This document shows positions 1 through 64,000 of a stretch of 64,000 bases of DNA, piece by piece. Numbering within the stretch: position 1 is the first letter of the stretch; every line of letters starts with the position of its first letter. The position numbers and the translations under genes are program-made. The notes under the pieces are model-generated. The model saw nothing but the letters and a program-made list of their open reading frames with translations, made no database searches and was not told the origin of the DNA. The stretch is taken from the NCBI RefSeq assembly GCF_001570865.1, contig NZ_BCSM01000005.1:62001-126000 (forward strand), written 5' to 3'. Source of the DNA: Rothia kristinae NBRC 15354 (GTDB taxonomy: Bacteria > Actinomycetota > Actinomycetes > Actinomycetales > Micrococcaceae).

Positions 1-145
1 CGAAGGCGTAGGCTCCGACCGCTGCGATCGTGATCTGCAGCGACTGCCCGAAGCCCGCGCGCACCCGGCCCAGTCCCGTGCGGGTCCGACGACGGGCGTG
101 GTCCAGCACGGCGCCTGCACGCCCGGCGATCCCGCTTCCGCTCAT
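1..145 (-). CDS. Partial membrane protein, possibly FUSC / aromatic acid exporter family
   Basis: Only the first 48 codons lie in the window; the gene continues to the left of base 1. The N-terminus (MSGSGIAGRAGA) is followed by a basic stretch (HARRRTRTGLGRVRAG) and then a hydrophobic segment (LQITIAAVGAYAF). This order resembles the N-terminus of FUSC-type aromatic acid exporters, where a short cytoplasmic arginine-rich helix precedes the first membrane helix. The ATG at 145 is chosen because a TACCAT hexamer ends exactly 6 nt upstream, which fits a leaderless start; no Shine-Dalgarno sequence is visible. It diverges from pstS. The family is a guess from about 30 informative residues. Confidence 0.45.
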   Translation of the reverse strand, partial: MSGSGIAGRAGAVLDHARRRTRTGLGRVRAGFGQSLQITIAAVGAYAF

Positions 146-151
146 GCCCCC

Positions 152-157
152 ATGGTA
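152..157 (-). promoter_or_regulatory. Putative -10 element of a leaderless promoter
   Basis: On the minus strand TACCAT is separated by 6 nt from the ATG at 145. This spacing places transcription initiation at or next to the start codon. The same spacing recurs at seven other genes in the window. Confidence 0.45.
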
Positions 158-208
158 CGGAAAGCGTCCCGGGCGGGGTTCGGTCGGGTGCGGACGGGGC
201 GCCCGAGT

Positions 209-252
209 GTTCACCCGGCGTTCACCCGGGATCGGGCCTCGGGTCACCTGCC
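209..252 (+). promoter_or_regulatory. PHO box (PhoP-type direct repeats) upstream of pstS
   Basis: Two adjacent 11-nt direct repeats, GTTCACCCGGC (209-219) and GTTCACCCGGG (220-230), differ in one base. A weaker third unit, GGTCACCTGCC, sits exactly in phase at 242-252. This matches the actinobacterial PHO-box layout of 11-nt units beginning GTTCA or GGTCA that PhoP binds under phosphate limitation. A possible -10 hexamer, TACGCT, follows at 258-263, so the repeats would overlap the -35 region. pstS starts at 352. Confidence 0.8.
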
Positions 253-351
253 CTGCGTACGCTCGAGACCGCGGGCCCGGACCGGGCCCCGCACCACCAT
301 CGGTCCCCGCGCAACGGGGCGCACACCAGACCCATAGGGAGAAGAACCCAC

Positions 352-1455
352 ATGAAGATCTCGCGCATCGGCCGCTGGGCCGCCCTGGCCGCCGTCGGCT
401 CCCTCGCCCTGACTGCCTGCGGCTCGGACGACGCCACCGGCTCCGGGGACTCCGGCTCGGCGGGCTCGGACTCCTCCGTGTCCGGGACCCTCTCCGGGGT
501 CGGCGCCTCCTCCCAGCAGGCGGCCATGACCGCCTGGCAGTCCGGCTACCAGTCCGCCCACTCCGGGGCCACCGTCCAGTACTCCCCGGACGGCTCCGGC
601 GCCGGGCGCGAGGCCTTCCTGGCCGGCGGGGCCAGCTTCGCCGGCTCCGACGTCCCCCTGACCGACGATGAGGTCGAGAAGGCCAAGTCCCAGTGCGGCG
701 ACGGCGGCGCCATGGACATCCCCGTCTACGTCTCCCCGATCTCCGTGGCCTTCAACCTCAAGGGCATCGACTCCCTGAACCTGGACGCCAAGACGATCGC
801 GGAGATCTTCTCCGGCAAGATCACCCAGTGGAACGACCCGGCGATCGCGGATCAGAACGAGGGCACCGACCTGCCGGACACCAAGATCACCACCGTGCAC
901 CGCTCGGATGACTCCGGGACCACCAAGAACTTCACCGACTACCTCGCTGACGCCTCGCAGGGCGCCTGGACCGAGAAGGCCTCCGGCAACTGGCCCTCCG
1001 GGCTGTCCGGTGAGGCCAACAAGGGCACCTCCGGGGTCGTGTCCACCACCAAGACCACCGAAGGCGCGATCACCTACGCCGACTCCTCCGCCGTGGGGGA
1101 CCTGGGCGCCGCCAAGATCAAGGCCGGGGACGGCTACGTCTCCCACGAGGAGGAGAACGTCGCCCGCGCCGTGGAGAACGCCAAGCGCCTGGATGGCCGC
1201 TCGGAGCACGACATCGCCCTGGAGATCGACCACGAGGGCACCGACGGGGCCTACCCGATCGTGCTGGTCTCCTACCACATCATCTGCTCGGCCTACGACA
1301 AGCAGGAGACCGTGGACCAGGTCAAGGCCTTCGAGACCTACGTGACCTCCGAGGACGGGCAGAAGGCCGCCGCGGACGCCGCCCACTCCACCCCGCTGCC
1401 CCAGAAGCTGCGGGATGAGGCGAAGGCCGCCATCGACACCGTGAAGACCAAGTGA
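352..1455 (+). CDS. pstS: Phosphate ABC transporter substrate-binding lipoprotein PstS
   Basis: Extracytoplasmic phosphate-binding protein of the high-affinity Pst transporter. A type II signal peptide is visible: basic start (MKISRIGRW), hydrophobic core and lipobox LTAC with Cys at residue 23, followed by an acidic/serine linker. The mature part has the PstS phosphate-loop signatures GVGASSQQA (about residue 50), DGSGAGREAF (about 82) and HRSDDSGTTKNF (about 183). The 367-aa length is typical. GGGAGAAG lies ahead of the ATG. Three PHO-box units upstream predict induction by phosphate starvation through PhoP. The stop codon overlaps the pstC GTG (GTGA), so pstC is probably translationally coupled. 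Confidence 0.96.
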   Translation: MKISRIGRWAALAAVGSLALTACGSDDATGSGDSGSAGSDSSVSGTLSGVGASSQQAAMTAWQSGYQSAHSGATVQYSPDGSGAGREAFLAGGASFAGSDVPLTDDEVEKAKSQCGDGGAMDIPVYVSPISVAFNLKGIDSLNLDAKTIAEIFSGKITQWNDPAIADQNEGTDLPDTKITTVHRSDDSGTTKNFTDYLADASQGAWTEKASGNWPSGLSGEANKGTSGVVSTTKTTEGAITYADSSAVGDLGAAKIKAGDGYVSHEEENVARAVENAKRLDGRSEHDIALEIDHEGTDGAYPIVLVSYHIICSAYDKQETVDQVKAFETYVTSEDGQKAAADAAHSTPLPQKLRDEAKAAIDTVKTK

Positions 1456-2369
1456 GCGCCAAGTCCTCCTCTCCGGCCCAGGACCGGATCTTCGCCGGGC
1501 TCGCCCTCGCGGCGGGCCTGGTGATCCTGGTCGTCCTGGCCGGCGTCGCCCTGTTCCTCGTGCTGCGCGCGAAGGATCTGGTGGGCACGCCGGCCGGGGA
1601 CTTCACGGGCGGAGACGGCTTCATCGGCTACATCCGCCCGCTGGTGGCGGGCACCCTGATCAGCGCGCTGATCGCCCTGCTGATCGCCACCCCCGTGGGC
1701 ATCGGCGTCGCCCTGTTCGTCTCCCACTACGCCCCGCGGCGCCTGGCCGCCCCGGTCGGCTACGTCATCGACCTGCTGGCCGCGATCCCGTCCGTCGTGT
1801 TCGGCGCCTGGGGTGCCTCCGTCCTGGCTCCCAAGATCGTGCCGTTCTACGACTGGCTGGCCGATGAGCTGGGCTTCCTGCCGATCTTCGCCGGCCCGGC
1901 CTCGGCCACCGGCAAGACCATCCTCACCGCGAGCATCGTCCTGGGGATCATGATCCTGCCGATCATCACCTCGATGTGTCGGGAGATCTTCGCCCAGACG
2001 CCGGTGCTGCAGCAGGAGGCGGCCCTGGGTCTGGGTGCCACCCGGTGGGAGATGATCCGGATGACGGTGCTGCCCTTCGCCCGGGCGGGGATCGTCTCCT
2101 CCGTGATGCTCGGGCTGGGTCGGGCTCTCGGGGAGACCATGGCCGTGGCCCTGGTCCTGTCCGGCGGGGCCTTCAACCCCTCGCTGATCCAGTCCGGGAA
2201 CCAGACCGTGGCCAGTGAGATCGCCCTGAACTTCCCGGAGGCCTACGGGATGCGGATGAACGAGCTGATCGCCGCCGGCCTGGTCCTGTTCCTCATCACC
2301 CTCGTCGTCAACATGCTGGCCCGCCTGGTCGTGGCCCGCTACCGGCACTTCTCGGGAGCCGACGCATGA
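1452..2369 (+). CDS. pstC: Phosphate ABC transporter permease PstC
   Basis: First membrane subunit of the Pst phosphate importer. The 305-aa protein starts with GTG overlapping the pstS stop by 4 nt. It has an N-terminal membrane helix (about 15-40), then a binding-protein-dependent permease domain with about five more helices. The cytoplasmic coupling-loop region reads QQEAALGLGATRWEMIRM (about 195-212), the EAA motif that contacts PstB. GRALGETMAVALVL follows in the next helix and is strongly conserved in PstC. The stop overlaps the pstA start (ATGA). Its place in pstSCAB supports the assignment over other permeases. Confidence 0.95.
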   Translation: MSAKSSSPAQDRIFAGLALAAGLVILVVLAGVALFLVLRAKDLVGTPAGDFTGGDGFIGYIRPLVAGTLISALIALLIATPVGIGVALFVSHYAPRRLAAPVGYVIDLLAAIPSVVFGAWGASVLAPKIVPFYDWLADELGFLPIFAGPASATGKTILTASIVLGIMILPIITSMCREIFAQTPVLQQEAALGLGATRWEMIRMTVLPFARAGIVSSVMLGLGRALGETMAVALVLSGGAFNPSLIQSGNQTVASEIALNFPEAYGMRMNELIAAGLVLFLITLVVNMLARLVVARYRHFSGADA

Positions 2370-3499
2370 ACCAGCCCTCCACCGCATCGTCGCAGCGCAC
2401 CCAGCTGGGTCACCGGCTGAGGACCCGCACCGCCCCGGCCTGGCTGCCGTGGGTGATCGGGGTCCTCGCCGTCATCCTCGGGGCCGCGGCCTCCGCGCTG
2501 ATCGGCTTCGGCATCGCCTCCTGGGCGATCTTCTCCGCCCTGATCCTGGTGATCGCGGGCCCGCTGGCCGTCGCCGGGATCGAGGGACGACGCCGCGGGG
2601 CCGACGCCTTCGCTCGCTACCTCGTCTGGGGGGCCTTCCTGCTGGCCCTCGTCCCGCTGGTCTCGGTGCTGTGGGTCGTGCTCGCCCGGGGCCTGCCCGG
2701 GCTGAACGCGCACCTGCTGACCACCTCGATGGGCGGGGTCACCGGCGTCACGGACAACGCCGCGGCCGCCGGCGAGGGCCCCGTGTACGGCGGGGCCTAC
2801 CACGCGATCGTCGGCACCCTGGTGATCACCTTCTGGGCCACCGTGATGTCCGTGCCGATCGGTCTGCTGACCGCGATCTACCTGACCGAGTACGGCGGGG
2901 CCACCCGCATCTCCCGGGCGATCGCCAAGACCATCACGTTCCTCGTGGACGTGATGACCGGCATCCCCTCGATCGTCGCCGGTCTGTTCGCGGCCGCGTT
3001 CTTCGTGCAGATCCTGGATGACCCCTCCGCGCGCTTCGGCTTCATCGCCTCCGTCGCCCTGTCCGTGCTGATGATCCCGACGGTCGTGCGCAGCGCGGAG
3101 GAGATGCTGCGGATCGTGCCCAACGAGCTGCGGGAGGCCTCCTACGCCCTGGGGGTGCGCAAGTGGCGCACCATCGTCAAGGTGGTCATCCCGACGGCGA
3201 TCTCCGGGATCTCCTCGGGCGTGACCCTGGCGATCGCCCGCGTCATCGGGGAGACCGCGCCCATCCTGGTCACCGCCGGGTTCGTCACCACCATCAACTG
3301 GAACGCGTTCTCCGGCTGGATGACCACCCTGCCCACGTACATCTACTACCAGATCATGACCCCGACCTCGCCCACCAGCCCCCAGATCTCGGAGGGCCGG
3401 GCCTGGTCCGCGGCGCTGATCCTCATCGTCGTCGTCATGCTGCTGAACCTCGCCGCCCGGCTGATCGCCCGGATCTTCGCCCCGAAGTCCGGCCGCTGA
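2366..3499 (+). CDS. pstA: Phosphate ABC transporter permease PstA
   Basis: Second membrane subunit of the Pst importer, 377 aa. It is longer than most PstA because of an N-terminal extension with two extra hydrophobic segments (about 28-70) before the permease domain. The core contains a large periplasmic region ([19 protein letters not shown]), helices, the coupling loop [18 protein letters not shown] (about 255-272) and [16 protein letters not shown], all characteristic of PstA. The ATG overlaps the pstC stop by 4 nt. It ends 37 nt before pstB, a gap that carries the pstB ribosome-binding site. Confidence 0.95.
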
Positions 3500-3536
3500 C
3501 GCCCCCGCACCCGCCACCCCAAGGAGAGCCTGCCCC

Positions 3537-4316
3537 GTGTCCAAGAGCATCGACGTCGAGCACCTGAACGTCTACTACGGCGACTTCCTGGCCGTGCAGG
3601 ACGTGAGCATGCAGATCCGCGCCCGGTCCGTGACCGCGTTCATCGGGCCCTCCGGCTGCGGCAAGTCCACGTTCCTGCGCACCCTGAACCGGATGCACGA
3701 GGTCATCGCGGGGGCCCGGGTGGAGGGTTCGGTGCGCCTGGACGGGGAGGACCTGTACGGCAAGGGGGTGGACCCGGTGCGGGTGCGCTCCCAGGTCGGC
3801 ATGGTCTTCCAGCGGCCCAACCCCTTCCCCACGATGTCCATCCGGGACAACGTGCTGGCGGGGGTGAAGCTGAACTCCCGGCGCCTGCCCAAGGCCCAGG
3901 CCGATGAGCTGGTGGAGTCCTCCCTGCGCTCGGCGAACCTGTGGGAGGAGGTCCGGGACCGGCTGGACAAGCCCGGGGCCGGGCTCTCGGGCGGTCAGCA
4001 GCAGCGGCTGTGCATCGCCCGGACCATCGCGGTGAAGCCGGACGTGATCCTCATGGACGAGCCCTGCTCGGCCCTGGACCCGATCTCCACCCTGGCCGTG
4101 GAGGATCTGATCCACGAGCTGAAGGAGGAGTACACGGTGGTGATCGTCACCCACAACATGCAGCAGGCCGCCCGCGTCTCGGACCGCACCGCGTTCTTCA
4201 ACATCGCCGGCACCGGCAAGCCCGGCCGGCTCATCGAGTACGCCCCCACCCAGGAGATCTTCAACAACCCCAAGGAGCAGGCCACGGAGGACTACGTCTC
4301 CGGGCGCTTCGGCTGA
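3537..4316 (+). CDS. pstB: Phosphate ABC transporter ATP-binding protein PstB
   Basis: Cytoplasmic ATPase that powers PstCA. Walker [10 protein letters not shown] is at residues 37-45, the signature [14 protein letters not shown] near 150, Walker [14 protein letters not shown] near 168 and the switch histidine in [10 protein letters not shown] near 205. [12 protein letters not shown] in the Q-loop region and [14 protein letters not shown] at the C-terminus are PstB-specific. The GTG start is preceded by AAGGAGAG at 3521-3528. No phoU gene follows; instead pstB converges on the pit / DUF47 pair, whose first gene encodes a PhoU-like protein. Confidence 0.97.
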
Positions 4317-4323
4317 GCGCTCA

Positions 4324-4339
4324 GCCCCCTCGGTGGGGC
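4324..4339. terminator. Short shared hairpin between convergent pstB and pit
   Basis: GCCCC (4324-4328) pairs with GGGGC (4335-4339) around a 6-nt loop and is followed on the plus strand by the pyrimidine-rich CTCCCTCTC. It lies in the 30-nt gap between the two convergent stop codons. The stem is short, so this is a weak call. Confidence 0.35.
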
Positions 4340-4346
4340 CTCCCTC

Positions 4347-5354
4347 TCACAGCAGCGGGGACAGCGCCAGCAGCAGCACCGCGGCCAGGACCGCGCAGGC
4401 CGGGACCGTGAGCACCCAGGTCAGCAGGATCTTCCCCGCGACCTGGGAGCGCACCGCGGTGAACCGCTGCGTGGACCCGGCCCCCAGCACGGCGGAGGCC
4501 GACAGGTGCGAGGAGGAGTACGGCTCCCGCAGCACCGCCCCGGTGCCGAGGCTGAGCAGGCTCGTCGTGGTCATCGCGACCGCCCCGCGGAACGGGTCCA
4601 CCTGCACCATCCGGGTGGCCAGGGTGCGGGCGATCCGCCAGCCGCCGCCGAGGGTGCCCAGCACCATGAGCGCGCACAGCACCGCCCCGGCAGCCAGCGC
4701 CACGGCGCTGGGCGGGGTGATCCCGGCGCAGCCCAGCAGCAGCCCGCCCAGCAGCAGCAGCCGGTGGCCGAAGTACATGCCGTGGCTCAGGGAGACGACG
4801 GCGGCGCTCAGGCACAGCAGATAGCGGGAGCGATCGTTGACGGTGCGGGGGCTGGCGTGGCGCAGCAGCCGCACCAGCAGCACCGCCGCCAGCCAGGAGA
4901 CCGCGTAGGCCAGCAGCGGGCCGGTCACCAACGGCAGCCACACGGAGGCCAGCAGCTGGCTCGCGGCGTCGGCCGGGGCGTCCAGGTCCACGGCGCGGGC
5001 GGCCCACCCCGCCCCCAGCAGGGCCCCGATCAGGGCGTGGGTCGAGGAGGAGGGCATGGCCCGCCACCAGGTGGCCAGCTCCCACAGGATCGCGGTGGCC
5101 AGGACCGCCGTGAGCATCCCCAGCCCGTCGGTGCTGGAGGGGACCCGCAGCCAGTCGTGGGCGGTCTCCGGCAGCGTCGCCAGCCCCACCCCGAAGCCGA
5201 TGGCGGTGCACACGGCGGCCAGGGCCAGCGCGGTCGTCGCGGTCAGGGCGCGGGTGCGCACGGCGACGGCGATCGCGTTGGGGGCGTCGTGGAAGCTGCC
5301 GATCACGGCGAAGCCCGCGAGCAGCAGCAGGCTCAGGGCGAGCAGGAGGGCCAC
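4347..5354 (-). CDS. pit: PiT-family inorganic phosphate transporter
   Basis: Low-affinity phosphate:cation symporter of the inner membrane. The 335-aa protein is almost entirely hydrophobic, with about ten helices. Both PiT signature repeats can be seen: GSFHDAPNAIA near residue 19 and SLSHGMYFG near 185; both keep the asparagine or histidine-containing core of the family. PSSSTHALIGALLGAG near 100 is another family hallmark. It starts 3 nt after the upstream DUF47 gene, giving the usual actinobacterial DUF47-pit pair. It converges on pstB, so low- and high-affinity phosphate systems sit side by side. Confidence 0.9.
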   Translation of the reverse strand: MALLLALSLLLLAGFAVIGSFHDAPNAIAVAVRTRALTATTALALAAVCTAIGFGVGLATLPETAHDWLRVPSSTDGLGMLTAVLATAILWELATWWRAMPSSSTHALIGALLGAGWAARAVDLDAPADAASQLLASVWLPLVTGPLLAYAVSWLAAVLLVRLLRHASPRTVNDRSRYLLCLSAAVVSLSHGMYFGHRLLLLGGLLLGCAGITPPSAVALAAGAVLCALMVLGTLGGGWRIARTLATRMVQVDPFRGAVAMTTTSLLSLGTGAVLREPYSSSHLSASAVLGAGSTQRFTAVRSQVAGKILLTWVLTVPACAVLAAVLLLALSPLL

Positions 5355-5357
5355 CGG

Positions 5358-5975
5358 TCAGGACTCCTGCACGAGGATCCGGCCGACCTCCGTGGCCACC
5401 GCGCGCAGGTGGCGGGCCGCGGAGTCCAGCTTGTCCGCGAACTGCGCGGTCTGCTCGTAGCGGCGGGGCTTGAGGGATTCGATGAGGTCCGCTCGGTACA
5501 GGTCCCCGGTGCGGGTGGACTGCTTGGCCATGCGCAGCACCTCCACCCAGTACTCGTCCAGACCCTCCAGGTCGGACAGGTGGTGCATGGCCTCCGCGGT
5601 GAGGGAGGCCTGACGCTGGATGAGGTCCAGCAGGTCCGAGGCGCGGGAGGAGAACTGGTCCAGGCCGTTGATGACGATCGTGTGGGTCGCGGCCGCGAGA
5701 TCCTCCCCCGCGGTGTTCAGGTGGTGGGCCAGCAGATACAGGTCCCCGCGGGGCAGGGCGGTGACGAAGGAGGAGCGCACGTCCGTCATCACCGCGAAGA
5801 ACAGGTCCGTGCACCGGCCTTCGATGTCGAAGGCCTGCTCGAGCAGCTCGGGCCGGTCCTCCACGGGGGAGCCCATGGTGCGCGAGACCGCGGAGGCGGC
5901 GTCGATGACGAGATCGGCCATCTGGGAGAGCAGGGTCAGGGCCCGGTTCTCCTGGGGGAACAGTCGTAGTGCCAC
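5358..5975 (-). CDS. DUF47 family PhoU-like protein, pit accessory
   Basis: A 205-aa, mainly helical cytoplasmic protein of the DUF47 (PhoU-like) family that usually partners PiT transporters. It starts MALRLFPQENRALTLLSQMADLV with a GTG codon; no strong Shine-Dalgarno sequence is present. Acidic and histidine positions such as ALPRGDLYLLAHHLNTAGEDL (about residues 74-94, a metal-binding PhoU-type segment) and HHLSDLEGLDEYW support the family. It is the first gene of a two-gene operon with pit, 3 nt upstream of it. It may regulate Pit activity; this role is inferred from other bacteria. Confidence 0.87.
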   Translation of the reverse strand: MALRLFPQENRALTLLSQMADLVIDAASAVSRTMGSPVEDRPELLEQAFDIEGRCTDLFFAVMTDVRSSFVTALPRGDLYLLAHHLNTAGEDLAAATHTIVINGLDQFSSRASDLLDLIQRQASLTAEAMHHLSDLEGLDEYWVEVLRMAKQSTRTGDLYRADLIESLKPRRYEQTAQFADKLDSAARHLRAVATEVGRILVQES

Positions 5976-6047
5976 GCGGTGCTTCCGGCTTTCCGGTCGA
6001 GGGGTGGTCGGGGTGCCGCTACACCATAACCGGGCAAGGTTAACGAC

Positions 6048-6081
6048 GACGGCCCGCCCCGGGGATTCGGGGCGGGCCGTC
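6048..6081 (-). terminator. Strong hairpin, probable terminator downstream of the 6246-6875 gene
   Basis: A perfect 13-bp stem, GACGGCCCGCCCC (6048-6060) with GGGGCGGGCCGTC (6069-6081), encloses an 8-nt loop. On the minus strand it lies 165 nt past the stop of the small membrane protein gene and before the DUF47 promoter region. The tail has only scattered T residues. The 5976-6245 gap shows no gene. Confidence 0.6.
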
Positions 6082-6245
6082 GGATGAGGAGGTGGGCACT
6101 GGACCGGGAGCGCCTCTCGGCGGAAGGCCGCTCGAAGCGGCTTGATGATGGAGCCCGGGGCTACCAGCGGCCCAGTGCCGCCCTCCCAGTCTGGTCCCGC
6201 ACCGCGGGGGCTGTCAACGAGCCCGCGCGGTGCCGGGAAGGCCGC

Positions 6246-6875
6246 TCAGTAGGCCGTCGGGGCCTGGCGGGCGGCGGTGACCGCGCGGTACCAGGCGGAG
6301 GAGGGCTTCAGGAACAGGAGGATCACCCCGATGATGAAGACGATCGTCCCGATGCTGCCGAGGAGGCCGCCCGTCGCCAGGCTCGCGAGGACGCCCAGGG
6401 CGGAGAGGGCCGCGAAGACGAGCAGGACGATGCGCGCCCAGTTGCGTCCCTTGCCGGCGAACCACACGAACAGGGCTCCCACCGCACCCATGAGGATGTA
6501 GGCCACGAGCGCCGTGATCCGGGCCGCGCTTGCCATCGTGGAGACGGTGGTGGCATCGACGGTCTGGCCGTTGACCTGGGCCTGCTGGGTGTAGGTGGCT
6601 TCGAAGTCCAGGGTCAGGGCGGCGATGATGCCGAGGACCACGGTGAGCGCCAGCGAGATCCACAGGATCAGGAGGCCGGTGCGCACCTGCTGGGGCTTCT
6701 GCTGGAGCAGCTGGTCCACGGAGCCGGCGGCCTGAGGCTGACCGGCGTAGGCGGGGGCTCCGTACTGCGGGGCGCCCTGGCCGGTCTGGTGCTGCGGGTA
6801 GCCCTGCTGGGGCTGGCCCTGGCCGTACTGCGGGGTGCCGCCGTCGGCGGGGTTCTGCTCGGGCTGCTGCGACAT
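6246..6875 (-). CDS. Small membrane protein with Pro/Gln-rich N-terminus, four membrane helices
   Basis: A 209-aa protein of unknown function. The first 70 or so residues are disordered and rich in Gln, Pro, Gly and Tyr (QYGQGQPQQGYPQH), followed by four hydrophobic segments (starting near LLILWISLALTVV, ITALVAYILMG, IVLLVFAALSALG and IVFIIGVILLF) and a short cytoplasmic tail ending AVTAARQAPTAY. The start MSQQPEQ at 6875 is preferred over a longer frame because AGGAG sits just upstream. The neighbour at 6986-7786 has the same architecture, with LLILWISL/VLIGWIGC and a W-K-PS-R/A-W tail in common, so the two are tandem paralogues. Such proteins are common in actinobacteria without an assigned role. 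Confidence 0.75.
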   Translation of the reverse strand: MSQQPEQNPADGGTPQYGQGQPQQGYPQHQTGQGAPQYGAPAYAGQPQAAGSVDQLLQQKPQQVRTGLLILWISLALTVVLGIIAALTLDFEATYTQQAQVNGQTVDATTVSTMASAARITALVAYILMGAVGALFVWFAGKGRNWARIVLLVFAALSALGVLASLATGGLLGSIGTIVFIIGVILLFLKPSSAWYRAVTAARQAPTAY

Positions 6876-6959
6876 GATCGATGTGCTCCTTCGAAGGGGT
6901 CTCGGGGTGTGCGTCGTGCGTCTCGAGTGAAGTTGGTGTGCATCACCCATTCCACCAGA

Positions 6960-6984
6960 TCACCGCGGGAAAGTCCCGCGGTGA
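6960..6984 (-). terminator. Perfect hairpin after the second membrane-protein paralogue
   Basis: TCACCGCGGGA (6960-6970) and TCCCGCGGTGA (6974-6984) form an 11-bp stem with a 3-nt loop, beginning 1 nt after the minus-strand stop codon at 6986-6988. No T-run follows, so termination strength is uncertain. Confidence 0.6.
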
Positions 6985-6985
6985 G

Positions 6986-7786
6986 TCAGTAGCCGCGGCG
7001 CAGGACCTGCACGGTCTGGAACCACCGGGAGACCGGCTTGGTCCACAGCATGAGCACCCCCACCAGGTAGGCGACCTCGGCGATCAGCGTCATCACCGAG
7101 CTGATCCAGAAGGCCGGGCCGGTGGCCTCCTGCATCAGGGTGTCGATCTCCGGGTTCTCGGCGGCCAGGACCGTTCCGATGACGGGCAGGGCGATGAGCG
7201 CGAAGAGCGAGGCCAGGGCCTGCAGCCCGGCGATGATCGCGAAGACCAGCGAACTCACCCGCGCCCAGTTGGCCCCGCGCAGGCACAGCCACAGGAAGGC
7301 CGCCCCCATCACGTAGACCCCCAGGCCCAGGACCGCGCCGATGACGCCGCCGGCCACCTCGAGGGCGCCGCCGGAGATGAGGTTCTCGTCGATCATGCTG
7401 ACCAGGCTGCCCAGCAGGGCCAGTCCGCAGCCGATCCAGCCGATGAGCACCCCGGTGCGCAGCCGCTGCGGGGCGGGGCCCGCCTGCCGGACATCACCGG
7501 GCTGGGGCACATACCCTCCGGAACCGGTCGCATCGCCGTAGCGGGGGACGCCGCCGGGGGCCCCGCCCGGCTGGGCACCCTGCCCATAGACCGGTGCACC
7601 CTGACCATGCGTCGGCGCGCCCTGGCCGTAGCCGGGGGCCTGCTGGTACCCGGCGTGGCCCGGGGCGGGTGCCCCCGCGGCGGGCCCGCCCGCGGCGTCG
7701 GCGCCGTCCTGCGGGGCGTACTGGCCGTAGCGCGGTTGGGGACGGTCGCGGCTCGGGTCCTCGGGGGAAGAAGGGGGCTGGGTCAT
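6986..7786 (-). CDS. Small membrane protein, tandem paralogue with Pro/Gly/Tyr-rich N-terminus
   Basis: A 266-aa protein of unknown function with the same plan as its downstream neighbour. A long low-complexity N-terminus rich in Pro, Gly, Ala, Gln and Tyr (repeats such as APGYGQGAPTHGQGAPVYG, about residues 45-65) precedes four membrane segments and a short basic tail (WFQTVQVLRRGY). The start MTQPPSS at 7786 is chosen because GAGGATGAG immediately precedes it; an in-frame upstream ATG at 7837 lacks a ribosome-binding site. It lies 110 nt upstream of the 6246-6875 gene and each has its own hairpin, so they are probably separate units. Confidence 0.75.
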   Translation of the reverse strand: MTQPPSSPEDPSRDRPQPRYGQYAPQDGADAAGGPAAGAPAPGHAGYQQAPGYGQGAPTHGQGAPVYGQGAQPGGAPGGVPRYGDATGSGGYVPQPGDVRQAGPAPQRLRTGVLIGWIGCGLALLGSLVSMIDENLISGGALEVAGGVIGAVLGLGVYVMGAAFLWLCLRGANWARVSSLVFAIIAGLQALASLFALIALPVIGTVLAAENPEIDTLMQEATGPAFWISSVMTLIAEVAYLVGVLMLWTKPVSRWFQTVQVLRRGY

Positions 7787-7845
7787 CTCATCCTCATTCG
7801 GTCGGGGCGGTCTGGGACCGGTGGTGGTGCATACCACCAGTTCAC

Positions 7846-7888
7846 CAGAAAAACCGCGACGGCGCGCCCCCGCCGGGGACGCGCCGTC
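7846..7888 (-). terminator. Intrinsic terminator of the SDR gene
   Basis: On the minus strand a GC-rich stem (GACGGCGCG at 7858-7866 with CGCGCCGTC at 7880-7888, extended by CCCC/GGGG) is followed by GCGGTTTTTC, a true T-run. It begins 10 nt past the SDR stop at 7898. This is the best-formed Rho-independent terminator in the window. Confidence 0.85.
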
Positions 7889-7897
7889 GAGAGGAGG

Positions 7898-8815
7898 TCA
7901 CGGGGTCGGAGCGCCGCCGTTGACGTCCAGCACTGAGCCGACCACGTAGCTGGACTCCGCAGAAGCCAGGTACACGTACGCCGGGGCGATCTCCACGGGG
8001 TGACCGGCCCGCCCCAGCCAGGACTGCTGGCCGAAGCCGTCCAGCTTCGCATCGGGCTGCCCGTCGGTGACCTGCAGCGGCGTCCAGAAGGGCCCCGGAG
8101 CCACCGCGTTCACGCGGATCCCCTGCGGGGCCGCCTGCTGGGCCAGGGACTTGGTGAAGGCCTTGATCGCGGCCTTCGTCGCGGCGTAGTCCGGGAGCAC
8201 ATCCGAGGGCTTGTAGGCCTGCACCGAGGTGGTGTTGATGATGGTCGAACCGGCCGGCATCACCCGCAGCGCCGCCCGGGACAGGGTGAACATCGCCTGC
8301 ACGTTGAGGGCGAAGCTGCGATCCACCTGGTCATCGGTGAGCTCCTGGATGCTCTCGGACCAGAACTGCATGCCCGCGTTGTTGACCAGGATGTCCAGCC
8401 CGCCCAGCTCCTGAACGGCGGCCTCCACCAGCCCGTCCCGGTACGAGGCCTCCAGCAGATCCCCCGGCAGCAGCGCCGCGGTGCGGCCCTCCGCCCGGAT
8501 CAGCTCGGCGACCGCCTGGGCGTCCTCCTCCTCATCCGGCAGGTAGGCGATCGCGACGTCGGCGCCCTCGCGGGCGAAGGCGATCGCCACGGCCGCGCCG
8601 ATCCCGGAATCGCCCCCGGTGATCAGGGCCCGACGCCCGGGCAGGCGCCCCAGACCCCGGTAGGTGCGCTCGCCGCGATCCGGCTTCGGCTCCAGGCGGG
8701 CATCCAGCCCGGGATTGGGCTGGTGCTGGGGATCCGGGTTCAGCTGCGGGTAGGCGGTCACCGGGTTCGCGAACTCCAGCTGGGAGGCCACGGGGGTGCG
8801 CTGCTCATCGGTCAC
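7898..8815 (-). CDS. SDR family oxidoreductase (YghA-like, extended N-terminus)
   Basis: NAD(P)-dependent short-chain dehydrogenase of 305 aa. An N-terminal extension of about 55 residues (PQLNPDPQHQPNPG) precedes the Rossmann motif TGGDSGIG, then the structural NNAG, catalytic serine in TTSVQ, the YAATK catalytic Tyr/Lys and the substrate-loop PGPFWTPL. This is the layout of the YghA/glucose-ribitol dehydrogenase-like subgroup, often stress induced. The GTG start at 8815 is supported by AAGGAG 8 nt upstream; the longer reading frame beyond it is antisense to nothing useful. A second, frameshifted SDR of the same subgroup lies at 35136-35976. Confidence 0.88.
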   Translation of the reverse strand: MTDEQRTPVASQLEFANPVTAYPQLNPDPQHQPNPGLDARLEPKPDRGERTYRGLGRLPGRRALITGGDSGIGAAVAIAFAREGADVAIAYLPDEEEDAQAVAELIRAEGRTAALLPGDLLEASYRDGLVEAAVQELGGLDILVNNAGMQFWSESIQELTDDQVDRSFALNVQAMFTLSRAALRVMPAGSTIINTTSVQAYKPSDVLPDYAATKAAIKAFTKSLAQQAAPQGIRVNAVAPGPFWTPLQVTDGQPDAKLDGFGQQSWLGRAGHPVEIAPAYVYLASAESSYVVGSVLDVNGGAPTP

Positions 8816-8859
8816 GCTCTGCTCCTTATGTTGAGGGCCCGGGGTCACCGGGCCGGGGT

Positions 8860-8891
8860 GCGCGCCGACGCCGTGGGCGGCGTCGGCGCGC
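8860..8891 (-). terminator. Hairpin between gabD and the SDR gene
   Basis: GCGCGCCGACGCC (8860-8872) pairs perfectly with GGCGTCGGCGCGC (8879-8891) around a 6-nt loop. It lies 40 nt past the gabD stop on the minus strand and upstream of the SDR start, so it probably separates the two transcripts. Confidence 0.6.
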
Positions 8892-8931
8892 GAGGGGCCG
8901 CGGCGGGCGCGACCGGGTGCGGGGTGCGGCC

Positions 8932-10314
8932 TCAGAAGGACTGGGCGCTGACCCGCACCAGCTTCTCGTTGGTGAACTCCTTCAGGCCCCACTCGGCCAG
9001 CTCCCGGCCGTAGCCGGAGCGGCCGATGCCGCCGAAGGGCAGGCCCGCCTGGGTCACCAGGTGCTCGTTGACGTGCACCATCCCGGCCTGCATCCGCCGG
9101 GCGAAGCGCTCGCCGCGCTCCAGGTCCTCGGTCCACACCGAGGCCTGCAACCCGTAGTCGGTGTGGTTGGCCAGGCGCAGCGCGTCCTCCTCGTCCTCGG
9201 CGCGGTAGACGATCACGGCGGGGCCGAACAGCTCGTTGCAGCCCAGGTCGGAATCCGGGTCCACGTCGGTGAGCAGGGCGGGGGACATGAACCAGCCGGG
9301 ACGCTCCAGCTTCTCGCCGCCGGTGCGCAGGGTCGCCCCGTTCCGCACGGCGTCGTGGATGCGCTGGACCACCTCGTCCCGGGCGGTTTCGGAGGACAGA
9401 GGCCCCATGTCGGCGTCGGGATCGTCCCAGGCGCCCACGCGGATCGCCTCCACGGCCTCCTGGGCCTTGGCGACGAACTCCTCGTAGAGCTCATCGACCA
9501 CGATGATCCGCTTGGGGGAGGTGCACACCTGCCCCTGCACGGAGGTGCGCAGCCCGACGGCGGTGCGCACCAGCGCGTCCAGGTCCGAGGTGTCCAGGAC
9601 GACGAACGGGTCGTTGCCGCCCAGCTCCAGCACGGACTTCTTGAGGTTCTTCCCCGCGTTTTGCGCGACGGAGGCCCCGGCCCGCTCGGAGCCGGTCAAG
9701 GAGACCCCGCGCACCCGGAAGTCCTCCAGCACGGCGGGGACGTCCTCGGTGTCCAGGTAGAGGTTGATGTAGGCGTCCTCCGGGATCCCGGCCTCGTGCA
9801 GGATCTCGGCGAAGGTGCCCGCGGACAGCGGGCAGATGGCCGCCTGCTTCATCAGGATCGTGTTGCCGATCAGCAGATTCGGGGCGGCGAAGCGGGCCAG
9901 CTGGTAGTAGGGGAAGTTCCACGGCATGATCCCCAGCAGCACGCCCAGCGGCTCGTGCTCCACGATGGTCTTCTGCGCGCCCTGCGGCTGCAGCTCGGTG
10001 GGCTCCAGGACGTCGGGGCCGTGCTCGGCGTACCAGCGGAAGATGGAGGCGACCAGCTGGACCTCCTGCAGGCCCTCGCTCTTGAGCTTGCCCATCTCCC
10101 GGCCGATGATCCCGGCCAGCTCCTCGGCGCGCTGCTCGAAGAGGTCTCCGACCTTCGCCAGGGCCTGGGCGCGCTGGGCGATCGGGGTGTCCCGCCAGGG
10201 GCCGACGGCGCGGTGCGCCCGCTCGATGATCTCGGGGATCTGCTGGGCGGGCAGGGAGTCGAAGGTCTGCTCGACCTCGCCGGTGGATGCGTTGGTCACT
10301 GCGAATTCGGTCAT
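8932..10314 (-). CDS. gabD: NAD(P)-dependent succinate-semialdehyde dehydrogenase
   Basis: Aldehyde dehydrogenase superfamily enzyme, 460 aa, that most likely oxidises succinate semialdehyde to succinate. Family signatures in order are the cofactor segment MPWNFPYYQLARF (about 137-149), general base Glu in VLELGGNDP near residue 230, nucleophile Cys in QVCTSPKR near 264, and NELFGPAV near 360. The short length and the MTEFAVTNASTGEVE start match the GabD/YneI type. A close paralogue is at 16254-17636, with a shared upstream pattern (GTTGACT then 7 nt then ATG). Substrate specificity is inferred; related semialdehydes are possible. Confidence 0.9.
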   Translation of the reverse strand: MTEFAVTNASTGEVEQTFDSLPAQQIPEIIERAHRAVGPWRDTPIAQRAQALAKVGDLFEQRAEELAGIIGREMGKLKSEGLQEVQLVASIFRWYAEHGPDVLEPTELQPQGAQKTIVEHEPLGVLLGIMPWNFPYYQLARFAAPNLLIGNTILMKQAAICPLSAGTFAEILHEAGIPEDAYINLYLDTEDVPAVLEDFRVRGVSLTGSERAGASVAQNAGKNLKKSVLELGGNDPFVVLDTSDLDALVRTAVGLRTSVQGQVCTSPKRIIVVDELYEEFVAKAQEAVEAIRVGAWDDPDADMGPLSSETARDEVVQRIHDAVRNGATLRTGGEKLERPGWFMSPALLTDVDPDSDLGCNELFGPAVIVYRAEDEEDALRLANHTDYGLQASVWTEDLERGERFARRMQAGMVHVNEHLVTQAGLPFGGIGRSGYGRELAEWGLKEFTNEKLVRVSAQSF

Positions 10315-10478
10315 AACCCCTAGTCAACGCCCCGGGTGGGGGACGGTTCCAGGGGTTTTCGCCGTGAGCATGACGACGGGGGCGTCATCCGGGGACGCCG
10401 GGCGTCATCGGCGCGTCGCACGGTCACATCCGCGTCCGTTCTTGGCTGGCCGCGGCTGCGCCGGTTCACTGGAGGGGT

Positions 10479-10588
10479 ACCTATCCAGAGCGGCCGAGAG
10501 ACCTGGCTCGACGACGCCGCAGCAACCACCCCCACCGCCCTCGTGCGACGGTTCGGGAACGGTGCTCCCGCCAGGACCGATGGATACC
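10479..10588 (+). promoter_or_regulatory. SAM-I (S-box) type riboswitch upstream of metF-metE
   Basis: The P1 stem is TATCC (10482-10486) with GGATA (10582-10586). The conserved S-box core reads CAGAG, then GAGAGACCTGGCTCGACGA and GCAGCAACC (10497-10527), followed by GGTGCTCCCGCCAGGACCGATGG, all in the canonical order. It should fold with SAM and lower expression of the downstream methionine genes. A GC hairpin (CAGCC/GGCTG, about 10594-10608) between the aptamer and the ribosome-binding site (AGAAGGAGG, 10635-10643) may be the expression platform. The rest of the 10315-10648 gap shows no gene. Confidence 0.88.
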
Positions 10589-10648
10589 GTGCGACAGCCG
10601 CCGCGGCTGCCGCGATCCGTCGGCCGATCCTGCAGAAGGAGGCCCGAC

Positions 10649-13600
10649 GTGCCCGCCGCACCCCCGACCCCGCCGCCCTCGCTGTCCTACGAGCTGTTCC
10701 CACCGCGCGGACCCGCCGCCCAGGACGCCCTGCTGCGCACCCTCGACGCCCTCGCCCCGACCGCCCCCGACTGGGTCTCCGTGACCACCGGGGTGCAGGC
10801 CGATCGACGCGCCGGCTGCCTGGACCTGCTGGAGCACCTGGTGCACCACACCCTGTACCGGCCGCTGGCCCACGTGATCGCCACGGGCAGCACCCGCGGG
10901 CAGCTGCGGGAGCTGACGGCCCGGATCCTGGACCTCGGGGTGCGCGGGATCCTCGCGCTGCGCGGGGACCGCCCGCCCGGATACGTCCCCGGGCCGGAGG
11001 AGCTGCCGTTCGCCCGCCACCTCGTGGAGCTGGTCCGGGAGGTGGAGCGGGAGCACCGCGCCCACCTGGGCGCTGGGCGCCTGGCGGTGGGGGTCGCGGC
11101 CTATCCCGTGCGCCACCCCGAATCCCCGAGCGCCCTGCACGACATCGAGGTGCTGCTGGCCAAGGAGCGGGCCGGGGCGGACTTCGCGATCACCCAGGTC
11201 TGCCAGGACCCGCAGGACCACGTCCGGCTGCGGGCCCGGGCCGAGCAGGCCGGGGTGGGGCTGCCGCTGGTGGCTGGGATCCTCCCGGTGACCAGCCTGC
11301 GCCGCTACGAGAGGGTCTGCGCCCTGGCCGGGCTGGCGGTGGACGAGCGCTTCGCCCACCGGCTGGAGACCGCCGAGAGCGAGACGCAGCGGCGTCGGGT
11401 GGGGGTGGCCCGGGCCCGGGAGCAGGCCCTGGCCGCCCTGGACGCCGGGGCGCCGGGACTGCACCTGTACACCTTCAACGAGCATCCCGCGGCCCTGGAG
11501 CTGCTGGAGGTCCTGGACCTGCCTCGCCCCTCCCCGACACCCCGCCCGCCCCTGGGCCGACGCAGTCCGGTGGAGACCGCCCGGGGGCACCTGCCCTCCG
11601 GCTCCCAGCCCCTGGACGAGGAGATCCTCCCGGCGCCTGCGACCGAGAAGCAGCGCCATCCGGGACCGCCGGACCGTTCCCGCCACCCCGATCACCCCCA
11701 CACCCGAGACACCCGATCCGATGCCGAGGAGACCACCGTGAGCACCACCGACCGCACCGCCGAGCACACTGAAGAGCGCGCCGCCCTGTCCACCCACGGG
11801 GCCGCCGCCTGCCCCTTCCCCGCCGCGACCGTCCTGGGATACCCGCGCATCGGGCCCCGCCGGGAGCTCAAGCGCGCCCTGGAGCGGCGCTGGTCCGGGA
11901 ACGCCGACGCCGCGGACCTGGCCAGCGAGGTCACCGCCCTGCGGGTGCGCACCGTCGCCCGGCTGCGCGAGCTGGGACTGACCGGCTGCTCCGCGATCCC
12001 CGCGTCCTTCGCCCTCTACGACCAGGTGCTCGACGCGATCGTCGCCACCGGGGCCGTGCCCGCCCGCTTCCACGACCTCGCCGACGAGCACGGGCGCCTG
12101 GACCGGGAGGCCTCCTTCGTCCTGGCCCGCGGCGACGCCGCCCGCGGGCCCCTGGAGATGACCAAGTGGTTCGACACCAACTACCACTACCTGGTCCCCG
12201 AGATCGGGCCGGAGACCCCCTTCGCGGCGAACCCCGAGGAGCTCAAGGGCCAGGTCTACGCCGGCACCTACTCCCCGGCCGACGCCGCGGCCCTGCGCCC
12301 GGCCGTCGTCGGACCCGTGACCTTCCTGCTGCTGGCCAAGCCCGAGGACTCCGCCCCGGCCGGCTACGACCCCCTGGACCGGCTGGAGGATCTGCTGCCG
12401 GTGTACTCCGAGCTGATCGCGGCCCTGGGGTGCACCGGGGTGCGCTGGGTGCAGCTGGAGGAGCCCGCCCTGGCGGCCGACCAGGACCGGGAGGATCTGC
12501 CGGAGCTGGTGGAGCGGGCCTACCGCGTGCTCTCCGAGGCCCGGGCGGCGGAGGACCCCGCCCTGCTGGTCACCACCGCCTACGGGGACGCCCGTGAGCT
12601 GCTGCCGGTGCTGGCCCGCACCGGGGTGGAGGCCGTGCACGCGGACCTGGCCTCCGGGCGGCGCGGACTGCGCCGGCTCACCGCCGAGCAGCTCGAGCCC
12701 TTCCTCGCCCCGCAGGCCCCGGCGCTGGTGGCCGGCGTCGTGGACGGGCGCAACGTGTGGCGCACGGACCTGCCGGGTGCCCTGGACCTGCTCGAGGAGC
12801 TGACCGAGGCCGGCGCCCGGGTGCGGGTGGGCACCTCCACCTCCCTGCTGCACGTGCCCCACGACCTCGAGGCCGAGACCGCCCTGCCCGGCCACGCCCG
12901 GAACCGCCTGGCCTTCGCGGACCAGAAGGTCCAGGAGGTGCTGATCCTCGCCCGCGGCCTGGCCGAGGGACGGGAGGCGATCGCCGAGGAGCTCGCGGCG
13001 GCCGAGGCGAGCCCGACCGAGCCGGGCCGCAGCACGCCCGACGCCGGGGACCCCGGGCTCGATGCGGCCGTGCGCTCGCGCGCCGCGGCCGTGGGCCCGC
13101 AGGACCGCCGGCGGGAGCCGGGACAGGTGCGTCGCGACATCCAGCGCGAACGCGGCGCGGCCGCGGGGCTGGGCCCGGTGCCGACCACGACCATCGGCTC
13201 CTTCCCGCAGACCCCCGAGATCCGGCGGGCCCGCGCCGAGCACCGGGCCGGGCGGCTGTCCGAGGAGGGCTACCGGGATCGGCTGCGGGAGGAGATCGCC
13301 CGGGTGATCCGGCTGCAGGAGGAGCTGGGGCTGGATGTGCTGGTGCACGGTGAGGCCGAGCGCAACGACATGGTCCAGTACTTCGCCGAGCACTTCGAGG
13401 GCTTCTCCGCGACCGAGCACGGCTGGGTGCAGTCCTACGGCTCTCGCTGCACCCGCCCCTCGATCCTGTGGGGCGACGTCTCCCGGAAGGGGGAGGGGGT
13501 GCGCGGGGAGGCCTTCACCGTCCCGTGGATCACCTGGGCGCAGTCGCTGACCGAGCGCCCGGTCAAGGGGATGCTCACCGGCCCGGTCACGATCCTCGCG

Positions 13601-14218
13601 TGGTCCTTCGTCCGGGAGGACCAGCCGCTGGCCGTCACCGCGGACCAGGTGGCCCTGGCCCTGCGCGATGAGGTGAGGGATCTGGAGGACGCCGGCATCG
13701 GCATCGTGCAGGTGGACGAGCCGGCCCTGCGCGAGCTGCTGCCGCTGCGTCGGGAGGACCACGCCGCGTACCTGGAGTGGGCGGTGCAGGCCTTCCGCCT
13801 GGCCACCTCCGGGGTGCGCGCCGAGACCCAGATCCACACGCACCTGTGCTACTCGGAGTTCGGGGAGGTGCTCGCGGCGATCGACGCGCTGGACGCCGAC
13901 GTCACCAGCGTGGAGGCGGCCCGCTCCCGGATGGAGCTGCTGGCCCCGCTGGCCGAGTCCGGTTTCGACCGCGGCATCGGGCCGGGGGTGTGGGACATCC
14001 ACTCCCCGCGGGTGCCCGCCGAGGAGGAGATCCGGGACCTGCTCCAGGCCGCGGCGCGGGTGGTGCCGGCGGATCGGCTGTGGGCCAACCCGGACTGCGG
14101 GCTGAAGACCCGGGGATACCCGGAGACCGAGGCCGCGCTGCGCCACCTGGTGGCCGCGGCCGCGGCGGTGCGTCGGGAGGCCGCGGCGCGTCCGGAGGAG
14201 GCGGTGCCGGTGGCCTGA
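10649..14218 (+). CDS. metE: MetF-MetE: 5,10-methylenetetrahydrofolate reductase fused in frame to cobalamin-independent methionine synthase
   Basis: One open frame of 1189 codons. Residues 1-290 are Met[32 protein letters not shown] and the typical end [19 protein letters not shown]; this domain makes 5-methyl-THF. A Pro/Asp/His-rich linker of about 70 residues follows with no stop codon. From about residue 364 the frame is Met[46 protein letters not shown], zinc ligands in [10 protein letters not shown] and NPDCGLKTR, and active site [11 protein letters not shown]; this domain methylates homocysteine. The GTG at 10649 has AGAAGGAGG. An internal GTG at 11738 with its own GAGGAG could yield separate MetE (826 aa). 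The upstream riboswitch controls both. Confidence 0.9.
11726..11740 (+). promoter_or_regulatory. Internal ribosome-binding site and GTG start for MetE
   Basis: GAGGAG (11726-11731), then 6 nt, then GTG (11738-11740), in frame with metF upstream. It marks the ancestral metE start ([10 protein letters not shown]). It suggests that free MetE is made as well as, or instead of, the read-through MetF-MetE polypeptide. Confidence 0.65.
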
Positions 14219-14225
14219 GCCCCGC

Positions 14226-14813
14226 TCAGTCCTCGGGCAGCAGCTCGACGATCCCCTCCAGGAACTCCGGGGTGTCCAGTCCCGGATCCACCGAGATCCG
14301 CACGAAGTAGCCGTGCATGAGAGCCAGCAGCCCGTCCGCGCGGCGCCGGGCCAGCTCCTCCGCGGGCCCGGCGTCGCCCTGACGGCGGGCCCAGGGCAGC
14401 AGGGCCCCGGCCATCAGGTCCCGGACCCGCCGCAGGTTGCCCCGGGCCAGCTGCGCGATCCGGGGGTCCAGGACGGCCTCGGACCACAGCTGCAGGAACA
14501 TGCGCATCAGGTCTCGGTCCACGACGTCGCGCGGCACGGTGCGGGCGATGCCCCGGGGGGTCACGGCCTGCTCCGCGCTCGCGGCCTCGGCCAGGATCCG
14601 CTCGGCCCGCTGAAGGGTGCGCTCGGCGGTGGCCTGCAGGATCTCGTCCTTGGAGGAGAAGTGGGAGTAGATGGATCCGGCCGAGAGTCCGGATTCGCGG
14701 ATGATCTCGGCCATCGAGGTTCCGGTGAAACCGCGGCGGCGGAAGCAGGCGGCGGCGTCGTCGAGGATCTGTCGGCGGCGGGCGTCTCTGGTCTCATCGG
14801 TCAGGCGCGGCAT
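14226..14813 (-). CDS. TetR/AcrR family transcriptional regulator
   Basis: A 195-aa dimeric repressor. Residues 10-58 form a TetR N-terminal DNA-binding domain ([19 protein letters not shown], then [21 protein letters not shown], then SSKDEIL). The C-terminal ligand domain ends [20 protein letters not shown] and has no recognisable ligand specificity. It diverges from the YhgE/Pip-like gene at 14881. Two related 14-bp palindromes occupy the gap, and one of them covers a TATTCT hexamer 6 nt from this ATG, so the protein probably represses itself as well as the divergent gene. The start is likely leaderless; no Shine-Dalgarno sequence is seen. Confidence 0.9.
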
Positions 14814-14819
14814 ACACAG

Positions 14820-14865
14820 AGAATACCCGTTCTGTTATGGTGTTCCCAAACAGAACAGGCATTCT
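14820..14865. promoter_or_regulatory. Twin TetR-type operators in a divergent promoter
   Basis: AGAATACCCGTTCT (14820-14833) and AGAACAGGCATTCT (14852-14865) are each near-palindromes and are mirror images of one another, forming a larger inverted repeat of 16-nt arms with two mismatches. Their centres are 32 bp apart, about three helical turns. The left site contains TATTCT (minus strand), 6 nt from the tetR ATG. Between the sites TATGGT (14836-14841) could be the -10 for the plus-strand gene. Binding at both would shut both promoters. Confidence 0.7.
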
Positions 14866-14880
14866 TTACGAGGAGCATCC

Positions 14881-16137
14881 ATGTCCGCACCCGAGCAGGC
14901 CGCCGCGGCACCCGCCGCCTCCCGCCGGATCCACGCCCCCAGCTCCTGGCCGCGGGCCGGGATGGTCGCGCTGATCTGCGCTGTCGTCGTGACGATCATC
15001 GTCCTGGCCTTCACCTGGCCCACCAAGACCCAGGAGGCCAAGGACCTGCCCATCTCCGTGGCCGGGCCGCAGGAGCGGGTCCAGCAGCTGGAGGACACCC
15101 TGGAGCAGGCCCGCCCCGGGGTCTTCGATTTCCACGAGGTCTCGAGCCGGGACGACGCCGAGCAGCAGATCCGCCGGCAGGAGACCGTCGGGGCCATCGT
15201 CTTCTCCGATGACGCCCAGCAGCCGCCCGAGATCCTCAAGGCCACCGCCGCCGGAACCGTTCCCGCGCAGCTGATGACCGCCCTGGGGGAGCAGCTGCAG
15301 TCCCAGATCCGGGCCGGTCTCCAGCAGCGGGCCGACGCGGCCCAGCAGCAGCTGCAGGCCTCCGGCGCCCAGGCCTCCCCGCAGCAGATCCAGCAGGCGG
15401 TGGGCCTGCAGAAGGCCGCCGCGAGCACCAAGGTGACCGTGACCGACGTCGTCGGCCTCTCCGACGAGGATCCCAACGGCGCCGGCTTCACCGCCGCCTC
15501 CTTCCCCCTCGTGCTCGGCGGGATCATCGGTGGCGTGCTGGTGAACACCATGGTGCACGGACTCTGGCGGCGCCTGTTCGCCGCGGGGGCCTACGCCGTC
15601 GTCGCGGGGCTGAGCCTGACCCTGATCCTGCACACCTGGTTCGGCTTCGTGCAGGGAGGCTTCCTGGTGGACTGGATGGTCTTCATCCTGTCCGTGCTGG
15701 GCACCTCCAGCTTCATCCTGGGCTGCACCGCGCTGATCGGCAACGCAGGGATCGGTCTGGGCGCGGTGATCACGATGTTCCTGGGCAACCCGCTGTCCGG
15801 TGCTCAGGTGCCCTGGCAGTTCTACCCGCACCCCTGGGGCTGGATCGGCCAGCACCTGGTGCCGGGTGCGGCTCAGCACCTGCTGCGCAGCGAGTCCTTC
15901 TTCCCCGACGCCGACACCGCCGAGCAGTGGTGGACCCTGATCTTCTGGGCCCTGCTGGGTGTCGCCCTGACCGTGGTGGGCTACCTGGTGCACCACCACG
16001 GCAGGACCAGCGATGTGTCCGAGGAGCAGTGGGAGGAAGCCCACGAGGGCGGGGCCCGCGGTGCCGAATCCGCGAGCAGCGTCGCGTCTCAGGCCGGTGC
16101 CGCGACTGCCGCGCCGCGCCATCGGGCCGCCGGCTGA
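14881..16137 (+). CDS. YhgE/Pip-like (DUF3533-type) membrane protein, putative efflux permease
   Basis: A 418-aa membrane protein. One membrane helix (about 27-47) is followed by a large extracytoplasmic region containing a Gln-rich coiled segment (about 130-180), then about five helices (from FPLVLGGIIGGVLV) and a cytoplasmic tail. The plan, one helix, long loop, ABC-2-like membrane bundle, is that of YhgE/Pip and DUF3533 proteins. GAGGAG precedes the ATG. Control by the adjacent TetR regulator through twin operators suggests a drug- or stress-inducible exporter, an inference. The N-terminal loop resembles both halves of the double protein at 48903-51218. Confidence 0.75.
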   Translation: MSAPEQAAAAPAASRRIHAPSSWPRAGMVALICAVVVTIIVLAFTWPTKTQEAKDLPISVAGPQERVQQLEDTLEQARPGVFDFHEVSSRDDAEQQIRRQETVGAIVFSDDAQQPPEILKATAAGTVPAQLMTALGEQLQSQIRAGLQQRADAAQQQLQASGAQASPQQIQQAVGLQKAAASTKVTVTDVVGLSDEDPNGAGFTAASFPLVLGGIIGGVLVNTMVHGLWRRLFAAGAYAVVAGLSLTLILHTWFGFVQGGFLVDWMVFILSVLGTSSFILGCTALIGNAGIGLGAVITMFLGNPLSGAQVPWQFYPHPWGWIGQHLVPGAAQHLLRSESFFPDADTAEQWWTLIFWALLGVALTVVGYLVHHHGRTSDVSEEQWEEAHEGGARGAESASSVASQAGAATAAPRHRAAG

Positions 16138-16171
16138 CTCCACCCCGGCGCCGCTGAGCGCCCCCGTGCCG

Positions 16172-16230
16172 CGAGCCGGCGCCCCCGCCCTTCCGGATCC
16201 GCAGATCCGAGGGACGGGGGCGCCGGCTCG
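16172..16230. terminator. Bidirectional terminator between convergent genes
   Basis: CGAGCCGGCGCCCCCG (16172-16187) pairs perfectly with CGGGGGCGCCGGCTCG (16215-16230), a 16-bp stem with a 27-nt loop. It sits between the convergent stops of the membrane protein gene and the second gabD, followed by TTCGTGG on the plus strand. Confidence 0.75.
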
Positions 16231-16253
16231 TTCGTGGCTGGTCCGGGGCGGGG

Positions 16254-17636
16254 CTACAGCTCCTGCTCGTGCACCCGGAAGGTCTTCTCGTTGGTGAACT
16301 CGCGCAGGGCCCACTGGGCGCCCTCGCGGCCGTAGCCGGAGAGGTTGATCCCGCCGAAGGGGAACTCCGGACCGGACTCCATGTGCGCGTTGATCTGCAG
16401 CATGCCCACCTGCACCCGCTCGCCCACGCGGCGGGCCCGCTCCACATCCGTGGACCACACCGAGCCCATCAGGCCGTACGGGGTGTCGTTGGCGATGCGG
16501 ATCGCGTCCTCCTCGTCCTCGGCCTTGAAGATGTTGACGATCGGCCCGAACATCTCCCGGCAGCCCATGTCCGAATCCAGCGGGGCGTCGGTGATCAGGG
16601 CGGGGGACATGAACCAGCCCGGCCGGTCCAGCTTCTCGCCCCCGCAGTGCAGGGTCGCGCCGTCCTTCACGGCCTGCTGCACGGACTCCACGAGCTCATC
16701 CCGGGCGGATTCGGAGGACAGCGGGCCCATGTCCGTGTCCTCGGCGTCGTAGTCACCGACGACGGTGGCCTCCACGGCCTTCTTGGCCGCGGCGACGAAC
16801 TCGTCGTAGATGTCCTTCAGCACGATGAAGCGCTTGGGGGAGGTACACACCTGCCCGGCGTTGGCCAGGCGCAGGGACACGGCCTTCTTCGCCAGGGCCG
16901 CGACGTCGTCGGTGTCCAGCACGATCAGCGGGTCGTTGCCGCCCAGCTCCAGCACGGAGCGCTTCAGGTGCTTGGCCGCGATCCCGGCGACCGCGGCCCC
17001 GGCCTTCTCCGAGCCGGTCAGGGAGAAGCCCTTCACGCGCGGATCGCCCAGGACCACCTCGGCGTCGGAGGAGTCCATGTACACGTTGGTGTACACCCCC
17101 TCCGGCAGCCCGGCCTCCACCAGCAGATCCGCCAGGGCCTGGGAGGACTTCGGGCAGATCGCCGCCTGCTTCATGATGATCGCGTTGCCGACCATCAGGT
17201 TGGGCAGGGCGAAGCGGGCCAGCTGGTTGTACGGGAAGTTCCACGGCATGATGCTCAGCAGCACGCCCAGCGGGTCGTGCTTGACGACGGTGCTCACCCC
17301 GTCGGAGGGGTGCAGCTCGGTGGGGGCCAGGAACTCCTCCGCGTGCTCGGCGTACCAGCGGGCGGTCGCGGCGACCTTCTTCACCTCCGCGATGGTCTGC
17401 GGCTTCGGCTTGCCCATCTCGTGCCCGACGATCTCCGCCAGCTCCTCCTGGCGGGCCTCGAACAGGTCCGCGAAGCGGTTCAGGATCTCCCCGCGCTCGG
17501 CGTAGGACCGCTGGGACCAGTCCTGGTAGGCGGCGTCGGCGCGGTCGACCACGTCCTTCAGCTGCTCCTCGGTGAGCGAATCGAAGGTCTCCTCGACCTC
17601 GCCGGTGTTGGGATTGGTGACTGCGAAAGTGCTCAT
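16254..17636 (-). CDS. gabD: NAD(P)-dependent succinate-semialdehyde dehydrogenase, second copy
   Basis: A 460-aa aldehyde dehydrogenase, the same length as its paralogue at 8932-10314 and alignable throughout (MPWNFPYNQLARFALPNL, VLELGGNDP with the general-base Glu near 230, QVCTSPKR with the nucleophilic Cys near 262, CREMFGPIV near 356). It should also convert succinate semialdehyde to succinate. The two copies differ most in the N-terminal 120 residues. Keeping two such enzymes 6 kb apart suggests different substrates or different regulation rather than a recent duplication. It stands alone on the minus strand, 126 nt downstream of the YrhK-like gene. Confidence 0.9.
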   Translation of the reverse strand: MSTFAVTNPNTGEVEETFDSLTEEQLKDVVDRADAAYQDWSQRSYAERGEILNRFADLFEARQEELAEIVGHEMGKPKPQTIAEVKKVAATARWYAEHAEEFLAPTELHPSDGVSTVVKHDPLGVLLSIMPWNFPYNQLARFALPNLMVGNAIIMKQAAICPKSSQALADLLVEAGLPEGVYTNVYMDSSDAEVVLGDPRVKGFSLTGSEKAGAAVAGIAAKHLKRSVLELGGNDPLIVLDTDDVAALAKKAVSLRLANAGQVCTSPKRFIVLKDIYDEFVAAAKKAVEATVVGDYDAEDTDMGPLSSESARDELVESVQQAVKDGATLHCGGEKLDRPGWFMSPALITDAPLDSDMGCREMFGPIVNIFKAEDEEDAIRIANDTPYGLMGSVWSTDVERARRVGERVQVGMLQINAHMESGPEFPFGGINLSGYGREGAQWALREFTNEKTFRVHEQEL

Positions 17637-17762
17637 GGTCCCCAGTCAACCGCGTGACGCGCACCTCGTCCAGGGCGTGACCAGGGATTTCGGCCTGGGC
17701 GGACGGCCCGGATGGACGGCTCGGGACGGAGGCCTGACGACGGCGGACGGGTGCCCGGGGAC

Positions 17763-18101
17763 TCAGAAGTCCCGGGCGGTCTCCGGAGACAGGGCCGGGT
17801 TGATCCGCTGCAGGTGGATGCGGCGGGTCAGGCGGATGCACGGGCGCACGAGCATGAGCACGGAGCCGGCCACGAACAGCCACGTGCCCGCGACCATCGT
17901 CGCGTCGCTGAAGAACAGGAAGGAGCCGATCAGGAAGATCAGCCCGATCAGCACGTCGTTGACGATCGAGAGGGTCTCGTACAGTCCCCGGATCACCAGC
18001 TCGTCGGGTCCGATGCGCAGCTGGATGGGGCGCTGGCCCTGCTCTCCGGCGGCGGGGGCGGCGGCGGTGCGATCCTCGGGGGGTGCGGTCGAATCTGCCA
18101 T
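17763..18101 (-). CDS. YrhK-like domain membrane protein
   Basis: A 112-aa protein. The first 35 residues are polar and Ala/Pro-rich. The core contains LRIGPDELVIRGLYETLSIV, then two membrane helices (DVLIGLIFLIGSFLFF and TWLFVAGSVLMLVRP) joined by the SDATMV turn, then a basic tail (IRLTRRIHLQRINPAL). This is the YrhK-like (DUF) domain pattern, a two-helix inner-membrane protein of unknown role. The start MADSTAPPED at 18101 is preferred; an in-frame ATG at 18119 would add 6 residues. Neither has a clear ribosome-binding site. Confidence 0.75.
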   Translation of the reverse strand: MADSTAPPEDRTAAAPAAGEQGQRPIQLRIGPDELVIRGLYETLSIVNDVLIGLIFLIGSFLFFSDATMVAGTWLFVAGSVLMLVRPCIRLTRRIHLQRINPALSPETARDF

Positions 18102-18171
18102 GGGCACATGCTCGCACATCCGCGCGAACCCGACCCGCCGGGCGCCGACCCGCCGTGCCGCGGCGTCGGGC

Positions 18172-19419
18172 TCAGGCCAGCCCGACGGCGGTCAGCCACA
18201 CGAGTGCCGCGTTCAGCGCGATGATCGCCGTCGTCGCGGCCCACGCCAGAATCGTCATCCACCGCGGATTCGCGTGCTCGCCCATCAGGGTCCGGTCCGC
18301 GGTGCAGCGCACCAGCGGGATCAGGGCGAAGGGGATTCCCAGGGACAGCGCCACCTGGCTGAGCACCAGGGCACGGGTGGGGTCCCAGCCGGCGGCGAGG
18401 ATCGCCAGCGCCGGGACCAGGGTGATCACCCGGCGCGCCAGCAGGGGGATGCGCAGCTGCAGCAGCCCGGCCATGATGTCCGCCCCGGCGTAGCAGCCGA
18501 CCGCGGTGGAGGCCAGTCCGGAGACCAGCAGCCCCACCGCGAAGACGACGCCGATCCCGGGACCCAGGGCCGCGGTGACCGCCGCGTGCGCGCCCTCGAT
18601 GCTGTCCGTGCCGGGGACCCCCTGCAGATTCCCGGCGGCCAGCAGCAGCATCGCGATGTTCACGGACCCGGCGATCACCAGGGCGAAGACCACATCCCAG
18701 CGGGAGGCCCGCAGCAGGGCTCGACGCCGCGCCTCGGCCTGCTCAGATCCCGGCTCCGCCGCGTCGGCGTCGGCCCCGGCGTGGTCCACGGACAGCCGCG
18801 AGTGCAGGTAGATCGCATGGGGCATGACCGTCGCACCCAGCATGCTGGCGCCGAGCAGCACGGAGTCCGCGCCCTCGAAGCGGGGGATCAGCCCCGCGGC
18901 GGTGGCCGACCAGTCCGGCGGGGCGGCGAACAGGCCCGCGGTGAATCCGATGGTGATGATCAGCAGCAGCCCCATGATCACGTGTTGGAAGGGCCGCTGC
19001 CCGTGGCGGGACTGGATGCCCAGCAGCAGCATGGACACGATCCCGACGATCAGCCCGCCCCAGACCAGCGGCAGCCCGAACAGCAGGTGCAGCGCGATGG
19101 CCCCGCCGATGACCTCCGCGAGGTCCGTGGCGGCCGCGATCAGCTCGGCCTGGGCCCAGAACAGGCGCCGGGGGACCGGGCGCAGCCGACGCCCGAGCAG
19201 CTCCGTCAGGGAGGCGCCGGTGACCACCCCGAGCCGGGCGGACAGGTGCTGCACGAGCACGGCCATGAGGTTGGCCAGCACCAGCACCCACACGAGCAGG
19301 TAGCCGAACCGGGCCCCCGCGGTGAGGTTGGCCGCGACGTTGCCCGGGTCCACGTAGGCGATGGCGGCCACGAAGGCCGGGCCGAGCAGGCGCCAGCCCC
19401 GCCGCGAGGTGATGCTCAT
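18172..19419 (-). CDS. mntH: Nramp family divalent metal (Mn2+/Fe2+) transporter
   Basis: Proton-coupled importer of manganese and iron, 415 aa with about 11 helices. The metal-site motifs are intact: DPGN at residues 24-27 in the first helix and MPHAIYLHS near 198 in the sixth, which supply the Asp, Asn and Met ligands. GLLVSGLASTAVGCYAG near 305 is also typical. The ATG at 19419 is chosen because TACGGT lies 6 nt upstream (leaderless) and the longer frame covers unrelated sequence antisense to ugd. No MntR box was recognised. It diverges from ugd. Confidence 0.93.
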   Translation of the reverse strand: MSITSRRGWRLLGPAFVAAIAYVDPGNVAANLTAGARFGYLLVWVLVLANLMAVLVQHLSARLGVVTGASLTELLGRRLRPVPRRLFWAQAELIAAATDLAEVIGGAIALHLLFGLPLVWGGLIVGIVSMLLLGIQSRHGQRPFQHVIMGLLLIITIGFTAGLFAAPPDWSATAAGLIPRFEGADSVLLGASMLGATVMPHAIYLHSRLSVDHAGADADAAEPGSEQAEARRRALLRASRWDVVFALVIAGSVNIAMLLLAAGNLQGVPGTDSIEGAHAAVTAALGPGIGVVFAVGLLVSGLASTAVGCYAGADIMAGLLQLRIPLLARRVITLVPALAILAAGWDPTRALVLSQVALSLGIPFALIPLVRCTADRTLMGEHANPRWMTILAWAATTAIIALNAALVWLTAVGLA

Positions 19420-19425
19420 GATCTC

Positions 19426-19431
19426 ACCGTA
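19426..19431 (-). promoter_or_regulatory. Putative -10 element, leaderless mntH promoter
   Basis: TACGGT on the minus strand, 6 nt before the mntH ATG (spacer GAGATC). Confidence 0.4.
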
Positions 19432-19641
19432 GTCCGGCCACGGAACGGTCCGGACGGTCCGGACGCCCCGGGGGATCCGGGAGGAGGCCGGTGGCCGGCC
19501 GGTGACGCGCAGCCGACGCCGCGGCATCGGGCGGGGGAACACCGGGGACCGCCCCGGGCCGAGCCCCCGGAAGCGGCCGCTGACCTGCGATGATCGGTCC
19601 CAGGAGTCCGCGCGCGGCGGGCCTTGAGGAGAGGAGCGCGG

Positions 19642-21024
19642 ATGCGCATCGCGGTGTTCGGGTCCGGGTAAGTGGGACTGGTGACGGGGGCCTGCCTGGC
19701 CGAGGGCGGGCACCGCGTGGTGTGCGTGGACGTCGACGTCGAGCGGGTGGAGCGCCTGCGCGGCGGGGACTGCCCGATCTGGGAGCTGGGCCTGGCCCCG
19801 CTGCTGTCCTCGGGGCTGACCTCCGGGCGGCTGGCCTTCACGACCGAGGCGGCCGAGGCCCTGGATCAGGCGCAGGTCGCGCTGATCGCGGTGGGCACCC
19901 CGCAGGGTGCGGACGGGGCGGCGGATCTCACCGCGGTGCACGCGGTGGCCCGCACCATCGGCCGGTGCGCGGACGGGGACCTGCTGGTCGCTGACAAGTC
20001 CACGGTGCCGGTGGGCACCGCCGCGGCGGTGCGGGAGCTGATCCGCGAGGAGCTGGAGGCGCGCTTCGCCGAGGGGGCGGCCCCGAGGATCGGGGTGTGC
20101 TCGAACCCGGAGTTCCTCAAGGAGGGTGCTGCCGTCGCGGACTTCACCCACGGGGAGCGGATCGTGATCGGGGTGGAGGATGCCCGTGACGAGGAGACGA
20201 TGCGGACCCTGTACGCGCCGTTCAACCGGCAGCGGGACAAGATCATCGTCATGGACCCGGCGTCGGCGGAGCTGACCAAGTACGCCGCCAACGCGCTGCT
20301 GGCCACCAAGATCAGCTTCATGAACGAGATGGCCGGGATCGCCGAGGCCACCGGCGCCGATATCGAGCGGGTGCGCCTGGGCGTGGGCTCCGATCCCCGG
20401 ATCGGCTACCCGTTCCTGTACGCGGGGGCCGGCTACGGCGGGTCCTGCTTCCCCAAGGACGTCGCCGCCCTGGCCCACACCGCGCGCGCCGTCGGGGTGG
20501 ATCCGGGGCTGCTGGAGGCCGGGATGCGCGTGAACGAGCGGCAGAAGGAGCGGCTGGGGCAGAAGCTCGCCGAGCTGCTGCCGGACCCGGAGGGGGCGCG
20601 GGTCGCGGTGTGGGGGCTGAGCTTCAAACCCCGCACCGACGACGTGCGCGAGGCCCCCTCGCTGGCGCTCGTGGAGCGGCTGCTGGCCGCCGGGTGTCGG
20701 GTGCGCGCCTACGATCCGGCGGCCGGGGACACCTTCGCCGCGGCCCTGGCCGCGCGGCTGGGGGTGCGCGAGCTGCCGGAGGCCTACCAGCCGGCGCTCA
20801 CCCGGGAGGATGCCCTGGAGGGCGCGGACGCGCTGGTGGTGTGCACCGAGTGGGAGCAGTTCCGCGCCTTCGACGCGCAGCTGCTGACCTCCCGGATGGC
20901 CGGGCGGGTGATCGTGGACGGGCGGAACCTGTGGGACCCGGAGCAGGTGGCGGCCGCGGGCTTCGCCTACGCCTCGATCGGGCGGGTCACCACCCGGCCC
21001 AGCGCCGCTCCAGATCGGGACTGA
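19642..21024 (+). pseudogene. ugd: UDP-glucose 6-dehydrogenase interrupted by an in-frame TAA at codon 10
   Basis: The gene would oxidise UDP-glucose to UDP-glucuronate for surface polysaccharide synthesis. Translation from the ATG at 19642 (behind GAGGAGAGGAG) gives MRIAVFGSG, then TAA at 19669-19671, then VGLVTGACLAEGG. In intact relatives that codon is Tyr in GSGYVGL, the NAD-binding glycine loop, so one base has changed TAC/TAT to TAA. The rest is complete: STVPVGT, NPEFLKEGAA, Lys/Asn region TKYAANALLATKISF, catalytic Cys in GGSCFPKD near residue 269, and GRNLWDP at the C-terminus. A GTG follows the stop directly, but restarting there would lose the first beta strand and nucleotide loop. 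It leads the polysaccharide locus. Confidence 0.85.
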
Positions 21025-23525
21025 GCGGGTAGGGCCCGACCGCCGCCGCCATCCCGGTCCCCACCGGGTGGCCCGCCCGCTCCAGGGCCGCGGCCCGGGC
21101 GCTGACCAGCTCGGCCGCCACGGCGTCGGCCACCACGGCGTCGCCCGTCTCCTGGGCGGTCCCGGGCAGCAGCAGCCGAGCCCGCCGCTCGGCACCGCCC
21201 CGGGGCCCGTCCTCCGCGGCGGCATCCAGCTCCCGCAGCGTCCCGGCCAGCCCGGCCGGGTCGAACAGGGCGCGCACCGCGAGCCGGAAGCGCGGGGCGG
21301 GCTCGCCCTGCACGGGCCGCGGGATCGGCGCGGCGCGCACCCGGGGGTCCGCGGCCAGGACCTCCGGAACGCCGATGTCGGGCGGCAGGTGCACCGCGGC
21401 GTCGGGCACGGCGGCCAGCAGATCCGCGATCCACGCGCTCACCCGGTCACTGGGGTCCCCCTCGTCATCCAGCGCCGGGCCGGTGAGGTCCGCGATCAGC
21501 TGCGGGACGGGGAAGACGACGCCGGCCGGGCGGGTCCAGGGCGCGGGGATGCGCACCGCCAGGGCCCGGGTCTCCCGGTTCTTCACCGCTTTCTGCTCCG
21601 GGTCCTCCCGGCCGCCGCGGGCGGCCCAGTCCGGTCCGTCGTGCACCGCCCGCGCTTCCGGGACGTGGCGGAAGGCCGCCCCGGCCTCCCACAGCCGGTG
21701 GGCCAGCTCCCAATCCTCCCCGCCGTAGCCGGTCAGGGACTCGTCGAATCCGCCCACGGCCAGGAAGGTCCACCGGCTCACCCCCAGCACCGCGGAGATC
21801 ACCGCCTGGTGGGTGCGGGCGTCCCCGCCGGCGAGATTCCGGGTGCGGTGGTGGATCTGCTTCAGCCAGGTCGGGGATTCCAGCGGCCGACCGGCGTGGG
21901 GACCGGTCAGGTGCGCGTGATCCCGGCGTCCCGTGCTCACCTGCGCGGTGCCTGCCAGCAGCGGGGCGCACAGCGCCGCGAGGTACCCCGGATCGGGGAC
22001 GGTGTCCCCGTCCAGGAACGCCAGGACCCGGCCGCGAGCGCGCCGGGCCCCGAGGTTGCGCGCCGCCCCCGCCCGGAACCCCCGATCCTCCTGGCGCAGA
22101 CCCACCACGGCCTCGGGCAGCGTCGGGGCCGCCGGGGAGCCGTCGTCCACGACGATCGTCTCCGCGGTTCCGAGGCCCTCCTGCCGGGCCAGGGCGGCCA
22201 GCAGCAGCTCGAGTCGACGGGCCGCCAGGGTCCCGGTGGCCCCGGGGGTCGGATCGGGGGCGCCGTCGTCGTAATAGGGGATCACCACGCTCAGCTCGGG
22301 CTGATCCGGGGCGAAGAAGGCGGCGTAGTCCCGGGCGGCCTCCACCCGGCCGTGGGGCAGGGACCCGGGATCCTCGATGCGGGTGAGACCGGGATCCGCG
22401 AGGACCTCGCGCAGGCGGGTGAGCAGCTCGCCCGGCGCGAGGGGCAGCACCGTGCCCGGGCGCAGCTGGGCCATCTCCCGGATGTACCGGGAGTCCGCGC
22501 ACACAGGGCGGCGCCCGAGGCCGATCCACGAGTTCACCGAACCGGAGGCGGACAGGTGCCGGTGCAGGCACAGGGGGGCATCCACCGCCCCCAGCACCGC
22601 GGGCAGCTGCGGCTCCGGGACGTATCCGGTGATCCGGAAGATGACCCCCCCGCCGCTCGGCTCGCTCCCGCAGCGTCTCGGCCATCTCCTCATGTCCGGC
22701 GGCCGTCCGCCCCACGGCCAGCACCACCGGCGGTCCGGCCGGCACCGCCGGGGATCCGACGAGCGCGGCCGCGGCATCGATCGCCTCCTCGTGGCCCTTG
22801 CCCGGGTACACGAAGCCGAAGATCCCCAGGACCGGGCCGTGCCCGGCCGGCAGCCAGCGGTCCAGCGGGTCCGCCGCATCCCCTCCGGTGCTGGAAGACT
22901 CCGCGGTCGGGCGGGACGCCGCCCCCTGGTCGGGTCTCCGTTGGATACCCGTGGAGGTCCCAGGGGCGGTCCGCGCGGCGGGCGGATCCGGCAGGGGCAG
23001 CGGCACCACGGCGATCCGCGGTGGGCGGGCCCCGGGGCCGGGGGCCGCCGGGACCGTCCCGTGTTCGGCGAGCAGGGCCAGCTCGTGCCGGGAGCTGACC
23101 ACGACTCCGGCCCCGGCCGCCGCGGCGATCCGGGCGTAGGCCCTCCGCCGCCGCGGCAGGTTCCGCGGGCCATCGCTGGGTTGGGGGATGTCGTGCAGGG
23201 TCGCGGACAGCCCCGCGCACGCGGCGGCCACTCGAGCCACCCGCTCGGCGGCCTCCTCGGGGCTGGGACCGAACAGCGCCTCCGTGACGTGCAGGTGGAC
23301 CCGGCGCCCGGCCAGACGCGGCAGGGCCGCATCCAGGGCCGCGGGGTCGGGCACCCGCAGCACGGGGGCGCCCAGGGCCGCGGCCAGGTCCAGGGCGCAG
23401 GCGCTGACCCCGTGCTCGGGCGGCCCCGGCACCACGTGCAGCGGCAGAGCGGGATCCCCGGGCGTCGGGGTGTGGGTCGCCTCGCTGCCGATCGCCTCGG
23501 GCGACGCCTCTTCGGGCCGGGTCAT
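20987..23525 (-). pseudogene. Two-domain glycosyltransferase (GT4-like + GT2) frameshifted in a poly-G tract
   Basis: Starting at MTRPEEASPE (23525) the frame gives a GT-B-type N-terminal domain (HVVPGPPEHGVSACALDLA, PLDRWLPAGHGPVLGIFGF, PGKGHEEAIDAA). After AETLRERAERRG the reading frame breaks at seven consecutive C (22645-22651; G7 in the gene). One base fewer restores VIFRITGYVPEPQL and an intact GT-A domain: LSVVIPYYDDG, ETIVVDDGS, FLDGDTVPDP (the DxD), GGFDESLTGYGGEDWELAHRL. Together they encode about 845 aa. The start overlaps the WcbI-like stop (ATGA). The 3' end overlaps the convergent ugd end by 38 nt. The tract could be phase-variable, a decayed gene or a read error. Confidence 0.8.
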
Positions 23526-24610
23526 CCGCGCGCCTCCGGTCGGCGGCGTCGGGCGCCATCCAGGGCCTCGGTCAGTCCCAGCAGCTTCAGGGTCCCGGCG
23601 TGGCGGGCGAGCCCGGCATCCACGAACCCCGGATGGCGGGTGTACCAGGCCAGCTGCGCGCGGGCGACCTCCTCCTCGGGGACCCGGACGCCGTCCACCT
23701 GCCAGCCGGGACCGGACCACTGCTGCGCGGGCACCCCCGGAAAGGCCGCCCGGGCGGCGGCGGTCACGGGGGCGCGGATCCCGCCGAGCATCTGCGCGTC
23801 CGGGGCCTCCGGGGCGGGGTCCAGGGCGAACCCGGCCTCGGCCAGGCGCCGGATCACCAGGGGGGCCACGCCGGTCAGGAAGGCGTTGGTCGGGTGGTTC
23901 AGCGTGTGGTGGGTGCGCTGCGCGGGCAGCATCGCGGCCAGCACCGCGGAGGCCGCCACGGCGTCGTGGGCCCGCTCCCGCCGGCGCATCCGCATCAGGG
24001 AGTCCGCGGTCAGCCGCCCCACGGCCGCCGGGTCCACGGCCCCGGTCAGCTCCTCGACCAGCCGCAGGGCCCGCGGGAAGGGCAGCCTCCGGGCATAGCG
24101 CCGGGACTCCCGGGCCGCCAGCAGCAGGCGCAGGTCGTGATACGGGACCACCGGCGGGTCCACCGACCCGGCGCAGGAGGGCCGGACCGTCACCTGGAAC
24201 GGGAAGATCCCCGCGAAGCGCAGCACGGGGAAGACCACGACGGGCGCCCCGGCGGGCAGCAGGGCCGCCACCTGCTCGGTGCCCACCGGCAGGTCCCGGT
24301 AATCCGCGCGCACCGGCTGGGTCACCAGCGCCTCGGCCCGCCCGGCCAGGCGGGCCAGATGCCCGAGGTCCTCGGTCTCCAGCTCGTGCACCGGCGGAAC
24401 CCGTACGGCGCAGGCCCCGGCCGTCTCCAGCAGCCGCCGCACGGAACCGGCCTGGCAGTTCCCGTGTACGAGCACCACCGGGCGCCCGGCGGGAGCCAGG
24501 GGGCGCAGCCCATAGAACTCGCCGAAGTGCTCCCGGCGGGCCCGCGCGGCATCGGCCGCGGCGGGGGGCGGAAGCGGGGCGGCGGGGCGGTCCGCAGGGG
24601 TGGTGAACAT
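23522..24610 (-). CDS. WcbI-like polysaccharide biosynthesis protein
   Basis: A 362-aa protein with the WcbI signature: GNCQAG near residue 50 (Gly-Asn-Cys at the active pocket), VVVFPVLRFAGIFPFQ near 125, and THHTLNHPTNAFL near 230. WcbI from capsule loci binds CoA and is thought to acetylate or otherwise modify capsule sugars; the exact reaction is not settled. It is first in a two-gene operon and its TGA overlaps the ATG of the next glycosyltransferase. It diverges from the glycosyltransferases on the plus strand, placing it in the centre of the polysaccharide locus. TAGCAT 6 nt before the ATG suggests a leaderless transcript. Confidence 0.78.
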   Translation of the reverse strand: MFTTPADRPAAPLPPPAAADAARARREHFGEFYGLRPLAPAGRPVVLVHGNCQAGSVRRLLETAGACAVRVPPVHELETEDLGHLARLAGRAEALVTQPVRADYRDLPVGTEQVAALLPAGAPVVVFPVLRFAGIFPFQVTVRPSCAGSVDPPVVPYHDLRLLLAARESRRYARRLPFPRALRLVEELTGAVDPAAVGRLTADSLMRMRRRERAHDAVAASAVLAAMLPAQRTHHTLNHPTNAFLTGVAPLVIRRLAEAGFALDPAPEAPDAQMLGGIRAPVTAAARAAFPGVPAQQWSGPGWQVDGVRVPEEEVARAQLAWYTRHPGFVDAGLARHAGTLKLLGLTEALDGARRRRPEARG

Positions 24611-24616
24611 GGGCTC

Positions 24617-24622
24617 ATGCTA
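24617..24622 (-). promoter_or_regulatory. Putative -10 element, leaderless WcbI-like gene promoter
   Basis: TAGCAT on the minus strand, 6 nt before the ATG at 24610 (spacer GAGCCC). Confidence 0.4.
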
Positions 24623-24782
24623 CCGGGATCCGCGCCGTGAGCTGCGTGATAACATCGCCGTATCCCCAGGTGAGACCGGGCTTTTCCGGGTCCGCGGCCT
24701 GATCGTCGCGCCTACCCGGTGCTGGCGGCCGCCCGCTTCCCTGACGGCCCATGCAGACCGTCACCACGAGGAAGGTGGGTTC

Positions 24783-27088
24783 GTGTCCCCCGATCGCGCG
24801 CGCATCCCCGCCCGCGTGCTCTCCGTGCCCTCCCACCACCCCTACATCCAGGCGGTCCTGGACCCGTGCGCCGTGAGCAGGTCCTCCCGGATCCGGGCGC
24901 GGCGCGCGATGAGACCGCCGCCTGGCGCCCCTCGCCGGTGCTGGACCCGCGGTGGATCCGCCGGCACGCGGAGCGCTTCGACATCGTCCATGTGCACTTC
25001 GGCTTCGAGGCCTGTGATCCCCGGACCATCGAGGCCTTCTGCCGGGAGGTGCGCGCCTGCTCCCGGCTGCTCGTGCTCACCGTGCACGACCTGTCCAACC
25101 CGCAGCTGCCCGCCGAGCATCAGGAGGGCTTCCTCGCCTGTCTGGATGCGCTGGTGCGCCACGCGGACCAGGTGCTCACCCTCACCCCCACGGCCGCCGG
25201 TGAGATCGAGCGGCGGTGGGGGCGCCGCGCCGTCGTCGTGGAGCACCCGCCGCTCCTGCTGGGTCCGGACGCCGCCGCGGCCCCGAGGATCGCGCCACCA
25301 CGCCGGGAGGACCCTGCGCAGGCCCCGGCGGGCCCGGCCCGGTTGGGCGTACTCCTGAAGGACGCCCGGCCCTCCCTGGACCTGGAAGCCGTGGCGGGCC
25401 TGGCCGAGGTCCTGGATCAGCCGCCGGCCGCCGACGGATCGGGTGCCCGCCTGGAGATCCTGCACCACGGCCGCTTCCGGGCCGGCCGGGAGGAGGCCGT
25501 CGCCGCCCTGTTCGCCCGGCTGGCCGACCGGCCGACGGCGCGGCTGCTGCGCACCGGGCGCCTGGACGACGCCGCCCTGGATGCGTGGCTGCGCGGGCTG
25601 GACGCCCTTGTGCTGCCCTACGGCCACGGCACCCACTCCGGTCTGCTGGAGCTGGCCTGCGACCTGGGGGTGCGCGTGCTGGTCAGCGACCGGGGGCACT
25701 TCGCCGCCCAGCGGCCCGGTGTCGTGAGCGCCGTCGACCTCCACGACCGCGCCGCCCTGGGACGGGCCGTGGAGCAGCTGCTGCGCACACCCCGCCCCGC
25801 CCCGATGACCCGGGCCGAGGCCCGCCACCGGATCACCGCGGTGCGCGCCGAGCACACCGCGATCTACCGGAGCCTGCTCGCCCCGCGGGCCCTGGAGAGC
25901 GCCGGCGCCCGACTGCGCATCCTCGTCCTGGCGGGGTTCCGCTACCCCCTGGTCCAGCCGCACCAGGGCGGCCTGGAATCCCACGTCTGGTCCCTGGTGC
26001 GCCAGCTGCGCGCCCGCGGACACCTGGTCCTGCTGGGCGCCCCCGCGGGCTCGGACTTCCTGGACGCGGGCATCCCCGAGCTGACCTGGCCCCGCTTCAC
26101 CTGGCCCGTGGACCAGGCGCGCACGGATGCGAGCCTGCCGGAGCCGATCCGACGGCTGCAGGACGAGGCGCTGGACCGGGCCCTGGACTGGCTTCAGGCA
26201 CATCCGGGCGCCGTCGATGTGGTGCACCATCATGCCCTGTGCGCCCGTGCCCACGAGCGGGCAGGCGACCTGCCCGTGCCGCTGGTCAGTACGCTGCACA
26301 CCCCGCCGCTGCCGGAGCTGGTGGAGCCGATCCGCCGGGCGGCCGGGCGCGGCGCCGGGCCGGGGGGTCCGGAGACCCTGGTCGCCGTCTCCGAGCACAC
26401 CGCCGAGGGGTGGCGCGCCCAGGGGGTCCCGGCCCGCGCCGTGCCCAACGGGGTGGACACCTCCGCGTGGACCCTCGGGGCCGGCGGGGAGAGACTGTGC
26501 TGGTTCGGGCGGATCGTGCCGGAGAAGGCCCCGCACCTGGCGGTCCTCGCGGCCGCCCGCCTCGGGATGGGACTGGATCTGGCCGGGCCCGTCGGGGATC
26601 CCGCGTACGCCGCTCAGCTGGCCCGGCTCTGCCGGGGCCGCGATGTGCGGTGGCGGGGGCCGCTGCGCCAGGCGGAGCTGGCCGACCTCGTCGGCTCCTC
26701 CCTGTGCACCCTGGTCACCCCGGTGTGGGATGAGCCCTTCGGGCAGGTGGTCCCGGAGTCCCTGGCCTGCGGCACCCCGGTGGTGGCGGTGCGCCGGGGT
26801 GGGCTGGGGGAGGTCTTCGACCGCACCGAAGGGGTCCGGCTGGTCGCCCCCGCCGAGGATCAGGACCGCCTCGCCGCCAGGCTGGCGCGGGAGGTGCGCG
26901 TGCTGGCCGCCGCCCACCGCGACCCGGAGGAGCGGGCCCGGCTGCGGGGCCTGGCCCGGGAGGAGGCGGTGCGCCGGTTCTCCTTCGAACGCACCGTGGA
27001 CGCGCTGGAGCGGGTATACCGGCGCGCGATCCGCGAGCGCGGCCGCACCGCCCGCCCCTCGGCGGCACCGCGGGAGGTGCGGGCGTGA
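24783..27088 (+). pseudogene. Double GT-B glycosyltransferase with a one-base deletion near the 5' end
   Basis: GTG at 24783 (behind GAGGAAGG) reads VSPDRARIPARVLSVPSHHP then YIQAVLDP; at CCC (24863-24865) one C is missing, after which the correct frame continues VRREQVLPDPGAARDET. The repaired product is about 768 aa with two glycosyltransferase domains in series. The first half has FDIVHVHFGFEA, TVHDLSNPQ and LVLPYGHGTHSGLLELA. The second half starts LRILVLAGFRYPL and has VAVSEHTAEGW, VPNGVDTSAW, FGRIVPEKAPHLA and the family 4 donor-site pattern TPVWDEPFGQVVPESLACG. The stop overlaps the next gene (GTGA). Downstream translation could start internally, but the N-terminal strand would be lost. 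Confidence 0.78.
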
Positions 27089-28125
27089 TCGGCTGGTATC
27101 TGCACCATCACGGGGCCGGGCATCTGCAGCGGCTGCGGGCCATCGCCGCGCAGCTTGAGGCCGAGGTGACCGTGTTCAGCTCCCTGCCTGCCCCGCAGCT
27201 ATCCGTCACCACCCGCAGCGGGCCGGTGGGCTGGATCCAGTTGCCCGAGGATTGGACACCGGAGACCTTCTGCCCGGATCCGAGTACCGCAGATCCCGTG
27301 GCCGGGGGATTGCTGCACTGGGCGCCTCTGCATCACCGAGGACATGCCTCCCGGCTCGCCGCTATCGCCGCGGCCGCCACGGATCTGGAGCTGATGGTCG
27401 TGGACGTCTCCGCGGAGGTTGTGCTGCTCGCCAGGTTGCTGGGGGTTCCCGTGGTGGCGGTCACCCAACCAGGAGAGCGGACGGATCTGACTCACCAGCT
27501 GGCCTATCGGGCCGCCACCCGCATCCTGGCGTCTTTTCCCGGACCGGATCGGGTTGGACGAGCCGTGTTGGCCAAGGCTGCCCCGCACGTTCTCGAGTTC
27601 GCCGAACGCACGGTGTTCACCGGCGGTATCTCCGCGTTGGATGAGACGGCTGGGCCCGCACAGGAGAGGGCTGATACCGTCGCGGGCTCCCGGGTGCTGT
27701 TCGTCGGATCCCGCGGCGGTTCTGCGATGACCGCGGAGGCGCTGCGTCCCCTGCTCGCCGCGAGCACCTTCGCTGGGGAGGTGGTCGGGGTCCCCGGCTT
27801 CCCGTGGGTCTCGGATGTGCGGAAGCGGATGGCCGAGGCCGACGTTGTGGTGATCAATGCGGGGCTGGGATCTGTGGCCGACGTCGCCCGGTTGGCCCGG
27901 CCCGCCGTCGTGCTGGCCCAGGACCGGCCCTTCGGAGAGCAGAACGCCACGGTGCGGTTGCTGCGGGGCATCGGCGTGGTGACCGCCTCCGGCATGCCGG
28001 AGATAGGTCAGTGGGATGCTCTGGTGGACCGTGCTTTATCCGCCGGGGGCCCGGCTTGGGGCGGTTGGCAGGTGAGAGGCGCTGCGGATCGGGCGGCGCG
28101 GGCAATCCAGGAGCTGGTGGAATGA
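27085..28125 (+). CDS. Glycosyltransferase, MurG/GT28-like
   Basis: A 346-aa GT-B fold enzyme. The N-terminus MIGWYLHHHGAGHLQRL has the GxGH loop (residues 10-13) of GT28-type transferases. The C-terminal half has LFVGSRGGS near 205 and a donor-binding region VVVINAGLGSVADVARLARP near 250-270 followed by DRPFGEQ. The donor is probably a UDP-sugar. The GTG start overlaps the preceding stop, and its own stop overlaps the next gene, so it is part of a tight operon of three glycosyltransferases. Third codon positions use A and T more often here than in the flanking genes, a hint of separate origin. Confidence 0.78.
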   Translation: MIGWYLHHHGAGHLQRLRAIAAQLEAEVTVFSSLPAPQLSVTTRSGPVGWIQLPEDWTPETFCPDPSTADPVAGGLLHWAPLHHRGHASRLAAIAAAATDLELMVVDVSAEVVLLARLLGVPVVAVTQPGERTDLTHQLAYRAATRILASFPGPDRVGRAVLAKAAPHVLEFAERTVFTGGISALDETAGPAQERADTVAGSRVLFVGSRGGSAMTAEALRPLLAASTFAGEVVGVPGFPWVSDVRKRMAEADVVVINAGLGSVADVARLARPAVVLAQDRPFGEQNATVRLLRGIGVVTASGMPEIGQWDALVDRALSAGGPAWGGWQVRGAADRAARAIQELVE

Positions 28126-28985
28126 GCCGCGCGCGCACCGCAGTACTGACCCTGGCCAGTGTGGAGCGGATGCCGCACGTGCGTCGTCAGCATGCCGCCC
28201 TTCGGCAGTACCATGGCGACCGCCTCGAGGAGGGGAGTCTCATTCATGTGCTGGCTCTGCTCGGGGATGCCCCCCGGGAGGTCGTCGAGAACCAGGGCTG
28301 GCAGGTGGTCCCCGTGACGGAGGGACTGTGCGGGGGACGGGCCAACCTGGCCCGAGCGCGCAATCTCGCCGCGGCGGCAGGGCGGAGAGCCGGGGTTGGC
28401 CTGTTGGTCTTCCTCGATGCGGACTGTCTTCCGGCTCCGCGCATGATCGAGCGCTACGAGGCCGCTGCCGCCGCCTTCCCGCAGGCCCTGTTGGCGGGTC
28501 CGGTCACCTATCTGGAACCGGAGGAGACCCAATGGGAGTTGACGCGGATCGTCGCTCACCCCCACCCACACCCGGCCCGCCCGAATCCGGCCGACTGCCA
28601 AATCCGGTTGACCCGGGTGGTGGAGCACCCCCGGGAGGCCTGGGAGCTGTTCTGGTCCCTGTCGTTCGCGGTGCGTCCCGAGGTTTACCTCCGGATCGGA
28701 GGCTTCTCCGAGGAGTACACCGGGTACGGAGGGGAGGACACGGACTTCGCCTACAGCGCCCATAGCGCGGGGGTGGACCTGGCTTGGGTGGGTGGGGCCC
28801 ATGCCTTCCACCAGTACCACCCGGTCTCCTCCCCGCCGGTAGAGCACCTCACGGAGATCCTCGACAACGCGAGGCTCTTCCACAGGCGATGGGGTGTGTG
28901 GCCCATGCGCGGGTGGCTGGAGGCATTCGCCGAACGTGGTCTGGCCCGCTGGGATCCGCAGCGCGGTTGGCTGCTCGCTGAGTGA
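28122..28985 (+). CDS. GT2-type glycosyltransferase
   Basis: A 287-aa GT-A enzyme. Starting MSRARTAVLTLAS, it shows NLARARNLAAAAG near 78, the metal-binding DAD in LLVFLDADCLP near 96, and the acceptor-site pattern IGGFSEEYTGYGGEDTDFAY near 195, which closely resembles GGFDESLTGYGGEDWELA in the broken two-domain glycosyltransferase across the locus. The ATG overlaps the previous stop (ATGA). It ends the plus-strand operon; moeZ follows 109 nt later with its own ribosome-binding site. The sugar specificity cannot be told from the sequence. Confidence 0.83.
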   Translation: MSRARTAVLTLASVERMPHVRRQHAALRQYHGDRLEEGSLIHVLALLGDAPREVVENQGWQVVPVTEGLCGGRANLARARNLAAAAGRRAGVGLLVFLDADCLPAPRMIERYEAAAAAFPQALLAGPVTYLEPEETQWELTRIVAHPHPHPARPNPADCQIRLTRVVEHPREAWELFWSLSFAVRPEVYLRIGGFSEEYTGYGGEDTDFAYSAHSAGVDLAWVGGAHAFHQYHPVSSPPVEHLTEILDNARLFHRRWGVWPMRGWLEAFAERGLARWDPQRGWLLAE

Positions 28986-29094
28986 CCGCATGCATGACTG
29001 TTCTCCGCCCCGGGACCCTTTTCCCGCCGGAATGGTCGAAGGGCCCGCGGGGGAGGACAATGGGGGCGGCGCAGTCCCATTCGTAGGAGGTCCC

Positions 29095-30369
29095 ATGCCC
29101 GTCGCCCCGGAAGATGCCGGCGTGGTCCTGCCGCCCACACGGGCAGGGGGCGCGGGTCGGGCCCCGTCCCCGCGCTACCGCAGCCCCGATGACCTCACGC
29201 AGGCCCAGCTCGAGCGCTTCCGACGCCACCTGAGCCTCACCGGCTTCGGCCCCGAGCCCCAGCTGCGCCTGCTCAACGCCCACGCCGTGGTGATCGGGGC
29301 CGGCGGCCTGGGAGCGCCGGTGCTCAGCTACCTCGCCGCGGCCGGGGTCGGGCGGATCACCGTGATCGACGCCGACGTGGTGGAGCGCTCCAACCTGCAC
29401 CGGCAGGTGATCCACGGGGAATCCGTCCTGGGCCGGCCCAAGACCGCCTCCGCCGCCCGGACCGTGCGGGAGCTGCACCCGGAAGCCGAGGTCACCGAGA
29501 TCCGCGAGGTGCTGGATGCCGGCAACGCCCTGCGCCTGCTCGCCGGGGCGGACGTCGTGCTGGACGGCTCGGACAACTTCCCCACCCGCTACGCCGTGGC
29601 CGATGCCGCGGAGATCCTGCGCGTGCCCGTGGTCTACGGGGCGATCCTGCGCTTCGACGGCCAGGTGAGCGTGTTCTGGCCCGGACGCGGACCCCTCTAC
29701 CGGGACCTGTTCCCCACCATGCCCGGCCCGGGGGAGGTGCCCAGCTGCGCGGAGGCCGGGGTGATCGGGGTGCTGCCCGGGGTGATCGGCACCCTCATGG
29801 CCACCGAGGCCGTCAAGGTGCTGGCCGGGGTGGGCGAGCCGCTGATCGGGCGGCTGCTGTTCTACGACGCCCTCACCGCAGGCTTCCGCGAGGTGCCCTT
29901 CGCCCCGGATCCCCGGCGTCGGCCGGTCACCCGCATGGGCGCGGCCCGGGACTACGACGCCGCCGCGTGCGCCGTCCCGTCGGCTGACGAGGCCGCGCGG
30001 CCCGCCGCCTCCGCGTGCCCGGCGCGGGAGTCCGGACAGATCCCACCGGAGCGGCTGCGGCGCTGGCGCGCGGAGGAGGAGGCCCCTCTGGTGCTGGACG
30101 TGCGGGAGGCCTGGGAGCACCGCCTCGGGGCCATCCCGGGCAGCCCGCTGCTGCCCCTGGGGGAGATCCAGCGGGATCCCGCCGCGGCCGCGCACCGGGT
30201 GCGGCGCCTGCGGGAGCAGACCGGAGCGGGAGGCGGCCCGGTGGTGCTGTACTGCCAGGCGGGGGTGCGCTCGCGGCGGGCGCAGGAGGCCCTGGCCGCG
30301 GCGGACCCGGACACCCCGTGGCTCAGCCTCTCCGGCGGATACGACGCCTGGGAGCGCGAGGACGCCTGA
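29095..30369 (+). CDS. moeZ: Adenylyltransferase/sulfurtransferase MoeZ (ThiF/MoeB + rhodanese)
   Basis: A 424-aa sulfur-activating enzyme that adenylates the C-terminal glycine of sulfur carriers (MoaD, ThiS, CysO type) and transfers sulfur. The N-terminal E1-like domain has GAGGLGAPVLSYLAAAGVG (about 64-82), DADVVERSNLHRQ, DGSDNFPTRY and PSCAEAGVIGVLPG. The rhodanese domain (about 315-424) carries the active Cys in YCQAGVRSRRA near 387. As in other actinobacterial MoeZ, the first Cys of the usual zinc CxxC is replaced (LYRDLFP), so the zinc site is reduced. TAGGAGG lies just before the ATG. A GC-rich inverted-repeat stretch at 30370-30430 separates it from the convergent DUF1269 gene. Confidence 0.92.
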   Translation: MPVAPEDAGVVLPPTRAGGAGRAPSPRYRSPDDLTQAQLERFRRHLSLTGFGPEPQLRLLNAHAVVIGAGGLGAPVLSYLAAAGVGRITVIDADVVERSNLHRQVIHGESVLGRPKTASAARTVRELHPEAEVTEIREVLDAGNALRLLAGADVVLDGSDNFPTRYAVADAAEILRVPVVYGAILRFDGQVSVFWPGRGPLYRDLFPTMPGPGEVPSCAEAGVIGVLPGVIGTLMATEAVKVLAGVGEPLIGRLLFYDALTAGFREVPFAPDPRRRPVTRMGAARDYDAAACAVPSADEAARPAASACPARESGQIPPERLRRWRAEEEAPLVLDVREAWEHRLGAIPGSPLLPLGEIQRDPAAAAHRVRRLREQTGAGGGPVVLYCQAGVRSRRAQEALAAADPDTPWLSLSGGYDAWEREDA

Positions 30370-30434
30370 GCGCGCCGGCGGCGCCCCCGGGCCCCGGCCC
30401 GGCCCCGGGCGGCGATGCCCGGGCCCGGCGGGGA

Positions 30435-31031
30435 TCAGGCGCTGCGGAAGCGGCTGCGCAGGCTCTCCACCCGATCCTCGAACTTCTCCCTGCGCTCGGC
30501 CCGGCGGGACTCGCGCAGCTGACGGCGGGCGGCCTCCGCGGCGGCCTCGGCCGCGGCCTGCTGGGACTCCATCTCCGCGACCACCTCGTCGGTGGGGCGG
30601 CGCACGATGCTCCCGCCGCGCTCGGCGACGAAGGCGTCCAGGGCGGCGGTGTCCGGCTCATCGGTCTCCAGCACCAGGGCGTTGCGCCCGGGCTGCACGG
30701 TGCGGCCCAGCTCCTCCAGGGCGGAATCCGCGCTCTGCGCGCGGTCCAGATCGAACAGTCCGCCCAGCATGGCCCCGGTGCCCAGACCGAAGATCATGCC
30801 CAGCGGCCCGCCGAGCACCCCGATCATCATGCCGATGAGGCTGCCGCCCGCGGTCCCGGATCCGATGCCGGGATCATCCCCCTCGGGCACGCGCAGCCGG
30901 CCCTGCTCATCCCGCTCCACGAGGGCGGTGGAGCGGACCAGGGAGGACAGAGAGGAGCCGCGCAGCTCGGACAGGGCCTGATAGGCGGTGGCGTCCTCGG
31001 GGAAGGTGACGACGGCGGCGTACTGGGTCAT
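30435..31031 (-). CDS. DUF1269 family protein
   Basis: A 198-aa protein. The N-terminal part (AAVVTFPEDATAYQALSELR) resembles the DUF1269 fold. A Gly-rich hydrophobic hairpin follows (GTAGGSLIGMMIGVLGGPLG then MIFGLGTGAMLGGLFDLD, about 60-95), then an alpha/beta region and a highly charged helical tail rich in Ala, Glu and Arg (about 150-195). The family is found in actinobacteria next to stress genes but has no defined biochemical role. AGGAGGT is located before the ATG at 31031, which sets the start well inside a longer open frame. Confidence 0.8.
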   Translation of the reverse strand: MTQYAAVVTFPEDATAYQALSELRGSSLSSLVRSTALVERDEQGRLRVPEGDDPGIGSGTAGGSLIGMMIGVLGGPLGMIFGLGTGAMLGGLFDLDRAQSADSALEELGRTVQPGRNALVLETDEPDTAALDAFVAERGGSIVRRPTDEVVAEMESQQAAAEAAAEAARRQLRESRRAERREKFEDRVESLRSRFRSA

Positions 31032-31198
31032 GGGGAACCTCCTGCGGTCTCGCGGGGCCGACATCGGAAACGCGCGGCGGCGCTGGAGCGGCCCGGGCCC
31101 GCCGGACCGTGCCCCGTCTGCCCTCAGTCTACTCCGCCGGAGCCGCCTGGACAAGACCCGGCCCGGAGGGGTCGGTCGCGGGGGCGACGTCGGGCGGC

Positions 31199-31903
31199 TC
31201 AGCCCTCCGTGGGGTCCTCGCGGTGCTCGTCGCTGCGCAGGTGCTCCGGCAGGAGGCCCACCAGGCGGCCCACCAGCACCGAGTTCACCTTCTGGGAGAA
31301 CGCCTCGATCAGGGGGCCGTTGAAGAAGGCGGTGGCGAAGGTGCCCACCCCCACGGGCCCGCTGCACAGCCAGGCGGAGGTCACGGTGAGGATGTCCTGC
31401 ACCGTGCGCACCCAGCGGTAGGAGAAGCGGGTCTTGTCCACGATCATCGGGGCGATCGCATCGTACGGGGCGGTGCCCACCCCCGCGGACATGTAGGCGC
31501 TGGCGCCGAAGTCGAACACGGCGATGCCCAGGAGGAAGAACAGCGCCTTGCCGCCCAGTCCCAGGTCATCCGGGATGACGGGATCCAGCAGCGCGGAGAA
31601 CCAGGTGATGAAGTACCCGGTGAGCACCATGTTGATCACGGTGCCGACGCCGATGTACCCGCGGCCCCAGATCACCACGGCGACGATGAGGATGGCGTTG
31701 GCCAGCAGCTGCCAGGTGCCCAGGGACCACCCGATGAGATCGCTGATGCCGGTGTTCAGCGCGGTGAACGGGTCCACGCCCACCCCGCCGTCCAGCATGA
31801 TGGCCGCGCCCAGGCCGATGACGGCCACCCCGACCAGGGCGTAGGCGGAGCGCAGCGCGATCTCGGCCGCGGACAGGTGCTTCCCGTGGGTCATGCTCGC
31901 CAC
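31199..31903 (-). CDS. YczE/YitT-like integral membrane protein
   Basis: A 234-aa membrane protein with five to six helices (ALRSAYALVGVAVIGLGAA, LANAILIVAVVIWG, ALFFLLGIAVFDFGASAYM and others). The sequence GVDPFTALNTGISD and GVGTAPYDAIAPMIV form two internal repeats, each of the kind G(V)GxxPxDA, typical of the YczE/YyaS/YitT group. Function is unknown; some members sit in transport loci. GTG at 31903 is preferred because CGAGG lies 6 nt upstream; an ATG three codons later (31894) is the alternative. It lies downstream of copB on the same strand with a hairpin between them. Confidence 0.78.
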   Translation of the reverse strand: MASMTHGKHLSAAEIALRSAYALVGVAVIGLGAAIMLDGGVGVDPFTALNTGISDLIGWSLGTWQLLANAILIVAVVIWGRGYIGVGTVINMVLTGYFITWFSALLDPVIPDDLGLGGKALFFLLGIAVFDFGASAYMSAGVGTAPYDAIAPMIVDKTRFSYRWVRTVQDILTVTSAWLCSGPVGVGTFATAFFNGPLIEAFSQKVNSVLVGRLVGLLPEHLRSDEHREDPTEG

Positions 31904-31997
31904 GTCGGGCCTCGTTTCGGGTCGGAAGGGCCCGCCGTGGGTGCACACGGCGGGGGACGACGGCGCGGCGGCCCCGTCGGCGGGATCGTCCCACCGT

Positions 31998-32037
31998 AGC
32001 CCCGCCCCCGGCCGGGGTCCAAGGCGGGGGCGGGGCT
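31998..32037 (-). terminator. Hairpin after copB
   Basis: AGCCCCGCCCCC (31998-32009) pairs perfectly with GGGGGCGGGGCT (32026-32037), a 12-bp stem 28 nt past the copB stop on the minus strand. There is no T-run. Confidence 0.6.
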
Positions 32038-32064
32038 GGGATGACGTGATCTCCGTCCCCGGGG

Positions 32065-34302
32065 CTATGCCGTCCCGTGGCGGTGCTGGACCTCCTGCGC
32101 CTCGGTCCTGTCGGCGCCGCGGCGCTGCAGGATCCGCTGCGCGCTGGCCTCCGGGGAGAGATCCAGCCGGCGCAGCAGCTGGGCGTTGGCCGCGACCACC
32201 ACGGTGGAGGCGGACATCAGCAGCGCGCCGACGCTCATCGGCATCAGGAAGCCCACCGGGGCCAGGACCCCGGCCGCCAGGGGCACGGAGACCAGGTTGT
32301 ACCCGGCGGCCCACCACAGGTTCTGCCGCATCTTCCGGTACGACGCCCGGGACAGCTCGATCACGGACAGCACCGAGCGCGGGTCCGAGGAGGCCAGCAC
32401 CACCCCGGCCGAGCCGATCGCCACGTCCGTGCCCGCCCCGATGGCCAGGCCGACGTCGGCCCGGGCCAGGGCGGGGGCGTCGTTCACGCCGTCGCCGACC
32501 ATCGCGACCCGGCGGCCCTCGCCCTGCACCTGCTCGACCTTCGCGGACTTGTCCTCCGGGCGCACCCCGGCGAAGACCCGGTCGATGCCCAGCTTCCCGG
32601 CGACATCCTGGGCCACCGCCTCGGCATCGCCCGTGATCATCGCGACCTGCACCCCGGCGGCGTGCAGCGCCTCCACGGCCTCGCGGGACTCCGGGCGGAC
32701 CTCGTCGGCCAGGCGCAGAGCCCCGGCCACCGTCCCGTCCACGACCACGTGCAGGATGATCGCGCCCTCATCGCGCCAGGAGGAGGCCTGGGGCAGCTCC
32801 TCGAGGTCGTGCTGCTCCAGCAGCCGCGGGCCGCCGACCTCCACCGTCGCGCCGTCCACGCTCGCGCTGACCCCGACCGCGGGGGAGGAGGTGAAGTCCT
32901 GCGCCTGCGGCAGCCGCACGGAGCGCTTCCGGGCGGCGGCGAGGATCGCCCGGGCCAGCGGGTGCTCGCTGTCCTGCTCGGCGGCCGCCGCCAGCCCCAG
33001 CACGCTCTCCTCCTCCCGGCCCTCGGCCGGGTCCACCGCGGTGACGGCCGGCTCCCCGCGGGTCAGGGTCCCGGTCTTGTCGAAGAACACGGTGTCCACC
33101 CGGCGCATGGCCTCCAGGGCGGAGCGGTTGGAGATGAGCACCCCCGCCTTCGCGGCGCGCTCGGTGGCCAGGGAGACCACCAGCGGGATCGCCAGGCCCA
33201 GGGCGTGCGGGCAGGCGATGACCAGCACGGACACGGTGCGCACGACGGCGTCGTCCGGGCGACCCAGCGCGAACCACACGATCGCGGTGATCACCGCCGC
33301 GCCCAGCGCGAACCAGAACAGCCAGGCCGCGGCCCGGTCGGCCAGCAGCTGGGCGCGGGTCGAGGAGGACTGGGCGTCATCCACCAGCCGGCGGATCCCG
33401 GCCAGGGCCGTGTCCTCGCCGGTCGCGGTGATCTGCACGCGCAGCCCCGAGTCGGTCGCGATGGTCCCGGCCACCACGTGCTCGCCCTTCCCGCGGCGCA
33501 CGGTCCGGGACTCCCCGGTGACCATGGACTCGTCCATCGCGGCGGCGCCCTCGAGGATCGTCCCATCGGCCGGGACGGAGGAGCCGGGACGCACCAGCAC
33601 GACGTCGTCCACCGCCAGCTCGTCCGGGGAGACGGTGACGACGTTCTCGCCCTCGACCTTCTCCGCCTCATCCGGCAGGAGGGCTGCCAGGGAGTCCAGG
33701 GCGGAGGAGGTCTGGGCCAGGGAGCGCATCTCGATCCAGTGGCCCAGCAGCATGATCACCACCAGCAGGGCCAGCTCCCACCAGAATTCCAGACCGGAAT
33801 CCAGCAGGTGCAGGGTGGCACCCCAGGAGGAGAGGAAGGCGACGGTGATGCCCAGGGAGATCAGCAGCATCATCCCGGGGGACTTGCTGCGGATCTCGGA
33901 GACGGCGCCGCTCAGGAAGGGCTTCCCGCCCCAGACGTACATCACGGTGCCCAGCACCGGGGCGATCCAGCGGACCCACTCGGCATCGGGCAGGGAGTAG
34001 CCCAGCAGGTGGGCGAAGCCGTGGCTGAACACCGACACGGGCACGGCCAGCACCAGCATGATCCAGAACAGCCGGCGGAACATCATCACGTGGTGCTGCA
34101 TGTGCCCGCCGCCGTGCCCGGCGTGCCCGCCGTGGTGGTCGTGCCCGGCGTGCTGATCGTGTCCGCCGTGCCCGGAGTGCCCGTGCCCGCCGTTGTGCTG
34201 GTCGCGGTGCTGGCCGTGGGACTCGCCGCCGGCGTGCTCGTCGTGCCCGGCGTGGGGATCGCTCCCGGCGTCGCGGTGGTGGGTGCTCTCCTCGGTGCTC
34301 AT
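32065..34302 (-). CDS. copB: Copper-exporting P1B-type ATPase, CopB-like
   Basis: A 745-aa heavy-metal ATPase. A His-rich cytoplasmic N-terminus (residues 1-70, many HxGH repeats) replaces the Cys-containing metal domains of CopA. Then come eight helices with TGES near 265, the intramembrane motif CPH near 365 (CopB class, rather than CPC of CopA), the phosphorylated Asp in DKTGTLTRGE near 415, and GDGVNDAPALA near 610. It should export Cu, probably Cu(II) or Ag. It is translated right after the YdhK-like lipoprotein (ATGA overlap), and a CsoR-type palindrome precedes the pair, predicting copper induction. Confidence 0.92.
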   Translation of the reverse strand: MSTEESTHHRDAGSDPHAGHDEHAGGESHGQHRDQHNGGHGHSGHGGHDQHAGHDHHGGHAGHGGGHMQHHVMMFRRLFWIMLVLAVPVSVFSHGFAHLLGYSLPDAEWVRWIAPVLGTVMYVWGGKPFLSGAVSEIRSKSPGMMLLISLGITVAFLSSWGATLHLLDSGLEFWWELALLVVIMLLGHWIEMRSLAQTSSALDSLAALLPDEAEKVEGENVVTVSPDELAVDDVVLVRPGSSVPADGTILEGAAAMDESMVTGESRTVRRGKGEHVVAGTIATDSGLRVQITATGEDTALAGIRRLVDDAQSSSTRAQLLADRAAAWLFWFALGAAVITAIVWFALGRPDDAVVRTVSVLVIACPHALGLAIPLVVSLATERAAKAGVLISNRSALEAMRRVDTVFFDKTGTLTRGEPAVTAVDPAEGREEESVLGLAAAAEQDSEHPLARAILAAARKRSVRLPQAQDFTSSPAVGVSASVDGATVEVGGPRLLEQHDLEELPQASSWRDEGAIILHVVVDGTVAGALRLADEVRPESREAVEALHAAGVQVAMITGDAEAVAQDVAGKLGIDRVFAGVRPEDKSAKVEQVQGEGRRVAMVGDGVNDAPALARADVGLAIGAGTDVAIGSAGVVLASSDPRSVLSVIELSRASYRKMRQNLWWAAGYNLVSVPLAAGVLAPVGFLMPMSVGALLMSASTVVVAANAQLLRRLDLSPEASAQRILQRRGADRTEAQEVQHRHGTA

Positions 34303-34898
34303 CGGCTCTCCATCTCGCTCTGCACGACCCAGCGGTGGTTGGTCACGGTCTGTCCGTCAGGGGTCGTGTAGTCGACGATGTAGACCGGTTCGTCGGTGGA
34401 GGAGACGATCGTGGCCTGAGCCCCGTCCATGCCCTCCATGTGGTCGGCGTCCAGGGTGACGCGGGTGCCGTCGGCCAGGCGCTGGGAGCCGGCGTCGCGG
34501 ATCTCCTGCTGCACGACCCAGCGGTGGTCCTTCACCTCGGGCCCGCCGGTGGTCGGGGTGTAGTCCACGGCGTAGGTCCAGGTGTCGTAGGCCCCGACGA
34601 CGGTGGCTTCGGCGCCCTCCATGCCCTGCATGTGATCGGTGGTCAGGCGCACCTGGGAGCCCACCGGGTAGCGGGGGTTCTGGGCCGTGGGGATGTCCGT
34701 GGGCAGCGGGTCCCCATGGGAGTGGGCGTGGTCCATCCCGGACATGCTGGCCGCGGGGGAGGCGCTGGCGGAGGACGCGGCGCCCGTCGCGTGCTCCGCG
34801 GGGTGGGAATCGGCGTCGCCGCCGGCGGAGCAGCCGGCGAGCAGGACGACGGCGGCCGCGAGGGAGGCCGCGGCGGGGGCGGTGCGCAGATGCGGCAT
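34299..34898 (-). CDS. YdhK family lipoprotein (two DUF1541 repeats)
   Basis: A 199-aa secreted lipoprotein. The signal peptide ends in LLAGCSAGG (lipidated Cys at about residue 23), followed by a Ser/Ala/His-rich linker with GMDHAHSHG. Two repeats of about 60 residues follow (DHMQGMEGAEATVVGAYDT and DHMEGMDGAQATIVSSTDE; then YAVDYTP/YIVDYTT and HRWVVQ in both), the DUF1541 pair of YdhK. His/Met-rich surroundings suggest periplasm-side copper binding. The stop overlaps the copB start. The ATG at 34898 is preceded by GAGAGGA at a wide spacing of about 12 nt, so the start is fairly but not fully certain. Confidence 0.85.
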   Translation of the reverse strand: MPHLRTAPAAASLAAAVVLLAGCSAGGDADSHPAEHATGAASSASASPAASMSGMDHAHSHGDPLPTDIPTAQNPRYPVGSQVRLTTDHMQGMEGAEATVVGAYDTWTYAVDYTPTTGGPEVKDHRWVVQQEIRDAGSQRLADGTRVTLDADHMEGMDGAQATIVSSTDEPVYIVDYTTPDGQTVTNHRWVVQSEMESR

Positions 34899-34962
34899 GG
34901 CGATGATGGTTCCTCTCGGTGCGGTGGGTCCTTCTCCTTTCAGTAGTACACCCCCTGTCAAG

Positions 34963-34977
34963 TACCCCCAGGGGGTA
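34963..34977. promoter_or_regulatory. CsoR-type copper operator upstream of ydhK-copB
   Basis: TACCCCCAGGGGGTA is a perfect 15-nt palindrome with the C-run/G-run and TA ends seen in CsoR operators. Next to it on the minus strand is TTGACA, and a related TACACCCCCT lies at 34947-34956. No csoR gene is in the window, so the regulator would act from elsewhere. Confidence 0.6.
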
Positions 34978-35135
34978 TTCACGGGCGGTGGGGGCAGACG
35001 GCCGATCCTGACCACCTTCCCGGCTGTGATCAGCGCGAATGCCGGTCGGGGAGGGGTGCGGGCCCGTCCGACGGCGGTAGCCTGGGGATGCGCGCCCGCT
35101 CCTCGGGCGCCGTTCCCGAGGAAAGGCAGGACCCG

Positions 35136-35976
35136 ATGCAGATCCCCGCGCAGACCCAGCCCTGGCCCGGCTCCACCGCGGCCATGGACCCCCAGCCGGA
35201 TCACGGCGAGCAGTCCTACCGCGGCAGCGGGCGCCTGGAGGGCAAGCGCGTGCTGCTGACCGCCGGGGACAGCGGCATCGGCCGCGCCGTCGCCATCGCC
35301 TACGCCCGGGAGGGCGCGGACCTGGTGATCTCCTACTACGACGAGCACGACGACGCCGAGCAGACCCGCCCGGTGGGTGCGCGAGGTCGGCCGGAAGGCC
35401 GTGCTGGTCCCCGGGGATCTCACCGACCCCGAGCACTGCCGGGAGCTGGTGCGCCGCACCGTGGAGGAGCTGGGCGGCATCGACGTGCTGGTCTCCAACG
35501 CCGCGTTCCAGATGGTCCGCGAGCAGATCACCGACATCCCGGATGAGGAATGGGACTTCACCCTGGCCACCAACCTCTCCGCGATGTTCCACCTGGTCAA
35601 GGCCGCCGTGCCGCACATGCAGCCGGGTTCCAGCATCATCGGCTCCACCTCCGTGAACTCGGATATGCCCCCGCAGCAGCTGCTGGCCTACAACGCGACG
35701 AAGGCGGGGATCGCCAACATGATCGGCTCCCTCTCCCAGTCCCTGGCCCCGCGCGGCATCCGCGCCAACTCCGTGGCCCCGGGCCCCATCTGGACCCCGC
35801 TGATCCCGGCGACCATGCCGGAGGAGATGGTCGAGGACTTCGGCGGGGACTACCCCGTGGGCCGGGCCGGGCAGCCGGCCGAGCTCGCGCCCGCCTACGT
35901 CATGCTCGCCGCGGACGAGTCCAGCTACGTCTCCGGGGCCCGCGTGGCCGTCACGGGAGGTCAGCCGATCCTATGA
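35136..35976 (+). pseudogene. SDR family oxidoreductase (YghA-like) with a one-base insertion
   Basis: The ATG at 35136 follows GAGGAAAGG. The frame reads MQIPAQTQPWPGSTAAMDP, then GKRVLLTAGDSGIGRAVAIA, to DDAEQTR. At CCC (35369-35371) one extra C shifts it; without it the reading is TRRWVREVGRKAVLVPGDLT and continues intact through VSNAAF, GSTSVNS, YNATK and PGPIWTPL to a stop at 35976. The total of 841 nt is one more than a multiple of three, in line with a single insertion. Repaired length is 279 aa. The intact relative at 7898-8815 shares the YRG(S/L)GRL and GDSGIG regions. Its stop overlaps the next gene (ATGA), so it heads an operon. Confidence 0.8.
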
Positions 35977-36842
35977 GCGCCGTCGACTCCGAGACCGCCG
36001 CCGAGACGACGGGCGCCGTCGAACGCCACACCATCACCACCTCGGACGGGGTGCGCCTGTCCTACACCGACGAGGGCGCCGGTCGGCCCGTGGTCATGAT
36101 CCACGGGTGGACCTTCTCCGGGAGGTTCTTCGACGGCGTCGCCTCCGAGCTGGCCCGCGGGCACCGGGTGATCCGCCTGGATCTGCGCGGGCACGGACGC
36201 TCCGAGTCCCCGGACCACGGGTACCGGATGTCCCGGCTCAGCGCGGACCTGCACGAGCTGCTGGAGGCCCTGGATCTGCGCGAGGCCACCCTCATCGGGT
36301 GGTCCCTGGGCTGCCCGATCATCTGGGGTCTGCTGGAGTCCTTCGGCTCCGCGAGGGTCGCCCAGGCCGTGTACATCGACCAGACCCCGGCGCAGTACCG
36401 CACCGCGGACTGGCCGTGGGCCCACGCCCAGTGCTGGGACGACGCCGCCCTGGCCGGCCTGCAGGCCGCCATCGCCGCCGACCCGGCCGGCCAGGACCGC
36501 GAGCAGGTGCCGACCATCCTGCAGCGCGAGCCCACCGAGCGGGAGCGGGAGCTGTTCCTGGCGGAGATGGGCCGGTGCCGCCCGGAGGTGCGCAACGCGG
36601 TGATGCAGAACCACACGCGCCTGGACTGGCGCGACGTCATCCCGCACCTGTCCGTGCCGGCCCTGGTGTGCGTGGCCCGGCGCAACGTCGTCTTCGACTG
36701 GCGCGGCCCGCACTGGGTGGCCGAGCACCTGCCCGACGCCCGGGAGCGGATCTTCGAGGACAGCCGCCACGCGCTGTTCCTGGACGAGCCGCAGGCCTTC
36801 GTCGAGACGGTCCGGGAGTTCCTGGCGGAGGCGGACCGATGA
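35973..36842 (+). CDS. Alpha/beta hydrolase
   Basis: A 289-aa alpha/beta-hydrolase fold enzyme. The oxyanion-hole HG is in VVMIHGWTFSGRFF (about residue 48), RLDLRGHGRSESPDHGY marks strand 4, the nucleophile Ser sits in GWSLGCPII near 115 (GxSxG), and the catalytic His is in EDSRHALFLDEP near 268. It resembles non-haem chloroperoxidase or lactone-type esterases. The ATG overlaps the SDR stop by 4 nt and its stop overlaps the next gene, so the three genes are one operon, perhaps for catabolism of a cyclic or sugar-derived substrate. The substrate is not known. Confidence 0.85.
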   Translation: MSAVDSETAAETTGAVERHTITTSDGVRLSYTDEGAGRPVVMIHGWTFSGRFFDGVASELARGHRVIRLDLRGHGRSESPDHGYRMSRLSADLHELLEALDLREATLIGWSLGCPIIWGLLESFGSARVAQAVYIDQTPAQYRTADWPWAHAQCWDDAALAGLQAAIAADPAGQDREQVPTILQREPTERERELFLAEMGRCRPEVRNAVMQNHTRLDWRDVIPHLSVPALVCVARRNVVFDWRGPHWVAEHLPDARERIFEDSRHALFLDEPQAFVETVREFLAEADR

Positions 36843-37693
36843 GCGGGATGCCCTTCGCCTTCGGGATGAACGAGTTCACCACCCAGCCGTGGAGCTTCGA
36901 GCGGGACCTGCGCGAGTGCGCGGACCTCGGGGTGCAGACCTTCGAGCTGTGCTAGGCCAAGCTGGCCGAGGGTGCTGCGGGCCGGGAGCAGCTGGAGGCC
37001 CTGCGGGAGTCCGGGCTGCCGGTGTGCTCGGTGCAGCCCGCGGTGCGCACGGCCGTGCCCAGCGCGATGCAGCCGAGCCCGAAGGGCGCCGACGAGCGGA
37101 TCGCCGCCTACCGGGCCAGCCTGGAGCGGCTGGCCGCGGTGGCCCCCGGGGCGGTGTTCGTGACCAACACCGGGCCCGCCCCGGACGGGGACATGCACCG
37201 GGGCCTGGAGGAGGCCGTGCGCTTCCACCGGGAGGTGGCGCCGGTGGCCGCGGATCTGGGGGTGCGCCTGGCGGTGGAGCCGCTGAACCCGATCTCCCTG
37301 AACGCGGAGACGATGATCTGGACCTTCGCCCAGGCGGTCGAGCTGATCGAGCGGACCGGCGTCGAGGGCCTGGGGCTGTGCCTGGACACCTGGAACCTGT
37401 GGCAGGACCCCCTGCTGGAGGAGGGGATCCGCAGCCACGGCGAGCTGATCTCGATCCTGCAGGTCAGCGACTGGCGCACCCCGCGCTCCGGGATGGACCG
37501 GCGCAGCGTGGGCACCGGGCCGATCCCCACCGGGCGGCTGCTGCACGCGCTGGCCGAGTCCGGCTACACCGGGGCCTGCGTGGTGGAGATCTTCTCCCAG
37601 GGGGTGCCGGATTCCCTGTACGACGGGGACCTGCGCGCCCTGATCCGGCAGAACCGGGATGCCCTGGAGCAGGCGTGGGAGCGGGCCGCCTGA
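36839..37693 (+). pseudogene. Sugar phosphate isomerase/epimerase interrupted by an in-frame TAG
   Basis: The ATG at 36839 overlaps the hydrolase stop. The frame reads MPFAFGMNEFTTQPWSFERD to GVQTFELC, then TAG at 36953-36955 (codon 39), then AKLAEGAAGREQLEALRESG and an undisturbed TIM barrel: metal ligands in LAVEPLNP and LCLDTWNLWQDP, then QVSDWRTPRS and GACVVEIFSQG. The stop replaces a codon that is Glu (GAG) in the xylose-isomerase-like family pattern FELCEAKL, so a single G to T change explains it. Restart at 37022 would remove the first two beta strands. Repaired length is 284 aa. Confidence 0.8.
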
Positions 37694-37714
37694 GCCGACC
37701 CGGTCGGGGCGCGG

Positions 37715-38404
37715 TCAGTCGAGGGTGCCGGCCCGCCACGCCGCGGCGGCGGCCTCCAGCTGCTCGGCGGTGCCGATCAGCCGCCGGGAGGCGCGGGTCA
37801 TCCGGGTGCCGGCCGGGTGGGAGCCCGGGTCGGCGAAAAACTCGCTGGCGGCTCCCGGCCGGTGGGGGATGACGGCGGCGTCGGTGCGGTCCGCGGCGAG
37901 GCTCTGACCCAGGGCGATGACGCGGCAGAAGGCTGCGAAGCGCTCCAGGGCGACGTCGAACTGCCCGGTGTACGCGCCGGTGAGGATCTCATCCACGGTG
38001 CGGCACACCTCCTCCGCGTCCGGCGGATCCGCGACGCCGGCCACCACGCGGGAGACCTCCGCGGTGTCCTGGCCCAGGCGGTAGTACTCGCCGATGCGCG
38101 CGGGGTCCCGGCGCACCGTGTCCCGCAGGGCGTGGATGCGCCACAGCGCGCCGGGCAGGGAGACCGCCGGGGCCTGCGCCCACATCTGCGCGAGGGCCTC
38201 CACCCCGAAGCGGTCCGTGAACTCCACGAGCCGGGCCGTGACCTCCGGGTCCCGGTTGGCCCGCCCGCGGGTGAGCAGGGCCCAGGCGGAGGTGTGCGCG
38301 GCCTGGCTGAGGGTCTCCGGGTCGGTGCCGCCCTCGCGCTGGTCGAACATCGCGGGGGAGAACTTCACGGGACGGTGGTGGCGCGCGGCAGGCTTCTCGG
38401 GCAT
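37715..38404 (-). CDS. Conserved actinobacterial hypothetical protein
   Basis: A 229-aa soluble, helical protein I can recognise only as a conserved actinobacterial type. Features are HHRPVKFSPAMFDQREGGTD at the N-terminus (about 9-28), a run of amphipathic helices, SLPGALWRIHALRDTVRRDP near 95, and a C-terminal FADPGSHPAGTRMTRASRRL. No catalytic motif or membrane segment is visible. The ATG at 38404 is preferred over an upstream ATG because TACACT ends exactly 6 nt before it, making a leaderless start. It is convergent to the broken isomerase and divergent from tRNA-Lys. Confidence 0.7.
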   Translation of the reverse strand: MPEKPAARHHRPVKFSPAMFDQREGGTDPETLSQAAHTSAWALLTRGRANRDPEVTARLVEFTDRFGVEALAQMWAQAPAVSLPGALWRIHALRDTVRRDPARIGEYYRLGQDTAEVSRVVAGVADPPDAEEVCRTVDEILTGAYTGQFDVALERFAAFCRVIALGQSLAADRTDAAVIPHRPGAASEFFADPGSHPAGTRMTRASRRLIGTAEQLEAAAAAWRAGTLD

Positions 38405-38410
38405 CCGAAC

Positions 38411-38416
38411 AGTGTA
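38411..38416 (-). promoter_or_regulatory. Putative -10 element, leaderless promoter of the 37715-38404 gene
   Basis: TACACT on the minus strand, 6 nt before the ATG (spacer GTTCGG). Confidence 0.5.
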
Positions 38417-38535
38417 GGACCGGCCCCGGGCCACCCGCAGTTCTCTGCGCCACCGGCGGACGAGGACAATATCCGATCCCGCAGGAGGCCGGGCCGACAG
38501 GGGGCTTCGGCGGTGTCGGTGCGGGGCCGGGGGAG

Positions 38536-38565
38536 TTGAGGGGCCCGTCGTCGGGCCGGTAGTGT
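38536..38565 (+). promoter_or_regulatory. Promoter of tRNA-Lys
   Basis: TTGAGG (38536-38541) and TAGTGT (38560-38565) are 18 nt apart. The -10 ends 10 nt before the mature tRNA 5' end. Confidence 0.55.
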
Positions 38566-38575
38566 GAGGTGTTGC

Positions 38576-38648
38576 GCGCCTTTAGCTCAGTTGGTAGAGC
38601 AAGGGACTTTTAATCCCTGGGTCGTGGGTTCGAGCCCCACAGGGCGCA
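38576..38648 (+). tRNA. tRNA-Lys (anticodon UUU)
   Basis: A 73-nt cloverleaf. The acceptor stem GCGCCTT pairs with AGGGCGC (one G-U), the D arm is GCTCAGTTGGTAGAGC, the anticodon stem-loop GGGACTTTTAATCCC gives anticodon TTT, and the T arm is GTGGGTTCGAGCCCCAC. The discriminator is A, followed by genome-encoded CC. A promoter precedes it and a hairpin follows at 38654. A divergent partial copy of its last bases (GGGCGCA) recurs at 40164. Confidence 0.97.
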
Positions 38649-38834
38649 CCGCAGAGGACCCCGCACCGGCAGCAGCCGGGACGGGGTCCTCATCGTATGT
38701 GGCGTCCGCGCTTCAGATGAGGCCTTCGTGTTGAGATGCGCCGTTCGTGCTGAGATGCCGCACGGCGTGCGGTATCTCAGCACGAAAGTGGGATCTCAGC
38801 ACACATCCGGGACCTCAGCGGGCCGCCGTCGGGG
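38641..38834. repeat. Repeat module copy 1, from the tRNA-Lys 3' end to the ogt stop
   Basis: The module contains, in order: the tRNA 3' end GGGCGCACCGCAGAGGACCCC, a GGGGTCCTC hairpin, spaced TGAGATG words, a 20-bp palindrome and trailing GGGATCTCAGCAC-type words. The same order, with diverged bases, is found at 40163-40340. Within it the stem TTCGTGCTGAGATGCCGCAC (38744-38763) pairs with 38767-38786 through a 3-nt loop with one G-T. Each copy ends next to the 3' end of a minus-strand gene (ogt, dps). Confidence 0.75.
38654..38691 (+). terminator. Terminator-like hairpin of tRNA-Lys
   Basis: GAGGACCCCG (38654-38663) pairs perfectly with CGGGGTCCTC (38682-38691), with an inner CCGGC/GCCGG stem. 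It starts 6 nt after the mature tRNA end. Confidence 0.7.
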
Positions 38835-39479
38835 TCATGCCGCCTGCTCCAGTCTCAGCAGGGTCGTCTTCGCGTCCAGACCGCCGATGTAGCCGCCGAG
38901 GCCGCCGTCGGCGCGCAGCACCCGGTGACAGGGCACCACGACCGGCAGCGGGTTGGTCGCGCAGGCCGTGCCGACGGCGCGGACGGCCCGCGGATTCCCG
39001 ACGAGTTCGGCGACCTCCTTGTAGGAGCGGGTGCGGCCGTAGTCGATGTGCGGCAGGCAACGCTGCACGGTCCGGCGGAACCCCGAGGACAGCGCGTAAT
39101 CCAGCGGCACGTCGAAGGCGCGTCGACGGCCGGCGAAGTACTCGTCGATCTCGGCGGCCACCGCATCCAGGCGACGGGGGGCCTCCAGCACCCGCGGGCT
39201 GATCCTCTCCGCCAGCGATGTCAGCACCGCGTCGAAGTCCTCGCGTTCGTAGGCCACGCGCACCAGCCCCGTCTCGGTCGCGGCCAGCAGCAGCGGACCG
39301 ACGGGGGTGTCGATCGTGCGGTAGGCGACGTCGAGCAGTCCGTGCTCACCGGCCCGTGCGGCCAGGCGCGCGTGGAGATCGGCCATCGCCCCGGGTTCGA
39401 TCGGGAAGAGGGCGGCACACTCGGCTCCCTCGCCGTCACCGGTCGGAAGGCTCGCGCCTGCGGGCATGCTGTCGGTCAT
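38835..39479 (-). CDS. ogt: Methylated-DNA-protein cysteine methyltransferase
   Basis: A 214-aa DNA repair protein that removes O6-alkyl groups from guanine by transfer to its own cysteine. The active site PCHRVL near residue 183 is intact, with NPLPVVVPCHR before it and the helix-turn-helix arginine finger region SSGFRRTVQRCL to TRSYKEVAELVGNPRAVRAV. The N-terminal domain (DTPVGPLLLAATETGLVRV) is typical. AGGAGC precedes the ATG, which overlaps the sigma factor stop (ATGA). The coupling implies the sigma factor and the repair protein are made together. Repeat module copy 1 begins just past its stop. Confidence 0.93.
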   Translation of the reverse strand: MTDSMPAGASLPTGDGEGAECAALFPIEPGAMADLHARLAARAGEHGLLDVAYRTIDTPVGPLLLAATETGLVRVAYEREDFDAVLTSLAERISPRVLEAPRRLDAVAAEIDEYFAGRRRAFDVPLDYALSSGFRRTVQRCLPHIDYGRTRSYKEVAELVGNPRAVRAVGTACATNPLPVVVPCHRVLRADGGLGGYIGGLDAKTTLLRLEQAA

Positions 39480-39979
39480 CGGGGTGCTCCTTCCGTGTGC
39501 TCGCCGTCGTGGTAGGTCTGCCGCAGTCTCCTGATGCCGTCCGAGGCGGCTCTGCGCACCGCGTCGGGGCTTGAGCCGATGATCGCGGCGGTCTCGGTGT
39601 GCGGCAGACCGCCGAGGTAGTGGTAGGCGATCGCCAGCCGCTGCCGCTCCGGCAGCCCCGCCACCGCGGCCCACACCCCGTGCTCGTCATCGCCCGGGGT
39701 GCCCAGGGAGGAGACCCGCTCGGGGAGGTCGTCGCTGGGGGTCGCGTGCCGGGCCCGGGCGCGGACGACGTCGATCGCCTTGCGGCGGGCGACCCGCACC
39801 AGCCAGGCCTCCGTGTTCGTCTCCTCCGGCAGGTCCGGCCAGGTCTTCAGCGCGGCCAGGAACGTCTCGGACCAGGCGTCATCGGCGTCGGGCCCGGGAC
39901 CGAGCACGGCTCGGCAGACCCGCAGCACGGTCTCGCCGTGCCGGGTCACGGCCTGGTCGAAGGGAAGTCGCATCGTCAT
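39476..39979 (-). CDS. ECF-type RNA polymerase sigma factor
   Basis: A 167-aa sigma-70 family protein with region 2 (VLRVCRAVLGPGPDADDAW, then SETFLAALKTWP, with NTEAWLVRVARRKAIDVVRA as the -10 recognition helix) and region 4 (GLPERQRLAIAYHYLGGLPH, then TETAAIIGSSPDAVRRAASD, a helix-turn-helix). No anti-sigma factor is adjacent. It is coupled to ogt downstream by an ATGA overlap, and a 31-aa ORF upstream overlaps its start the same way. Such sigma/ogt pairs suggest an alkylation or DNA-damage response; that role is inferred from position only. Confidence 0.88.
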   Translation of the reverse strand: MTMRLPFDQAVTRHGETVLRVCRAVLGPGPDADDAWSETFLAALKTWPDLPEETNTEAWLVRVARRKAIDVVRARARHATPSDDLPERVSSLGTPGDDEHGVWAAVAGLPERQRLAIAYHYLGGLPHTETAAIIGSSPDAVRRAASDGIRRLRQTYHDGEHTEGAPR

Positions 39980-40071
39980 CCCACGGTAGTCGCGCCGGCC
40001 GGGCCGAGCTGCTGAGCGAGCCTGCGATCGCCCAGCGCCGTCTGGATCACCGTGTGTCGCCTGGTCATCAT
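39976..40071 (-). CDS. Small 31-aa ORF, probable Ogt N-terminal remnant or leader peptide
   Basis: ATG at 40071 (ATGATGACC) preceded by GGAGGAG gives MMTRRHTVIQTALGDRRLA then QQLGPAGATTVG and a TGA that overlaps the sigma factor ATG. The first 18 residues resemble the start of Ogt proteins (HTVIxTALGxLTL), after which the similarity ends. It could be the stub of an older ogt copy now working as a coupling leader for the sigma gene. An in-frame ATG at 40077 is an alternative start. No longer product is possible. Confidence 0.5.
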   Translation of the reverse strand: MMTRRHTVIQTALGDRRLAQQLGPAGATTVG

Positions 40072-40162
40072 GATCATCTCCTCCGTCTGCTCATGCTGTA
40101 GACGCGTCAGCACCGGCGGATGTGAGGTGGCCTCGTCCACATGTGCCGCGGTCCTCCCTGTC

Positions 40163-40340
40163 CGGGCGCATCGCAGAAGACCCCGCCCCGGCTGGTGCCG
40201 GAGCGGGGTCTTCGTCGTGCGCGGGGCTCCTGCTGAGATGCGGGGTTCGTGTCGAGATGCTGCACGTCGGGCGGTATCTCAGCACGAACGCGGGATCTCA
40301 GAACGAAACCGGGGTCTCAGCGCGCCCCGGGTCTCAGCGG
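40163..40340. repeat. Repeat module copy 2, downstream of dps
   Basis: Starts GGGCGCATCGCAGAAGACCCC, matching the tRNA-Lys 3' end plus flank in copy 1 (GGGCGCACCGCAGAGGACCCC, two differences). A hairpin follows (GAAGACCCCGC 40176-40186 with GCGGGGTCTTC 40203-40213), then TTCGTGTCGAGATGCTGCAC and GGGCGGTATCTCAGCACGAA, the degenerate version of the copy 1 palindrome, and three GGGATCTCAG-type words running into the dps stop. Nothing else is seen in 40072-40333. Confidence 0.75.
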
Positions 40341-40867
40341 GCCGCGGCGGGGCGGCGGGTCTCGGCGCTGATGAACCAGGACTGCTGCTCGAGCTTCTCG
40401 AGGATGCTGTGCAGGATGTCCGCGGAGGTCGGGTCGGCCTCGTCCACGGTGTCGTGGACCTCGCGGATGGTGTTGGTGGTGGCCTCCACCGCGGTGACGA
40501 TCTCGTCGATCGCGTCCGTGGTGAGCACCTCGCCCTGCGGCATCTCCGGCAGGGTCGAGGCGGCCGCGACGACGGTGGGGCGCCCGTCCGGGGTGGCGTG
40601 CAGGGCGCGCATGCGCTCGGCCACGGTGTCGGAGGCCTCGCGGGCGATCTCCACGATCTCGTCCAGGTTCAGGTGCAGGTCCCGGAAGTTGGGGCCGACG
40701 ATGTTCCAGTGCGCCTGCTTGCCCACCATATGCAGGGCGATCAGGTCCACGAGCACCTTCTGCAGGCTGTCGCGCAGCTCTTTCGGCGCGACGAACCCGT
40801 GCTCGGCGTTCTCCACGCGGGTCTTGGTGTCTCCGGCGGGCTGCGGAACGGTGACGGTCTCGGTCAT
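40334..40867 (-). CDS. dps: Dps family DNA-binding ferritin-like protein
   Basis: A 177-aa starvation/oxidative-stress protein that stores iron and protects DNA as a dodecamer. The inter-subunit ferroxidase ligands are present: His in GKQAHWNIVGP (about residue 50), then DLHLNLDEIVEIAREASD (Asp and Glu, about 61-78). The C-terminus ends in ETRRPAAAR, a basic tail. AAGGAG lies before the ATG at 40867; an upstream in-frame start at 40933 has no ribosome-binding site. Transcription would run into repeat module copy 2, whose hairpins may serve as its 3' end. Confidence 0.92.
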   Translation of the reverse strand: MTETVTVPQPAGDTKTRVENAEHGFVAPKELRDSLQKVLVDLIALHMVGKQAHWNIVGPNFRDLHLNLDEIVEIAREASDTVAERMRALHATPDGRPTVVAAASTLPEMPQGEVLTTDAIDEIVTAVEATTNTIREVHDTVDEADPTSADILHSILEKLEQQSWFISAETRRPAAAR

Positions 40868-41094
40868 GTCCTCACTCCTTCTCGAACTCGTTCGCTTCCC
40901 TTCCACATCACCACCGCAACCGCCCTCCCACAAGGGGTTTGAGCTGTCAGCCGAAGGCTCCGCGCATCACAGCAGGCCGATGCCGGGGCCACAGACGGCG
41001 GATGGATGTGGTCTGGGTCTCGGAGTAGCGTGGGATGTGATTCCCGCACCCATCGCGGGATCGACCGCTGTGTCATGTCGCTGAGGAGCACACC

Positions 41095-42228
41095 ATGAAG
41101 ATCCGCGCCGCTGTCCTGACCACGATGGAGGCCGAGCGTCCCTATGCCGACTCCAAGCCGCTGGCCATCGAGGAGCTCGAACTGGATCCGCCGCAGGAAG
41201 GAGAGGTGCTGCTGCGGATGACGGCCGCCGGCGTCTGCCATTCCGATCTTTCCGTGGTGGACGGCAACCGACCGCGACCTCTGCCGATGGCTCTGGGGCA
41301 TGAGGGCACAGGGGTCGTCGAGGAGGTCGGCCCGGGAGTGGCAGGTCTGTCCGTCGGAGATCACGTGGTCACGGTGTTCCTGCCGCGCTGCGGTGAATGC
41401 GCGAACTGCCGCACGGACGGCAAGCTGCCCTGTTCCCGCGGCACGGAGTCCAACACTGCCGGATATCTGCCGGGTGGAGGGAAGAAGATCCGCCTGCATC
41501 GACCGGACGGAGAGGAGGTCCTGCACCATCTCGGAGTCTCGGCATTCGCCACTCATGCAGTGGTCCACGAGTCCAGCGTCGTCAAGATCGGGGAGGACGT
41601 GCCTCCCGAAGCTGCGGCACCGCTGGGGTGTGCGGTGCTGACCGGCGGAGGAGCGGTGGTCAATGCCGGCGATCCCCAGGAGGGAGACACGATCATGGTC
41701 GTGGGTCTCGGTGGGGTGGGCATCGCCGCGCTGCTGACGGCCATCGGGCTCGGCAAGGGCAAGGTCATCGGCGTCGATGCGCAGGAAGCCAAGCTGAAGC
41801 GCGCTTCCGAGCTGGGAGCCGACGAGGTGTGGACCCCGGAGCAGGTCGCTGAGCAGGGGATCACGGCGGATCTGGTCATCGAGGCTGCGGGGCATCCGCG
41901 GGCTTTCGAGACGGCGTTTGCGGCGACTGCGGTGGGGGGACGGACCGTGACCGTCGGACTGCCCAGCCCTTCGGCCGAGTCGGTGATCCACCCTGTGGTC
42001 CTGACCTCGGAGGCGCGCAGCGTCATCGGCAGCTACTTGGGATCGGCGGTCCCCTCCCGGGACATTCCGCGGTATGAGCAGCTGTGGCGCGATGGGGACC
42101 TGCCCGTGGAGGAGCTCGTCTCCTCCCGCATCCGGCTGGAGGACATCAACGAGGCCATGGACACGCTGGCTGAGGCTCGGGCGATCCGGCAGATCATCCT
42201 CTTCGAGGAGTCCGATCAGGCCCAGTGA
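41095..42228 (+). CDS. Zinc-dependent alcohol dehydrogenase (class III-like)
   Basis: A 377-aa medium-chain dehydrogenase. The catalytic zinc ligands are Cys and His in GVCHSDLSV and GHEGTGVVEEV (about residues 44 and 66), the structural zinc uses CGECANCRTDGKLPC (about 98-112), and the NAD loop is VVGLGGVGIAALL near 203. It resembles mycothiol-dependent formaldehyde dehydrogenase or related aryl-alcohol enzymes; the true substrate is uncertain. GAGGAG is 6-7 nt ahead of the ATG. Codon use here is visibly less GC-biased than in neighbouring blocks, as in the two following genes. It converges on the DUF1178 gene. Confidence 0.9.
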   Translation: MKIRAAVLTTMEAERPYADSKPLAIEELELDPPQEGEVLLRMTAAGVCHSDLSVVDGNRPRPLPMALGHEGTGVVEEVGPGVAGLSVGDHVVTVFLPRCGECANCRTDGKLPCSRGTESNTAGYLPGGGKKIRLHRPDGEEVLHHLGVSAFATHAVVHESSVVKIGEDVPPEAAAPLGCAVLTGGGAVVNAGDPQEGDTIMVVGLGGVGIAALLTAIGLGKGKVIGVDAQEAKLKRASELGADEVWTPEQVAEQGITADLVIEAAGHPRAFETAFAATAVGGRTVTVGLPSPSAESVIHPVVLTSEARSVIGSYLGSAVPSRDIPRYEQLWRDGDLPVEELVSSRIRLEDINEAMDTLAEARAIRQIILFEESDQAQ

Positions 42229-42245
42229 CACCGGGTGCGATATCG

Positions 42246-42267
42246 GCTCTCGGCCGAGCCGGAGAGC
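42246..42267. terminator. Weak hairpin between convergent genes
   Basis: GCTCTC-GGC pairs with GCC-GGAGAGC around a short loop, with one bulge, between the adh stop and the DUF1178 stop. The stem is short and imperfect. Confidence 0.35.
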
Positions 42268-42276
42268 GATGCCGCC

Positions 42277-42690
42277 TCAGGGAGAGTCCTTCCGCGGCGG
42301 TGTCGCCCTTGAGGCGAGGGCATCGCCGATCGCCTGACCCACATCATCGCCCGCACGCAGCGGACGGCCGGCGAAGATCCCCTCATGAGCCAGCACCGGA
42401 CGACGGTCGCCGGCGAGCTCGGGGTACTTCTCCTCGAGCTTCTCTCGGCGTTCGATGGTCTTCCGCCAGTGGTGCAGGACGTCGGGATCTCCCCGGCCGG
42501 CGCCCTCCCAGCTGTGCGGCATCTGCTCACGGGACGGCCCGGCATCGGCCCGGTTGCCGATGTTGACCGACGACAGCCTCTTCCGTGCAGCAGCGCCGCA
42601 GATAGGACACGGCGGATTCGGCGCATCCATGGTGGGCAACCCAGCTTCGAAGCGATGCTGAGCCTCGCAGAGGAAGTCGTGGAGGATCAT
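42277..42690 (-). CDS. DUF1178 family zinc-ribbon-like protein
   Basis: A 137-aa protein starting [18 protein letters not shown] with a later CPICGAA (about residues 28-34), giving a Cys/His set like the zinc ribbon of FmdB and DUF1178 proteins. The remainder is helical and charged ([20 protein letters not shown]) and ends in a short Arg/Lys tail. No enzymatic motif is present. It is coupled to the upstream hydrolase gene by an ATGA overlap and converges on the alcohol dehydrogenase. Function unknown. Confidence 0.75.
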
Positions 42691-43505
42691 GAGTAGTGCC
42701 CCTCTGGGGCCCAGCGGATCTCGTGAGCTGCCTGATCGGCGTCGTGTCCGAAGAAGACCTGTGCCTCTTTCTCCTCGGCGATGCGGCGCAGCTTCTCCAC
42801 CGAGTCCAGCCAGGCCAGATTGTTCCAGACGATCGCGGCCCCCACGGCCGGAGGGCCCCAGGAATCCCGCATGTACACGGCGTCGGAGGTGAAGATCTTC
42901 GTCCCCTCGTCGGGCAGATCCAGCACCAGGGACATCGTTCCCCAGGTGTGACCCGGCGTCTGCAGGAGGGTGACACCCGGCAGGATCTCCTCATCGCCGC
43001 TGATGCCGCCGATGTCCAGACCCTCGTAGTCAGAGGGGATATGCGCGCCTTCGTGGTAGCCGGTGATCCCCTTGACTCCCTCCAGCTCGGCGGTGCTGGT
43101 GAGGATCCTGGTCTTCCCGTTGTCGAAGGCTCGGGCATTGGCCGCATGGTCGAAGTGCAGGTGGCTGAGCACCAGCAGGTCGATGTCCTCGGTGCTCAGT
43201 CCCATCCGGGCAAGGCTGCGGTCCAGATAGGAGGCTTCCGGGTCTTCGGCGTCATCGACCACCGGGAAGAACTGGTCGAAGCCGGTCGACTGCCAGCGAC
43301 TGGCCCAGTCTCGAGGGACACCGGTATCCCAGAGCATCCGCCCCTCGGGTGTCTCGACGAGCACGGCGTGCGTTGGAACGAGACCGAATTCGCGCGGGGC
43401 GTCCCGCTGACTGACGGGTTTGATGATGCGCTCTGGTTTGAGGAGGAGCCAGGTGTAGTCGGCCTCCATGTCTCCGGAGTGCAGCACGTGCGCCCTCATG
43501 TCCAT
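42687..43505 (-). CDS. Metallo-beta-lactamase-fold hydrolase (N-acyl-homoserine lactonase-like)
   Basis: A 272-aa MBL-fold enzyme. The dinuclear metal site motif HLHFDH is in [11 protein letters not shown] near residue 114, with the second-site His in QTPGHTWGT near 190, the Asp in FTSDAVYM near 212 and the final His in FFGHDADQ near 250. The length and [11 protein letters not shown] loop resemble AHL lactonases and related lactone hydrolases. The start at 43505 is one of two near ATGs (43499). The stop overlaps DUF1178 by 4 nt. The block 41095-43505 shares its slightly lower GC. Confidence 0.85.
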
Positions 43506-43625
43506 GGCGGACACCGTCCTTCGGATCGACGGTGTAATGCAGAGCACAATGCCATCTGGGCGTGGCCATGTCAACGATCCGACGCCGGGGCCACACCCGA
43601 CTCTGCTTCCGCCCCTTCCGAGAAG

Positions 43626-45101
43626 CTACAGCAGCGCGGAGGTCAGGCGGCAGACGTTCTCCAGGGCCTTGGTGCGCAGCGGGCGGCTGCGCCACTGCTC
43701 CAGGTCCACCTCGTCGGAGACGGCCATGTACCGCTCGGCGACGTCCTGCACCTGGGCGGTGATCTCCTCGCTGAGCAGCATCATCGTCACCTCCAGGTTC
43801 AGGGAGAAGGAGCGCACATCCATGTTGGACGAGCCCAGGCAGGTCATATCGTGGTCCACCAGGACGAACTTCGTGTGCAGCACCGTCGGGGCGGGGTAGA
43901 GCATGATCCGCACCCCGGCCTCCAGCAGGCTGTCGTAGTAGGACTGCTGGCCGTAGTGGGCGAAGAACTGGTCGCCCTTCGCGCACACGATCAGCGTCAC
44001 GTCGATCCCGGACTGCGCGGCCGTGGTCAGCGCCATCTTCAGGGAATCGTCCGGGATGAGGTACGGGGAGCAGATCAGCACCCGGTCCTCGGCGTTGTAG
44101 ATCAGCTGGTTGATCAGCCGCAGGTTGTTCTCCGTGTCGAAGCCCGGCCCGGAGGGCACCGCCTGGGCCATCACCCCACCGTCGATCGAGGGCAGCTCCT
44201 GGTCCACCTCATCCAGCAGCAGATCCTCGGTCTCCGAGTACCAGTCGGAGATGAACAGGGCGTTCAGCTCATCCACCAGCGGTCCCTCGATGCGCAGCAT
44301 CAGGTCCTTCCACTGCAGGCCTTTGCGCAGGTTCTTCGGCTTGTTGTACGAGCGGTCGATGATGTTCTGCGAGCCGGAGAAGGCGAGGTTGCCGTCGATG
44401 ACGAGGATCTTCCGGTGGTTGCGCAGGTCCGGGCGCTGCCACTCCAGGCGCCACGGCCGGATCGGCAGCATCCGGTGCCAGGAGATCCCGGAGCGATCCA
44501 GCATCTTCACCAGCTCGCCGTAGCCGGGATACCCGGCCGAGCCCAGGTGGTCGATGAGGATGTGCACCTTGACCCCGCGCTCATGCGCCCGGAACAGGGC
44601 GTCGATCAGGGGAGCGGAGGTCTGGTCGTAGGCGACGATGTAGAACTCGAAGTGCACGTACTCCCGCGCCCGGTCCACGGCGTCGGCCATCACCCGGATG
44701 GACTCGTGGTTGTCCGGCAGCAGCTCGAAGGAGTTGCCGCCGGTCAGCGGCAGGGAGCCCAGCCGGTAGTTCAGCTGAGCGGCGGCCACCGCCGGCTCCC
44801 GCAGATGGTCGTGCCGACCCAGGATCGCCTGATCCCCGATCTGCTCGCGGATCAGCTCGTTCATCCGCGACTGACGCTGCCGTCGGGACTTGGGCAGATA
44901 GCGGGAGCCGATCACCAGGAACGCGATGATGCCGATGTACGGGATGAGGAAGATCGCCATGAGCCACCCCAGCGCCACGGCCGGCTTCCGGTTGTACGGG
45001 ATCCAGCACAGCGCGATGATCCGGATGACCGCATCCACGACCACCAGGGTGATGTCCATCCACTGCGGCAGACCGGGGATGTTCAGCAGGGAGTAACTCA
45101 C
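43626..45101 (-). CDS. cls: Cardiolipin synthase
   Basis: A 491-aa phospholipase D superfamily membrane enzyme that makes cardiolipin from phosphatidylglycerol. Two N-terminal membrane helices (ITLVVVDAVIRIIALCWIP and ALGWLMAIFLIPYIGIIAF) precede two PLD domains with the catalytic HKD motifs NHRKILVIDGN near 232 and LHTKFVLVDHD near 415. GTG at 45101 is chosen because TACACT lies 6 nt upstream (leaderless), identical to the pattern at 38404; the open frame farther upstream is antisense-like. It is separated from the helicase-like gene by 34 nt. Confidence 0.93.
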   Translation of the reverse strand: MSYSLLNIPGLPQWMDITLVVVDAVIRIIALCWIPYNRKPAVALGWLMAIFLIPYIGIIAFLVIGSRYLPKSRRQRQSRMNELIREQIGDQAILGRHDHLREPAVAAAQLNYRLGSLPLTGGNSFELLPDNHESIRVMADAVDRAREYVHFEFYIVAYDQTSAPLIDALFRAHERGVKVHILIDHLGSAGYPGYGELVKMLDRSGISWHRMLPIRPWRLEWQRPDLRNHRKILVIDGNLAFSGSQNIIDRSYNKPKNLRKGLQWKDLMLRIEGPLVDELNALFISDWYSETEDLLLDEVDQELPSIDGGVMAQAVPSGPGFDTENNLRLINQLIYNAEDRVLICSPYLIPDDSLKMALTTAAQSGIDVTLIVCAKGDQFFAHYGQQSYYDSLLEAGVRIMLYPAPTVLHTKFVLVDHDMTCLGSSNMDVRSFSLNLEVTMMLLSEEITAQVQDVAERYMAVSDEVDLEQWRSRPLRTKALENVCRLTSALL

Positions 45102-45107
45102 CGTGTC

Positions 45108-45113
45108 AGTGTA
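45108..45113 (-). promoter_or_regulatory. Putative -10 element, leaderless cls promoter
   Basis: TACACT on the minus strand, 6 nt before the GTG at 45101 (spacer GACACG). Confidence 0.5.
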
Positions 45114-45135
45114 CGGGAGGCCGCCCCCTCCGCCC

Positions 45136-47619
45136 TCAGGGCGTTCCTGCGCCCGCGGTCCCCGACGCCGCGGCCTCCCGGCCCAGCCCCAGATCGTAGG
45201 CGCTGGAGACCGCCGGGGCCCAGGAGGCCCCGCACGACGCCGCCCGGGCCAGGGCCCGCTGCGCCGCGGCGTCGGGTGCCAGGAACGTCGGCCCGGCCGC
45301 CGGCTCGCCGGCCGCCTGCCGTCCCGGGGGACCGGGCAGCAGCACGCCGCGCCGGGCCCCCAGCAGACCCGCGTAGGCCACGGCCGGGGAGACGCGGGCG
45401 GCGTCGTCGTAGAGCAGCCAGCCGATCCGGCGCTCGCCGAGGCCGCGCAGCAGACTCGGCAGCAGGTTCGGGTCCACGCGGATCTCGGGGAAGATCGCGC
45501 TGAGCACCTGCACCGCCGCGAGCATGGCCTCTGCGGAGGGCACCGGGCGCCCGGAGAGCACATCGCGGGCGGCCTTCAGCCCGTCCCGGAACTCCCGGGG
45601 CAGGTGCAGTAGGGTCAGGGCGTGCAGGCGCACCGCCAGTCGGTAGGTCCCGGTCCGGGCCCGCTGCACCTCGGGATCCAGCCACGGGCAGGCCGGACCG
45701 GTCCCGGACCAGCCGCCGCCCAGCCACTCCTGGTCGATCGCGTGCTCCGGGTGCGGGTAAGCCGCCAGCTCCGCCTGCAGGGCCCGGGCCGTCTCCTGGG
45801 ACTGCTCCAGCTCATCGCGCAGCCCGTCCCGGTTCTGCTGGGCCGCATGCAGCCGACGGCGGGCCGCGCCCACCCGGGTCTGGCAGGCGTCCTCCTCCCG
45901 GGCGGCCGTCTCCTGCGCGGTGCGCAGGTCCTCCAGCCGCTCCCGCCACGGCACCCGGGCCCGGCCCAGGCTCGCGGCCCGGCGCCAGACGCCCGGCTCC
46001 TCGTGCAGATGCGCGGCGATCGCGTCGCTGAGCCCGTGCCGGCGCATCTGGGCGGTGCGGTGCGCCCGCTCGGCCCGCACCAGGTCCGCCGTGAGGGCGT
46101 CCACGGAGGCTTGGGCATCGCGGATGTTCTGCCCGATGTCCCGGGTCATCTCCTCCGCCCGCAGCAGCAGGGGCACCGCCTCGTGGAAGCGCTGCCGGGA
46201 GGCCAGCAGCTCGCGGGTGCGCTCCTGGGCGGCCAGGGCGGCGTCGGCGGTGCGCTCCCACTCGCCCTGATCCGCCGCGGGATCGGCGCCGGCGCGCGGC
46301 AGGACGTTGAGGACGGCGTCGATCGCATCGATCACCCCGATCTCGCGTCCGGCGGGCAGCGCCTGGAAGGGAGGATGCTCGGGCATCCCGGGGGCCAGGA
46401 CCACCCGCACCCCGTAGGGTCCGGTGCCCGGCACCGGGCCGGAGGCGCTGGAGGCCGGGTCCACGACGGCGTGCAGGAACTCGTGCCCGGCCAGGTCCGG
46501 GTGCGGCACGGGCACGGTGCGCCCCGGGGTCCAGGGCAGGGGCTCGGGGTCGAAGACCTCCGCGGGATCCGGGATCTCGGCCAGGGCGCGGGCCCGGTGC
46601 ACGAGGATCGCGGCGGCGATCTCCCGGGAGGTCTCCGGTCCGGGTGTCCCGGCGGCCGTGCGCGGTGGGCAGGTCCACAGGCCCTCGCGCGCGCCGAGCC
46701 GGCTCAGGGCCGCGTCCACCGCGAACTGGGTGGCCGCCGTGGCCGGGGAGGGCTCCGGCGCGCCGAGGGGCACCTGCTGAGGGGCGACGGCGTAGTACAG
46801 GCGGGTGCGGGAGTCCATGACGTCGGCGGGATGCTCCGGGGCGTCCACCCCGAGCAGCCCGGCCGCGGCCTGGCGGAAGCGGGTGCGGTGGTCGGCCCGG
46901 TCCAGCGCGGCCGCGCTGGGGTGGTTCAGCACCGGCACGCGCGGGGAGTCTTCGGGGCGGCGGGTGCGGCGCACCCGGCGGCTGGCCACCCGCACCGTCG
47001 CTGAGACCGGCCCCGAGAGGATTCCCTCGCCCAGGATCCGGTCGGTCAGGCTCAGCGCCTGCGCCAGATCCTCCTGGGTGAGCCGCCGCCCGCCGTCACC
47101 CGGCTGCCCCCGGCCGCGGATCAGCACCTCCCGGTGCGCCCAGTGCTCCAGCAGCTGCTCGCGCCACCGCGGCAGCTGGCTCGCGTAGTCCGGACCGGGG
47201 GCACCGGCTGCTCGCCAGGCGGCCCGGGACAGCTCGAGGGTCTCCGGCAGCACCCGGCCCTCCTCGTCGACCTCCAGGGCGAACACGGCGGTGAGCTCCT
47301 GCGGTCGCCTCGACTCCGAAGCCTTCCCGGCGGAGGCGTCGTCGGGGGTCTCCGGCATCGTCCCCGCCGCGACGGCGCCGGCGACCAGCCGGGCGTGATC
47401 CACCAGGCCGGCGTAGACCCGATGGCGCCAGGTGCGCTCCCGATGCAGGCTCAGGTGCCCGGTCACTGGCTCCCAGGGCAGGTGGTGCTCCGGGAGGTAG
47501 TCCTTGACCGTCTCCGCCGGCCCGGCCGGGCCCGGCACCGGCAGGGCGCGCGGGCTGAGGTCGGTCACGATGCGCCACAGCCGCAGGGGATCGTCGGGCA
47601 GCAGGGAACCGAGGGGCAT
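45136..47619 (-). CDS. Degenerate SF1-type AAA helicase relative, ATPase motifs lost
   Basis: An 827-aa intact frame. Its order matches actinobacterial AAA-domain (SF1 helicase-like) proteins, but the motifs are eroded. The Walker A position (about 313-333), normally QGPPGTGKTT, reads CPPRTAAGTPGPET; the Walker B position (738-742), normally DEAGQ, reads DDAAR; the following VVVGDPLQ region reads VLLPGPPGR. Flanking segments such as EIAAAILVHRARALAEIPD and the C-terminal EVQRARTGTYRLAVRLHALT remain. Residues about 470-620 form a long coiled coil. It likely cannot hydrolyse ATP and may have a structural role. TAGGTT lies 6 nt before the ATG (leaderless). The frame has no stop or shift. Confidence 0.7.
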   Translation of the reverse strand: MPLGSLLPDDPLRLWRIVTDLSPRALPVPGPAGPAETVKDYLPEHHLPWEPVTGHLSLHRERTWRHRVYAGLVDHARLVAGAVAAGTMPETPDDASAGKASESRRPQELTAVFALEVDEEGRVLPETLELSRAAWRAAGAPGPDYASQLPRWREQLLEHWAHREVLIRGRGQPGDGGRRLTQEDLAQALSLTDRILGEGILSGPVSATVRVASRRVRRTRRPEDSPRVPVLNHPSAAALDRADHRTRFRQAAAGLLGVDAPEHPADVMDSRTRLYYAVAPQQVPLGAPEPSPATAATQFAVDAALSRLGAREGLWTCPPRTAAGTPGPETSREIAAAILVHRARALAEIPDPAEVFDPEPLPWTPGRTVPVPHPDLAGHEFLHAVVDPASSASGPVPGTGPYGVRVVLAPGMPEHPPFQALPAGREIGVIDAIDAVLNVLPRAGADPAADQGEWERTADAALAAQERTRELLASRQRFHEAVPLLLRAEEMTRDIGQNIRDAQASVDALTADLVRAERAHRTAQMRRHGLSDAIAAHLHEEPGVWRRAASLGRARVPWRERLEDLRTAQETAAREEDACQTRVGAARRRLHAAQQNRDGLRDELEQSQETARALQAELAAYPHPEHAIDQEWLGGGWSGTGPACPWLDPEVQRARTGTYRLAVRLHALTLLHLPREFRDGLKAARDVLSGRPVPSAEAMLAAVQVLSAIFPEIRVDPNLLPSLLRGLGERRIGWLLYDDAARVSPAVAYAGLLGARRGVLLPGPPGRQAAGEPAAGPTFLAPDAAAQRALARAASCGASWAPAVSSAYDLGLGREAAASGTAGAGTP

Positions 47620-47625
47620 GATCCC

Positions 47626-47631
47626 AACCTA
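47626..47631 (-). promoter_or_regulatory. Putative -10 element, leaderless promoter of the 45136-47619 gene
   Basis: TAGGTT on the minus strand, 6 nt before the ATG at 47619 (spacer GGGATC). Confidence 0.4.
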
Positions 47632-47772
47632 CAAGGCTCACCTGGGCGCCCCGGGCCGGGTGACCGGGCCGCGTCGCGGGTGCGCCGGGTGCGCGGCCGG
47701 TGCACAACGGCGTCGGGCCCTAGGATGGGAGGGTCTCCGCCGCCGCGCCTCACCCAGGAGCTCCCGCCGCCC

Positions 47773-48918
47773 GTGCCCACCGGTCCCCTGCATCAGCTCG
47801 TCCGCTTCGCCCCGCCCACGCAGGACCACGTTCCCGCCGTGCGCATCGCGCTGACCGTGGGTCTGCCGCAGCTGCTGCTGCTCGCCCTGGGGCGGCTGGA
47901 CCTGAGCATCTACGCGGCCTTCGGGGCCTTCACCGCGATCTACGGGCGCCAGGAGGCCCCGCGGCTGCGCCTGCGCCACCAGTGCCAGGCGGCGCTGATG
48001 CTGCTGGTGTGCATCGCGCTGGGGCTGGGGCTGTCCCGGGCGCACGCGGACCCCTGGCTGGTGGTCGCGGTGTGCGGGCTGGTCGCCGGCGGCGGGGCCG
48101 TGCTCACCGCCGTGCTGCGTCTGCGCCCGGCCGGCTCGACCTTCCTGATCTTCGCCGCCGGAGCCATCGGCTCCATCCCGCACCCCGCCTCCTGGTCGCA
48201 GGGCCTGGGCACCGCCGCGGCGACGGCCGCGTGGTCCGTGCTCGCGGGTCTGGCCGGCGCCCTGCTGGGGGAGGGGCGACGCGGCCACGTGGCCCCGCCG
48301 CCGGGCCCGCACGGGATGGACCGGCGCCGCGCCGTGCGCTACGGCCTGATGTTCTTCCTCGCTCCGCTCATCGCCGGGCTGCTGGGGCAGGCCTCGGGGC
48401 TGTCCCACTCCTACTGGGCGATGGTCGCCGCGGCCGCGGCCATCGCCGGGCCCAACTCCCGGGCCCGGCTGCACCGGGGCGTGCAGCGCGTCATCGGGAC
48501 CCTCGGCGGAGTGCTGATCACCGCCTTCGTGCTCTCCCAGCACCCCCAGCCCTGGCACCTGGTCGTGTGGGTCATCATCTTCCAGTTCCTCACCGAGACG
48601 TACGTGCTGCGCAACTACGCCTTCGCGACCCTGTTCATCACGCCGCTGGCCCTGCTCATGCTGCAGCTCGGGCACCCTTCCTCGGTGGGCACGGTGCTCA
48701 CCGCGCGCCTGGCGGAGACCGCGATCGGCGGGGCCGTGGCCATCGCGCTGGTGCTGCTGACCCGCACCCGCGAGGAGCGCCGCGCGGGTGCCCACACGAG
48801 GACCCCAGCGGGGGCGGAGCGGAGCCGCGGCGGGGCCCATCGCCCCGAGACCGCCCCCGATGCCGCGCCCGGCGTCCCGACCCGAACCCCGGAGGAGCCC
48901 CGATGGCCGCGCGACTGA
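47773..48918 (+). CDS. FUSC family membrane protein
   Basis: A 381-aa integral membrane protein of the fusaric-acid-resistance-like family. Two blocks of helices (about 22-155 and 180-315) each carry the family pattern; the second contains SYWAMVAAAAAIAGPNSRAR then LHRGVQRVIGTLGGVLI, the conserved FUSC segment. The C-terminal 55 residues are hydrophilic, with Arg/Pro-rich sequence. GTG at 47773 is the likely start; AGGAGC lies 12 nt upstream. Its 3' end overlaps the next gene by 16 nt, so the two are coupled. Role: probable export of toxic or aromatic compounds, inferred from the family. Confidence 0.85.
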   Translation: MPTGPLHQLVRFAPPTQDHVPAVRIALTVGLPQLLLLALGRLDLSIYAAFGAFTAIYGRQEAPRLRLRHQCQAALMLLVCIALGLGLSRAHADPWLVVAVCGLVAGGGAVLTAVLRLRPAGSTFLIFAAGAIGSIPHPASWSQGLGTAAATAAWSVLAGLAGALLGEGRRGHVAPPPGPHGMDRRRAVRYGLMFFLAPLIAGLLGQASGLSHSYWAMVAAAAAIAGPNSRARLHRGVQRVIGTLGGVLITAFVLSQHPQPWHLVVWVIIFQFLTETYVLRNYAFATLFITPLALLMLQLGHPSSVGTVLTARLAETAIGGAVAIALVLLTRTREERRAGAHTRTPAGAERSRGGAHRPETAPDAAPGVPTRTPEEPRWPRD

Positions 48919-51218
48919 GCACCGGAACTCTCAAGCGCCAAGCCGGGAGGATCCTGAAGTTCTCCATCGTCCTGCCGCTGTTCATGACGGTGATGTTCCC
49001 GCTGATCTACGGGTTCAGCATGCACGCCCCGACCCCGCACCATCTGAAGGTCGCCGTCGTCGCCCAGGACGCGAGCGCCGAGCACCTGGTGGACCGGTTG
49101 GACGCCGCGGCCGGGGACTCCTACGACGTCTCCGCGGTGGACTCCGCCGAGGAGGCCAAGCGCCAGATCGAGGCCCTGCAGGTCCGGGCCGCCTGGGACC
49201 CGCAGACCAACACGGAGTACGTCGCGAGCATGGGCTCCACCTCCGCGACGCAGTTCGCCGAGTCCTACATCGCGAAGATCGCCCCGAAGGTCCTGGTGGA
49301 GCTGGGGAAGGCGGAATCCGCGGAGCAGGCGCCGGCGCCCACCGTGCAGGACCTCGTGCCCCCGCCGGGCGGCGACGGGCTGGGGCTGTCCCTGCTGTTC
49401 ATGGGGCTGCCGGTGATGATGGCCGGGTTCATGACCGCCACGGGTCTGCGCTCCAACCTGGCGCAGCTCTCCGCACGGGTGGCGATCTCGATCATGGCCG
49501 TGCTGGCGCTGGCCTACGCGACGCTGGCGACCTTCGTGGGGTACAGCGTCTACGCGGCATTCCAGGTGCATGCCCTGCCGATCTTCCTGCTGATGGCCTT
49601 CGCCTCCTTCACCGTGATGCTGTTCCACACCGGCGGCATGCGGGTGATCGGGCTGTACATGGCCCTGCCCACGATCTTCCTGCTGGTGCTGCTGGGGGTG
49701 CCCTCCTCCGGGGCGGGCATGGCCACGGAGCTGGTCCCGCCGGTGGTCGCCGCTCTGCACCCGTGGCTGCCGACCCCGGCGCTGCTGGATGCCCTGCGCA
49801 AGCTGCTGTACTTCCCCACGGCCTCCCTGGCCGGCAACGTGATCACCCTGCTGCTGTGGTTCTTCCTGGCCCTGGCGCTGCTCGGGGCCTCCTTCCTGCG
49901 CCGTCCCCGTCCCACGGATGCCGACGCCGTGCCGGCGGAGAAGGACGAGCAGGAAGCGGTCGCAGACACTCCGGGCACCCGCGCCGAGGGACGGGCCAGG
50001 GAGCAGCTGCGCGCGGCCGTGGCCTCCACCCGCGGCTTCCGCGGATTCTTCGGCAGCCGCCGGGTGGTCTCGGACGAGCAGATGCAGAATCGGCGGGGTC
50101 TGCACGCCGCGATCCGCCTGCCGATGTTCTTCGCGATCGCGATGCCGCTGATGTATCTGGGGCTGGTCCACCACCCCGCACCCAACGGGATGGTCCTGGA
50201 TGTGGTGGCCGACGGCGCTCAGGGCACCAGCATCGCGAAGACCCTCGAGCAGCTGCCCGCCTACGAGGTGCACCGGGTGGATTCCGCCGAGCAGGCCCGG
50301 CAGGACATGCTGCACGGGCGGGCCCGCGGGGCCTTCGTGCCCGCTGCCGATGCCGCGGAGGTGCCGGGGGCCGAGGCCGGAAAGGGCCCGGTGGTGCTGG
50401 TGGCCTCGGGGACGGGGATCCAGGCGGAGTCGGCGGTGACCACGGTGTTCGCGGCCGTGTCCGGGGAGGTCTCCCCGCAGACCGTGGATCTGGCCCCGAC
50501 CCACGCCAACGACCGCTTCGGGATGTCGATGATGTACCTGGGTCTGGGCGGGATCGTCGGGTCCAACATCGCCGGCATGATGATCGGCCTGGTGGGACGG
50601 GGATGGAGCTGGTACCGCCGACTGGCGTGGGTGCTGGGGGTGGCCGCGGCGAACACGGGCCTGCAGTACCTGATCGCCGTGCACGTGGTGCGCTTCCTGC
50701 CCGCGGACGTGGACTGGACGGTGTGGCCGATCCTGTTCCTGATGTCCGTGAGCATCCAGATCTTCGCCGTCGGCGGGGCGCTGCTGATCCGCAACGACGT
50801 GATGATCTGGCTGATCGGCGTGTTCATCATGTGCGGGGTGCCGGCCTCGGGTCTGCTACTGCCGCTGGACATGGCCCCGGATCGGTACCAGATCCTGCAC
50901 CACCTGGTGCCCTCAGCCGTGGCTCTCGGGGCCATCCGCTCCCGGGTGTACCTGCCGGAGGCGCCCGTGGGTTCGGCGGTGCTCACGGAGCTGATCTGGC
51001 TGGCCGCGGCCCTGCTGGTCTACCTGTGGGGGTGCCTGCACGTGCGCCGGCTGCGGCGTCGTGATGAGGCCGCCGCGGCCCGGGAGGCCCACCAGTTCGA
51101 CGACGCCGAGGCCGGGGAGTTCGAGGGTGCGGTGCTCTCCGGGTCCCCGGGGCCGCAGACCCGGCAGCTGCAGGTGGTGCGCGCCGCGGCCAAGGAGGCC
51201 GCCCGCTCCCGGTCCTGA
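48903..51218 (+). CDS. Double YhgE/Pip-like membrane protein, putative exporter
   Basis: A 771-aa protein with internal duplication. Each half has one membrane helix (IVLPLFMTVMFPLIYGF near 18; RLPMFFAIAMPLMYLGL near 403), an extracytoplasmic loop with the same VDSAEEAKRQ / VDSAEQARQD and DRLDAA / LEQLPAY landmarks, then a bundle of about five helices. The single-unit version is the gene at 14881-16137. Two units in one chain probably make an internal pseudo-dimer. The start is the ATG inside the 3' end of the FUSC gene. MarR and MMPL follow, suggesting one export-and-regulation block. The substrate is unknown. Confidence 0.75.
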   Translation: MAARLSTGTLKRQAGRILKFSIVLPLFMTVMFPLIYGFSMHAPTPHHLKVAVVAQDASAEHLVDRLDAAAGDSYDVSAVDSAEEAKRQIEALQVRAAWDPQTNTEYVASMGSTSATQFAESYIAKIAPKVLVELGKAESAEQAPAPTVQDLVPPPGGDGLGLSLLFMGLPVMMAGFMTATGLRSNLAQLSARVAISIMAVLALAYATLATFVGYSVYAAFQVHALPIFLLMAFASFTVMLFHTGGMRVIGLYMALPTIFLLVLLGVPSSGAGMATELVPPVVAALHPWLPTPALLDALRKLLYFPTASLAGNVITLLLWFFLALALLGASFLRRPRPTDADAVPAEKDEQEAVADTPGTRAEGRAREQLRAAVASTRGFRGFFGSRRVVSDEQMQNRRGLHAAIRLPMFFAIAMPLMYLGLVHHPAPNGMVLDVVADGAQGTSIAKTLEQLPAYEVHRVDSAEQARQDMLHGRARGAFVPAADAAEVPGAEAGKGPVVLVASGTGIQAESAVTTVFAAVSGEVSPQTVDLAPTHANDRFGMSMMYLGLGGIVGSNIAGMMIGLVGRGWSWYRRLAWVLGVAAANTGLQYLIAVHVVRFLPADVDWTVWPILFLMSVSIQIFAVGGALLIRNDVMIWLIGVFIMCGVPASGLLLPLDMAPDRYQILHHLVPSAVALGAIRSRVYLPEAPVGSAVLTELIWLAAALLVYLWGCLHVRRLRRRDEAAAAREAHQFDDAEAGEFEGAVLSGSPGPQTRQLQVVRAAAKEAARSRS

Positions 51219-51266
51219 GTCTGGCCGGATCCGCGGTGGCGGAGACCGGAGCCACCCCCTAGACTG

Positions 51267-51286
51267 CTAGATAATCTAGTTAGATT
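51267..51286. promoter_or_regulatory. MarR-type operator overlapping a -10 element
   Basis: Two interlocking palindromes, CTAGATAATCTAG (51267-51279) and AATCTAGTTAGATT (51273-51286), share the TCTAG centre. GATAAT at 51270-51275 could be the -10 of marR. This AT-rich patch stands out in the GC-rich context and is 19 nt ahead of the MarR start, so autoregulation is likely. Confidence 0.7.
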
Positions 51287-51304
51287 TTCGAGGGGTGATG
51301 GTGG

Positions 51305-51844
51305 GTGAGACAGCCCGACGGCGCCGTCCTGCGGGTCCTGCAGCAGCTGCAGGTGCTGGGCCAGACCCTGGACCACGCCCACGCCGAGCTCAAGGACGGC
51401 ATGGGACTCAACGCCACCGACCTGGCGACCCTGCGCCTTCTCATCGTGCGGGACCAGCGCGGCCGACTGACGACCCCCAAGGAGGTCGCCGCGCACCTGG
51501 AGATCACCACGGCCTCCGCCACCGCCCTGATCGACCGGCTCGTCGCGGCCGGGCACCTGCGCCGGGAGCCGCACCCGCGGGATCGACGCTCCCGCGTGCT
51601 GGTGCTCACCGAGCACGCCCGGCGGGAGTTCTTCGCGCACTTCTCCGGGCACCTGGCCGCGATGCGCACCGTCGCCGAGCGCTTCGACCACACCCAGCTG
51701 GGCACCATCGACGCCTTCCTGACCGGGCTGAACACCGCCCTGGGCGGCCCGGAGGCGGCGGAGCCTCCCGCCCGCCCCGGCCAGCCCCCGGGTGCCACCG
51801 ACGACGCCGAGCACCCCCGCACCGACCCCGAGGAGACCCCGTGA
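51305..51844 (+). CDS. MarR family transcriptional regulator
   Basis: A 179-aa winged-helix repressor. The DNA-binding core is LNATDLATLRLLIVRDQRGR, then PKEVAAHLEITTASATALID, then RLVAAGHLRREPHPRDRRSR (the wing, about 35-100), followed by LVLTEHARREFFAHF and a Pro-rich tail. GTG at 51305 is the only start in this frame after a nearby stop; GAGGGGTG is upstream. The TGA overlaps the MMPL start (GTGA), so regulator and transporter are one operon. The palindromes directly upstream are the likely operator, with a small organic ligand as the probable inducer. Confidence 0.92.
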   Translation: MRQPDGAVLRVLQQLQVLGQTLDHAHAELKDGMGLNATDLATLRLLIVRDQRGRLTTPKEVAAHLEITTASATALIDRLVAAGHLRREPHPRDRRSRVLVLTEHARREFFAHFSGHLAAMRTVAERFDHTQLGTIDAFLTGLNTALGGPEAAEPPARPGQPPGATDDAEHPRTDPEETP

Positions 51845-54066
51845 ACGCCCAGCACAGCACCCCACGCGCCGACCACCACGTCGAGCCCCACAGCGACCGC
51901 GACCGGCACCATCCCCAGCACCTGGATCCGCAGGCCCGCCCGGGCCGACGCTGGCTGCGCATCCTGCTGCCGGCCCTGCTGATCCTCGCCTGGCTGGCGG
52001 TAACCGGCATCGGCGGGCCCTACTTCGGGAAGATCTCCGAGGTGACCTCGGAATCGGCCACGGACCGGCTGCCCGCCAGCGCCCAGTCCACCGAGGTGGC
52101 CCAGCGCCTGGCCGACTTCAAGGAATCCGACGCGATCCCGGCGATCGTCGTGCTGGAGAACCCGGACGGGATCACCGAGCAGGACACCGCCTGGGCCCAG
52201 CAGCTGGCGAAGGACTCGGGCCGCGAGGTGCCCCTGGACGGGGCGGCCTCCCCGGCGATCCCCTCCGAGGACGGCAAGGCCCTGCAGATCGTGCTGCCCC
52301 TGGATTCCGGGGCGCAGCCCGACGACGCCGTGACCGCCCTGCGGGAGCGGCTGAACGAGGCCCCCGAGGGCCTGCGCGGGTGGGTCACGGGCCCGGCCGG
52401 GTTCACCGCGGATCTGGCCGAGGCCTTCTCCGGGATCGACGGCATCCTGCTGGCGGTGGCCCTGGTCGTGGTGTTCGTGATCCTGCTGGCGGTCTACCGC
52501 TCGCCCCTGCTGCCGATCCTGGTGCTGCTGACCTCCCTGGCCGCCCTGTCCGCCTCCATCCTGGTGATCTGGCACCTGGCCGACGCCGCGTGGCTGAGCA
52601 TCAACGGGCAGATCCAGGGCATCCTGTTCATCCTCGTCATCGGCGCGGCCACGGACTACTCCCTGCTGTTCGTGGCCCGCTACCGCGAAGCCCTGCAGAC
52701 CCACCGCACGGTGCCCGCGGCGATGCGCGCGGCCTGGCGGGGCACCATCGAGCCGGTGGCCGCCTCCGGCGGCACCGTCATCGCCGGGCTGCTGTGCCTG
52801 ATGTTCTCCTCCCTGAAGACCAACGCCGCCCTCGGCCCGGTGGCCGCCACCGGCATCGTCTTCGCGATGCTCGCGGCCCTGACCCTCCTGCCGGCGCTGC
52901 TGCTGATCTTCGGCCGTGTGGCCTTCTGGCCCGCCCGTCCGCGCTTCCGAGGCGAGGACTTCACGCCCCCGGCCCGGCTGTGGGGCGGCATCGCGCGGCG
53001 GGTGGGGCGCCGAGCCCGCCCGATCTGGCTGGTCAGCGCCGCAGCCCTCGTGATCATGGCGGCCTTCGCCCTGCAGTTCCGGGCCTCCGGGGTCCCGCAG
53101 TCGGAGCTGATCCTCGGCCACTCCGACGCCCGGGACGGCCAGCAGGTCCAGGCCGAGCACTTCCCCGGCGGCTCCGGGACCCCGGCGCAGGTGGTCGTCG
53201 CGGCCGACGCCGAGCAGCAGGCCGGGCAGATCCTGCGGGAGACCGACGGCGTGGATTCGGTCAGCGTGGTCGCCGCGGATTCCCCCACCGGCACGGTGCC
53301 GCTGGATCAGCAGCAGCGCTCCGCCCCGCCCTACGACGGGGCGCAGCCCACCGTGGCCGAGGGGGACGTGATGCTGGAGGTGACCCTGGCCGACGCCCCG
53401 GATTCGGCGGCCGCGGAGGACACGGTGCAGCGGATGCGGGACCGGATCACCGCCGCGGATGCGCACGCCCTGGTGGGCGGGACCACCGCCCAGGATCTGG
53501 ACACCCTAGAGGCGGCCAGCGCGGACCGGGCGCTGATCATCCCGATCATCCTCGCGGTGATCACCGTGATCCTCATGCTCCTGCTGCGCTCGATCCTCGC
53601 CCCGCTGCTGCTGGTGGCCACCACCGTGGTCAGCTACCTCGCGGCCCTGGGGGTGGGCGCCCTGGTGTTCCACCACCTGCTGGGCTTCTCGAACGCCGAC
53701 CCCACGGTGCCGCTGTACGCCTTCGTGTTCCTCGTGGCCCTGGGCATCGACTACAACATCTTCCTGATGACCCGGGTGCGGGAGGAGTCCCTGAGCGCGG
53801 GCACCCGCGAGGGGGTGCTGCGGGGGCTGCGCCTGACCGGCGGGGTGATCACCGCGGCCGGCGTCGTGCTGGCGGCGACCTTCGCGGCGCTGGCCGTGAT
53901 CCCGCTGATGTTCCTGGCGCAGCTGGCCTTCCTGGTGGCCTTCGGCGTGCTGCTGGACACCACTCTGGTGCGGGCCCTGCTGGTCCCGGCCCTGGTGCAC
54001 GACATCGGCGACGCCGTGTGGTGGCCCTCGAAGCTGCGCCACGGGCCGATTCGCTCCCGGGACTGA
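51841..54066 (+). CDS. MMPL family RND-type transporter
   Basis: A 741-aa inner-membrane exporter of the MMPL/HAE2 family. It has twelve helices in two halves, with large extracytoplasmic loops after the first and seventh helices. The proton-relay region of each half is visible: GAATDYSLLFVARYREAL near 268 and ALGIDYNIFLMTRVREESL near 635 (the GxxxDY pattern). A His-rich cytoplasmic N-terminus (about 1-35) precedes helix 1. GTG overlaps the MarR stop. The MarR operator predicts drug or solvent inducible expression. Not a mycobacterial MmpL of lipid-export type by length; closer to YdfJ-like exporters. Confidence 0.9.
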   Translation: MNAQHSTPRADHHVEPHSDRDRHHPQHLDPQARPGRRWLRILLPALLILAWLAVTGIGGPYFGKISEVTSESATDRLPASAQSTEVAQRLADFKESDAIPAIVVLENPDGITEQDTAWAQQLAKDSGREVPLDGAASPAIPSEDGKALQIVLPLDSGAQPDDAVTALRERLNEAPEGLRGWVTGPAGFTADLAEAFSGIDGILLAVALVVVFVILLAVYRSPLLPILVLLTSLAALSASILVIWHLADAAWLSINGQIQGILFILVIGAATDYSLLFVARYREALQTHRTVPAAMRAAWRGTIEPVAASGGTVIAGLLCLMFSSLKTNAALGPVAATGIVFAMLAALTLLPALLLIFGRVAFWPARPRFRGEDFTPPARLWGGIARRVGRRARPIWLVSAAALVIMAAFALQFRASGVPQSELILGHSDARDGQQVQAEHFPGGSGTPAQVVVAADAEQQAGQILRETDGVDSVSVVAADSPTGTVPLDQQQRSAPPYDGAQPTVAEGDVMLEVTLADAPDSAAAEDTVQRMRDRITAADAHALVGGTTAQDLDTLEAASADRALIIPIILAVITVILMLLLRSILAPLLLVATTVVSYLAALGVGALVFHHLLGFSNADPTVPLYAFVFLVALGIDYNIFLMTRVREESLSAGTREGVLRGLRLTGGVITAAGVVLAATFAALAVIPLMFLAQLAFLVAFGVLLDTTLVRALLVPALVHDIGDAVWWPSKLRHGPIRSRD

Positions 54067-54085
54067 CCCGGCGCGAGGGCGGGCC

Positions 54086-54589
54086 TCAGCCGCGGGGGCG
54101 GGCGGTCTCGGCCTGCACCGTGTGGGCCAGGCGCCGCAGGGAGGAGCGCCACGCGGTGGCAACCCCGGGGTGCACCTCCGGGGGCAGGGGCCCCTGGCTG
54201 AGCACCACCCGGGTGCCCGGGGCGCCGTCGACCTCCCGCTCCAGGAACTCGATGCGGTGCAGCACCTGCGCGTCGCTGGCCTGCCCGTCCGGGCCGGGCA
54301 GGGACTCCCGGTGCTCCAGCAGCTGATCCGGGACCACCGAGACGAACGTGGAGTACAGGGGCACCGCCTGGCCGGGGTTCTCGTGGTGGACCATCGCCAG
54401 CCGCAGGATCCCGCCCGGGCGGGCGTCCAGGGAGATGGTGTGCACCGGGACGATCCAGCCCTCGGGGCCGTACCAGGCGGCCAGGCGCAGCGGATCCAGG
54501 AACGCCGCGTAGACCTCCCGGCGCGGGGCCCGCACATCCTGGGAGACGGAGACGATCTGGCGGGCCGGGACCGTGGCGAGGATGCTCAT
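54086..54589 (-). CDS. SRPBCC (AHSA1-like) domain protein
   Basis: A 167-aa protein of the START/SRPBCC superfamily. The pattern is APRREVYAAFLDPLRLAAWY near residue 22-41, GPEGW, a central curved sheet (SLDARPGGILRLAMVHHENP) and a C-terminal long helix beginning VATAWRSSLRRLAHTV that closes the ligand cavity. The role of such small proteins is unknown; many bind hydrophobic ligands. The start overlaps the tgt stop (ATGA), so it is the second gene of a tgt operon. It converges on MMPL with 19 nt between stops and no hairpin. Confidence 0.82.
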   Translation of the reverse strand: MSILATVPARQIVSVSQDVRAPRREVYAAFLDPLRLAAWYGPEGWIVPVHTISLDARPGGILRLAMVHHENPGQAVPLYSTFVSVVPDQLLEHRESLPGPDGQASDAQVLHRIEFLEREVDGAPGTRVVLSQGPLPPEVHPGVATAWRSSLRRLAHTVQAETARPRG

Positions 54590-56037
54590 GCGCGCCCCTT
54601 CCCGGCCGACGCCGCGTCATCGGATGGTGCCGCGCCCGACGCCGGTCCCGGCGTCGTGCGCGCGGCGTAGTACCGGCCCAGGAACTCGTCCCGGTAGGCG
54701 AAGTAGTCCCCCGAGGCGATGGTCTGCCGCGCGGTGTCGACCATCCGCACGATGAACCGCTCGTTGTGGATCGACGCCAGGGTCGCGGCCAGGCGCTCCT
54801 TGGCCTTGAACAGGTGGTGCAGGTACGCCCGGGTGTAGTGGGTGCAGGTGTAGCAGTCGCAGCCGTCCACGATCGGGGAGAAGTCCGTCTTGAACCGGGC
54901 GTTGCTGACGTTGAAGCGCCCATCCGGGGAGTACACCGCGGAGGTGCGGGCCACCCGGGTGGGGGAGACGCAGTCGAAGGTGTCCGCCCCGTTCTCGATG
55001 GCCACGAAGATGTCATCCGGCTCGGAGATGCCCAGCAGGTGCCGAGGCTTGGCCTCCGGCAGCTCCTCCGAGCACCACCGCACGATCGTGCCGAGGTTCT
55101 CCTTCTCCAGGGCCCCGCCCAGCCCGAAGCCGTTGAAGCCCATCGCGCCCAGGTCCCGGCAGGCCTTCCGGCGCAGGTCCTCGTACTGAGCGCCCTGGAT
55201 CACCCCGAACAGCGCCTGATAGGGCTTCCCGGCCCGCTGCTCGGTGAGCCGCCGGTGCTCGGCCACGCAGCGCAGCGCCCAGAGGCGGGTCCGCTCCAGT
55301 GCCAGCTCCTGGTACCCCCGGGAGTTGTAGAGGGTGGTCAGCTCGTCGAAGGCGAACATGATGTCCGCGCCCAGCTGATGCTGCACCCGCATCGAGACCT
55401 CCGGGGTGAAGCGGTGCCGGTCCCCGTTCAGATGCGAGCGGAAGGTCACCCCGTCGTCGTCCACGTAGGCCATGCGCTCCTTGCCCGCGGCGACGTCGTC
55501 ATCGCCCACCGGGCGCCCATCCGCGCCGACGGCGCCGGTCACGGTGCCCATGTCGATGACCTTCTTGAACCCCGAGCCCAGGGACATCACCTGGAAGCCG
55601 CCGGAATCGGTGAAGGTGGGGCCGGGCCAGTTCATGAACGCGCCCAGCCCGCCCGCGGCGTCCAGGACCTCCGGGCCCGGCTGCAGGTACAGGTGGTAGG
55701 CGTTGGCCAGCAGCGCCTGCGCCCCCAGCTCGGCCATGGACTCCGGCAGCACCGCCTTGACGGTGGCCTGCGTGCCCACGGGGATGAACGCGGGGGTCGC
55801 GATGGATCCGTGCGGGGTGGTGATCACCCCGGTGCGTCCCAGGAACTGCCCGCCGTCGTTGCGCTCGCGGGCGCTGCGGGTGCCGCGGGCGTCGTCGGTC
55901 TCGGCCAGGCGGGCGCCGACGGCGAAGCCGAAGGCGGCGGTTCCGGACGGCGGGGCGGTGTTCTCTGCGGGTTCGGCGCCGGGGTTGCTGGCGGCGACGC
56001 CGGGGGTGGGACGCTGGGGGCTCTCTGCGGTCGGCAC
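54586..56037 (-). CDS. tgt: tRNA-guanine transglycosylase (queuine tRNA-ribosyltransferase)
   Basis: A 483-aa enzyme that exchanges G34 of GUN-anticodon tRNAs for a queuine precursor. Catalytic and guide residues can be read: TFTDSGGFQVMSLG near residue 142 (Asp), FAFDELTTL near 235, GVIQGAQYEDLR near 280, CVSPTRVARTSAVYSP near 365, and the zinc set CDCYTCTHYTRAYLHHL (about 400-416). A Pro/Ala-rich N-terminal extension of about 50 residues precedes the barrel. The GTG at 56037 has TAGGAT 6 nt upstream (leaderless). No queuosine biosynthesis genes are in the window, so it may use salvaged bases. Confidence 0.93.
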   Translation of the reverse strand: MPTAESPQRPTPGVAASNPGAEPAENTAPPSGTAAFGFAVGARLAETDDARGTRSARERNDGGQFLGRTGVITTPHGSIATPAFIPVGTQATVKAVLPESMAELGAQALLANAYHLYLQPGPEVLDAAGGLGAFMNWPGPTFTDSGGFQVMSLGSGFKKVIDMGTVTGAVGADGRPVGDDDVAAGKERMAYVDDDGVTFRSHLNGDRHRFTPEVSMRVQHQLGADIMFAFDELTTLYNSRGYQELALERTRLWALRCVAEHRRLTEQRAGKPYQALFGVIQGAQYEDLRRKACRDLGAMGFNGFGLGGALEKENLGTIVRWCSEELPEAKPRHLLGISEPDDIFVAIENGADTFDCVSPTRVARTSAVYSPDGRFNVSNARFKTDFSPIVDGCDCYTCTHYTRAYLHHLFKAKERLAATLASIHNERFIVRMVDTARQTIASGDYFAYRDEFLGRYYAARTTPGPASGAAPSDDAASAGKGRA

Positions 56038-56043
56038 CCGTCC

Positions 56044-56049
56044 ATCCTA
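56044..56049 (-). promoter_or_regulatory. Putative -10 element, leaderless tgt promoter
   Basis: TAGGAT on the minus strand, 6 nt before the GTG at 56037 (spacer GGACGG). Confidence 0.45.
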
Positions 56050-56129
56050 CGGGGTGGGGTGTCCGGCGCTGCGGGTCCGGGGGGCGCGGGTCAAGGGCGG
56101 GGTGCCGGGGGTCTTTCCTCCGACCCCGC

Positions 56130-56173
56130 ATTGCACTAGGGTTCCGGATACGCAGGATTGCACAAGGGTTCCG
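56130..56173 (+). repeat. Pair of 17-bp direct repeats upstream of the HTH-nucleotidyltransferase operon
   Basis: ATTGCACTAGGGTTCCG (56130-56146) and ATTGCACAAGGGTTCCG (56157-56173) differ in one base and recur with a 27-bp period. They lie 33 bp before the HTH gene start and 93 bp from the tgt GTG. The TTGCAC half may serve as -35, and the repeats are good candidates for HTH-protein binding sites. Confidence 0.65.
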
Positions 56174-56205
56174 CCAACAGGGCTTCCGGAAGGGGGTGGG
56201 GCGCG

Positions 56206-56922
56206 ATGGCGCAGCGGGAGCAGACGGCGCAGCCTCGGCGCGGCGCGGGGGCACCGGCAGGAGAGGTCGACCGGGAGACCCTCAGCGTGCGGGAGGCCGC
56301 CGAGCACCTGGGCGTGAGTCAGCGCCGAGCGCGGACGCTGATCGCCGAAGGCCGGCTGGCCGCGCAGAAGCTCGGCGGGCGGTGGGAGATCAGCAGGAGT
56401 GCGGTGCAGAACCGAGTTGCTGACGGCGCCTTCCCGGTGCGGCCGATGTCGCCGAGGTCCTTCGACATGCTGTTGGAGCGCCTGCGCAGCATGGTGGACA
56501 CGGCTCAGGAAGGACGGCTGCGAGCCGATGCCGTCGAACGGCTTCGTGTGGAGCGTCGGCTGCAGCAGCTGCGATCTGCCGCCGAGCCCGCCCGATTGCT
56601 TCGCGCCTGGTCCCGCGGCCTGTGGCCGAAACCGGAGATCCGGTGGGTTGCCCCGGATCCGGACCTGTTGGACCGGCTCCCGTTGACCGGGGTGAGCCAC
56701 CCCGGTATCCGCATGTCCGTGCCCGGTGAACTGGAAGTGCAGATGCGGAAGATTCCCACCGAATGGTCGAGGGAGCGCATGGCGGAAACCCCGGTGAAGC
56801 TGGTGATCCATCGCCGGGACGCTGCTCCTGACCTGATGACCGCTCTGGTGGATCTGGCGCATCGACCCGGCGTCCGTGAGGACCGGAGGGTCGCAGAAGT
56901 GGTGCGGAACGGGGCATCATGA
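56206..56922 (+). CDS. Excisionase-type HTH protein, putative antitoxin/regulator
   Basis: A 238-aa protein. Residues about 26-70 form an excisionase/MerR-like winged helix (TLSVREAAEHLGVSQRRART, then LIAEGRLAAQKLGGRWEISR). The rest is helical (an Arg/Leu-rich stretch at about 95-140) with a C-terminal part I do not recognise (LTGVSHPGIRMSVPGELEVQ). GGAAGGGGGTGG is ahead of the ATG at 56206. Its stop overlaps the nucleotidyltransferase start (ATGA). HTH antitoxins followed by nucleotidyltransferase toxins of the AbiE/AbiEii kind have this gene order, so an antitoxin-regulator role is proposed. Two direct repeats lie upstream. Confidence 0.7.
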   Translation: MAQREQTAQPRRGAGAPAGEVDRETLSVREAAEHLGVSQRRARTLIAEGRLAAQKLGGRWEISRSAVQNRVADGAFPVRPMSPRSFDMLLERLRSMVDTAQEGRLRADAVERLRVERRLQQLRSAAEPARLLRAWSRGLWPKPEIRWVAPDPDLLDRLPLTGVSHPGIRMSVPGELEVQMRKIPTEWSRERMAETPVKLVIHRRDAAPDLMTALVDLAHRPGVREDRRVAEVVRNGAS

Positions 56923-57653
56923 CCCCGAACATCGTGGTGAACGCGCCGTACCTGGTCGAACGCCAGCGCCGGGGCTGGTCCACGCTCTTCGCCCTGTACC
57001 GGGAGATGCCCTCCGGATGGACCGTCATCGGCGGGCAGATGGCCCAGCTGCATGCCTGGGAGCGTGGTGTCGCGCCCGCGCGGACCACGGAAGACATCGA
57101 TGCCGGTCTGGGCTATCGGGAGGTCCCGGAGATCGGAGTGACCGCCAGCCGGTTTCTGCAGGACGCAGGGTACCGTCCGGTGCTCACCAACCCGGACGGG
57201 CCGCAGGTCCGGTGGCGCAGAGACGATACGGAGATCGATCTGCTGATCCCCGTCAATGCCGGCAGATCCAAGCACGATGTCCTCGGCCGGCGCCTGCTGG
57301 AGGGGCACGGCATCCAGCAGGCCCTCGACCGGAGCGAAGCGATCACCTTGAGAATGGTGGACGGTGAGGAGGGGATGGTGCTGCGCCCTACGCTGTACAG
57401 CAGCCTGGTCGCCAAGTGCGCGGCTCTGTCCAACACCAGCGACAGCGAATGGGACAGGCACGTGGACGACATCCTGTTCCTGGCGCAGATGCTGGATCGG
57501 AAAGAAGTGGAGGTCGGGCAGATCCGTCCTCGAGACCGGCAGCACTTCCTGCGAGCGAAGAATCGCCTGGAGAGCCAGCTTCGGGCGGGCTCACTGCACG
57601 ACCCGGATGCGGTGAGGCGGATCAGCGCCCTCGCAGAAGGCGCCGTCCCTTAG
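56919..57653 (+). CDS. Nucleotidyltransferase, AbiEii-like, putative toxin
   Basis: A 244-aa protein with a minimal nucleotidyltransferase core. GG at residues 38-39 (WTVIGGQMAQLHAW), then TTEDID at 56-61 (the DxD metal ligands) and EID at 105-107 (the third carboxylate), so the catalytic triad is present. The C-terminal half is helical (HVDDILFLAQMLDRKEVE). This is the layout of AbiEii and related DUF1814 toxins, which may add nucleotides to tRNA or proteins. The coupled HTH protein upstream is the likely partner. It converges on DUF4916 with 8 nt between stops. Confidence 0.75.
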   Translation: MTPNIVVNAPYLVERQRRGWSTLFALYREMPSGWTVIGGQMAQLHAWERGVAPARTTEDIDAGLGYREVPEIGVTASRFLQDAGYRPVLTNPDGPQVRWRRDDTEIDLLIPVNAGRSKHDVLGRRLLEGHGIQQALDRSEAITLRMVDGEEGMVLRPTLYSSLVAKCAALSNTSDSEWDRHVDDILFLAQMLDRKEVEVGQIRPRDRQHFLRAKNRLESQLRAGSLHDPDAVRRISALAEGAVP

Positions 57654-57661
57654 CTTCCGGA

Positions 57662-58207
57662 TCAGCACCGACCCCAGCCCATGTGCGCCAGGGCCCGGTG
57701 CACCAGGTCTCCGCCGCCGCCCTCGAACTCGGCCTGCACCTGCGCGTCCATCGCCTCCTCGGGCGTGAACCAGGTCAGTTGCAGCGCGTCCTGACGGGGC
57801 TCGCAGTCGCCCTGCACCGGGATCACGTAGCACAGGGCCACGCTGTGCTGGCGCTCATCGGTCAGCCCGGACTGTGAGGGGCTCGGGAAGTACTCCGCGA
57901 CCGTGAACGGGGTCAGGGAGGCCGGCAGCTGCGGCATCGCCAGCGGCCCCAGGTCCTTCTCCAGGTGGCGCAGCAGGGCCGCGCGGATCGTCTCCCGGTA
58001 GTGCACCCGCCCGGAGACGAAGGAGCGCACCATCTCCCCGTCCTCGTTGGGCCGCAGCAGCAGCCCGACCTCCACGACGTTGCCCAACGGGTCCAGGACC
58101 ACCGGGATCGCCTGGACGTAGACCATCGGCAGCTTCCGACGGGCGGCGGCCAGCTCCTCCTCGGTCAGCCAGCCGGGGACGGGATCCGGGGTGCGCACAG
58201 TGCTCAT
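57662..58207 (-). CDS. DUF4916 family NUDIX-like protein
   Basis: A 181-aa protein of the actinobacterial DUF4916 group, related to NUDIX hydrolases. Typical segments are GWLTEEELAAARRKLPMVYV near residue 13, VEVGLLLRPNEDGEMVRSFV, SGRVHYRETIRAALLRHLEK then DLGPLAMPQLPAS, and QDALQLTWFTPEEAM. The Nudix box is degenerate, with no clear GX5EX7REUXEEXGU pattern, so hydrolase activity is uncertain. It stands alone. A TAGAAC at 6 nt from the ATG resembles the leaderless pattern but lacks the last T. Confidence 0.75.
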   Translation of the reverse strand: MSTVRTPDPVPGWLTEEELAAARRKLPMVYVQAIPVVLDPLGNVVEVGLLLRPNEDGEMVRSFVSGRVHYRETIRAALLRHLEKDLGPLAMPQLPASLTPFTVAEYFPSPSQSGLTDERQHSVALCYVIPVQGDCEPRQDALQLTWFTPEEAMDAQVQAEFEGGGGDLVHRALAHMGWGRC

Positions 58208-58293
58208 GCCTCGGTTCTATCGCACCGGGAGGGCCCGGGCCACCCCCGTCAGGCCCGGACCGGGAGGTTCGGCTACCCGCTGAACGCCGGATC

Positions 58294-59640
58294 TCAGCTC
58301 AGCCGGGCGGCGGCCTCCAGGATCGTCCAGGCCTGCACCTGCGAGGACAGCTGCACGGGAGCCCCGGCGGGCAGGGTCTGCGACGTCGGCCGGGAGGCGT
58401 CCGGGGAGAACACGGCCACCGGCGTGCCCCGCACCTCGGTCACATCCACCCCGTCCTCGTTCAGCGGCAGGTCCGGGTCGAACTCCCGGCGCCCGGCCCA
58501 CAGCAGCTCCGCGGTGGCCAGCACCAGATCCCGGGCGGTGGCCCGCGCGGTGGAGGCCAACCGGGTGTCCCGGGCCGCCTGGGTGAGGTACCGGGCGAGG
58601 ATCCCCGCGAACAGCCCCGCATCCCCGGAGCCCCGCGTGTTGAGGATCCGCACCGGGGTGCCCTCCACCTCGAGGCTCGTGGTCATCTTCTCCGCGATCA
58701 GACCGATCAGCTCCTCCGCGTGCTCCAGGTCCGCCCCCGGGGTCTCCAGCAGGGCGCCGAGCACCGTGCCCTGGTTGTAGGAGTACAGGTTGCGCTCCAC
58801 CCGGTGCTCCACGGTGCCGTCCTGCTGCGCCACCAGCTTGATGCCGTCCCAGTAGCCCTGGCCCTCGGCGAACAGCCGCTCGCGCAGCCAGTCCAGCAGC
58901 CGCTGGGAGGTCTGGGCCTGCCCCGCGTGGGCCAGGGCGATCGGCGCGGTGGCCGGGGTGTTCTTGAAGTCCAGCTTCTTGGACCAGAACGCGCCCCCGC
59001 CGGTCTCGGCCGTGATGGCCCGGCGCAGCTGCGGGTACAGCGTCCGGGCGGCGTCCTGGGCCGGGGCGCTGCCCTCGCCATCGACCTTCCGGCTCAGCGC
59101 ATCCAGGCGGCGCACGGCCAGGGTCAGCCAGGCCATGTCGTCGAAGAACGAGTTCACGTAGGTGCCGCCGTTGTGCCAGCGGATGCCGCGCAGCAGCCGA
59201 CGCCCCCGCTGCAGCCACTCGCGGGCCAGCTCGGAGCGGTGCTCGCGGTGCGCGCGCAGCCCGGCGTCGACGATCGCGTCCAGCAGGTGCGTCTGCCACC
59301 AGTAGTTCCAGCCCAGCACCTTCGTCTTCAGCTCCTTCGGCGCGGGCGCTGCGGGCTCGCCGATCAGGGTCCCGGGGACCCCCAGCAGGCGGTGGGTGAA
59401 CAGCTCGAGGACGGAGTGCGCGGCAAGCTCCGCCCGCTGGGAGGCCTCCTCGCGGGCAGAGGCGACGGAGCGCTCGCGGTGCCGGGCCGAGCGCGGGCCC
59501 TCCGACGCCGCTGATTCCCCGTCGGCTGCGGGGCCCCTGTGGGGTGCCGGTTCCCTGCCGGTCGCAGTGCGCGCGGCCCGGTCCTGCGGGGCGCCGGCGC
59601 TTCGGTTCTGCGGCGCGCGGGGGTCGGAGTTCTCGGCCAC
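58294..59640 (-). CDS. GH76-like glycoside hydrolase (alpha-1,6-mannanase family)
   Basis: A 448-aa protein. Residues 1-65 are disordered (Arg/Ala/Ser/Pro), with no signal peptide visible. The (alpha/alpha)6-barrel that follows has the GH76 catalytic Asp pair in YVNSFFDDMAWLTLAVRRL near 165, FWSKKLDFKNTPATAPIAL near 220, and NLYSYNQGTVLGALLE near 282. GH76 enzymes cleave alpha-1,6-mannan; here the lack of a signal peptide suggests a cytosolic or membrane-face substrate, or an unrecognised export route. GTG at 59640 is preferred because AAGGAGG precedes it; another GTG at 59655 is in frame. It is 11 nt after the RluA-type gene. Confidence 0.83.
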   Translation of the reverse strand: MAENSDPRAPQNRSAGAPQDRAARTATGREPAPHRGPAADGESAASEGPRSARHRERSVASAREEASQRAELAAHSVLELFTHRLLGVPGTLIGEPAAPAPKELKTKVLGWNYWWQTHLLDAIVDAGLRAHREHRSELAREWLQRGRRLLRGIRWHNGGTYVNSFFDDMAWLTLAVRRLDALSRKVDGEGSAPAQDAARTLYPQLRRAITAETGGGAFWSKKLDFKNTPATAPIALAHAGQAQTSQRLLDWLRERLFAEGQGYWDGIKLVAQQDGTVEHRVERNLYSYNQGTVLGALLETPGADLEHAEELIGLIAEKMTTSLEVEGTPVRILNTRGSGDAGLFAGILARYLTQAARDTRLASTARATARDLVLATAELLWAGRREFDPDLPLNEDGVDVTEVRGTPVAVFSPDASRPTSQTLPAGAPVQLSSQVQAWTILEAAARLS

Positions 59641-59651
59641 GGCGGCCTCCT

Positions 59652-60641
59652 TCACGGGTCGGGTGCCTCCAGCCTACGGCGGGAGCGCAGGGTCAGGGGC
59701 GCGCCGGTCACCGGATGCCGCACCCGCAGCTGACGGGCCAGCAGTGCCAGCGGGACCTCCGGGGTTCCGGCGACGTCGGTCGGTGCGGGTCCGTAGAGGG
59801 GGTCGCCGAGGATCGGGCGCCCGAGCCCGGCCAGGTGCACCCGGATCTGGTGGGTGCGTCCGGTCAGCGGCCGCGCCTCGTAGAGCCCGAGGTCGCCGTC
59901 GCGGGCGGCGAGCAGGCGCACCTCCGTCACGGAGTTGGCGGCACCGGGAATGCTGAGCACCCGCAGGGAGCCCTCCGGCTTGACCAGCCGGGAGCGCACC
60001 CGCAGGGGCGGATCGGGGGCAGCCGGCATCGCCACCGGGTCCTCCGACATGCCCTCCGCCGGCTGGGGCCTGAGCGGAGCCAGCAGCTCGTAGACCTTCT
60101 GCGCCTCCCGGGCCTCGAACTGGCGCTGCAGGGGCCCACGGGCCTCCCGGGTCTTGGCCAGCAGCAGCACCCCCGCGGTGAGCCGATCCAGCCGATGCAC
60201 CGGGGAGATCAGCGCGGCCGCGGGGTCACCGTCGCGTTCCCCTTGGGCCCGCAGCAGGGTGACGACGGTCTGGCGCACGAAGCCGCCGCGTGGGGTCACG
60301 GCCAGCCCGTGGGGCTTGTCCACCGCCAGCACGTGCTCGTCCTCGTAGAGCACCGGCAGATCCGTGGGCACCGGAGGCTCGGAGGGTAGCGGACGGAAGA
60401 CCCACACGTGCCCGCCGGGACGGTAGGAGGCGTCGGCGCCCAGGGGCTCGCCGTCGGGCCCGAAGACGGCCCCGCGGGCGAACAGAGCGGCGGTGTGCTC
60501 GACGTCGTGCGGCGGGAACCGGTGCGTGAGGTACGCGGCGACGGTGTCGTGGTGCTCATCGTTGGGCAGCCGGATGCGGGTGGGGGAGACGCCCGCTCGT
60601 GGTGGAACCGGGCAGACGGGACGGGATCGGCGGGCCATCAC
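59652..60641 (-). CDS. RluA-type RNA pseudouridine synthase
   Basis: A 329-aa enzyme that isomerises uridine in rRNA or tRNA. The catalytic Asp is in ISPVHRLDRLTAGVLLLAKT near residue 150 (HRLDRxTxG). LYEDEHVLAVDKPHGLAVTP near 100 and ARPLTGRTHQIRVHLAGLGRP, ILGDPLYGP are further family landmarks. An N-terminal region (about 20-75) may act as an S4-like binding extension. The ATG overlaps the upstream esterase stop, so the esterase, this gene and GH76 probably form one operon. Which RNA position it modifies cannot be said. Confidence 0.92.
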   Translation of the reverse strand: MMARRSRPVCPVPPRAGVSPTRIRLPNDEHHDTVAAYLTHRFPPHDVEHTAALFARGAVFGPDGEPLGADASYRPGGHVWVFRPLPSEPPVPTDLPVLYEDEHVLAVDKPHGLAVTPRGGFVRQTVVTLLRAQGERDGDPAAALISPVHRLDRLTAGVLLLAKTREARGPLQRQFEAREAQKVYELLAPLRPQPAEGMSEDPVAMPAAPDPPLRVRSRLVKPEGSLRVLSIPGAANSVTEVRLLAARDGDLGLYEARPLTGRTHQIRVHLAGLGRPILGDPLYGPAPTDVAGTPEVPLALLARQLRVRHPVTGAPLTLRSRRRLEAPDP

Positions 60642-61678
60642 CGGGTACCGCGGGGCCGCAGCCCGGCGTCGTCCAGGGTGGCCCGCAGGATCCCGGGCAG
60701 GTCATAGTCGGTGTGCTTGACCTCCGGCAGCTCATGCCGGACGATCCCACGCCATCCGGCCCGGCGGTAGGCGCGGATCCCCTCGGCGGCTGCGGCCTGC
60801 GCGGACCACAGCGGTCCGGAGCCGTCGGGGGAGCCGTCGGCCTGCCCGATCCACCAGTGCAGGGGCAGGTGGGCGGCGGCCTCGGGCGGAGGCTGCGGGG
60901 TGGCGCGGGTGCCGCCCCCGGCGACCATGATGGCCCCGCCGCGCAGCCAGGCCGGGGCCCGGTGGGCGAGCAGGTCGAAGGTCAGGAACTCGGCGCCCCC
61001 GGAGTAGCCCATGACCCAGGTGCGGGCGGGATCGACCGGGAGGCGACGTCGGGCCAGGCGCGCGGCGACCCGCAGCACCCGTCCGTTGGCCCGGGCCCGC
61101 ACCCACCAGGTGAAGCCCTCCTTGGAGTAGCGGCGGTCCGGGGTGTCCACCGCGATCAGCACCAGGTTGCGGGCGTTGGTGATGGCCCCCAGGCGCAGCA
61201 TGGTCGCGCCGGTGGGCTGATGCACCCGGGATTGGGCGGGCACCCAGTAGTCCCCGTCCAGGTAGACGACGACGCCGACCGGCCGATCCCAGCGGATGCC
61301 CCGGGCGTACACGTGGTAGCGCAGGGTGCGGCCCAGCGGCAGCCGGAAGGCGTGGTGCAGGTAAAGGCCGCGGGTGGGGCGGCGGGGATCGGCTGTGGTC
61401 TGCGGCGTGGCGATGCCCGTCGGGCCGGATGCCGGACTGCCCGACGGGCGGTCGCCTGACCCGCTGGAGGCCAGGGTGGCGCCGGTTGGATCGGCCGCGG
61501 ATGCGTGATCGGCGGGGCTCGTGGGACCGGGTGCGGGCGCGGCGTTGGCCGGTGTGGGGCGCCGTCGGTCGATGTGCCGGGTCAGCGCGGCGCCGACGAC
61601 GCGGGAGACCGCAGGGGCGAGGCGCTCGCGCAGGACGCGCGCCGTCTCCCGGTGGATGCGCCGCAGCTGGTGGTCCAC
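60638..61678 (-). CDS. Esterase-like alpha/beta hydrolase
   Basis: A 346-aa protein. A disordered Pro/Ala/Ser-rich stretch (about 38-100) precedes an alpha/beta-hydrolase domain: VVVYLDGDYWVP near 138, NLVLIAVDTPDRRYSKEGF near 168 and the nucleophile Ser in WVMGYSGGAEFL near 218. The catalytic His is probably the one in PEVKHTDYDL near 325. The layout resembles PHB-depolymerase or feruloyl-esterase-like enzymes; no signal peptide is visible. The GTG at 61678 has GGAAGGGG upstream. It is first in the operon with the RluA-type and GH76 genes. The substrate is unknown. Confidence 0.75.
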   Translation of the reverse strand: MDHQLRRIHRETARVLRERLAPAVSRVVGAALTRHIDRRRPTPANAAPAPGPTSPADHASAADPTGATLASSGSGDRPSGSPASGPTGIATPQTTADPRRPTRGLYLHHAFRLPLGRTLRYHVYARGIRWDRPVGVVVYLDGDYWVPAQSRVHQPTGATMLRLGAITNARNLVLIAVDTPDRRYSKEGFTWWVRARANGRVLRVAARLARRRLPVDPARTWVMGYSGGAEFLTFDLLAHRAPAWLRGGAIMVAGGGTRATPQPPPEAAAHLPLHWWIGQADGSPDGSGPLWSAQAAAAEGIRAYRRAGWRGIVRHELPEVKHTDYDLPGILRATLDDAGLRPRGTR

Positions 61679-61766
61679 GTCGGCCCCTTCCGCGCTCGCC
61701 GATTCCGGTCGGCATCAGCCTAGCCCGCCCCGTCGGCCCCGGCTCACGGGCGGGATGCGCACGGCT

Positions 61767-61829
61767 CGCGGACCGGATCGTGCGAGATGCACCGGATCAT
61801 CCGGCCCACGATGCACGATCCGGTCCGCG
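61767..61829. repeat. Long perfect inverted repeat in a divergent intergenic region
   Basis: CGCGGACCGGATCGTGC (61767-61783) and GCACGATCCGGTCCGCG (61813-61829) are perfect complements over 17 bp with a 29-nt spacer, which itself contains CCGGATNATCCGG. It lies between the divergent esterase and helicase genes, about 100 bp from the helicase start and 90 bp from the esterase start. It could be a two-site operator, a cruciform or an RNA hairpin in a leader. Confidence 0.7.
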
Positions 61830-61929
61830 CCCGCCGGCCACGGCACCCTCGTTTCCTGACACATGCGGATAGGCTGCGGGAAGATGCCGCCCGTCGATGC
61901 GGGAGCCACCTCCGAGGAAAGCGAGGACC

Positions 61930-64000
61930 ATGACCGAGGCGACGCCGACCACCCCCGGCCCTCTGGGACGCATGGAACTGGCCGTGGGTCTGTACGAACG
62001 GCTGATCGATCGGGATCTCGACGCCGCTCTCACGGCCGCGCCCCACCTGATACCGGTCCGCGAGCGCATCGATCCCGCTGATCTGCCCCACATCCTGGCT
62101 CGTCACCTGGGACGTCAGATCAGCGATGCTCTGCAGCAGCTGCCGGCGGATCAGCGCCGCGAATTCGCCAATCGACTTCTGCGAGTCGTTCCCGATGACA
62201 CCGGGGGCGCCCAGCTGCCGCCCGAGGCGCAGCTGCTGACCCAGGTCCTCGAGGAGGATGCGCAGCCGCTGCGTCGTCCCGCGACTCCGCTGTCCGACGT
62301 CGCCCTGCTCACCAACGCCCCGGCGGATCCTTCGCTGCACGCGGAGCTTCGCACGGAGATGCTGAGCTCCGAACGGGTGGATCTGCTGTGCGCCTTCATC
62401 AAGCGCAGCGGAACGCGTCTGCTGCGCGACGGGTTTGAGGACCTGCGACGGCGCGGGGTGCCGCTGCGGGTGCTGACCACTACGTACATCGGTGCGACGG
62501 ATCGACGGGCCCTGGATGAGCTGGTGCGGGAGTACGGGGCGCAGGTGAAGATCAGCTACAACGCCCGGTCCACCCGGCTGCACGCGAAGGCATGGCTGTT
62601 CCACCGCGGGACAGGCTTCCACACCGGGTACGTGGGCAGCTCCAATCTCAGCCGCGATGCCCTGCTGGACGGACTGGAGTGGAATGTCCGCATCTCGCAG
62701 ACCGCGACCCCGGCCCTGATGGAGAAGTTCTCGGCCACATTCGACACCTACTGGAATGACCCGGCCTTCGAGGACTATGACCCGGACCGGGACGGCGACC
62801 GCCTGGACGCGGAGCTGATGCTGGCCTCCGGTCGAGGAAGAGCCGACGGTGCGAGCCCGCGACTGTCCGGTTTGGAAGTCCGACCGTACGATTTCCAGCG
62901 GACCATGTTGGAGGAGCTGCGCAGCGAGAGGACGGTCCACGGCCGGCACCGCAATCTGCTGGTCGCTGCCACGGGGACGGGCAAGACCGTCATGGCCGCA
63001 CTGGATTACCGGGAGCTGTCGGGTGAGGCCCGGCCTCGGCCCACGCTGCTGTTCCTCGCTCACCGGCGCGAGATCCTGGAGCAGGCGCTGAGCACGTACC
63101 GGGATGTTCTCGGCGAAGGCGCCTTCGGTGAGTTGATGGTGGATGGCCACCAACCGGTCTTCGGGGAGCACGTCTTCGCCTCGGTGCAGTCGATGGGCCG
63201 TCCGGAGCAGCTGCGGCGGTGGAACCCGGACCACTTCGACATCGTCGTGGTGGACGAGTTCCACCATGCGGAGGCCGCCACCTATCGGAGGATCCTCGAT
63301 CATCTGACGCCCCGAGAGCTGCTGGGGCTCACCGCGACGCCGGAGCGCACCGATGGGGTGAACGTCGCGCAGGAGCACTTCGGCGGGCGCATCGCCAGCC
63401 AGATGCGGCTGTGGGATGCGCTGGAGCGGGACCTTCTGGTCCCCTTCCACTACTTCGGGATCTGGGATGACGTGGACCTGTCCCGTCTCTCCTTCCGGCG
63501 CGGCGAGTATGAGACCCGACAGCTGGCTTCGGTGCTGGATCACCATGATGCTCGCGCCCGGAAGGTCATCAACGCGGTCCGGGACCAGGTGACGGATCCG
63601 CGCAGGATGCGTGCGCTGGGTTTCTGCGTGTCGGTGGAGCACGCCCGCTTCATGGCCCAGTGCTTCCGCCGGGCCGGTCTGCCGGCTGTGGCGCTGTCCG
63701 GGACCTCTTCCACCTCCGAGCGCGACGACGGGTTGGCGGCTCTGCGCGCCGGGGAGATCACCTGCATCTTCGCGGTGGATCTGTTCAACGAGGGGCTGGA
63801 CATCCCGGAGATCGACACGGTGCTGATGCTTCGCCCCACCCAGTCCGCGACGATCTTCCTGCAGCAGCTCGGGCGGGGGCTGCGTCGGGCGCCGGGCAAG
63901 TCGGTGCTCACGGTGCTGGATTTCGTGGGCCATCAATCGGCGCAGTTCCGCTTCGACCTGAAGCTGCGGGCGCTGACCGGGCTGTCCCGCAGCCGCCTCG
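61930..64000 (+). CDS. PLD-nuclease plus DEAD/DEAH helicase, DUF3427-type, incomplete
   Basis: The first 690 codons of a protein that continues past the window. A PLDc nuclease domain comes first, with the HxK motif in LHAKAWLFHR (His218, Lys220) and GSSNLSRD about 18 residues later. The helicase has Walker A ATGTGKT at 347-353, the DEAH-like box DEFHH at 442-446, LTATPERTD near 467 and the C-terminal motifs FNEGLDIPEIDTVLML and QQLGRGLRR. This PLD-helicase order defines the DUF3427 group, which often lies among defence genes and acts on DNA. The ATG at 61930 has GAGGAAAG and GAGGA upstream. It is not closed by a stop in the window. Confidence 0.88.
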   Translation, partial: MTEATPTTPGPLGRMELAVGLYERLIDRDLDAALTAAPHLIPVRERIDPADLPHILARHLGRQISDALQQLPADQRREFANRLLRVVPDDTGGAQLPPEAQLLTQVLEEDAQPLRRPATPLSDVALLTNAPADPSLHAELRTEMLSSERVDLLCAFIKRSGTRLLRDGFEDLRRRGVPLRVLTTTYIGATDRRALDELVREYGAQVKISYNARSTRLHAKAWLFHRGTGFHTGYVGSSNLSRDALLDGLEWNVRISQTATPALMEKFSATFDTYWNDPAFEDYDPDRDGDRLDAELMLASGRGRADGASPRLSGLEVRPYDFQRTMLEELRSERTVHGRHRNLLVAATGTGKTVMAALDYRELSGEARPRPTLLFLAHRREILEQALSTYRDVLGEGAFGELMVDGHQPVFGEHVFASVQSMGRPEQLRRWNPDHFDIVVVDEFHHAEAATYRRILDHLTPRELLGLTATPERTDGVNVAQEHFGGRIASQMRLWDALERDLLVPFHYFGIWDDVDLSRLSFRRGEYETRQLASVLDHHDARARKVINAVRDQVTDPRRMRALGFCVSVEHARFMAQCFRRAGLPAVALSGTSSTSERDDGLAALRAGEITCIFAVDLFNEGLDIPEIDTVLMLRPTQSATIFLQQLGRGLRRAPGKSVLTVLDFVGHQSAQFRFDLKLRALTGLSRSRL

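Follow-up and report, generated by a model that had tools for sequence, protein, structure and literature searches.

A MetF-MetE fusion under a SAM riboswitch in Rothia and Kocuria, with a conserved internal metE start and a predicted second product

The closest described relative of the locus considered here is the operon of the Micrococcaceae in which metF and metE are separate genes, and in which the metF stop codon precedes the conserved metE sequence by 17 to 178 nt (22 loci). A second is the YitJ type (PRK08645), in which an MTHFR and a homocysteine methyltransferase are also found in one polypeptide. In the YitJ type, the MTHFR forms the second half of the chain, and its partner is another methyltransferase domain. 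Genes with an internal start that yield a long and a short in-frame product are reportedly exemplified by SpaO and HrcQ (PMC13059759, PMC8553256).

In the window (the whole stretch of 64,000 nucleotides that was analysed), the gene order and the RF00162 leader are those of the separate-gene operon (15 of 15 unfused Rothia loci and 7 of 7 unfused Kocuria loci), and a Shine-Dalgarno sequence and a start codon occupy the same place before metE, but no stop codon ends metF. The start codon of metE also differs, being ATG in the unfused spacers inspected and GTG in 12 of 13 fused genes. In contrast with the YitJ type, MetE here comes after the MTHFR, and the locus misses the PRK08645 cut-off (NF006396; 40.1 bits versus 453), with the MTHFR part alone being matched, at model positions 326-601 of 611. 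The difference from SpaO and HrcQ is that the short product would be the whole of an ancestral enzyme, initiated at what was once its own start. The features of the locus are the following.

10478..10586, + strand: SAM-I riboswitch aptamer (RF00162; Rfam cmscan, 54.9 bits, gathering score 44.4)
10634..10642, + strand: Shine-Dalgarno AGAAGGAGG of metF, read from the sequence
10649..14218, + strand: fused metF-metE open frame, GTG to TGA, 1189 aa; same frame in 13 genomes
10679..11512, + strand: MTHFR (MetF) domain, residues 11-288 (PF02219, 171 bits)
11540..11800, + strand: linker predicted to be disordered, residues 298-384, probably derived from the spacer that once separated the two genes (pLDDT below 50; poorly alignable, lengths in multiples of three)
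11726..11731, + strand: internal Shine-Dalgarno GAGGAG of metE (AGGAG kept in 13 of 13 fused genes)
11738..11740, + strand: internal metE start GTG, in frame with metF, for a predicted 826-aa MetE (conservation, low structure)
11825..12808, + strand: MetE N-terminal domain, residues 393-720 (PF08267, Meth_synt_1, 291.7 bits)
13181..14164, + strand: MetE catalytic domain, residues 845-1172 (PF01717, Meth_synt_2, 470.9 bits)

The first-pass annotation of this DNA had reported that metF runs into metE without a stop, behind a SAM riboswitch and with a GAGGAG and a GTG inside the frame, and all of this is borne out: 1189 codons are read without interruption from GTG 10649 to TGA 14218, the aptamer scores above its threshold, and the internal motif and start are where they had been placed. 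By Pfam, both enzymes are complete, the PF02219, PF08267, and PF01717 matches all lying far over their cut-offs (24 bits in the case of PF02219). The MetF part misses the NCBIfam equivalog TIGR00676 (195.5 bits versus 293.7), which concerns the strict equivalog and leaves its membership of the PF02219 family unaffected, while the MetE part passes NF003556 (960.2 bits versus 541) and narrowly misses TIGR01371 (887 bits versus 929.95). Residues E15, D107, and Q183 of the MetF part are invariant across six aligned fused rows, as are H1065, C1067, E1089, and C1150 of the MetE part; by E. coli MetF, the former are presumably the catalytic Glu and the flavin-site Asp and Gln, and the latter are taken to be the His, Cys, Glu, and Cys zinc ligands of MetE. 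Full-length MetE chains among the solved structures match residues ~388-1180, and MTHFR chains match within residues ~4-305.

The AlphaFold prediction (46 rows, mean pLDDT 85.1) shows two parts of high confidence, joined by a linker of low confidence in which pLDDT is below 50 at residues 298-380 and 382-384. Measured by this stretch, the linker is of about 87 residues, rather than the 70 or so first proposed, and the initial masses of 125 and 88 kDa become 129.0 kDa for the fused chain and 89.5 kDa for the product initiated at 11738. Two similar 460-aa frames, which by eye resemble aldehyde dehydrogenases, flank the fused gene on the opposite strand (8932-10314 and 16254-17636, both -), and a frame resembling a TetR regulator by eye (14226-14813, -) faces it, ending 7 bases past its end.

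An open frame of this type may be thought to reflect chance or a sequencing error, with the two genes being truly separate. Long chance frames are common at high G+C, and base shuffles leave the six Rothia linkers stop-free with P values of 0.35 to 0.70; one stop-free linker is unremarkable alone, given that the value for that of the window is 0.42. Against this, the frame is kept in 13 genomes of two genera (6 Rothia and 7 Kocuria) through 10 linker lengths, and the 13 genes form one clade. This makes the chance or error explanation extremely improbable, and the frameshift in the reads that had been raised as an alternative can be discarded, whereas the other alternative then offered, a genuine fusion, is supported by the recurrence of the stop-free frame. 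The absence of a stop is itself part of the definition of a fused gene, and counts as evidence only through the independent tree.

Among the 35 Rothia genomes searched, 6 carry the fused gene, 15 have complete separate genes, and in the other 14 there is at most a remnant or a weak match. The first-pass annotation had regarded relatives with separate genes as an argument against the fusion; such relatives exist, in the form of these 15 genomes, but do not refute it, because the gene trees place them apart from the fused clade. The 27 Kocuria genomes comprise 7 with the fused gene, 7 in which a near relative of this metF has a stop codon of its own, 12 in which another metF (~40% identity) takes its place, and 1 with no match at E 1e-20. 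The metF stop is retained in the remaining 22 Rothia and Kocuria operons of this type. In four Rothia (L031, L032, L034, and L035, from G027, G013, G028, and G026, respectively), there are short remnants of metF and/or metE, and the route seems to have decayed; L032 and L035, which were considered as fused genes, proved to be degraded remnants and were left out of all counts.

Further afield, the fusion was sought by combining PF02219 matches with the length of the open frame. A MetF match is present in 242 of the 395 genomes of the family, and among the matches listed, the 13 in frames of more than 1000 codons are these same 13. A wider scan of named genomes covered at least 80 loci, 65 of them with MetF upstream, of which 1 is fused, namely that of Kocuria subflava, which is identical to the G327 locus. 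The other 64, including 3 in which MetF is more than 700 bases away, encode MetF (PF02219) and MetE (PF08267 plus PF01717) as the separate proteins that are fused here. A sample of the order (149 genomes, 120 with a match) yielded no confirmed further fusion, the weak partial match G849 (frame 1018) being the only one to reach 1000 besides the window's own genome, which alone did so among the matches listed for a sample of the phylum (129 genomes, 112 with a match). Among the best matches listed for the class (394 genomes, of which 361 matched), a single frame, in G498, exceeds 1000; neither it nor the next frame, in G426, is accompanied by a MetE match within 5.5 to 5.6 kb, and both were rejected.

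The 13 fused rows are monophyletic among 65, with support of 100/99 in the MetF tree and 98 in a quick MetE tree, and five additional near rows place outside the fused clade. In the rpoB tree, by contrast, the fused Rothia join the unfused Rothia (100/99) and the fused Kocuria join the unfused Kocuria (82/75). This tree, rooted at the midpoint, includes 29 genomes, that is, the 6 and 7 with the fused gene, 8 of the 15 unfused Rothia, 6 of the 7 unfused Kocuria, and 2 others. Both genus groupings are rejected by the MetF and MetE sequences of 34 genomes (AU p 0.0165 and 3e-5), for groups that were chosen after the trees had been seen. These phylogenies suggest that there was probably a single fusion event, followed by the transfer of the fused gene between Rothia and Kocuria, although an ancient fusion that was later lost several times is a possible alternative history.

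The linkers of the 13 fused genes measure 92, 64, 37, 37, 41, 40, 52, 42, 38, 54, 68, 42, and 64 codons between the conserved blocks. These raw lengths depend on the ends of the matches, and 10 different lengths are still found after correction, which implies at least nine changes of length, every one of them in threes. The linkers are scarcely alignable over this range of 37 to 92 codons, and are without exception in frame. Upstream of the internal start, 431 codons contain no stop in frame 0, with 3 and 8 stops in the other frames, and the linker shows little codon-position signal (GC 0.73, 0.64, and 0.75). In unfused operons, metF and metE share a frame in 6 of 22 cases in Rothia and Kocuria, which is about the proportion expected by chance; among wider relatives, this holds for 17 of 64. 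The metF stop would have been lost while the two genes shared a frame in this way, so that the spacer, together with the ribosome-binding site of metE, would have become the disordered linker.

A linker predicted to be disordered, and free to vary in length, is also what would be expected of a site of cleavage, in which case the working enzymes would be a separate MetF and MetE released after translation. A molybdopterin synthase made as a fused protein has been reported to require cleavage for its activity (PMC4326299). By eye, however, the linkers share no motif other than the ribosome-binding site and the start, and post-translational cleavage is considered quite improbable.

This shared motif is the most regular element of the linkers. 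In all 13, AGGAG is followed by an in-frame start codon (GTG, with ATG once) at the place where the unfused operons hold the metE ribosome-binding site, with a spacing of 6 in 12 genes and 9 in one. When the linkers are aligned on the start, AGGAGAnC and GTGA are conserved and more distant bases are mostly variable. There are 18 sites combining AGGAG and a start across the 13 frames, and 13 of them are the metE-start site. Codon shuffles give probabilities of 0.004 to 0.11 per linker for the motif arising by chance (0.11 for that of the window), values that must not be multiplied, because the rows are related. In each of the 13 genes, the 51-base segment at the internal start has less structure than 97-100% of the same-frame segments, and the averaged structure profile dips much as it does at the starts of 13 unfused metE genes (part of the 22). 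Base composition accounts for part of this low structure, with a mean z of 0.96 against shuffles and two of the 13 at or below zero.

A Shine-Dalgarno-like stretch within a gene may slow ribosomes. The internal site could, then, be a relic, or a place where ribosomes pause so that MetF can fold before MetE is made, with the fused chain alone being produced; the fused frame itself is, after all, kept in all 13 genomes. A relic, however, should decay in linkers that can barely be aligned, whereas the AGGAG, the start codon, and the A that follows it are all kept, the spacing is nearly constant, and the region is as unstructured as genuine metE starts. The production of the fused chain alone is thus held to be unlikely. 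Read from sequence, a conserved second in-frame start with its own Shine-Dalgarno is carried by all 13 genes, as is looked for in a gene with two predicted products. The earlier suggestion that 11738 could also give MetE alone is therefore upheld as regards the site, with its conservation and low structure, while the short product stands as a prediction: a free MetE of 90 kDa is probably also made from 11738.

The SAM aptamer lies upstream of every locus tested, 13 fused and 22 unfused. In these 35 leaders (10587-10648 in the window), the stretch from the aptamer to the conserved metF sequence contains no run of more than four T, and the Shine-Dalgarno of metF is often paired in predicted folds, values that are indicative, given that starts are misassigned in, for example, L150, L151, L156, and L022. 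The lack of a long T-run and the pairing of this Shine-Dalgarno make it possible that the riboswitch acts on translation, which would leave the internal start free. A split form of control can be imagined, in which the riboswitch hides the metF ribosome-binding site only, with SAM turning the fused chain off and leaving the internal MetE on, with the fused MetF handing methyl-folate directly to MetE; this is offered tentatively, as a rather doubtful extension.

The preferred reading, which is considered fairly probable, is a genuine metF-metE fusion in a SAM-riboswitch operon, giving a 129-kDa chain plus a 90-kDa MetE from the retained internal site; its origin, the production of both products, and its purpose are inferred. 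Initiation at 10649 would yield the long MetF-MetE chain, which would be the sole route to this MetF, barring frameshifting or cleavage, while ribosomes loading at the internal site would make MetE alone. The outcome would be a MetE tethered to its supplier of methyl-folate, plus a surplus of free MetE. In E. coli, MetE is slow and abundant. An enzyme that is slow, and needed in excess, plausibly makes free MetE useful beside a one-to-one fusion. The coupling of the production of 5-methyl-THF to its use by the fused chain, as proposed at the outset, is a conjecture.

Given that the single PF02219 match in the genome lies within the fusion (controls detected in 11 of 14), the long chain must supply the 5-methyl-THF, unless a flavin-independent MTHFR is present. 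The MetH activation domain had no match in the genome (controls detected in 7 of 14). A second, weak match to the catalytic half of MetE (E 1.9e-8) lies outside the window, at G000:C8:98131-98421, within a 416-codon frame, and the matched region is interrupted by one stop; it may represent a core methionine synthase or some other protein of the family.

The joining of MetF and MetE appears to be undescribed so far. No paper on such a fusion was found among the titles and abstract openings listed from the open-access literature searched, in the full texts of which the exact phrase "MetF-MetE fusion" is absent. The words "fusion" and "fused" do not occur in the main text of PMC7857596, and the passages retrieved from open-access papers containing metF, metE, and fused make no mention of it.

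The two folate steps that complete the synthesis of methionine are joined here in one chain, and the relatives suggest the route by which this may have come about, with a stop being lost, a spacer becoming a linker, and an old start being retained. The fusion would be overlooked wherever automatic annotation cut the chain down to a single domain. Rothia and Kocuria thus provide a natural test of whether the joining of MetF and MetE alters flux, and of why a fused gene would keep the second enzyme's own start.
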